A stretch of 35,768 nucleotides of DNA, taken from positions 1 through 35,768 of the forward strand of contig MU602736.1 in the NCBI GenBank assembly GCA_025201865.1, in the 5' to 3' direction. This document shows positions 1-35,768 of this stretch, piece after piece. Source of the stretch: Ramicandelaber brevisporus (Eukaryota > Kickxellomycota > Ramicandelaberales > Ramicandelaberaceae). How positions within the stretch are numbered: the stretch's first letter is position 1; each line of letters opens with the position of its first letter. A model generated the notes under the pieces. It saw only the letters and a list, made by a program, of their open reading frames with translations. It was not told the DNA's origin and did no database searches. A program made the position numbers and the translations under genes.

Positions 1-207
1 AAGAACAGGCGCCTTTGCCAAAAGTGCAGCCAGAAATTCGATATTCGAACCATCCGCCAATCAGACGCCTCCTCCTCGCAGGCGCGCCAAACCAAGCGCG
101 TCTGGTGCAGCCGCTAAGTGCACAGACTCGCTTAAGGAACCATCGTAACACGCCTGCCGCCGTCACGTCCTGCGCATCCGCCACCGCTGCGCGCTCGCCC
201 CGCCGGC
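1..207 (+). repeat. Left arm of a long-spaced inverted repeat (promoter copy)
   Basis: Read on the + strand, this stretch matches the reverse complement of 9447-9653. Bases 1-170 pair with 9653-9484 with only three mismatches that I count (positions 96, 148 and 163), and similarity falls to roughly 85% over 171-207 before disappearing. The match includes a CCAAT box (57-61) in a CGCCAATCAG context and a TTCGAA-containing motif. The repeat runs into the window edge, so its true length is unknown. The right copy is promoter DNA upstream of a small HMG-box gene, so this copy may be the promoter of a paralogue lying off the left edge on the minus strand. Confidence 0.9.
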
Positions 208-681
208 CGCCCTGTCTCGAGCAAACCACGCGTTTAAGTTTTTGTTTCCGTCGAAGCCCGTTGCATATCTGCAAGCGTCTCCTTCAGTCAACAAACACAA
301 CGCGAAATCGGCATCTTGTCGGCTCTTGCCTCGACCAGTCACCAACAAAACTCTGCAACCGCGCTGCTCCCCTTTTCTGCTTGGAGACTGTGCTTAAGCA
401 TACAAAGTACTGCTTTACGCTTAATGCTCTTATTGCGATTGTTAAATCAATACTACACATGGCACGTTTGGTCTTTACTTTTCTTCTTTTAATGAGCTGA
501 TTTTGTTTTACCATCGATATTCAACTGCAGATATCAATGTTTGACAAAGTATTCAACCATTTGGTGTTGTTTATGTCAGTAAAAAAGGAAGTTTGGTGGC
601 TTGCCAAGTAAAACAGCCCAACTTTCAACTTTGCTAGCAGCGCTGACACCGAGATCAGCTCCAGCTCGAAGCACATTGAGC
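208..681. other. Region without a supported gene
   Basis: Open frames here have no ATG start, no recognisable domain and no conserved partner. The stretch around 400-560 is AT-rich. It may hold the leader of a gene that leaves the window on the left, or decayed sequence. Confidence 0.4.
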
Positions 682-1001
682 ATGCTATTCTATGAGTCTG
701 CACCGCACTTCCCGATATTTTCCGAGATGGAGTGGCGCTTACCACCTACAGCAGCCAACAAACAGCGACTGATAGATGCGCTGAATAATCCGTTCCTTTT
801 GCCTCGTTTGCGTTATCTTCGCTGGCAGGTAAGCGATGATGCTGACGAGGAGTTTGTTAAAGTTTCAATCCAATAGACCTGGCTCGTGGTGTTTACTTTT
901 TGCTAGCTGAAGAGCAACTGGCAGACCAGCTGCAGCAAGCCGTGAAGATGGGTGACAGCATCCCATCCATTTTTGAACCAGAGGAAACTGATCATCATTG
1001 A
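682..1001 (+). pseudogene. Unrecognised small gene or gene fragment, possibly spliced
   Basis: An ATG at 682 opens a frame ending in the residues LPRLRYLRWQ, directly followed by a consensus 5' splice site (CAG|GTAAGC at 828/829). Read through, the frame stops at 876. If the bases 829-935 are removed, using the acceptor CTGCAG|CA, the frame continues in phase to a stop at 999-1001 with the tail AVKMGDSIPSIFEPEETDHH, giving about 70 residues. I recognise no family. It could be the 3' end of a larger broken gene, since the frame is also open from about 577 to 682. Low confidence that this is a functional gene. Confidence 0.25.
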
Positions 1002-1123
1002 TATCTGTTAAACACATCCGGCACTTTGAGGTTCACCATTGCTCGAATCACAGCATATAGCTGAACTCATACATCTTATTCAGTTAAGGTAAAGAGTTTG
1101 TGGTTTATTAAATTAAATTTGAT

Positions 1124-2701
1124 TTATGAATCATCATCGTTATCAACATCGTCATCGCTATTTTCAAGATAATCATAATCCCTGTATCTATCGTCTTCGA
1201 TCTCTGTTGCTTCAATTTTAATCTGAGGATGTTGATTGCGTAAATGAGTTGCCAAGTTTCCATCACCATCTAGATGCTCCAATTCCAAAGTCTCTAAATT
1301 TGGCAAGAGACCAATAAAAGCATCTAAATCATCCTGAGTTATTTCGTCATAAAACTTTACTGATAGATATCGTACGGACACATTTACCGCACCGCTCTCG
1401 ATTAACTCTTGTAATGATGACTTTTCAAACCAAACATAGTCAAATGTTATAGTGTGCAGATTTGGCGCATGATAAACAATGAACCGGAACAAACCTGCAT
1501 TGATCTCACCACAATCGAATTCTGAATAGGTCATTTCGAACTCTTGAAGATGCTGAAGCTGAGCAGCCTGTGCAGATTGGCTGGATCCGTCAAAAGAAAA
1601 ATTCTGATCACAACATCCATCAATCCCCAAATGATCTAAAACAGGGAACTGTCGAGCCAGCGCAAGTGGATCAAGAGTCAGGTGTGATTCATTTAAATAA
1701 AGATTCTGAACACTAGAAAAACGTCCAGGAGTAATAATATCCCATATTGAACTATCGCATCCAGTTAACTGTAAATTTGTAACGGTATCAAAGGTGCCAT
1801 CAAGTTTAGGATCGAATCCATGCCCACGTGAGTTACGGACCTTCCCTCTAAATGTAATAAAATCAAGAACTGGAAACTGGCTGTCTTTGAGACTCGGAAT
1901 CATGTTACTGTCCATAACACTATCACATGTCAAATCAATGCTCAGGCGCTTTAGTTTGCCAAATATGTTCTCACAGTTGGCGAGAAAGCTACTATATACT
2001 GAGCTTGTAATAGCTTCACTCGAACGAATATGCTCATTATAATAAAATCTGACCAACATAGCTGCCAGTTTGGTTGCATTGTTTTTCTGTAGCACTGTCA
2101 AGCCTTCACCTGCTGAGAGAGTCACAAAATGCTGCTCTGGTTTCGTTATAGCATTTAACATATCATCATTCCAACTCAGGCTGCCTAAATCATCAGCTCG
2201 CGTATCCCAATTGACGATCACATCCTGGCCACGCTCTTCTGCTCTTGCGACCCATTTTGCTGCTGCCAATGCACCAGCCTTTCGATCCGCAATTGATCTT
2301 GGACACTCGACACTGAGCTGCTGGAGAAGAGGCATTTCATACTCAAAGATTTCATTGCTCGTTATATCAAAGGTAACATCAAGCTTCAACAAGTTGGACA
2401 AGTACGGCACATAATCTTTTGCTGGAATGTACTCGGAAGCGGCGAGATTGCGCACTAGATGTCCGTATCGCATCCACGCACTTTCAGATACTTTCCAAAC
2501 AGCGTAATCATATCTACCGATATGACGCCAGATTCGGCGTGCAAACACCTCATGGAGTGTGCTGTTGACTGTCAAAACTCGAGCAGCTTCAACACGGGAG
2601 AAGAACCGAGAGATCTCTTCGAGCAGCTCAACCGGCAGCCAGAAGAGTGGAGATAGCTGGAAGTTGTTGTTTTTATGACGCTTGCGAGAGTCTTCGGTCA
2701 T
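1124..2701 (-). CDS. F-box / leucine-rich-repeat-like protein
   Basis: This encodes 525 residues from an ATG at 2701; in-frame codons further upstream lack an ATG. Near the N-terminus is an F-box-like helix set (FWLPVELLEEISRFF followed by AARVLTVNSTLHEVFARRIW), the segment that in this family binds Skp1 of SCF ubiquitin ligases. The rest is a series of irregular LRR-like strands, such as VTNLQLTGC, VQNLYLNES and LPNLETLELEHLD, as in substrate-recognition domains. The C-terminus is an acidic tail ending in alternating Asp and Asn. No substrate can be inferred. An LRR relic lies just upstream on the same strand, suggesting a former tandem array. The F-box assignment rests on pattern only, so a plain LRR protein is possible. 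Confidence 0.7.
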   Translation of the reverse strand: MTEDSRKRHKNNNFQLSPLFWLPVELLEEISRFFSRVEAARVLTVNSTLHEVFARRIWRHIGRYDYAVWKVSESAWMRYGHLVRNLAASEYIPAKDYVPYLSNLLKLDVTFDITSNEIFEYEMPLLQQLSVECPRSIADRKAGALAAAKWVARAEERGQDVIVNWDTRADDLGSLSWNDDMLNAITKPEQHFVTLSAGEGLTVLQKNNATKLAAMLVRFYYNEHIRSSEAITSSVYSSFLANCENIFGKLKRLSIDLTCDSVMDSNMIPSLKDSQFPVLDFITFRGKVRNSRGHGFDPKLDGTFDTVTNLQLTGCDSSIWDIITPGRFSSVQNLYLNESHLTLDPLALARQFPVLDHLGIDGCCDQNFSFDGSSQSAQAAQLQHLQEFEMTYSEFDCGEINAGLFRFIVYHAPNLHTITFDYVWFEKSSLQELIESGAVNVSVRYLSVKFYDEITQDDLDAFIGLLPNLETLELEHLDGDGNLATHLRNQHPQIKIEATEIEDDRYRDYDYLENSDDDVDNDDDS

Positions 2702-2848
2702 CTTGTACAGAGTCAGAGTTTTGCGGTGATCTTGAAGTTCGGCTTGCAAGCTGATCTTGTCGAAGGAGAGAGAGAGAGGTGGATATTTGTGTGAGAAGCT
2801 CGCTTCGAAGAAGACAAAAACGAGGCTTGGAATCGGAGGATCGCGGAG

Positions 2849-3187
2849 TCATAGATTCTGATCCAAAAGTACACAATCAGCATCTCTGGAATGACACTGA
2901 GATGACTTCACTTTGCAAATCTTGATAATGTCGACCACCTGTTCGACTCTGTTGCCACGAAGAGAAAGTGCTTTCAACTTGGGCAATGCGGCAACTATTC
3001 CCAGCATCAACTCTGGTGACCAACCCCTATCGCTGTCAAAGACACTAATGCTCAGCGTCTGTATTCCACATAACATTCCACAGTTCTTGTTAGCTTCGAG
3101 CTGCTTCAGCATTTCGATAGTGGCACCTGGATCGTCTACAACGCACTCACGGAAGCTAATCCTGGTCAACTGCGGCAAACTGAACAC
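2849..3187 (-). pseudogene. LRR fragment, relic of an F-box/LRR paralogue
   Basis: On the minus strand an open stretch encodes LRR-like repeats (LPQLTRISFRECVVDD, IQTLSISVFDSD, ALPKLKALSLRGNRV) and ends at a stop at 2849. It has no ATG, and a stop lies about a dozen codons upstream of the first LRR. The end of the RasGEF gene at 3310 leaves no room for a 5' part. The pattern resembles the C-terminal repeats of the neighbouring F-box gene (LPNLETLELEHLD). I infer a 5'-truncated duplicate. A spliced 3' exon is less likely, although TGTGTTCAG at its start resembles an acceptor. Confidence 0.5.
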
Positions 3188-3309
3188 AAGTCCCAGGAAC
3201 CGTGAGGAGAGAAAACATTAACATAGTTGCAAAGTGATGAGAGTATAAGACGGGGGAGTATAAAAGAGGGTTGGTAGGAATGAGACAATATAAAGAGGAA
3301 AAAAAAACA

Positions 3310-6127
3310 TTATTTACGTTTGGGGTTGCTGGGCAGCTTAGGGAGCACTTGCTGGTGAATGAACTCGAGTCGACCGCCAAATTTGTACTCGTCATCATCA
3401 GCACCATTCAAGCTTGGCTGCAACCCACCACTAACGAATGGCGATGCACCAAATGGAACTGAGGCGGGCTGCGGCGGCCTGTCATTCTTGGAGGACAGCC
3501 CAAATGGCAACCGCTTTTTGGCAAATGAGAACAGTGACGACGAGCCAGAGGCTTGAGGATGTTGTTCAGGCTTGCTCGTTGCGAACAAAGATGAAGATGC
3601 AACAGCTTGAGTGAGACCACTGCCACCTTTACCGCTCTTGGTACTGTGCACACTCTTGGAATCCACGCTGTCGCCGCTGCTTCCCTGTGAACGACCGCTG
3701 CTGTGCTGGCCATAGGTAGCAGCGCCACGCACGATACCGCCAGTGAGGCCATCGCTTTCCTTAAGGCGGCTTGTAACTGGCATTGCATTCTGCTTGTCCT
3801 GCTCCTTCTTTTGCTTCTTCTTCTTTGCGCCGGCCACAGTTGAAGATGTACCAAATACATCAGCAATCGAAGCAGCAACCTTATCAGCAGCGTCTTGAAC
3901 CAGCGCTTCACGCACTTGTTGAGCAGCAACGTTTGCACCATCAGTCTGTTCAGGTTCATAAAGAAGACTGAGATGTTGGAATCTCACTGGATCAAACATT
4001 GGGTTTGCGACAGCCAGAGCAGATGAGAGATAGTCACGCAAAATTGGAACCTCTTCAAAGGGATAAGGAGTGCGATACTGAAGGAAATCTTGAATAGCTT
4101 GCACCATTCTCGTGTACATTACAAAATTGATCCATTCATCTTCGCTCTCTTCATTTAATTGCGATTTGGCCAATTGCTGTTGTTGATTATGATGCTGTTG
4201 TTGATTATGATGCTGTTGATGCTGATGTTGATGTTGACCAAGTAGAGGTGATGTTGGTAATGGAGGATGTGGCATAGGATACGCAGAGGAAGAAGGCTGA
4301 GAATGTGCACTATGCTGACTGCGTACACTGCGTGGATAATAAGAAGAGCCGTCATCAAAGGAAGAGCCTCTTCCAGCTACAAATGTCATTACTGCATCCA
4401 TTTCATTATCTGTAAACATTCCGTTACGGATACTTACTCCACTGCCTTCATTTCCATTGGATGATCTGACCATAGAAGGAATAACTGACCCAGCGGGCGA
4501 TCGAACACCGCCAGTGCTTGTACTGCTGCTGCCACTTCTACTTCCACTGCCAATAGCCCCGCCTTCTTTTGCAATCCTCATTAAATCACTTAACAGTGCA
4601 CCCAAGAACGGAATACTGGGCTGGCCTCTATCGCGCAATCTTCTTCTGTATTTGGCATACTGATTACGCTCACTAATAGTATCGTTGATTTCATACATTA
4701 TCAAATCTGCACCTTGGAGCACTTCAGGTAAAACGTCCCATCCACTGGCTTGCAATCTAGACACCATTGATGAATTTAGCCCAGCCATAATTGCAATTAA
4801 TAGATTAAAGTTACCAATTTGAAGCAAAAATTCACAAATACGCACGTACTGCTTCAGTATATTCAGTCTAATTCGAGGATCCTCTTCTGTCATAATTGTG
4901 ACTATAACCCACTTGGTAATTCGATTGCTAGCATTAATCATTGCATGGACGTTTGGAGCCAAGGATCGATCGGCTGGCTTGGTAAATTCCAAATTGAGTA
5001 ACTCACGTGGTTGAATAGCTAGTAGTAATCTGCTTTCCATCAATGTCAGCTGTCTCGCCATTTCCATTGCATCAATGTCCAAGAATGCAGAGTGGAATGT
5101 TCTGGTTCCCTCAATGGTAGATCGCAGCACTTTGATAGTGCCATGAGTCAATCTCGGTGCTGGAACATCCAAGTCTGGAATAATTTTGGCAGTATTTGTC
5201 ATTGCCGATAGCATCTTCTCAATTGTTCTAACTGAAGTCGGGGATGATCTGAGTGTTCGATTACTCGGTTGGTTACCGTTGCTATGGACTGATCCTCCGT
5301 ATCCACTATCAAGCAGCGCAGAGTTGCCATTGCTGTCACTGGAAGTCTGACCGAAATCAGCATCAATCATTCTGCTGTGAACCAGCTCAAGTAGCTTGTG
5401 GATAGACTCTTGCTGTAAAGCCGGAATCATTTCAGTCTTGATAAACTCATAAATGACTGGAACAGCGCGTGCATCGTCGCTTCCTTCAAAGTAATAATCT
5501 TCAAACCAACTTCTCAGAACGGACAGTACTCTCATTCTGATTGGGATTTGTCTGCGCTGAATCCACATATCCATCTGTCGGTGGTCTTTAGCCACATCTG
5601 AAGGCGGAGGAATTCGGAATCTCTGAATGAGCAAGTGTGCAAAGTTTAACGGAGTGCAAAATCCACGGAATGTCAACATGAATGCATTGACATATTTTGC
5701 ATTAGGCACTGTGTTGTGTGGCGTCAAATGCTCAACCAATCCTGCAATTGTACCACCTGTAACTGATCCAGTGTTGCTATCTACTGTAATTGTATTTGAA
5801 CGCGCCATATCATCAAGGAACCACGGAACTGTTGCGCCGCTATCTCCATTGCCACCGGCTGAAGAAGGCAGTGCTGATTTGGGCGACGTAGATGCTGTTG
5901 TAGACAATGGTGGGGAGAGAGGTTGCTGCTGCTGCTGTTTGAACGGCAGTGAAGATGGCATTCTCTCAGACATTGTTGGTCCAGATGGTGGAGATGCAAC
6001 GAAGCTAGCACTTGCAACGGAGCGAGCATACCCGCTTGAACTGATATAAAATGCACTCTGGCTGTCGTCGATACTTGGCTCATACGTGTTCACATCAACA
6101 AATGGCTGTGGTGCTAGTGCTGGCGGC

Positions 6128-6158
<31 letters not shown>

Positions 6159-8508
6159 GAGGACGAGTGACTACTGGCTCCACCGATGTTAGTGGAGCAT
6201 GTGCCTTTGTAGGCTGTTCAGTCACTGTGATGGGATCATCCTGAATTGGTCCAAATGTTGGTGATGGCTCAAACTGGTAAGATGACTTTGGTACAGCTGG
6301 TACTGAAGTTGACTGGCCGTGATACTGGTTCTGGTGTTGAGGTTGAGACTGAGGCTGTTGGAATTGCAAATCAAGGTCATCCTCACCGGTGTCATCATTG
6401 TCATCAATAGCCAATTCACATAACTGCTGAAGAGCATCAAGGTTAGCCAGCATCGACTTGATACCACCAGTCGTCGATGCCACGGTGGCATTTGATTCAA
6501 CATTATAGCTTACATTTGGGACAGGTGGCTGCTGATAAAGGTGGGAGTCAGGTGAGACTGCACGCTGTGGATACTGCTGCTGCTGCTGCTGCTGCTGCTG
6601 TTGAAGTTGCTGCTGTTGAAGTTGCTGGTGGCGAGTCTGTTGATGTGACACTTGCTGATATAGAGGTTTTTGAAGAACCGGCTGTGGCAACGGTGCGTGA
6701 TGATAATGATCAGGAACATTCTGTGGGAGATCTGGCACTGGCGGGATCGATTCAGCTACATGTGCGCGAACTGGACGCAATGGTGGTGATGCAATTTGGG
6801 CAATATTTTGAGCATTTCCACCACCGAGCCGGCGAAGCGGAGACCGTGCAGGAACCTGTGGAGCGCTCAAGCTTTGCACAGCACGCGGAGGAATGGATGG
6901 AGGAAGTTGAGGTGAACGAGGCTGTGGCTGGGGAGTAGACAGGGGAGAATGTGCGTGCACTGGATACTGATGTTGCTGCGGCGGTGATTGAGGCTGTGGA
7001 GGAGGATTCTGAGCGAGCTGCTTCTGTTGTTGCTGTTCTTGAGCAGCCTGTAGCAGTGCCAATCGAGCTGAATGATGCGCATCAGAAATATGAGCCATGG
7101 ACGAAGGCAATGCTTGCTGTTGCTGCTGCTGTTGTTGTTGTTGTAGTTGCTGTTGATGCAGTGCACGATGTTGCGCAATTAAGTTGGTTGAATTGATGGC
7201 AGATTTTGCGTTCTGAACAGCCATACTGAATGCATCGACTCTTCGCTGGAAACTAGTCAGAGCTGGATGCGGAGGAGGTTTGCTGGCAATGAGAGATTGA
7301 ATAAACTCGCTTTTAACTGTAGTATACGCACGCACTGCCACTTCATCGTTGCGGTCAGGAACAAACAGTGCCTTGGCAGAGAATGCAAGTGCACTCGCGG
7401 AACTGTCAATCGATGCTAGTGGTCGCACAAGGAGTTCAGGACGGAATGAACCATGTGGAGAGCCATGTAATCTACTGAGGCCATCATGCATAACTGCAAC
7501 CAACTCGCCAGTTGCAAACAGCAATTGCTGAAGATGTTGTTGAACAGTGAGCGACTGGGATGGCCGATATGTGCTGTGGCCAAGCGAGTTGACATCCACC
7601 TTGACATGATCAGCACTTGGACCCAGACTCTGTGCAATTGCCAACAATGCACCAGCCTTGTTCAATGCCCCTAGCATATCATCAGCATACCTTGTAACAT
7701 CGAAGGAGGGATCCTCTGTCAAGTGCCTCATGAAGGCTGTGATGCTGCTACTGACGTCCTGGCGACACTCATCAACTAATGAGCTGAAGATGTTTGCGTG
7801 ATAGTCTGCAACCAACACACGAATCTGAGATAGAATCTGCCGCTGGAGCGGAGTTGTGTACGCGGGTGCTGAGTGAGGAACGGGTCCGTTAGATGACGAC
7901 ATGTTGGATGCTGCAGCTACAGCAGCGTTCAAGAGGACTGGACTGAGTGGTACAATCTCAACATTGGCATCTTTGGCACACATTACAAACTGCTTAATCA
8001 GTCCACTGACCTGGGCTGCCAGTTTTTGAATACGCTTCTCAATGCCAGAAGGCGGCCATCTCGTTGCTGCAAGACGGCACATCATGAGAAGCTGCGAGAG
8101 GGAAGAAAGGACCAATGCGTAGACGGCGTGGAATGATGGATGGCGCTGCAAGATTGGTGAGTTGAGACGCCATGCTGCGCTTGGCTTCGGCGGTGCACCG
8201 TCTTTGCCAGGCTTCAATGTCGACATTGCCTTCAGTCCATCTGGGAAGATGCCAGCTGCTGTAAACAGGTTGTTCACGCATAGTAGCAAGTGATCAAACC
8301 AGCTGCTGTATCCACCACGCGTGGTCGGCAGCGCGGTAGAAGCCGAACGCATGACTGGAGCAAGCAGTGCCTCCCATGTCAGCACGATACCGGCACCACC
8401 ACCACTGCCGCTGCTAGTTGCTGTTGCTGCTGTGCCGACGGCCGAGATGACAGACGGCGGGTGCTGTGGTCGCTGCAGTTGCTGCAGCTGCAGTTGCAGC
8501 TGCTGCAT
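3310..8508 (-). CDS. Cdc25-type Ras guanine-nucleotide exchange factor
   Basis: This is a single 1,732-codon frame from an ATG at 8508. A RasGEF_N (REM) domain spans about residues 912-1045 (GGTIAGLVEHLTPHN to KLLELVHSRM). The catalytic Cdc25 homology domain spans about 1140-1510 (DIDAMEMARQLTLMESRLL; LNILKQYVRICEFLLQIGNFN; PSIPFLGALLSDLMRIAKEG). Such proteins load GTP onto Ras at membranes and drive cAMP or MAPK signalling. The catalytic domain is split by about 135 residues rich in Ser, His and Gln (about 1316-1450) before EDEWINFVMYTRMVQAIQDF. The N-terminal half has a helical region after residue 40, then long low-complexity stretches with at least three polyglutamine runs. No SH3 domain is visible, although fungal Cdc25 proteins often have one; a missed upstream exon is possible. 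The end is basic (NPKRK). Confidence 0.92.
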
Positions 8509-9446
8509 ATTTGTAAGAAGAAGAGGGCAGGGGAACTGAAGATGACGTGAAGGTTAATGAGGTAACAAAAAGCTCAAAAGCGAGAAGGGCCGGCTCGTGG
8601 CTCGTGAGGAGGGGGGTGCTCGGTGTTCTCCGCTGTCGCCGCTTGTCGTCAGGTGTGGGGTCGTGGCTAGTACTCAGAGTCACAGGCGATGACCGCACAC
8701 GCAAGGTGAGGGACAGGAACTTTGAAAAAAATTAGAGGATATGATATCGGCTCGCACACAAGCTGTCGTACAACGTTGGATGACAGAAAAAGAAGAAGTA
8801 GAATGTCGCTTCTGAAGTGGTCTGTGGACTCGTCGGGGGATCAGTTTTGATTACGAGTGGTGTACTCTGCGGCACCAAGTAATTGGCTATAGATAGTTGA
8901 GAGTTCGATGTGGAAGGTTGTTTAATTGCGACAGTGTGAGCGAGTGTCAGTGTGTGGATGAACGAGGTTTTTTATTGTTGTGACATGGAAGGATGTAGGT
9001 GTTGTTGGTGTTGGTTGTGTCGTTGCTTATTAATGCAGGTGTACCAGGTTCCTGATGGATTTGCAGGTCCCGTGTTGCTGATACAACGGATACAACGGAT
9101 AGACACGTTGCGGCGATGCAGTTGGGCCACTGACGCAAGTCCACCAAACACAGTCTTGGAACGAAGGGGCAACGTGCTTGCGGAGTTTGTTGCTGGCTCG
9201 TCGAAGAGCCGACAAGATGCCGGTATGGCGAACAAACGACTGCTGTTGATGCCGCTGATACCGCTGCCGATAGCTGTTGAAAGTAGACGGAAGGAGCGAG
9301 GAAGTGCGTCGTCATCCCATCTGTTGATAGTCGACGAATGTGCGTCAGCAGAGTAAACAGTTGCATTTTTGAGCTGGATGCAGATGAAGGAGATGGATGC
9401 AGACAGAAGAGCGAGTGCTCGGAGCGATGGAGGGGCTCGCGGAGCA
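8509..9446. promoter_or_regulatory. Upstream region of the RasGEF gene
   Basis: This lies between the divergent RasGEF and HMG-box genes. Frames on both strands are long but lack conserved motifs and look compositional. The part near 8600-8700 is GC-rich and 8880-9000 carries GTGT-rich sequence. No SH3-like exon was seen on the minus strand. It probably holds the RasGEF promoter and long 5' leader. Confidence 0.45.
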
Positions 9447-9653
9447 GGGTGCTGGACGAGCGGGCGGCGGCGGCGGGTGCGCAGGACGTGGCGGCGGCAG
9501 GCGTGATACGATGGTTCCTTAAGCGAGTCTGTGCACTTAGCGGCTGCACCAGACGCGTTTGGTTTGGCGCGCCTGCGAGGAGGAGGCGTCTGATTGGCGG
9601 ATGGTTCGAATATCGAATTTCTGGCTGCACTTTTGGCAAAGGCGCCTGTTCTT
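9447..9653 (-). repeat. Right arm of the inverted repeat; CCAAT-box promoter of the HMG-box gene
   Basis: This is the partner of bases 1-207, about 98% identical over the outer 170 bp. On the + strand it contains an inverted CCAAT box (ATTGG at 9593-9597) in TGATTGGCGG, a site of the kind bound by the Hap2/3/5 complex. It also contains the partly palindromic TTCGAATATCGAA just downstream. Both motifs are unchanged in the other copy. The encoded frame differs between copies by amino-acid-changing substitutions, so I see no sign of protein-level selection. Confidence 0.88.
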
Positions 9654-9978
9654 GCATTTTCGAGCCAACCAGCGATCAGCATACAGAGAGAGTGCAGTGC
9701 AGAATCGAAATTTTCGAAATTGCAATTTCGCGGTGCAGGGCAAACAGCGCGCAGCCAGCAAAGGTACAATTAGACCGAAGCGCGGCCAGAGTATAGCAAA
9801 TTCCAGCCAGCATCCGCCCAAACAACACAACGCACCAGCAACAACATCCACTCACCCACTCACTCACCCGCCTATTCACTCGCCCAGTCGCTCACTTGCA
9901 ACAGCAGTAGCAACCAGCAGCCAGCCAACCCACCACAACACCACCACCACACCAACCAACACACCAACAACAGCAGGA
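9654..9978 (+). promoter_or_regulatory. Leader and proximal promoter of the HMG-box gene
   Basis: The region holds AT-rich near-palindromes (TCGAAATTTTCGAAATTGC near 9705), then a C/A-rich leader with degenerate CACTCACC-type repeats (about 9845-9900) and ACAACA repeats up to the ATG. Such C/A-rich, G-poor leaders are typical of highly expressed fungal genes. Confidence 0.5.
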
Positions 9979-10209
9979 ATGGTCGAGGCAAAGACAAAGA
10001 AGGCTTCCGCTTCCGCCGAGAAGGTCACCAAGAAGTCGGCAACCAAGAAGGCCAGCGGCGGCGCAAAGAAGGCGTCGCCATACAACCTGTACATGAAGAA
10101 GGCGCTCGTCGAGTACAAGGAGAAGCACCCTGGCGTCAAGCACATGGACGCCTTCAAGGCCGTTGCCGCCGCATGGGCCACCGCCAAGGAGAACCCAAAG
10201 AACCAGTAA
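9979..10209 (+). CDS. Small HMG-box-like (YABBY-type) DNA-binding protein
   Basis: This encodes 76 residues from an ATG at 9979; the longer upstream open frame is leader. The N-terminal ~30 residues are a Lys/Ala/Ser tail resembling those of linker histones and HMG proteins. They are followed by a short HMG-box-like segment: SPYNLYMKKALVEYKEKHPG, then HMDAFKAVAAAWATAKENPK. Small proteins with the SPYNxYMK...ENPKNQ pattern are widespread in fungi and related to the YABBY/HMG-box fold. A role as an abundant chromatin protein is inferred from the fold and the strong-looking leader. Codon choice is strongly biased (AAG, GCC, GTC), consistent with high expression. A second copy may lie left of the window because its promoter is duplicated there. 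Confidence 0.8.
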   Translation: MVEAKTKKASASAEKVTKKSATKKASGGAKKASPYNLYMKKALVEYKEKHPGVKHMDAFKAVAAAWATAKENPKNQ

Positions 10210-10575
10210 GCGCCGCCGGCATCCCATTCCATCGTGTCCTATCGCCGCACTGTGCCGCACACTAAAACACATCCTCACCTCCCCCCCATTGCTCACCTCA
10301 ACTACAACCTGTATATTTGCCCTTTCACACAATCCACACCCCCGCTTTAAAACACAACCCACATTGTAATGCCATTAGTATAGCTGCTAGTACACGATAA
10401 CATTAGCCATAGCAATGCAGTCGTGTCTAAACTGTCTGTATGGAATGTTTATGATGCTGACGAGCATTGATAGTTTGTGTTTCGTTGCATCATACACGCT
10501 TCGAAATTTTGTAGAACAAACACGTTTCCTCCATCCGCAACTATCAAAAACTTTACACTCTTTTCCAACACAGCA

Positions 10576-11304
10576 ATGGCACGTCCTCTGAGCGATGACC
10601 AAGTGGCTAGCGAGATGAACAAGATGATCGCGTTCATCAAGCAAGAGGCCGTTGAAAAGGCTCGCGAAATCCGTGTCAAGGCCGACGAAGAGTACAATAT
10701 GGAGCTCGGCAAACTTGTTCGTTCCGAATCCGTCGCCATCGACAACGCCTTCAGCCGTAAAGTCAAGCAGGTTGACGTCCAGCGTCGTATCGAGCATTCA
10801 AACCTGGTGAACCGTGCCAAGCTGCAGGTGCTCGTGCGTCGTCAAGAGTTGCTGGACCAGCTGTTTGGAGACGCTCACAAGCAGCTCCAAACTATTTCGA
10901 CACAGAAGCCGGAAGTGTATGAGGAGGCCGTTAAGGGCTTGCTGCAGCAGGGCTTGCTACAGATGCTGGAGAGCCATGTCACGGTTGTTTGCCGTCCGCA
11001 GGATGTTGCATTGCTGCGAAAGATTGTTGACGGTGGCGACATTCAGGCGGAATACAGCAAAGCAACCGGCGGACGCGTTGTCAACATTTATATTGAGTCG
11101 GCCGATGGCGGTGCAGTGACAAAGAACGATCAGGCTGCCGCTGGCAAAGATACAGCTGGCGGACTTGTTTTGTTGGCTCAGAATGGACGTGTTCGTATCA
11201 ACAACACTCTCGGCGCACGTTTGGATCTCTTTAGTGAGTCTGCCCTGCCAGCTGTTCGCAACGCTCTCTTTGGACCTTCTCCCAATCGCAAGTTCTTTGA
11301 CTAA
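10576..11304 (+). CDS. VMA4: V-type proton ATPase subunit E
   Basis: This encodes 242 residues from an ATG at 10576, near the usual family length (about 226-233). Subunit E forms the peripheral stalk with subunit G that links the V1 and Vo sectors of the vacuolar proton pump. The N-terminus is the typical long charged helix (SDDQVASEMNKMIAFIKQEA, KAREIRVKADEEYNMELGKL), and the C-terminal domain has the family ending GGLVLLAQNGRVRINNTLGARLD. Just upstream are about 370 bp of leader and intergenic DNA after the HMG-box gene. An insertion-like stretch (SADGGAVTKNDQAAAGKD) lies before the C-terminal strand. AATAAA follows 46 bp after the stop. Confidence 0.95.
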   Translation: MARPLSDDQVASEMNKMIAFIKQEAVEKAREIRVKADEEYNMELGKLVRSESVAIDNAFSRKVKQVDVQRRIEHSNLVNRAKLQVLVRRQELLDQLFGDAHKQLQTISTQKPEVYEEAVKGLLQQGLLQMLESHVTVVCRPQDVALLRKIVDGGDIQAEYSKATGGRVVNIYIESADGGAVTKNDQAAAGKDTAGGLVLLAQNGRVRINNTLGARLDLFSESALPAVRNALFGPSPNRKFFD

Positions 11305-11349
11305 TTTACTAAACCAGGCTTTCTCTCATCTTCTTTAATTGTTTGTCCT

Positions 11350-11355
11350 AATAAA
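11350..11355 (+). terminator. Polyadenylation signal AATAAA of the V-ATPase E gene
   Basis: A canonical AATAAA lies 45 bp past the stop in an AT-rich stretch shared with the convergent gene ending at 11433. A second AATAAAG follows near 11369. Confidence 0.6.
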
Positions 11356-11432
11356 TATTTAAAAAGAATAATAAAGAGAGAAATAGCGCGTTATATATGT
11401 GAACTACAATGTAAAGTTAAGTAAAGTGTAAA

Positions 11433-14006
11433 CTAGTCATAACTTCTTTGATCACCAAACTTGATGTTGAGTGTATAGACAAGGCGATGATCAATCATTT
11501 GCAATACAGCCTTGATGCGAGAACGACCCTGGTGACCAGCCGTGGTATCCACAATGCGCATGTTGATGCTGCGGATTGATTCTACCATTTTCTCAATGAT
11601 CTTCTTGCTAGTAGTCATCTCGATATCACCAAGCAATGCAAAGTGCAGCAGACCAGCCAGTATAGAGACACGCTTTGAGCGCAGCTTATTGCCATCCTCA
11701 AAGATCTTGATATCAGTGAGCATAGTGGACAGCTCCGGCCACAGCTTGGCAATATCGCGTGGCGTGATGGAGAGACCGCTTCTACCAACCGGTGGGTCAT
11801 CGTCAAGAGCGATTGGATTGACTGCGGAAGCAAGAGGCGTGGCAGAGCGCGAGGAGCCAGATGCAGAGTTGGAGCGAGACAGCGAGGTGGTTGATGGCAC
11901 TGGCTCGGCACCCATTTTACAGCACATGTCCATGGCCCAGTACGTGGCCAGCATTCGAACAACACGCATGGCGCGGGTGTTCAGCAGCGGCATTCGGCAG
12001 AGCAGCTCCAGCTGATAGTTTGGATTGTTGAAAGCCAAGTCAGCCAGATCAGTGAGAATGCCTCTGTAGACTCGCATCCACAAATCATCAGGCACATTGT
12101 CCAGCAACATGGATATTGCGTGCTGAACCTGAGTGTGGGCCAGCTGAGCATCATTGTCCATCAGAATGCGTGCACAGAGAGTAATAATGCCTGGAACAGC
12201 GGTGGTGTATTCTCCAATTGGAATGAATGAGGCAGACGCAGCCAATAACTGCATGACAACCTGCAATCTAACTGGACTAAATGAGATACAGCGTGGATCA
12301 TATGGAGTATCATTTGATGGCTGGGATGCCATCTGTTTATTAGAGGTACTCTTCATACTGTAGCCCTCCTCGTATACATTCTGTGGAACACCCCAGCACT
12401 TGAACACCTCATTCAGACTTGGCGCAGTGATTGACCACAGTGGCTTCTCCAAGCTGCATGGATCATAAGCAACTGGGTTGAATGCCAACGCAAATCGCAA
12501 AGCTTCGCCTGCCAGACAGTTGATGCGAAGATTTGGATGGCGAGAAGCCAAACGCCACAGCCAGTGCGCAACCGAGCGAGTTAATTTCCAACCACGCCTC
12601 AATCTTCGACTAATACCTCCTTCTTGAACAAAGAATCTCTCCAGTGTCTTGCAATATGCATTGAATGACTGTACAGACTTGACAGCCTTATTGACAGTAT
12701 TATCACCAAACCGTTCCTGAAGCTGAGTGGAGAATGTATCTTTAGAGTCGACTCCGCGTAAAAACATTGCAGGAATTAGCTGTATGCTGAGAGGCTGTTG
12801 ATTTAATTCAAAGAATTTGCAATGCAATTCAATTCTCATTCCCATTGACGCTGTATCTGCAAGAACTCGTGCAAACACTTGTCTTTGAGAAAGCGAAATA
12901 CCATCACTGTTACTATTGCTATTGCTGCCACCAATATTACCATTAATATCATCTGCATCTGCCAGCATGTGATCTGTTAAAAATCCATCTTCGTTCCCAC
13001 TCATTATTGAAGTTGGATCTGATGATAGTAGCTGACCTTCTTTAAACTGCTGTTCAATGCGACCAAAGTTGAGACTGGTTGGTCCAGATGCCTTACTCCG
13101 TGCTTTGAGCATTCTTTGTAATTCGGCATCAGCGCGAGCAGCAGACTCTGTCATGACTGGTGATGGAGACCGCGAGCTTGAACGAATACTGATGGCAGAC
13201 TCTTTACTGCGATCACGAGTCAATCGAGGTTGCTTCAGTCCCTTCCCAGAAATATCAAACTCAACAATGCTGCTATCTCGACTACTGCCATTTGACGGTG
13301 TATCATCAAATGAACCATTGCGTTTGTGACCCTTCTTTGTAGCCACACTACCACTACCACCACCACCACCGCGGGCTGCCACTGATGCATTTTGTTTCAT
13401 CCTGGCTGCAATTGATGCCTTCAGCATTCTATCAACTGGATCATCTCCTTCACCTTCAGATTCGCTCATTCCATCGAAGCCAGTGGCCTTTCCACGACGC
13501 TTTGGCAGGCTCAGAGCTACTGTATCGCTATCATCGTTGTTATCACCATCGTCGCTGTTGTTATTATCATCGTCGCTATTGATGGACGCTTTTGAGGATG
13601 TCCGAGACAGTCCACCGCGCTTTGTAGGCACAGCTGTAGCAACTACAGACACAGATGGAGGCGGGACAGCCACCGGTCGAGGACGTGGACGGGTCGAGGT
13701 TTGCTCAGTGGACGAAATTGGCTGTGATGCTTTAACTGCGACTGGCTTTGGTCTCGGCCGTCTGCCACCATCTGCGGCAGCACCAGTACCACCAGCAGCA
13801 ATAGAAGGGGGAGGAGCACCCTGAGATGACATCAATGATGGTTGTGAAGAGCTCGGCTCGCTGATGCCGCTGTTGTCGCGTGATAAGGATGCCTGTTTAG
13901 CTGGAGTAGAGCTAGATGCTGACAGATCGCTCTTCTTGATCAAGAACCTGCTTAGCGTCGCTTCTTGCTTTGCAGGCTGGGAATCACCAGACTTCTTGGG
14001 TGGCAT
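11433..14006 (-). CDS. Probable SLF2/CANIN-domain (FAM178-like) genome-stability protein
   Basis: This encodes 857 residues from an ATG at 14006. The first ~370 residues are disordered, with Pro/Arg, Ser and Asp/Asn-rich parts, basic clusters (KKGHKRNG) and acidic runs. From about residue 375 to the end it is predicted to be all-helical, with segments such as RGWKLTRSVAHWLWRLASRH, VRLQVVMQLLAASASFIPIG and VQHAISMLLDNVPDDLWMRV. This layout resembles the SMC5/6-interacting CANIN (FAM178/SLF2) family, which recruits SMC5/6 to damaged DNA. Residues 15-22 (EATLSRFL) resemble a degenerate PCNA-binding box, fitting a replication or repair role. The family call is from pattern memory and is uncertain. 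It is divergent from the TRAPPC13 gene. Confidence 0.5.
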   Translation of the reverse strand: MPPKKSGDSQPAKQEATLSRFLIKKSDLSASSSTPAKQASLSRDNSGISEPSSSQPSLMSSQGAPPPSIAAGGTGAAADGGRRPRPKPVAVKASQPISSTEQTSTRPRPRPVAVPPPSVSVVATAVPTKRGGLSRTSSKASINSDDDNNNSDDGDNNDDSDTVALSLPKRRGKATGFDGMSESEGEGDDPVDRMLKASIAARMKQNASVAARGGGGGSGSVATKKGHKRNGSFDDTPSNGSSRDSSIVEFDISGKGLKQPRLTRDRSKESAISIRSSSRSPSPVMTESAARADAELQRMLKARSKASGPTSLNFGRIEQQFKEGQLLSSDPTSIMSGNEDGFLTDHMLADADDINGNIGGSNSNSNSDGISLSQRQVFARVLADTASMGMRIELHCKFFELNQQPLSIQLIPAMFLRGVDSKDTFSTQLQERFGDNTVNKAVKSVQSFNAYCKTLERFFVQEGGISRRLRRGWKLTRSVAHWLWRLASRHPNLRINCLAGEALRFALAFNPVAYDPCSLEKPLWSITAPSLNEVFKCWGVPQNVYEEGYSMKSTSNKQMASQPSNDTPYDPRCISFSPVRLQVVMQLLAASASFIPIGEYTTAVPGIITLCARILMDNDAQLAHTQVQHAISMLLDNVPDDLWMRVYRGILTDLADLAFNNPNYQLELLCRMPLLNTRAMRVVRMLATYWAMDMCCKMGAEPVPSTTSLSRSNSASGSSRSATPLASAVNPIALDDDPPVGRSGLSITPRDIAKLWPELSTMLTDIKIFEDGNKLRSKRVSILAGLLHFALLGDIEMTTSKKIIEKMVESIRSINMRIVDTTAGHQGRSRIKAVLQMIDHRLVYTLNIKFGDQRSYD

Positions 14007-14207
14007 TTGGCGTGAACGAGAGACACTGTACGGAGCTTCCTTGTTGTCGATCTACTTGCTGCTGCCGCTGCTGCTGCTGCTGCTGCGCCGTTTGAACAGA
14101 ATGAACAGAACCTGCTTTTGTTTGTTTTATTTTTTGCTGAAGGCTACTCTCCTTTGCGCTCCACGACGGCAATAACAACAACAGTAGCAACAAACCAACA
14201 CCACACG
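14007..14207. promoter_or_regulatory. Shared divergent promoter
   Basis: These 201 bp separate the SLF2-like (minus) and TRAPPC13 (plus) start codons and must hold both promoters. The region contains a CTG/CTGCCG triplet run (about 14059-14090) and an AACAACA-rich leader before the TRAPPC13 ATG. Confidence 0.6.
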
Positions 14208-15980
14208 ATGAATACCTCGCAATCCAGACCAAGCGGATCGCTCGTGCGCTCTGCGATGCACGGCTCACAGAGTATCAGCAGCACTCATCCTGGTGGTGTA
14301 CCTATCAATCCCCCATCGGCTGGATCAGTCTCTTCACCAGCTCCACCTCTCTGGCTCAAAGTCTTTCGCCTCTCCCGTCCTACTGGATACCGCCCAGGCA
14401 GCGCTTCTATTCCCCTTGATGATCCACTGACATTTGCAGCATTCGATGAACGAAGCAGGCAGCGACGCGAGTTGGGAGGCAGCTTTGTTGGCGATGCATC
14501 CGACGCCGCAGTAGCTTTAAACAGTCAAGGCAGCAGCGAAGCGATGGCGCTGCCCACAGAGTTTGGCACAGTGTATCTTGGCGAACAGCTCTCCATGCTA
14601 CTGTGTGCTGCAAATGAGTCTCCGAGCGAAGTGTTTTTGACATCTGCTCGCATCACTATCACGACGCCGTCTCAAAGAGTTGCTGTGTTGCGGGATACTG
14701 ATGCTCAGCCACCAAGCTCTCAACAGCAACAACAGCAACAACAGCAGACATCGTTTCAACCCGTCAAGATATCGGCGGGAAGTAGCCATGAGATTGTAGT
14801 TCATCATGAAGTCAAGGAGATTGGCACATATACTCTGACATGCGCATTCCAATCGGCCCTATCGCCAGAACATGGCGAGCGAACTGTGATGCGCAAGAAC
14901 ATTTACAACTTTACAGTGCGTAATCCACTCAATATGCGCACGAAGATTACATCCACTCCACACGGCGCCAATGTCTTGCTGGAGTTGCACATTCAGAATA
15001 TTATGGCAGAAAGCAACACAGCAATTTGCTTTGAGAGGATCAGATTTGAGCCAACAAAGAGCTTTGAATGTATTGATGTGGCGTCAAATGTGTTTGCAGA
15101 TGATAAGTTTACGTATGCTGGTGATTCTCGCCAATATCTATTCTACCTGACTCCATCTACCAAGTGGAAAGCAACCGCTGCACCTCAACAGCCTCAACAG
15201 CCTCCCACATCGCCCACATCGCCCACATCACCGACCCAGCCATCACAAACAGACCTGACACCCGAAGAAAAGATGGATAACTTGTTGACTAATCGAGACG
15301 CACCCGGCCTCGGTCGTATTGACATCGTTTGGCGCTCGTCCACTGGTAGTATCGGCAGACTGCAGACCGGCCTCTTGTCACGCCGTGTGCTCAGCTCTGC
15401 AGAACGTCCAGTGTATGAAGTCATCTCTGCCGAACTTGGTACTACATCTGGCGTTGTTCGAGTCAACCAGCCATTCACTGTCAACGTTCGGATACGATTT
15501 AACCGATCTCAACAAACAATAGCAGCAGGCGGCACCATTCCAAACGAAATTGTCATCGTGGGTGGTAGTGGCGCATCAGCATCATCGTCACTACCGCCAT
15601 CGTCTCCGTCGAAGGTTCCCGACCGAAATGGTGGCAACAGCAACAACAACAGCGCTGGCGAAGCAAGAGTCCCAACAGAATCGGCGATTCGGTGGGTAGG
15701 TCCCAACAAGAGATCCGCAATTTACAACCCTGCTGAGAAACTGTATTTTGCTCAGCTGAGTTTTGTTGGTCTAAATGTCGGTCATCATGTCGTTGGCGGC
15801 ATCACAATCACTTCGAAGGAAGTAACAACTTCAAAAGTGGCAACATCGCACGATGGCAGTGGTCTCGATGCTGGTGCTGCTGCTGTTACTGCTGGTGCTG
15901 TTACTGTTAGTGAAGCGGATACTTCATCAGAGAGTGTCCTCGTTGAGTACCTCACGGATGTAAATGTGCGCCGCAGTTAA
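14208..15980 (+). CDS. TRAPPC13: TRAPP complex subunit 13
   Basis: This encodes 590 residues from an ATG at 14208. TRAPPC13 (formerly DUF974) is a peripheral subunit of TRAPP complexes, which activate Rab GTPases in ER-Golgi traffic and autophagy. Family features include LWLKVFRLSRPT near the start, LPTEFGTVYLGEQLSMLLCA, then EIGTYTLTCAFQ, YNFTVRNPLNMRTK and LLELHIQNIM. The later Ig-like part has GRIDIVWRSSTGSIGRLQTG. The protein is longer than animal homologues (about 417 residues) because of low-complexity inserts: a polyglutamine run near residue 170, SPT repeats (TSPTSPTSPT) near residue 335, and a Ser/Asn loop near residue 460. The subunit is absent from Saccharomyces, which is consistent with a non-yeast fungus. 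Confidence 0.88.
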   Translation: MNTSQSRPSGSLVRSAMHGSQSISSTHPGGVPINPPSAGSVSSPAPPLWLKVFRLSRPTGYRPGSASIPLDDPLTFAAFDERSRQRRELGGSFVGDASDAAVALNSQGSSEAMALPTEFGTVYLGEQLSMLLCAANESPSEVFLTSARITITTPSQRVAVLRDTDAQPPSSQQQQQQQQQTSFQPVKISAGSSHEIVVHHEVKEIGTYTLTCAFQSALSPEHGERTVMRKNIYNFTVRNPLNMRTKITSTPHGANVLLELHIQNIMAESNTAICFERIRFEPTKSFECIDVASNVFADDKFTYAGDSRQYLFYLTPSTKWKATAAPQQPQQPPTSPTSPTSPTQPSQTDLTPEEKMDNLLTNRDAPGLGRIDIVWRSSTGSIGRLQTGLLSRRVLSSAERPVYEVISAELGTTSGVVRVNQPFTVNVRIRFNRSQQTIAAGGTIPNEIVIVGGSGASASSSLPPSSPSKVPDRNGGNSNNNSAGEARVPTESAIRWVGPNKRSAIYNPAEKLYFAQLSFVGLNVGHHVVGGITITSKEVTTSKVATSHDGSGLDAGAAAVTAGAVTVSEADTSSESVLVEYLTDVNVRRS

Positions 15981-16311
15981 GTCTCTCTTTTTGTCTTCAT
16001 TGAATACTTCTATTCCTGGATGTTTTGCTTTTTTGTTTTTTTGCTTTTTGTTTTGTGTTCAGTGAGTGTGGGAAACTTGACTCGATGGCGGCGGCAATGA
16101 GGAACGCTGTTACGTGTTAACTGAGGTGTATAAATAGGTGTGTCTGTTCGTGCATTCCACTTGTCTCACAATTGCCAAGTCAGCATTCAATTGTCATCTG
16201 CACACCAACCGCACTCTTCAAGCCCCACTCGAACACCATTGCTCAATATCCTACAGTATCCCCCCCATTCATCCGCTCATTCATATATTTGAAGAAGAAG
16301 AAAAAACAACG
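15981..16311 (+). promoter_or_regulatory. Intergenic region with promoter and leader of the Cys-rich protein gene
   Basis: T-rich 3' sequence of TRAPPC13 (TTTTTTGC runs near 16020-16050) passes into a promoter with a strong TATA box and a C/A-rich leader. Confidence 0.5.
16129..16136 (+). promoter_or_regulatory. TATA box
   Basis: TATAAATA lies 176 bp upstream of the ATG of the cysteine-rich secreted protein, implying a leader of about 150 nt. It is one of the clearest TATA boxes in the window. Confidence 0.6.
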
Positions 16312-16728
16312 ATGAAGTTCGCTGCTACTCTGCTTGCTTTCTCCCAATCCGCCATTGTTGTGCTTGCTGGTACTACCGTGCAGCCTGGCTTCCCGGTGTT
16401 CCCATGCCCAGCCAACTACGGTTCTTGCAACAAGTGCACCACCTGGTACAATGGATATGAGGCTCGCACTGTTGCCCTCACTCGCGAGGTGTGCGCCAAA
16501 CCATTCACATTGGAAGCCTGCCAGAAGGTGTATGGCGGTCCTGGCGGAAAGTGCGACGATGGCTGCAACCACTGCGGTTGCACTGAGACCACTGTCATCT
16601 CCACTTTGATGGCGTGCCAACCATATAACTATGCCCACTGCATTGCTAAGCACGGTAACACCAAGTTTGACTGCGATGATCACACCAAGTGTGTTTGCAC
16701 CAGCAGTGGCATAGGTTTCCTCTTTTAA
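16312..16728 (+). CDS. Small cysteine-rich secreted protein
   Basis: This encodes 138 residues from an ATG at 16312. The first ~19 residues form a signal peptide (MKFAATLLAFSQSAIVVLAG). The mature part has 14 cysteines, an even number suggesting seven disulfides, in groups CPANYGSCNKC, CDDGCNHCGC and CDDHTKCVC, with aromatic and Gly residues between. No transmembrane or GPI signal follows. I do not recognise the family. The size, secretion signal and cysteine density are those of fungal extracellular effectors, small adhesins or cell-wall proteins. The TATA box, C/A-rich leader and biased codons suggest strong or regulated expression. Confidence 0.8.
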   Translation: MKFAATLLAFSQSAIVVLAGTTVQPGFPVFPCPANYGSCNKCTTWYNGYEARTVALTREVCAKPFTLEACQKVYGGPGGKCDDGCNHCGCTETTVISTLMACQPYNYAHCIAKHGNTKFDCDDHTKCVCTSSGIGFLF

Positions 16729-16823
16729 CTCCCTTGTGTTTAACTCTTTTTTTAAGTAAACAAATCATCCTAAAGCTAGTTCACATTCATATCACGTTAA
16801 GAAGTTACTCTTTGCTCGGTTGA

Positions 16824-17414
16824 TTAATCGCCATTAGTATCGAGAATAATGGTGTGAGGTCCATCGTTCTGAATACTAACCGTAGTTTGCTCATCAAGAG
16901 AGCACGCATGAACTCGATCGGCTTTGTATCCAGTTTTCAATTTGCCGACAAACTGATTAAACAGCGACTGTGCTTCAGCTCTTTGTGCAGCTGCCTCAGA
17001 CGATGTCATGACTGGTTCTCCGCTGGCTCTGCTGACATCGAGACTAACCTGTGGAAGACATAAAATGCTTCCGTTCACATCCATTACACTCAGCTGCTTT
17101 GGTAGCTTCTTGCCGCTGACTGATGGTGTAGTTGATCCTGATGCAGAGGGAGTAGCCGATGGATCCTGAGACGGAGACTGTGATACTGACGGAGACGGCG
17201 ATGCTGATACAGATGGCGATGACGATGAAATGTTATTGCCACTGCCAGACCATTCACTGTCGAAGAAGAGCTTGAGATTAAGTATCTTCTTTGCAAGCTT
17301 GTCCATCTCGGCAAGAGTGACGCCAGGGGCCACTTCGGTAGCCACCACATAGCCGCGGCCGATCGCAAGAGTACCAGCTGTGGCTGCTCTCACCTTCTGG
17401 ATGATTACGCGCAT
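16824..17414 (-). CDS. DTD1: D-aminoacyl-tRNA deacylase
   Basis: This encodes 196 residues; I chose the ATG at 17414 because MRVIIQKVRAATAG is the family N-terminus. DTD hydrolyses D-amino acids (and Gly) mischarged on tRNA. Visible motifs are AKKILNLKLFFDSE (39-53), SVMDVNGSILCLPQ (109-122) and the Gly-cisPro motif in VSIQNDGPHTIIL (179-191). The usual catalytic-face motif SQFTLY is changed to PQVSLD (121-126), which is unusual. Residues 57-101 are an inserted Ser/Pro-rich loop (PSVSASPSPSVSQSPSQ and onward) absent from standard DTDs of about 150 residues. The frame is open through this insert, so it is probably coding rather than an intron. Confidence 0.85.
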   Translation of the reverse strand: MRVIIQKVRAATAGTLAIGRGYVVATEVAPGVTLAEMDKLAKKILNLKLFFDSEWSGSGNNISSSSPSVSASPSPSVSQSPSQDPSATPSASGSTTPSVSGKKLPKQLSVMDVNGSILCLPQVSLDVSRASGEPVMTSSEAAAQRAEAQSLFNQFVGKLKTGYKADRVHACSLDEQTTVSIQNDGPHTIILDTNGD

Positions 17415-17502
17415 CTCGCGGAAGATCAAGATGAAAAAAAAAAATGAGGAAAAAACCTGAGGGATAGATCTGCTCTGAGCATCGTCCGTTTGCAAATGTC
17501 GC

Positions 17503-17555
17503 ATCGTATCGTATCACATCACATCGTATCACATCGTATCGGATCTTATCACATC
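17503..17555 (+). repeat. ATCNN pentamer tandem repeat
   Basis: Ten consecutive pentamers of the form ATCGT or ATCAC (two variants, ATCGG and ATCTT, near the end) lie 90-140 bp upstream of the DTD start. This is a microsatellite within the DTD promoter, followed by a degenerate GAATGAAT tetramer stretch near 17580-17610. Confidence 0.85.
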
Positions 17556-17612
17556 TGGCATTGGTGGTAAGGAATGTATTGAAATGAATTAATGAACGAA
17601 TGAATGAATGAC

Positions 17613-18296
17613 CTATGCGGTGGATACAACGTAAGGAACATCTGTCCGTACCTCAGGCTCTTCCGGAGTGACTCCGATGGTTGTTCTCTTTGCTTTCCAC
17701 TTAGGAACCTCATGCTTGACTGGACCCATGTTCGACGCTGGCCACATGACATAGTCAACTCTTCCACTGATCAGTCCCATCGGAATTGGTCCCAGCTGGG
17801 TACTATCATAGTTATGGAATGATTCATCGCCTTCAACCCAGCAATGTCCTCTTGGAATCCACACCAACCCTGCGTCACTGGCCGCTTCAATCCCCACAAC
17901 ACTGCTCGTCAATCCCAATTTCCTGAACGCACCTGTCATAATCTCCATCTTATCATGTGCCATCTCCGATGTATATGGTCGCAACGGCTGTACCAAGTCA
18001 CCCGGCAATGCAATGATGCGCTTAACGAGCTGCTGGGATGGATTCGATGGATGTTTGAAGACTACTACATCACCGCGTCGATATGAGCCGTTCACGTTTG
18101 TTGCCCAGTGGTTGTACAGAACAATGTCGCGTTTTGTGCCGTTTTCGTTTGGATTCAGCGCGGGTTGCATCGAGCGGCCTTCAATAAAGCCAAAGGAACA
18201 GACGTGGTTCTTGACGAAGATCCCAACGGGGAGCCATAGAACTGCACTGGCTGCCCGACGAAGCCAGGGCGATCGCGATCCTGCTGCTGTTGCCAT
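17613..18296 (-). CDS. IMP2: Mitochondrial inner membrane protease subunit 2
   Basis: This encodes 227 residues from an ATG at 18296; a longer upstream open frame overlaps the divergent gene and is rejected. Imp2 is a type I signal peptidase-like serine/lysine protease that removes sorting signals from intermembrane-space proteins. The N-terminal membrane helix is about residues 15-36. The catalytic Ser42 lies in EGRSMQPALNP and the general base Lys92 in VKRIIALPGD, close to the yeast positions. The C-terminal signature is WVEGDESFHNYDSTQLGPIP. The segment between Lys92 and this signature is about 40 residues, longer than in compact homologues, and the tail after YVMWP is also extended. It shares an 82-bp divergent promoter with a mitochondrial PPR gene. 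Confidence 0.95.
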   Translation of the reverse strand: MATAAGSRSPWLRRAASAVLWLPVGIFVKNHVCSFGFIEGRSMQPALNPNENGTKRDIVLYNHWATNVNGSYRRGDVVVFKHPSNPSQQLVKRIIALPGDLVQPLRPYTSEMAHDKMEIMTGAFRKLGLTSSVVGIEAASDAGLVWIPRGHCWVEGDESFHNYDSTQLGPIPMGLISGRVDYVMWPASNMGPVKHEVPKWKAKRTTIGVTPEEPEVRTDVPYVVSTA

Positions 18297-18378
18297 CCGT
18301 ACTTTACGTGTGTGTGTGGTGTGTTTTTCTTTTTTGACCTTGAAATCTTTATTGTTTGTAGATTTTGCTGGCGACGAG
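18297..18378. promoter_or_regulatory. Shared promoter of IMP2 and the PPR gene
   Basis: Only 82 bp separate the two start codons, so the transcription signals must overlap. It contains a GTGTGTGTGG stretch and a T-rich tract. Confidence 0.6.
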
Positions 18379-21143
18379 ATGATCAAGACTTCGACCAGAT
18401 CAGCGTTGAGATGGACAGCTCGGACAACACCATTCTGGACTGTTCTGCTGAGGCGAAACCAGACTGCAGTTCCACAGGCACTACCGCACGATGAGCAGAA
18501 TGCGGAGGTGCGGCTGCGAGTTCGAAGACTTCGACAATCCATGGGCAGATTGAGACATCCAACGTCTCCGCATTCATCCAGCTCAAGTAGCAGCAGCGGT
18601 AGCAGTAGCAGTAGTAGCAGTGGCAGTAGTGGTAGCAACGCACTCGGTTTGATGAGGCTAGTCAAAGATGTCACCAGCGACCACCGCTCGCTCTCACATC
18701 TCGCAGCTGATGATGCATCTGAATTTACAGCGACAATGTCTGCTCGAGTCTCGCGTGGAACCATAAATCCAGACACTGCATTCGAGGCACTGTCGGCTGT
18801 GTTGACGGCGATGTGGTTTGAGCCTCCGATTGATGGCGGCCCTGCGTATCATCGCCTGCGTGACAAAGTTGTGAAGGATCTTCCGGATTCTTTACCAGTT
18901 GATGCAGTGAATGGGTTACTCAGAGCATTGCTACATCTTGGTCGGGGATCTGACGCCATCGACTGTTTCCGCGTGATATGTGATGGCTTTCTTCAGCATG
19001 AGATCAACAATGGCAGAGTGGCAACAAAGAGAGTCGATGCAATTCGCGCACTTCGAGACGTACTGCGACCTTCAGGCGCAAACATTGCAATTGACACNNN
19101 NNNNNNNNNNNNNNNNNNNNNNNNNNNNNNNNNNNNNNNNNNNNNNNNNNNNNNNNNNNNNNNNNNNNNNNNNNNNNNNNNNNNNNNNNNNNNNNNNNNN
19201 NNNNNNNNNNNNNNNNNNNNNNNNNNNNNNNNNNNNNNNNNNNNNNNNNNNNNNNNNNNNNNNNNNNNNNNNNNNNNNNNNNNNNNNNNNNNNNNNNNNN
19301 NNNNNNNNNNNNNNNNNNNNNNNNNNNNNNNNNNNNNNNNNNNNNNNNNNNNNNNNNNNNNNNNNNNNNNNNNNNNNNNNNNNNNNNNNNNNNNNNNNNN
19401 NNNNNNNNNNNNNNNNNNNNNNNNNNNNNNNNNNNNNNNNNNNNNNNNNNNNNNNNNNNNNNNNNNNNNNNNNNNNNNNNNNNNNNNNNNNNNNNNNNNN
19501 NNNNNNNNNNNNNNNNNNNNNNNNNNNNNNNNNNNNNNNNNNNNNNNNNNNNNNNNNNNNNNNNNNNNNNNNNNNNNNNNNNNNNNNNNNNNNNNNNNNN
19601 NNNNNNNNNNNNNNNNNNNNNNNNNNNNNNNNNNNNNNNNNNNNNNNNNNNNNNNNNNNNNNNNNNNNNNNNNNNNNNNNNNNNNNNNNNNNNNNNNNNN
19701 NNNNNNNNNNNNNNNNNNNNNNNNNNNNNNNNNNNNNNNNNNNNNNNNNNNNNNNNNNNNNNNNNNNNNNNNNNNNNNNNNNNNNNNCATCCGTCGATAT
19801 CAGACAATGGCGAAGTTGTTGGTAAGATATACAATATTCTGAGCATGTCAAAGCTGCATATCAACCCTTCTGTATTTGCACTTCTTCAACAGCAAAGTAA
19901 ATCAGATGTTGATCTCAGTCTTCGGATAGTAAAGAGATTAATTAGAAGCAGTCGTACAATGACACATCAATCTGCAGCTTCAGCATTGGAGACCACAGCT
20001 CCACAATTGGTTGATAATCTTGCACATATCATTCACAAGAGTATGGCTGCTAAAAACTACCCAAAAGCAGAATATTACTTTGATCAATTAGCTCAACACA
20101 TGGATATCTTCACACCTGACAATACTAGTCGAAATGCCCGCCTCGTCTCTGCATTTTTGCGGCTTGCATTTGCACGAGGCGACTTGCGAAGAGTTGAAAT
20201 GGCACTTGACCGTATAAACTCAAGTGGTATGCATTCAACTGTTGAGAACTACAATGTTATGATTAATGGATTTGCACAGATGGGCTCTTATCGTGAAGCA
20301 GTGGCGCTGTTTGACTTTATGGCTGGCTCTGATAGGATGAAGAATGAGCAGCCCGATATAGTTACTTACACGCTGCTAATGAAGTGTATTGGATGGCATC
20401 GACAAGCCTGCATCAAAAAGAATGGTCACCCCACAGAGAAGGACACTGACCAGCTAACATCCAGTGTGTTATGTCCAAATGGCGAACAGTTGACTCCACG
20501 AGTCGTATTTGAGGCAATGGTTAACATGGCCGAGTCGCGCAATTGGACCATTGATGTTCCTGCCTGGCGCGCTTCGTTATCCGCACTAGCAACTTGGGCT
20601 GATTTGGATGGTATTGCTGATACTCTTGATTACGTTTCATCGTATCCACCATATGTGGCCAACCCCAGGAAGCTATCAAAGACTAAGCGTGGCAGTATAC
20701 TAGAGCAGATGATGATACAATTGCTCGATTATGGAATGCTGAATGAAGCCAACCAGGTGTTTCTGATGGTACGTTCTTCGCCATTCTTCACGTTGAATCG
20801 CGTCACATGTAACGAGCTGATTGCCAGTTTTACCAATTCTGGCAAATTTAATCAACATGCGATATTGGTATTCGAGTACATGCTAAATGGGCCATCGATC
20901 GAGCCAGAGCAACCCTCGGTATCCAACCAAGATACTCCCAACTTACCTGACGATTCATTGAAGAAGAAGTCAGCTGAAAGTAAAGAGCCATTTGTAACAC
21001 CAAACAAGTATACACTCAACAAGGTTATGCATGCAGCTGTCAACATACAGCGACAAGATACTATTGATCTCGTTAGAACTGTCGCAGAGAGGCTTTCATT
21101 ACCAGTGCCTTCCTTAAACCATCGATACCAGCGTTCATTTTAA
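18379..21143 (+). CDS. Mitochondrial pentatricopeptide-repeat protein, interrupted by an assembly gap
   Basis: The gene starts at an ATG at 18379 and ends at 21143, with 690 N between 19098 and 19787. The N-terminus is Arg/Ser/Thr-rich without acidic residues (MIKTSTRSALRWTARTTPFW), a likely mitochondrial presequence. A serine homopolymer follows near residues 67-90. After the gap the frame is open from the first known base and contains a clear PPR (VENYNVMINGFAQMGSYREA, then PDIVTYTLLMKCIG) plus further helical pairs (NRVTCNELIASFTNSGKFNQ; NKYTLNKVMHAAVN). PPR proteins bind organelle RNA to control its stability or translation. The frame before the gap differs from that after it, so either the N count is an estimate or the gap hides an intron. 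The exact orthologue is not recognised. Confidence 0.75.
19098..19787. other. Assembly gap (690 N)
   Basis: A run of N bases lies within the PPR gene; any sequence content is unknown. Confidence 0.99.
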
Positions 21144-21176
21144 TACCTCAAACTAATCATTCCAAGCAACTTCCGC

Positions 21177-21182
21177 AATAAA
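21177..21182 (+). terminator. Polyadenylation signal AATAAA of the PPR gene
   Basis: It lies 33 bp after the stop, inside the 85-bp spacer before DTWD1, so the PPR 3' end and the DTWD1 promoter are almost superimposed. Confidence 0.55.
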
Positions 21183-21228
21183 TCGAAAATTAAAAAAAAA
21201 CAGAAATAAAGCATACACAGCAAAGCAG

Positions 21229-22191
21229 ATGACCGAAGATCAGCAGATAGTTCAGACAGTTCAGACAGTTCAGCCAAAGGCACAGCAGCCGCTGAAGCGT
21301 CACGCTTACAAAGACAGACAGCGGGCCGGTAATGGTGCAGCTGCTAACATTTCGACATACAGTTTGAGCGATCTCAAGATTAGCAGCACCGAGGAACTGA
21401 GCAAAGTGTCAGACGATCGACAAGTGTGTTCCAAGTGTAAAAAGAGTGTCAAGCTGTTTTGCTACAAGTGCGTTGAGCTGGTGGGTGATGATAGCATCAA
21501 ACCGCTGGTTCCTCAGATTGGACAGCTGCCGTTCAAACTCGACATTTTGAAGGCCAAGTATGAGCGAGATGGCAAATCAACTGCACTGCATGCAAAGCTG
21601 ATAGCTCCAGGTGATGTTGATATCTTTATTCATCCAGATAATTTGCCATCCTATCTCACAGATGCTGATAGCAACGAAGAGGCAGAGCGGTGTTTGTTGT
21701 TGTATCCAGGAGTCGGTGCAAAGCCAGTTGAAGAGTATGATCCAGCCAGCTTTGATCGAGTTATTGTAATTGATGGCACTTGGAAACAAGCCAACAGCAT
21801 TGTGATTAACTCTCCAAAGTTACTCAAGATGAGAAGAGTTACAATTAGACCAAGAGCAACACTGTTTTGGAGATATCAGCAGAAATCAGCAGCGTACATG
21901 GCAACTATTGAGGCAATCTACTTTATGTACAGAGATTACGCAGAAGCAGTAGCATCGAGACAGCAGCAGCAACAGCAGCAACAGCAGCAAACGGAGAGTG
22001 ATACTGCAGTGACAGCAGCAGGATACGATGGACGATACGATAATCTGCTGTTCTTTTACAAGTTCTTTTATGACTTGATTCAGAACTTGTACAAATCGAG
22101 CGGCAAGACATACACTACAAAGCATGTCCAAGGCTACATCAAGTATGATGATCAACAACAGAGCGACGGAGCTGAACACGAAGATGCATAA
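21229..22191 (+). CDS. DTWD1: tRNA-uridine aminocarboxypropyltransferase (DTW domain)
   Basis: This encodes 320 residues from an ATG at 21229. DTWD1 transfers the 3-amino-3-carboxypropyl group of S-adenosylmethionine to uridine 20 of tRNA to form acp3U. Zinc-ligand cysteines 67, 70, 78 and 81 lie in CSKCKKSVKLFCYKC. The SAM-binding DxTW motif is at 182-185 (VIDGTWKQAN), after LLYPGVGAKPVEEYDPASFD. The region RVTIRPRATLFWRYQQKSAA follows. A polyglutamine run (about residues 245-254) interrupts the C-terminal helical part, before FFYKFFYDLIQNLY. The protein matches DTWD1 rather than DTWD2 by the N-terminal Cys4 arrangement and length. It is downstream of the PPR gene with only 85 bp between. 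Confidence 0.93.
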   Translation: MTEDQQIVQTVQTVQPKAQQPLKRHAYKDRQRAGNGAAANISTYSLSDLKISSTEELSKVSDDRQVCSKCKKSVKLFCYKCVELVGDDSIKPLVPQIGQLPFKLDILKAKYERDGKSTALHAKLIAPGDVDIFIHPDNLPSYLTDADSNEEAERCLLLYPGVGAKPVEEYDPASFDRVIVIDGTWKQANSIVINSPKLLKMRRVTIRPRATLFWRYQQKSAAYMATIEAIYFMYRDYAEAVASRQQQQQQQQQQTESDTAVTAAGYDGRYDNLLFFYKFFYDLIQNLYKSSGKTYTTKHVQGYIKYDDQQQSDGAEHEDA

Positions 22192-22205
22192 ATTGCTATC
22201 TTTTT

Positions 22206-22211
22206 AATAAA
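22206..22211 (+). terminator. Polyadenylation signal AATAAA of DTWD1
   Basis: It lies 15 bp after the stop, in the 143-bp gap shared with the convergent RFT1 gene; a GA-rich microsatellite follows at about 22280-22320. Confidence 0.5.
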
Positions 22212-22334
22212 AACAGTCAAAATATAATAGAATATTAAGGTAGCGCTAAAGTGAGTAAAGTGAGTAAATTGAGAAAGGGAGGAGATGGAAGGAGGGAGAG
22301 AGAAAGAGAGAGGGAGAGAGTGTGTGTGTGTTTG

Positions 22335-24146
22335 TTAATCGGATTTAGAGCTGTAGATTTGCTTACGCAAGTCTGCAATGAATTTGCGTTCTGTCAAGAA
22401 GAGAACGCCAGCAGTTGCAGCAAAGAAGACGGCACCGCAGCCGATATGACCAAGCGCAGCCATGAGCCTGTTAGCCTCATACACGTAGATCAACGATAGA
22501 CGAGTGGCTACAAATGAGATGGCAAGAGTTAACAGTGCATACTTTGATGGCAGGACATTGTTTAGCGATATTGCGCGCTCGTTTGTCTTTGCCACACCAA
22601 AGGACCTGAAATAACGCTCAGCAAAGCCCAGACTCCATGAGATGCGCATTGCCATGTTAATAATGTTGGCCAGCACCATGCTAGCAGCTGGTCCAAGAAC
22701 CTCGTCAGAATTCATAGTCGTCGACAGCAGATATCCACAGCCCAGATATGCAACAGTGCAGCTAACCATGACAAAGCTTTGAGTGTTAATTTCATCGCCA
22801 CTAGCCACTGACTGTACAAATGCCTCAGTAACGCCATTGATACCCATGGCTGGAATGTAGAGACAGAACAGTGACAGAACAAATGCTGCATTCGTACGTG
22901 ACCATTTATCGCCGAGAAGATTAATAAATGTAGTGGAAAAGTTTGGTCCAAAAGTGATGAAAATGGCTCCAATAATCACATTTAAGCGGATCAACGCTGT
23001 CAAACACTTCAATCCAAGTGAGACTTTGCTCTTTTCTTCATCCACATTCTTGGATTCAACTTGCGGAGAGTCTGATGCTTTGAGCTGACCCAATAACCGT
23101 CTAAATAGCATGCGACTAGACTCCTCAACCGGGAAGAATATGAGACGCACGACCAAGCCGCCGTAGTTTTCAACCATGGCATACACACCCTTCTGTGAAT
23201 CTGAACCAGTCTTGATCAGTACAATCTTATCACCCATGGTCAACACGTGTTTGAGCAACGACTGTCTCATAAACACATATGCAAGGGAAAGCATCTCTCG
23301 ATCAATGTAATAGAACGATCCACCATCTTCAGATACAATCTTCCGGGGCACAAGCAACTCCATCATGGACTCACAGCCATCATCTGTAGCAGCACTGGGC
23401 TTGTTAACCAGGAAGTGATGCGAGTATACCAAACCAAGTACGAATGTGTACATGAGCCGGCCAGCTGCATATGCTAGTGTGAATAATCCAGCTGAGCTAT
23501 ATCCGCCGAGAGTCGACTTTGTGCCATCCGTATCTGACAGCAGCGACTGAATGTAGAGAGTCAGTCCAAGCTGTACAATGCATTGAATAACTGCAGCTGC
23601 ACCTTCAGCAGCCGCCATCAATCCAACCCGCATCCGTAGTTGAAGATGAATATACATTGGCTCAATCAACAGTTCAACACATGCTGAAACTGCGTACGCA
23701 ATCACTGCAATCGAAACCAGTCCACTTCCAGAGCTTTCGTCCAATGCCGATGTCGACCATAATCTGTACACACAAACTGCGAGTGAAATGAATGAACCAG
23801 CAAGCACTGGCAGATATGCCATGTTCGTCACAGCCGCATTGACATCTCTTTGCTTCTTGGTCCTGCTGCCCTGTGTCGATAGCTGTACACGCAGCAGCAC
23901 AGTACGGAAGGCTTCTCTCGACAGGAACAATATTGTGGACAGAAGCAGCTCAAACTCGACAGCAACCAAACCGAGTGTTTCGGGGTTGACAGCGCGATTT
24001 TGGAACTGGCCAAGAACAAACGTGATCAGACGCAGCAGAGCCAGGTACTTGGCGCCAGCCATAGACGTGCCGATCAGATTGGCCGTGTCATCTTTGCTGA
24101 CTGCTGTTGCTGTTGCTGTTGCAGCTTCTGCTTCTGGCTTTTGCAT
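22335..24146 (-). CDS. RFT1: RFT1, Man5GlcNAc2-PP-dolichol translocation protein
   Basis: This encodes 603 residues from an ATG at 24146; the upstream open stretch has no family match. RFT1 is a polytopic ER membrane protein of the MOP-flippase fold, needed for N-glycan precursor assembly on dolichol. Family motifs are LFLSREAFRTVLLRVQLS, then YVFMRQSLLKHVLTMGDKIV and GVYAMVENYGGLVVRLIFFP, followed by YIPAMGINGVTEAFVQSVAS. About 12-14 hydrophobic segments can be picked out. Compared with about 540 residues in animals, the protein has extra loops, including a charged one (SPQVESKNVDEEKSKVS). The N-terminus carries an Ala/Thr repeat (EAEAATATATAV). It is divergent from a small secreted-protein gene 285 bp away. 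Confidence 0.95.
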   Translation of the reverse strand: MQKPEAEAATATATAVSKDDTANLIGTSMAGAKYLALLRLITFVLGQFQNRAVNPETLGLVAVEFELLLSTILFLSREAFRTVLLRVQLSTQGSRTKKQRDVNAAVTNMAYLPVLAGSFISLAVCVYRLWSTSALDESSGSGLVSIAVIAYAVSACVELLIEPMYIHLQLRMRVGLMAAAEGAAAVIQCIVQLGLTLYIQSLLSDTDGTKSTLGGYSSAGLFTLAYAAGRLMYTFVLGLVYSHHFLVNKPSAATDDGCESMMELLVPRKIVSEDGGSFYYIDREMLSLAYVFMRQSLLKHVLTMGDKIVLIKTGSDSQKGVYAMVENYGGLVVRLIFFPVEESSRMLFRRLLGQLKASDSPQVESKNVDEEKSKVSLGLKCLTALIRLNVIIGAIFITFGPNFSTTFINLLGDKWSRTNAAFVLSLFCLYIPAMGINGVTEAFVQSVASGDEINTQSFVMVSCTVAYLGCGYLLSTTMNSDEVLGPAASMVLANIINMAMRISWSLGFAERYFRSFGVAKTNERAISLNNVLPSKYALLTLAISFVATRLSLIYVYEANRLMAALGHIGCGAVFFAATAGVLFLTERKFIADLRKQIYSSKSD

Positions 24147-24431
24147 CACTATTGTCAAGATGCGGCGGCGCCTCACAAGTAAGGGCTGTTTGGAATAGTG
24201 GGGAGGGGACCGAGAAAGAGAAAGAGAGAAAATAACTGCCACTGTATGTTCCACGTTGCACTGTAACTCCAATTTGCTGGATGATGTTGAGCGTTGCCAC
24301 TTTCAGTGACATCGTCGTCGATCTACAGCATTTACATCATGCAGTGCAGAATAGAACGAGGCAAGGTCAGACTTCCATTCGCACCTTCCAAAGAAACAAC
24401 AACTTATACTATACTTTGCAACTCACTTCAA

Positions 24432-24746
24432 ATGCTTATCACCAAGACACTTACGACTGCCCTGTTCATGGGCATGATGGCCACTGCTGTTATATCTGCA
24501 CCAGCTGGCAATGCTGCGGCTACTGCCAATCCACCAACTGACGCTGAACTCGCTGAATTCATCAAGAACCACCAAGACATGCTCAACTGGGATGGTGGTG
24601 ACATCGTCCCGAGTCAGCACGGCGGTGGAGGCGGCGGCGGAGGCGGCGGCGGTGGAGGAGGAGGTAACTACGACTACTGGTATTACTGGTGGTGGTACTG
24701 CCGTCGTTATCCATGGTATTGCCGTCGCTGGAACAACCCACATTGA
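24432..24746 (+). CDS. Small secreted Gly- and Trp/Tyr-rich protein
   Basis: This encodes 104 residues from an ATG at 24432. A signal peptide is clear (MLITKTLTTALFMGMMATAV then ISAPAG). A short acidic-helical segment follows (PPTDAELAEFIKNHQDMLNW), then 15 glycines in a row (64-78) and a 26-residue tail with 13 aromatic residues. The tail has an internal repeat: WYCRRY and WYCRRW. It contains two cysteines and four arginines. I do not recognise the family. The layout (signal, acidic pro-like part, flexible Gly linker, cationic aromatic tail) resembles some antimicrobial or cell-wall-binding peptides, but this is inference. The Gly run is encoded by mixed GGC/GGT/GGA codons, so it is not a simple triplet slip. 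Confidence 0.7.
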   Translation: MLITKTLTTALFMGMMATAVISAPAGNAAATANPPTDAELAEFIKNHQDMLNWDGGDIVPSQHGGGGGGGGGGGGGGGNYDYWYYWWWYCRRYPWYCRRWNNPH

Positions 24747-25231
24747 GCGCACATTATGAATAACATGTACTACTAACTTCAATTCAATCTAATTCACATT
24801 GCAATTAAACACTTGCACTTTTTGTTCAATTAAAAAAAACAACATATAGCAGATCAAACATTCACTGTATAGCTTTGAGAAAGGATGATAACTGGATATA
24901 AAGGTAATTGATCCGAATTATCAACATGATGAAGGGTCTCGTTATCACTGCAAATGCCGGCTGCTTCTGTCAAGGGGAAGAAGATGAGGCTAAGAACGAG
25001 AGTGAGAGTGAGAATATCCACTCCTTCAAACTTCTCTCGCACATCAACCTACATCAACCGAAACTACCTCACGGAACGAGGAGCAATCGTCAATGTATAG
25101 TGTAACCTCTTCTTCTTACTACTTTTACTACTTTTCGCATATTCTTTCCTTCCGTGATCAAATCAATGCTGTGATAAAAATCTTTAATAAACAGCGCATT
25201 CTTACAATGTTTAGAGGCGATGTTGACGAAT
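24747..25231. other. Intergenic region, no supported gene
   Basis: AT-rich DNA with poly(A)-like runs near 24830. A TATAAA (24897-24902) lies 29 bp upstream of an ATG (24926) that opens a 59-codon frame without signal, domain or codon bias; I do not call it a gene. The right-hand part is the 3' flank of ribosomal P1. Confidence 0.5.
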
Positions 25232-25561
25232 TTAGTCGAAGAGACCGAAACCCATGTCGTCGTCGCTCTCCTCCTTAGCCTCCTCCTTCTTCTCCTCGGC
25301 GGCTGGAGCATCAGCAGCACCACCAGCAGCTGGGGCAGCACCGGCAGCTGGAGCGGCGGCACCAGCAGCGCCAACGTTCATGAGCAGAGCGCTGACGTCC
25401 TTGCCCTCAAGAGCCTTGGCGAACAGGGAGAAGTAGATGGCCTCAACGTCAGCGACGCCGGCGGCATCAACGAGAGCCTTCAGCTTGTCAGCGGTGATGG
25501 CGATACCCTCATCGGCAAGGATCAGGGCGGCGTAGACAATAGCCTGCTGGGAGGTGGACAT
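25232..25561 (-). CDS. RPP1: 60S acidic ribosomal protein P1
   Basis: This encodes 109 residues from an ATG at 25561. P1 pairs with P2 on P0 to form the ribosomal stalk that recruits translation factors. The N-terminal helical dimerisation domain is typical ([20 protein letters not shown]), followed by an Ala/Pro/Gly hinge and the universal acidic C-terminus [14 protein letters not shown]1 rather than P2 is inferred from the N-terminus (P2 begins MRYLAAYLL) and from LLMNVGAAG. The leader ends with an AAAAAAAAGAAAAC tract before the ATG. Strong codon bias (GCC, AAG) is in keeping with high expression. Confidence 0.96.
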
Positions 25562-25947
25562 GTTTTCTTTTTTTTAAAAGAGATCTTTGCTGTTGTTGCA
25601 GATAACCCGAAAGTTCAGTTGGTTGTTTCGTTTAGGCACAGTGGCAGTCGATCGGCTTCCAACAGCGCAATAATGAGTTGTTTGATGATGTGTGTAGAGG
25701 AGGAAGAACCACAGATCCCTCTTTTGCGAGCCTGATCACGCCGATCCACACTTTTTCTGTGTCTGCGTGTCTGTGGCTGTGTGTGCGCGTGTGTGTGTGC
25801 GTTTCTGCGTGTTTTGGCTTTTGAATTTTCCTCAAGCACCAAATTAATTGCTGCGTGATCAGAGGGTTGGGATGAAAAATAAAAATTGAAAGTTATAATT
25901 TGAAGATTGAAAACAAAACTGAATTATATTTTTCAGTGCAGTTTAGT
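25562..25947 (-). promoter_or_regulatory. Promoter and leader of RPP1, 3' flank of the DAP1-like gene
   Basis: This intergenic stretch contains a GTGTGTGCGCGTGTGTGTG run (about 25779-25800) and A/T-rich DNA near 25870-25930. No gene is supported. Confidence 0.5.
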
Positions 25948-26256
25948 TTAGGCAGAGACTGTGCCGACCTTTGGGTACTTGTCGTTGTAGAACTTGACCC
26001 AGTTGTTCAGGGCCTCGAGCTGGGCATCAGTCACGCCGGTCAGGTCGCTGGTGCAGTCCTCGGCCTTCAATGAGCGGACGGCCAGAGCGCGAGAGGCGTC
26101 CTTGCCGGCGAGAATGTGATAGCTGCCGCCTGGCTGGTACGCGTCACGCTTCTCGGTCACATCGTAGACAGTGCCCTTCAGAGCAAGATAAATGGGCTTG
26201 GCTGGGTCAACGCCATTGAACTGGGCGAGCTCGGACAGAGTGAAGGTAGCGCTCAT
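25948..26256 (-). CDS. Cytochrome b5-like heme-binding protein (MAPR/DAP1 family)
   Basis: This encodes 102 residues from an ATG at 26256. The frame matches the membrane-associated progesterone receptor (MAPR) family of heme-binding b5-like proteins: FTLSELAQFNG, KPIYLALKGTVYDVT, then YQPGGSYHILAGKDASRALA, and ALNNWVKFYNDKYPKVG at the end. In MAPR proteins heme is held by tyrosines, as in PGGSYH and VYDVT here, rather than by the b5 histidine pair. Yeast Dap1 supports cytochrome P450 enzymes of sterol synthesis. Unlike yeast Dap1 or PGRMC1 this version has no N-terminal membrane anchor, so it is probably cytosolic, like small MAPR variants. The upstream sequence is purine-rich. Confidence 0.9.
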   Translation of the reverse strand: MSATFTLSELAQFNGVDPAKPIYLALKGTVYDVTEKRDAYQPGGSYHILAGKDASRALAVRSLKAEDCTSDLTGVTDAQLEALNNWVKFYNDKYPKVGTVSA

Positions 26257-26484
26257 CTTTGTTTATACGACGGGAAGATAGATGGAGATAAAGTTGAGGG
26301 ACACGTGTTGTATGTGAAGATGAAGGGAGAGAGAGAGGAAAAAGGAATAACAGAAACAAAAACAGAAACAGAACACACACACAAGTTTATGTCGTTGCCG
26401 ATGGAGACGTGCTTTGTGCACGAATGTATGAATGAGTGAATGAGTGAGTAAATGGTTGAATGATTGAGCGAAGGGGAGCGTGAA
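26257..26484. other. Spacer with degenerate GAATGAGT repeats
   Basis: This lies between two minus-strand genes. It is purine-rich near the DAP1-like start and carries degenerate GAATGAGTGAATGAGTGAGT tetramers at about 26419-26465. No gene is seen. Confidence 0.5.
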
Positions 26485-27417
26485 TCAAACTATTACTCCG
26501 ATGCCCATCAACCGAAGTGCCGCAATGTCCGGAACGCAGCCCGACGATATGAGCAGTTGCACCATCTGATGCTGTTTACCTTTGATTGCCTTGTGCAACG
26601 ACTCGGTACAAGGTGCAGCACCCATCGAAAGCAGCCATTGCGCCATTTCAGCATGGCCAAAGAAGGCCGCAGCCTGCAATGGGTGACCACCACCAATATT
26701 GACATCTACACCAGCCTCCACAATCAAGAGGTGAGCCATCGGGAGATCACCAGCTGCACAGCACCGAGTCAATGCAGCGCCATTGTGACTACTTGGATTG
26801 GCGCCGTACCCAATGACTCGTCTCACAAGTCTCTGATGCTCAGCCGATGAAGGTAGCATCTCTTCGCGAAACAGCTTCAAATCAATTCTGAACGAGAACT
26901 GAGAAGAGCTTTCTCTGGCTGCAGTCGCTGTAGTTGCTGTAGTTCCTAAAGTCGCCGAATGCTTCTTCATACGACTGACCTCGCCTCTACTGTGTTCACT
27001 CATATCATCCCGCCTTCTCTTTCGTTTATTTGATTTGGATTGAGCTTGAGTAGTTGATTGTAGCACACGACATGTAGCCTGTAACACTGTCTGCTGCTGA
27101 TGATGATATTGTTGCTGTTGTTGTTGTTGAAGTTCCTGTCTTCTTCTTTGCTGTAACTCCTTCTGCTCATAAATGTATTCAATGGAATCCAGGACTGCAT
27201 TGTTGAACATGAGCCATCGCTGTGCTTTTGCCACAGCTTGTCCAATGTTCTCTATGTTTCTATCGTACTTTTGAACAAGAAACCTCGCTCGAACATATGG
27301 ACTCTGCGAGCGGCCCAAAACTAGCCACAGCGTCTTGCATGCTCTGACAAAGCTGGGGTTGCCAGACAGAACTAGCACCTCAACAAGTAGATCTGGAGGC
27401 AGCATACGGTCGATCAT
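26485..27417 (-). CDS. F-box-like / ankyrin-repeat protein
   Basis: This encodes 310 residues from an ATG at 27417 (a second ATG four codons on). The N-terminus (MLPPDLLVEVLVLSGNPSFV then ACKTLWLVL) resembles an F-box. A Gln/Arg-rich coiled segment follows, then basic residues (SNKRKRRRDD), which could be a nuclear signal. The C-terminal ~110 residues carry two to three ankyrin-like repeats (NGAALTRCCAAGDLPMAHLL, GHPLQAAAFFGHAEMAQWLL, LHKAIKGKQHQMVQLLISSG). Such proteins may act as SCF adaptors. The start lies 222 bp from the divergent Fanzor gene. Function is not predictable beyond the domains. Confidence 0.75.
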   Translation of the reverse strand: MIDRMLPPDLLVEVLVLSGNPSFVRACKTLWLVLGRSQSPYVRARFLVQKYDRNIENIGQAVAKAQRWLMFNNAVLDSIEYIYEQKELQQRRRQELQQQQQQQYHHQQQTVLQATCRVLQSTTQAQSKSNKRKRRRDDMSEHSRGEVSRMKKHSATLGTTATTATAARESSSQFSFRIDLKLFREEMLPSSAEHQRLVRRVIGYGANPSSHNGAALTRCCAAGDLPMAHLLIVEAGVDVNIGGGHPLQAAAFFGHAEMAQWLLSMGAAPCTESLHKAIKGKQHQMVQLLISSGCVPDIAALRLMGIGVIV

Positions 27418-27639
27418 CTTGAGCAGTCGTCTCTTTTCTTTGTTTGATTTTTTTCAAAAAAAACCAGAAGAACAACAAAACAAAAAAAACCAACAGACAC
27501 AAAAAAACACACACAAAAACCACACTGATACACATCCGCACACCAAAAAAAAAAAAAAAAAAAAAAAAGAAACAGGAGAACGATCGCCCTCCACCCTAAA
27601 CAAACACAACCTTATGTGAAAGTGTGAAAGTGTTTGCTA
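27418..27639. promoter_or_regulatory. Shared A/C-rich promoter of the ankyrin and Fanzor genes
   Basis: The 222-bp divergent spacer is almost entirely A and C on the + strand from 27465 to 27600. It includes an uninterrupted run of 24 A (27545-27568). Such A-rich tracts exclude nucleosomes and serve as fungal promoters. I see no terminal inverted repeat or target-site duplication in it. Confidence 0.6.
27545..27568 (+). repeat. Poly(A) run of 24
   Basis: Twenty-four consecutive A bases lie 71 bp upstream of the Fanzor ATG. It could be a promoter poly(dA) tract or the 3' tail scar of a retroposed sequence; nothing upstream looks like a retroelement, so the first is more likely. Confidence 0.9.
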
Positions 27640-29619
27640 ATGCAAAAGAACAAACCTGAAACACCACCACCACGCCACCAGAATCAACATCAGCACAACC
27701 AGAACCAGCAGCAACCAGAAACACAAACTCAAAAACGCAAACGCAAACGCGAAGCCAAAACCAAGACCACCAAAACCAAAGCCGAACACGAACACGAGCA
27801 CCAGCAGTCCCCACTTGAACCAGTTGAACACCGTACCAGGCTTAACAGTGAGCACCAGTTTGACATCTACACCAGCACGACTTATGACCATGTCGAAATA
27901 GGGCGACTGGACATGCGCTTACCAGCTGTGCCCGTGGACCACGAGATGGCAAGCACACTGCCAATCAAACCACTGGCAAGGCTCTTTGCTCCACCTGTTC
28001 CTCCTCCAACTTCTACCAAGACACAGGCAACCTTGCAAAAGCTGCGGAACATGATTGATGATGCTGATGGCCAGCGGAAGCTGGACAGGGTTATCAAGGA
28101 CTGCCTCTCCGAAATGAAGAGGCAGCTTCCTTACCTGCCTCATTGCACTGTGTGTGCCCACAAGGTTATGATCGAATTGAAGTATTACGTCAGATACCGT
28201 CTTCAGCGTGGCTTCGGTGTTGGTCTTGGTGATGGTGAGAGACTCGAGCCACGGGGTGGTTCATGGGTTAGCGAAGAGCATCTTGAAGCAGAACACAAGC
28301 ACACCAAAGAAGAGGAAGCAATACTACTGGGTGACGAGAACGAGGTGGTTCAGCTGGCATGTGATCCCGGCGTCCGCTACTTGTTGACCATTGTAGCAAT
28401 GTGGTCTCGCTGTCCGGTCGTACAGTATCTCATTCTAGCCGTCGTGTCTCGTTACATGAAGACTGCTCAGATGAAGCTCATTCCAGGTATCACGCCTAAC
28501 GCCCAAAAGGCTGGTGAAGTCAAAAAGGCTATTTCGCAAGTGTTGATGTATCGAGTCATCATCCGTTTCACCAAAACTGAGTGGAAGCGTTTCACATTTG
28601 CTAGTACAAGTTGCGAGATTGGCACAAAACTGGCTGTTGCTGAAGCTTCTGTAGCTGAAACATTCGTTGCTCTCATCACTAGCTACGCCGAGCGTGATGC
28701 GTTGCTGGCCACCGTGCCAGGATCCAAAAAAGAAGCTGCTGGCATTCTAGCTTTCTTGGCCCATGACTCCAAAGAAGCTACCGATTTCCGTGCTGCTATT
28801 AGCATGTTGCTTCCGGAGTGCAATGAGGACATGGTATCCGACTGGATAGAAGCAAACAAGGCATCATTGGTCAGCATATGCAGCAATTATCTGTGCATTT
28901 GGCGCAGCAAGCCTGAAGATGTGACAAAGCTGCCGCCACTGCCAACCAATGCTACTAAAGACTCTCAAGGTAATTCTGATTGGCATGACAAGGCTTTCAA
29001 GCTGCGCCGCGGCATCATTGCTGGTTTGCACATCAAGGCTGGCCAAGCTGACGCCAGCGTATGTATCCACAGTGCTACTACTAATCGACTGCGCACTCTC
29101 ATCTACAGCCACTTCCACCCCACTGCTCGTCTGAGCATGGCTATTGGCGAAGGGTACGACGGTGATTTCCGTATCAAATATGCACTGGACATTCTGCTCG
29201 GTGCACTCCCGTGCTTCTATTGCAACGAGTATCGCTCCTCGGCACTCTGTGCGGTCTGCCATCATCACACTGTTAAACCAGGCAGTTTATTCAAAGTGGT
29301 CATTAAGAAGAGTGATGTCGCTTCTGCTGTTGCTGTTGCTGCTACCAAAGCACAAGCCACACTCCCTCCCATTGTTGCATCTGATGGTGATGATGATGAT
29401 GACGATGTAATGGTCATTGACCAGGATCCATTTGATAATGATTCAGCCTCTGAAACAAATAATGATATGGATACTGAAATGGAGTCTGTGGATGATGATT
29501 GTGAATTGGACATTGATCTGAGTTCTCTTGCTATCACTGAGACTGATGATGATATTGATGATATTGATGATATTGATGAGACTGATGAGACTGACGATGA
29601 GGCTGACGATGAGACTGAC

Positions 29620-29678
<59 letters not shown>

Positions 29679-30312
29679 CGATGGTGCTGGTGCTGGTGGT
29701 GGTGGTGCTGATGAGAAATTCTCATTTTTTGGTAGAATATCCGGTCTGTTCGACATGTCGGGATCATCTCAGGGCAGACTGCCTAGAAGCTGCAAGCAAT
29801 GTCTCAAGTGCGAAGTGATTTTGGATAGAGACATGAATGCAGCTTTATCAATTGGATGGATTGCGCTGTGGCAGTCGCATGAGCTCTCAGCCAACCATCA
29901 AGCAGGTGTATTTGTTGAGTCAAACGCTGAACTGTCGCCACCCGCATTCCGCCCACAAACCAAGTGGTTGCTTGGATGGAATAGGGCTTCACTGTGGAAG
30001 AAAAAAACAGCCAAAAAGGATAAAGCTCGTCTCTGGAAGTTGATTGCGCAGCGTCATGAGCTGTACAAGGAAGCACTAGCAGGAAAGAAGAGGAACAAGG
30101 AGGCACTCGGCTCTACACTCGCCATGATTAAGAAGCTAAACAGTGAGCTTCGTGGCAAGCACCGACCTAAAGACAAGTTGACATACCGCAATGCTTCGAA
30201 TAAATTATTAGCACTGCGAGCCAAAGTGATTAGAATCAACTGGAGCAACAAGCATATTGAGAAAGTCATCAAGGTGCTGACGGCGTTGAATCGCATGATT
30301 GACAAGCAATAA
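27640..30312 (+). CDS. Fanzor (eukaryotic TnpB-like RNA-guided nuclease)
   Basis: This encodes 890 residues from an ATG at 27640. Fanzors are eukaryotic relatives of transposon TnpB and Cas12 that cut DNA guided by an omega RNA. RuvC-I is CDPGVRYLLTIVA (Asp242). RuvC-II is FYCNEYRSSALCAVC (Glu530), which also begins the zinc ribbon (Cys537, Cys540). The second half of the ribbon is CKQCLKC (718, 721, 724), directly followed by RuvC-III, LDRDMNAALSIGW (729-741). Residues 32-47 (QKRKRKREAKTKTTKT) are a likely nuclear signal after a His/Gln-rich start. The zinc ribbon is split by about 177 residues, acidic, with 22 consecutive Asp and a Gly-rich stretch. The C-terminal ~150 residues after RuvC-III are basic and helical. 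There is no frameshift or stop. Assignment to Fanzor1 or Fanzor2 is not settled; a degenerate TnpB-like transposase is the alternative. Confidence 0.85.
29617..29682 (+). repeat. GAT/GAC triplet repeat encoding 22 Asp
   Basis: A GAT triplet array within the Fanzor frame, mostly pure GAT with GAC at the start and end. More degenerate GATGATATT and GACGAT units precede it from about 29540. Length variation between strains is likely. Confidence 0.95.
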
Positions 30313-30501
30313 CAACACGCAACCAATAATTAGTTAAAGTTTAAAATTTACTCTTATTTTCATTTTTTGTATTTGAACGTGGCTGATACGGAGGCAGTCT
30401 TACAGTGGTTCTGTTCGCCGTGCATGTTGATTGGATCCGGTAATTCGGATAATCGTTGTTTTAAAATTGTTCGCAACATCAAATTAGCCGTCCTTTCCAG
30501 C

Positions 30502-30510
30502 TATATATAA
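30502..30510 (+). promoter_or_regulatory. TATA box
   Basis: TATATATAA lies 190 bp after the Fanzor stop and 476 bp before the next ATG on the same strand. It is the likely core promoter of the protease-like gene, giving a long leader. Confidence 0.5.
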
Positions 30511-30772
30511 GCTACGAATAAATGCTCGATGCCAAGCTCGGACCGTGTGCTTGGCGCATTCTTGTGCAATCATAACCGTGCTCTCTTTACATTCTCTTTT
30601 GTGCTCATTTCGACATCAGCTTGTTGCTTTCTTTCTTGATACTCCGCTAAAGCCGGTCCCAGTCCAAAAAACCACTCTCTCTTTTTTATTTTTTGTGGGC
30701 GACTATCAACTTCGACCAAGTGCACTTTTCTTTCTTTCTTTCTTTCTTTCCTTTTTATCCCCCCTGGCATCG

Positions 30773-30798
30773 CACACACACACACACACACACACACA
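30773..30798 (+). repeat. (CA)13 microsatellite
   Basis: Thirteen perfect CA units in the leader of the protease-like gene, preceded by a TTTC tetramer run. Confidence 0.95.
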
Positions 30799-30985
30799 AG
30801 GCTCGGTAGCTGACTAGCTGGTCTGTTCCTTTTCCCTCTTTCTTTCTCTCCCTCTCTCTTCCTTCCTCCTCCTCCCTCCTTTTCGAACTCCTTTGGACCG
30901 GTTTGCTTGTCCTTTTTCCTTGTCCCTCTACAGTCTCTTCAGCTCGATCTATTGTTTATATACCTCAATACTTTTTTTTGCAGAC

Positions 30986-32035
30986 ATGCGTGCGTTCAGC
31001 GTCTTCGGCTCCCTGGCCACAGTGGCCGTCCTCTCCACAGCCGTCTCAGCTTTCGAGCCGCGCCTGCACAAGCGCCTGGTAGGTGGCCAAAACATTGGCT
31101 CGAATGTCACTTACATGGCTCACATCGGTGTCCTCCCGAAGCCCTTCAACGCCAGCAACCCCGACAACCAGAAGGGCAACGGCGGTGGCCCCGATGCCCA
31201 GTTCATCTGCTCTGGTGTCATCATCAGCCCACGCTTCGTTGTGACCGCTGCCCACTGCTTCCTCGACCGCACTAGCAATGCCACCAGCGCAGGCGACCCA
31301 CCTATGATCCCTGTTGAGCGTCTCTTTATTGGCGTAGGCAGCGTTGAATCGGCAAAGAGTATCCCAATTGGCGTCAAAGGCGTTAGAATCACAAAGGAGT
31401 TCTCGTACACAACTCTTGAGAATGACATTGGTCTTGTCGAGCTGGCAACTCCACTCACATTTGGCTCAAACCCACCAATTAGTGCCCTCAAGGCCACCAC
31501 TGCTCCAATCATTGAGAACCAGGCACTGACTCTTCTTGGCTGGGGCAAGACCTCTCTGACCGCCAACACTTCAAACCCTATTCTCCAAGGTGTCAACCTC
31601 GTTACCGGTATGACCAGCGATTGCAAGGCTGCCTCGTCCATCTTCGATACCCAGGACGGCAAGCTCATTTGCACCGCCCCATCCGTCGGCAAGGGCCCCT
31701 GTGCCGGTGATGGTGGCAGCCCATTGGTTGCCAAGCAGGATGGCCAGCAGGTTCTGGTTGGTTTGCTCGGTTTTGCCAAGAATCGCAACGGTACTGCACC
31801 AATGGACTGTGCCTCCAAGGATATCTTCTCATTCTACGCTCATGTTAGCCAGTATGCCGATTTCATCAAGCGTGCCACCAACCTGACTGACGATGACTTC
31901 CTGCTTGCCCCAGCCCCAGACTCCAGCAAGGACAAGGCTCCAGCCAGCACGCCAAACAGCGCCTCGTCTATCAAGACGGGCACTGCATTCGCCAGCGTGG
32001 CTGTCGTCGCCGCTGCCATGGCTGCCCTCTTCTAA
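30986..32035 (+). CDS. GPI-anchored trypsin-like protein lacking the catalytic serine (pseudoprotease)
   Basis: This encodes 349 residues from an ATG at 30986. It has a signal peptide (MRAFSVFGSLATVAVLSTAV), a basic activation-like site (LHKR|LVGGQN) and an S1 protease fold. His90 (VTAAHC) and Asp147 (LENDIGLVEL) of the triad are kept. The serine motif, normally GDSGGPL, reads CAGDGGSPLV: the serine position is Gly243, and a serine appears two residues later. Peptidase activity is therefore expected to be lost. The C-terminus has a Pro/Ser/Lys spacer and a hydrophobic end (TAFASVAVVAAAMAALF) typical of a GPI signal. Several NxT/NxS sites suggest glycosylation. Its codon use is biased, suggesting real expression. 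An intact relative lies 1 kb away on the other strand. Confidence 0.88.
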   Translation: MRAFSVFGSLATVAVLSTAVSAFEPRLHKRLVGGQNIGSNVTYMAHIGVLPKPFNASNPDNQKGNGGGPDAQFICSGVIISPRFVVTAAHCFLDRTSNATSAGDPPMIPVERLFIGVGSVESAKSIPIGVKGVRITKEFSYTTLENDIGLVELATPLTFGSNPPISALKATTAPIIENQALTLLGWGKTSLTANTSNPILQGVNLVTGMTSDCKAASSIFDTQDGKLICTAPSVGKGPCAGDGGSPLVAKQDGQQVLVGLLGFAKNRNGTAPMDCASKDIFSFYAHVSQYADFIKRATNLTDDDFLLAPAPDSSKDKAPASTPNSASSIKTGTAFASVAVVAAAMAALF

Positions 32036-32156
32036 ACAAATCAATCATAATGAGCATCTCTTTAACTCCCCCCTTTCCTCCTTTTCCCTCCAATTTTCTT
32101 GTTAATCCTAAGTTGATGTCTTTCACAAATGATAATCTTTTTCAAAGAGGTTAGGT

Positions 32157-32624
32157 TTAGAATCCAAACTGCTTAAGAACACCAGTGGCAATGACGGAGC
32201 CATAGAGGGCAATGCCGAGATTGACCGCCAGGCATGCAGCACCCAGCAGAGCACCGAACTCACGGCCCTTTGGACCATGCTTGCGGTAGCCATTGGCGTA
32301 CAGCTGGCGAGCCAGGATGTACACGCCGCCAGCGATGGCCGAGTATCTTGGCTGGTACAGAGCAGCAGCCAGGGTAATGCTCTGAATGACTGGCAGAGCC
32401 TCGAGGTAGTTTTGGTGAGCGCGCTGGTGGTTGTTGAACTCGAGCCACTCCTCGTCGGTCAGCTTGGCGGCGTAGCGGCCGTTGCCGTTGTCAGGGTAGT
32501 CGACCTTCAGCTTCTTGCGGAGTGGCATCACGCTGAAGCCTTGGATGTAGCACTGGACGCCCATGCCGACAACGGCGAGAACGTTCCAAGCAAACTCGGG
32601 CTGCAGAGTCAAAGCGGAGGCCAT
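32157..32624 (-). CDS. Microsomal glutathione S-transferase 3-like (MAPEG family)
   Basis: This encodes 155 residues from an ATG at 32624, matching the family length. MAPEG enzymes are four-helix ER or mitochondrial outer-membrane proteins; the MGST3 group conjugates glutathione and reduces lipid peroxides. The signature FNNHQRAHQNYLEALPVI matches the MGST3 FNCxQRAHQNxLE motif. Other features are a first helix (FAWNVLAVVGMGVQCYIQGF), PRYSAIAGGVYILARQLYANGY and a last hydrophobic helix (LLGAACLAVNLGIALYGSVI). The leader is rich in CACACA. It is convergent with the protease-like gene (121 bp). Confidence 0.95.
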   Translation of the reverse strand: MASALTLQPEFAWNVLAVVGMGVQCYIQGFSVMPLRKKLKVDYPDNGNGRYAAKLTDEEWLEFNNHQRAHQNYLEALPVIQSITLAAALYQPRYSAIAGGVYILARQLYANGYRKHGPKGREFGALLGAACLAVNLGIALYGSVIATGVLKQFGF

Positions 32625-33069
32625 TGTGTGCGTGTGTGTGTGTGTGTTGTCAGGTATTGAGTTTTGTTTGCGGGGTGCAGGTGTGTGTATGTGAGTGTGT
32701 GTGGAGAGAGGGGAGTATCTAGGAGAGTGTGCTTGTTGTGAGCAGGTTCTCGCTTGAAGGGGGAAGGGAGGGAAGGAGAATGTACACTGACTGATATAGT
32801 CGGATTTTGCTCGGCTTCGCGGTATAGAACGAGTCACATGCCTAGATCTCTGTTTTGGCCAACGTGTTCGCTTTTGTCTGGTTATCTTCCCTTTTTGTCA
32901 GCAACGGAATCTACGTCGGTAGGATACATTTCGGATTCACTTTCGGGAACATGTGCAGCCAGACAGAGGGACAGAGAGAGGGGGTATTGAAAGGAAGGAG
33001 AAAGGTAAGGAAGTATGAGGAAGTATTGGACAGGCGAAGGTGGTAGGATGGAAGGAAGGAAGGAAGGAA
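32625..33069 (-). promoter_or_regulatory. MGST3 promoter and leader; 3' flank of the protease gene
   Basis: GTGTGTGT-rich (about 32628-32700) and GGGAAGG-rich stretches near the MGST3 start; a GGAAGGAA tetramer run at about 33050-33068. No gene is seen. Confidence 0.5.
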
Positions 33070-34422
33070 TTAAAAGAGGGTAAAGAGGATGGCAACGGCA
33101 CCAAGGCCAGCGGCAGACGACGTCAGGATGGACGAGGACAAAGCACCGTTGTCCTTTCCGGGGAGGTTGCTAGATCCCTCGCCACTCTTCTTGCCTTTAT
33201 CCTGCGATTGGTTTTGGAGGTCTGGCGGATTGACTGGGCCGTCATCGTTGCTGTTAGGGGTATTGGTTGGTGCACTGCCGTCGCTCGCAGAGGAGGAGCT
33301 GGAAGCAGAGGCCGATGCCGAAGATGTGGTGGATGGCTTGGCAGAGGACGGCGCTGGAGGAGCTGGCTTCTTTCCAGCGTCGACTGGGCGACCAAGACTG
33401 CCACCGTCTGAGCCAGGCTGCAACACTGGACCAGGAGTGTTATCGGCTGGTGGTGGCGGTGGCGGCGGTGGCGAGTTGTCTTCAGAGCCATTGCTGTTGC
33501 CAGTACCAGCAGCGAGCTCGCCGGATGAAATGCTGGTTACCTGCGAGATCCATGGGATGTAGTTGCTGACACGAGTGTAGAAGGAGACTGATCCCTTAGA
33601 AGCGCATGCACGGCTCGATGGAGTGATATAGTTGGCATCGAAACTGACAATACCAGCCTGTGCAAATCCACCGTTGGACGAAGCGAGGAACAGCGGACCG
33701 CCAGAGTCGCCGAAGCAGCCGCTCTCACCGTCCTGAGGAATTGTGCACACAAAGATGCCGTTAGAGTCAGTGTACTCACCGGCACCCTTCTGGCATGTAT
33801 CGACGTCGCCAACCGTCAAGCCCACCTTCATCAAGTTGGACGAGGTTGAGCCCTTGTTGTTGACCCAGCCGTAGCCGGCCAAAGTCAGCTGGTCGCCATC
33901 GCTAATCGAGCTAGTGAGGATACCAATCTGCTGCGCTTTGCCAGCCGAAAGCTTTATTGGAGTCGCGAGACGCAAGAGAGCAATGTCCTGGTGCATCGTG
34001 CTCGAGTCGTACTGTGGGTGTGGGATGACGCGCGACACTTTGAACTGAGCTGTAGCTGCCGCCGAAGTGGCCGTGCCGGTGCCAACAACAACCGAAAGCG
34101 ATGATGGCAGCACTGGCTTGTACGCGCCAGGTCCAGAGGATGCTGGGTCTGGAGCAGCTACGCAATGAGCAGCGGTCAGAATCCAGTTGGAGCCAATGAT
34201 GGATCCACCGCATGTCTGGCGGCCATTTGACAGAACGGATGCCATGAATGGGAATTCGTTAGTGCCGGCACGAGTACCGCCAATGATGTTGTCCTGATCG
34301 CGATTGTTGTCGATAGTGCCGAATGCGCGACTGTTCTTCACAACTTCGGACTCGGGCAAGGCATTGGCGCATGCCAAAGCTGCCGCCACAACTGCTGCCG
34401 AGTACACTGAGACGCGAACCAT
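33070..34422 (-). CDS. GPI-anchored S1 (chymotrypsin-fold) serine protease, intact triad
   Basis: This encodes 450 residues from an ATG at 34422. A signal peptide (MVRVSVYSAAVVAAALACAN) and a propeptide precede the mature start DNIIGGTRAG. The triad is complete: His86 (LTAAHC), Asp146 (HQDIALLRL) and Ser240 (GCFGDSGGPLF). The position equal to chymotrypsin 189 is Ser234, so the primary specificity may be chymotrypsin-like rather than trypsin-like. After the catalytic domain (about residue 300) there is a long Pro/Ser/Asn-rich stalk including eight prolines in a row. The C-terminus (SSSILTSSAAGLGAVAILFT) is a likely GPI signal, so the enzyme would sit at the cell surface or wall. Confidence 0.93.
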   Translation of the reverse strand: MVRVSVYSAAVVAAALACANALPESEVVKNSRAFGTIDNNRDQDNIIGGTRAGTNEFPFMASVLSNGRQTCGGSIIGSNWILTAAHCVAAPDPASSGPGAYKPVLPSSLSVVVGTGTATSAAATAQFKVSRVIPHPQYDSSTMHQDIALLRLATPIKLSAGKAQQIGILTSSISDGDQLTLAGYGWVNNKGSTSSNLMKVGLTVGDVDTCQKGAGEYTDSNGIFVCTIPQDGESGCFGDSGGPLFLASSNGGFAQAGIVSFDANYITPSSRACASKGSVSFYTRVSNYIPWISQVTSISSGELAAGTGNSNGSEDNSPPPPPPPPADNTPGPVLQPGSDGGSLGRPVDAGKKPAPPAPSSAKPSTTSSASASASSSSSASDGSAPTNTPNSNDDGPVNPPDLQNQSQDKGKKSGEGSSNLPGKDNGALSSSILTSSAAGLGAVAILFTLF

Positions 34423-35670
34423 TATTCGTTGGATGGCCAAGGAGAAGACGCTGTAGACGTTAGGAGGAAGGGTGAGGGTTTGGAGATTAGTTGGGACCTG
34501 CCGCAGACAAAGAAAAAAAAAGGAGGACGAGTTTCGAAAGGACGAAGAACTGAACTGTATGACGAGATACGAAAAGGCAAGCGACCTGCTGTAAAACCAA
34601 AAGAAAAAAGCACTCGTTCAAACAAGCAAGCCTATCTATTCACAAACCGTCGACGCGGAGAAAGAGAAGGAAAGAAAGGAAGAAAGAGAAAGACAGCAAC
34701 GAGATTAGAAGCAGGAGGAGGAAGGGTCAAGGATGAAAAGGTGTGTGTGTGTGAGAATTTGATGAAGGCTGACTACGGAGCTTGCAAAGGAGGCGTGGCC
34801 TATATGGCCAGTGCTCTCTGCCGCCGAGGACGACATCCACACTCGTCTTTCACCGCTGCAAAGTTCACCACGCCAGTGTACTAACAACCGCTTCGTATTG
34901 CCTTCCCTGTAGGACGTGTACCGCGACTGCGACAGAGAGCGGAGTTTGGAATTCTGGGTGCCGACGTAACAGGCGCACACAAAAAAAAAAACAGATCCTG
35001 CTCACCTGCATTTTGACGCTGAGTTCTTTTTTTCTTTCTTTTTCTCTACTATTGCCAGGGGAAGCTCCCATGTGGACTAGCAGGCAGTCTGACCACTATG
35101 GTCATGATGGTCGCATGACATAGTAGCACCTGCTCTAATTTTAGAACATCGTCAAAAAGGCCAGATAGATAAGTTCATAGACCATTCCTCCATTTTAACG
35201 AACAGCAAGCTCACATGTGCACCGACAAGCTCTCTAACTTTTATTTCTGAAAAACGAGCAGTGTGCATGCATTCTTTTTTCTTCTTCTAGTGCAACAGTG
35301 CTGTCCGTTGAGTTAGTGCACTTCATTCGAGAGAGATACAAAAATAAAAACACAACACGAGAGACTGGCAGGCAAAGAGGATAAGGATTCCTCTCGATTA
35401 GAAGTGGACATTCACCAAAAAAAAAAAGAAGTGAATATTTTTTTGTTATAGGTGCTTCGAGATGGGTGAATCCTGCTGCGCCTCGCAATTCTCGTGTGCA
35501 TGCACGCATCTCTTGGCTCGCGTTTCCCTTCCACTCCCATTGTCTCACTTCCTTCGACAACTACTTTCTGACTTCCTCCCTCTTTATCGAACTGCTACTG
35601 CCTTGATTTCATATTACTTTTTCTCATCACATTAACTCTGCAACTCTCATCCATTCAAGTCGAGCCAGCC
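34423..35670. promoter_or_regulatory. Long divergent intergenic region
   Basis: This spans the upstream regions of the minus-strand protease and of the gene entering at 35671. It is purine-rich on the + strand to about 34740, has a GTGTGTGTGTG run there, an imperfect palindrome GGCCTATATGGCC (34797-34809), and A- and T-runs near 34980-35050 and 35420. No coding frame has motifs or codon bias. Confidence 0.5.
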
Positions 35671-35768
35671 ATGAGTTACTTGGCAAATGATCAACGTCGT
35701 TACATGGACAATTACGCCAGTAACAACAACAGTGGTGGCTCATCGATCTTCTCTCGATTATTTAGGCG
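35671..35768 (+). CDS. 5' end of an unidentified gene (truncated by the window)
   Basis: An ATG at 35671 after a C/T/A-rich leader opens a frame that runs to the window end without a stop. The 32 visible residues begin MSYLANDQRRYMDNYASNNN followed by a Ser/Gly-rich stretch and FSRLFR. Too little is visible for a family. The leader context (CATTCAAGTCGAGCCAGCC before the ATG) and Asn/Ser codons are like those of the neighbouring genes, so I consider it a probable real start. Confidence 0.45.
   Translation, partial: MSYLANDQRRYMDNYASNNNSGGSSIFSRLFR

Follow-up and report, generated by a model that had tools for sequence, protein, structure and literature searches.

The Fanzor-type gene and its neighbours

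The stretch of Ramicandelaber brevisporus DNA analysed here (hereafter the window, 35,768 nucleotides) carries at 27640..30312, on the forward strand, an open reading frame (ORF) of 890 codons for a putative Fanzor-type protein. It runs from an ATG to a stop codon at 30310-30312 without any internal stop or frameshift, in agreement with the first-pass annotation. Its stop-to-stop frame measures 894 aa, which puts the ATG at 27640 at the start of the frame. R. brevisporus is an early-diverging fungus, and Fanzors are eukaryotic RNA-guided nucleases. The gene is, as also described in that annotation, tightly seated between host genes: according to Pfam, an ankyrin-repeat ORF (26485-27417, reverse strand) lies 222 bp upstream and a trypsin-like ORF (30893-32035, forward strand) 580 bp downstream. 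Elsewhere in the window, a run of N at 19098-19787 accounts for the apparent GC drop at 19001-20000 and for the overlapping ORFs found there.

From its N-terminus, the window protein (P0001) displays a basic stretch, KRKRKR (residues 32-37; 27733..27750), a possible nuclear signal on the strength of which it may be imported into the nucleus. RuvC-I is represented by Asp242 (28363..28365) within CDPG (residues 241-244), RuvC-II by an alternative glutamate, Glu530 (29227..29229), and RuvC-III by Asp731 (29830..29832) in an RD motif. All three were recovered by alignment, at the residue numbers already proposed. As for the choice between Asp731 and Asp729, which had been left open, Asp731 is preferred, since it aligns with the Asp of the RD motif in solved TnpB chains, which we take to be the catalytic one of TnpB. 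The zinc ribbon consists of a first cysteine pair, Cys537/Cys540 (29248..29259, read from the sequence and the alignment), and a second one, Cys721/Cys724 (29800..29811, from the alignment, with the TNB profile matching residues 720-738). Between these pairs lies an insert of 180 residues (29260..29799), 37% of which are Asp or Glu, including one run of 22 Asp. Concerning the cysteines previously assigned to the ribbon, the CAVC pair and Cys721/Cys724 are retained, while the first Cys of CKQCLKC (Cys718) falls outside the pairs.

The ordered pattern D[PA]G...E..[ST][ST]..C..C...C..C...RD did not occur in any of 20,000 shuffles of the window protein. Its E-to-RD part was found in 27 of the 686 stop-to-stop frames of at least 100 aa from the window and the loci examined, and all 27 are copies of the family described below or overlapping stretches of such copies.

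Related copies in the genome and in databases

The R. brevisporus genome (17.9 Mb, 510 contigs) was searched in six frames with the window protein, which gave 12 matches; this search, a scan with the TNB profile and a search with the C32 protein delineated three subfamilies, with about 20-23% identity between them. Subfamily A contains the window copy, C7, C61 and C398 (the latter two partly N), and the proteins P0002 (partial) and P0004. Subfamily B consists of C54, C185 and C38 (P0005, P0006, P0007), C485 at a contig edge and the protein P0008, and subfamily C of C32, a broken copy on C453 and a fragment on C304. Two of the 12 matches, C117 and C11, were rejected as members, since their similarity does not extend beyond the acidic stretch and the sequence around it. 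Two pairs of stretches, C185:31271-36241 with C485:7000-11970 and C54:57914-59862 with 59873-61821, are 99.8% identical; they may represent two haplotypes, or else a redundancy in the assembly next to a short gap of N. The deposited gene model of P0004 (GQ42DRAFT_163285) omits the RuvC-II stretch, so the annotation of this family is unreliable.

An alignment of six sequences from the three subfamilies (A2) has 45 invariant columns, among them all seven expected catalytic and zinc residues (two Asp, one Glu and four Cys). If two D, one E and four C are drawn at random, the chance of all seven being invariant is about 2.6e-5. Cys718 is missing from subfamilies B and C, and from P0003 and P0004, and is present in C7. 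The spacing between the two zinc pairs is 47 residues in B-type proteins vs. 180 in the window protein. An N-terminal CxxC (Cys169/Cys172; 28144..28155) is likewise invariant in the alignment across A, B and C, in six rows out of six, and is possibly a second metal site.

In a set of 5.8 billion proteins, residues 60-590 of the window protein found three matches and a six-sequence profile four, all of them hypothetical proteins of R. brevisporus. No relative from outside the species was detected in this set with about 8000 candidates scored per search, a depth at which distant relatives were possibly missed. The best database match is 81% identical to the window protein and no identical entry appears among the matches listed, so that the window copy may be unannotated. 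Searches by tblastn with P0005 against plasmids and with P0001 against phages gave no match and, in viral contigs, 55 stretches fitted a family pattern, none of which was confirmed.

Relationship to TnpB and Fanzor proteins

The first-pass identification as a Fanzor is upheld by the DPG and alternative-glutamate fingerprint, by the conservation of the seven residues and by local matches to TnpB. It finds no backing in profile cut-offs, since all matches of the window protein to Fanzor/TnpB-related profiles lie below the curated values. With the Pfam TNB profile, it scores 16.5 bits (cut-off 26.3). Over the whole genome, this profile yields eight matches at E<=1, all belonging to the same family and none above the cut-off. 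One published Fanzor survey begins from a zinc-ribbon profile (PMC10711439), and profile surveys may miss families which, like this one, fall below its cut-off. B-type proteins score 20 bits against a TnpB model of NCBIfam (cut-off 100). Against a PHROG transposase family they score 20-21 bits, and the A-type P0003 17.2 bits. Neither NCBIfam nor PHROGs gave a credible TnpB match for the window or C32 proteins. A match of the Q/H-rich tail of P0001 to an NCBIfam elastin-binding protein (15.9 bits, cut-off 300) was rejected.

In a profile-profile comparison with five TnpBs (hhalign), A2 aligned over 36 columns (E=1.9e-6) and A3, an alignment led by the window protein, over 47 (E=4e-6). This homology is confined to the second zinc pair and RuvC-III, which counts against the interpretation favoured below. 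Searching the PDB with the A2 profile returned seven chains at E<=10, headed by an unrelated, non-TnpB chain (E=0.051) and followed by two TnpB chains with E about 0.08. With P0001 itself, five matches at E<=1 were obtained, and all were discarded as lying in the acidic stretch.

The Fanzor fingerprint, as described in PMC10711439, combines DPG with a glutamate placed six residues ahead of the zinc finger. Both parts are present in the window and C32 copies (in the former, six residues separate Glu530 from Cys537); B-type proteins have DAG. An older TnpB/Fanzor motif, D-X(125,275)-[TS][TS]-X-X-C4 zinc finger-X(5,50)-RD (PMC3627910), is matched in its order, in [TS][TS]XXC and in C-X5-RD; the first spacing, 290 residues, exceeds the maximum of 275. 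The TDG motif of the Fanzor1 WED domain is absent before RuvC-I of the window protein, where LGDG is the nearest sequence. Also, a Pfam scan of eight ORFs of the window showed no serine recombinase of the kind found in IS607-type/Fanzor2 elements. Since the fingerprint is present while the spacing lies outside the range given in PMC3627910 and TDG is lacking, we call the protein Fanzor-type and assign it to neither Fanzor1 nor Fanzor2. Judged from its sequence, its description as a very divergent Fanzor-type protein is well supported.

Elements carrying the sister copies

The A copies C7 and C61 sit in elements of 8-10 kb, together with a convergent partner gene. Their common DNA (C7 64714-72589 and C61 15642-25355, partly N in C61) consists of collinear pieces of 81-89% identity, and the C61 element ends in perfect 15-bp inverted repeats (15587-15601 and 25364-25378), at which no clear target-site duplication was seen. 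The protein encoded by the partner ORF of C7 (68150-71971, reverse strand, 1274 codons) weakly matches a PHD finger (18.6 bits, cut-off 24), and no further domain was recognised within the 1116 residues scanned; with about 8000 candidates scored, its only match in the protein set comes from R. brevisporus itself (P0009). A C-type partner gene occupies the same convergent place at C32:58927-60852 (reverse strand), and its product is a distant relative of the C7 protein, 24% identical to it over the matched part.

C32, C453, C7 and C61 have terminal-region DNA in common. The genome contains 46 occurrences of one end motif, GCTCATCCGCCTGG, with no more than one mismatch (25 exact), vs. two of a reversed control, and 11 of a second one, ATTTGGGCAAATCC, taken from the C61 and C398 ends, vs. 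none for its control. This common terminal DNA and these end motifs make the A- and C-type genes look like the cargo of one transposon family. The B-type copies lie within shorter repeats, where the Fanzor gene is the only gene found and where alignments gave no clean termini. A short repeat at C38:66798-67439 resembles both flanks of a B-type copy with the gene missing, and is probably an internally deleted derivative.

Missing element ends at the window copy

Similarity of the window copy to its sisters is limited to 27703-30346, which covers the ORF from codon 22 onwards and 34 bp downstream of it (30313..30346); no similarity to C7 was found beyond 30346. Neither the 222-bp gap upstream (27418..27639) nor the rest of the downstream gap (30347..30892) contains a sister-element match or an end motif. 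Among the A copies with readable flanks (the others being C7, C61 and C398), it is the sole one without element DNA. Within the mismatch levels applied, neither GCTCATCCGCCTGG nor ATTTGGGCAAATCC was found on the 67,423-bp contig of the window; looser scans of the window gave zero, zero and one match, the latter at chance level (22 of 100 shuffles). Since C7 and C61 are still 89% identical in the piece that spans the ORF start and some 0.9 kb upstream of it, and the synonymous divergence of the window copy from C7 is 0.41, its flanks should have stayed recognisable; they are more likely missing than worn away.

Placed between ordinary genes and lacking recognisable transposon ends, the window copy may be stranded or domesticated. 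Domestication by the host, as an RNA-guided nuclease freed from its transposon and perhaps hitting the family's transposons by means of guides supplied in trans, appears doubtful. If true, the gene would represent a Fanzor-like lineage of deep divergence, in which the mobile members are accompanied by a partner protein of their own.

It is also unlikely that the window copy is still the cargo of a transposon, either of a kind unlike that of its sisters or with ends that escape recognition because they are too diverged or too few. Many transposon superfamilies have captured Fanzors (PMC3627910), and a single-copy element would give no repeat revealing its ends; but at E<=1 the two flanks are not joined by any inverted repeat, the gene-spanning pairs among the 20 inverted pairs listed are short (e.g. 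15 nt, 87%, inside the neighbouring ORFs), and the gaps to the neighbouring genes are 222 and 580 bp.

Selection and divergence

Between the window copy and C7, dN/dS is 0.40 over 818 codons (dS 0.41). It is about 0.30 from RuvC-I to RuvC-II, around RuvC-III and in the C-terminal part. Higher ratios are seen in the N-terminal domain (0.54), the tail (0.68) and the acidic insert (0.72). For three B pairs, it ranges from 0.20 to 0.24. Synonymous divergence from C7 along 27640-30309 forms a mosaic, with values from 0.07 to 1.03 across 60-codon windows; this may reflect gene conversion, recombination or exchange among family copies.

In a tree of 11 proteins, where the order inside subfamily A is mostly unresolved, the window branch is the longest in A (0.28 vs. 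0.024-0.12). Over 476 shared columns, identity between the window protein and the other A proteins is 76.5-80.7%, vs. 83.6-91.8% for these others among themselves. On the window branch alone, dN/dS is 0.61-0.97, as measured on the 102-235 N-terminal codons where the other DNA copies are readable, a result which speaks against the favoured interpretation. When random substitution of the ORF was simulated, the frame remained open in 13 of 1000 cases at 0.05 substitutions per site and in none of 1000 at 0.1. The intact ORF points to constraint at some time since the copies split, although, given the values on the window branch, it does not establish constraint after any detachment.

These figures bear on a further possibility, that of a relic, i.e. 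a former cargo gene under relaxed selection and stop-free by chance. The ratio on its own branch in the readable N-terminal part, those of the tail and acidic insert, and the length of the branch are consistent with such a fate, which is nonetheless quite improbable in view of the dN/dS of about 0.30 in the RuvC and C-terminal parts, the retention of all catalytic and zinc residues and the rarity of open frames under simulated neutral change.

The question of the guide RNA

The guide RNAs of the Fanzor1 systems studied in PMC10711439 reach past the transposon end. The stop codons of the Fanzor ORF and its convergent partner in the C7 element are about 60 bp apart, far from the right end, so that a guide would be encoded elsewhere, overlap the partner ORF or be non-existent. 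A guide overlapping the 3' end of the window ORF was sought via lowered synonymous divergence and the opposite was seen: divergence is greatest at the 3' end, with 0.87 over the final 40 codons, again to the disadvantage of the favoured interpretation. No guide region was found for the window copy. With Rfam, two sub-threshold snoRNA matches in a GAT repeat were rejected.

It is very unlikely that the protein, though derived from TnpB, is no longer RNA-guided and acts in mobile copies as a transposition or DNA-binding factor with the partner protein, for while the 60-bp spacing leaves little room for the usual end-reaching guide and both A- and C-type elements retain a related convergent partner, the D-E-D residues are kept in the six A2 rows, across three subfamilies, and a guide could overlap coding sequence or be encoded elsewhere.

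Interpretation and significance

On balance, we lean towards reading the window gene as that of a highly divergent TnpB/Fanzor-type RuvC nuclease, probably stranded and immobile, with a protein that is still competent. It belongs, with its DPG and alternative glutamate, to a family so far detected only in R. brevisporus, in which sister genes are carried as cargo by DNA transposons. By homology, the protein would most likely bind a guide RNA produced at one of the family's loci, and Asp242, Glu530 and Asp731 would cut the matching double-stranded DNA; in the mobile relatives, such cleavage might favour keeping the transposon at the sites it leaves behind. The window copy would have lost its transposon body, or never had one, and its protein might act in trans with guide RNAs of the family or have been taken over by the host.

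New here are the extent of the divergence, a zinc ribbon interrupted by an insert, a partner gene in the mobile sisters and a window copy that appears to be detached. Beyond the first-pass annotation, the analysis adds the transposon-borne sisters, the absence of their ends at this locus, the 180-residue insert and the fact that no relative was detected outside the species. Among the papers searched, none joined Fanzor with Ramicandelaber or with 'PHD finger', and none joined Ramicandelaber brevisporus with transposons or transposition. Among the matches listed, no title mentioned a domesticated Fanzor, and 'Fanzor' was absent from those obtained by fungal group names. With three subfamilies, two kinds of elements and one copy without element ends in an 18-Mb genome, two questions would become testable in one organism: how a Fanzor changes its transposon vehicle, and whether the host has taken over any of them.

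Comparison with known systems

As for the TnpBs of IS200/IS605 elements (five plasmid-borne proteins), their C..C - RD - NAA region aligns with the window family over 36-47 columns. The TnpBs aligned differ in having a glutamate upstream of the zinc ribbon, in being about half as long and in a RuvC-I Asp followed by a hydrophobic residue or N, where the window protein has DPG.

PpFz1 (PMC11423790) is likewise a Fanzor enlarged within RuvC, by a Fanzor RuvC Insertion domain of about 100 residues. The insert of the window protein differs in lying between the cysteine pairs of the zinc ribbon, in being longer and in its acidic, low-complexity composition.

Compared with Fanzor1 and Fanzor2 as described in PMC10711439, the window protein is without TDG, has 290 residues from the Asp to [TS][TS] and a zinc ribbon split by 180 residues; its B-type sisters have DAG, and no whole-length similarity was found. 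In common with Fanzor1 and Fanzor2, it has DPG, the alternative glutamate, a C4 zinc ribbon and the RD of RuvC-III, as well as a eukaryotic host and transposon-borne relatives, and Fanzors are already known from early-diverging fungi (PMC10432273; PMC3627910).
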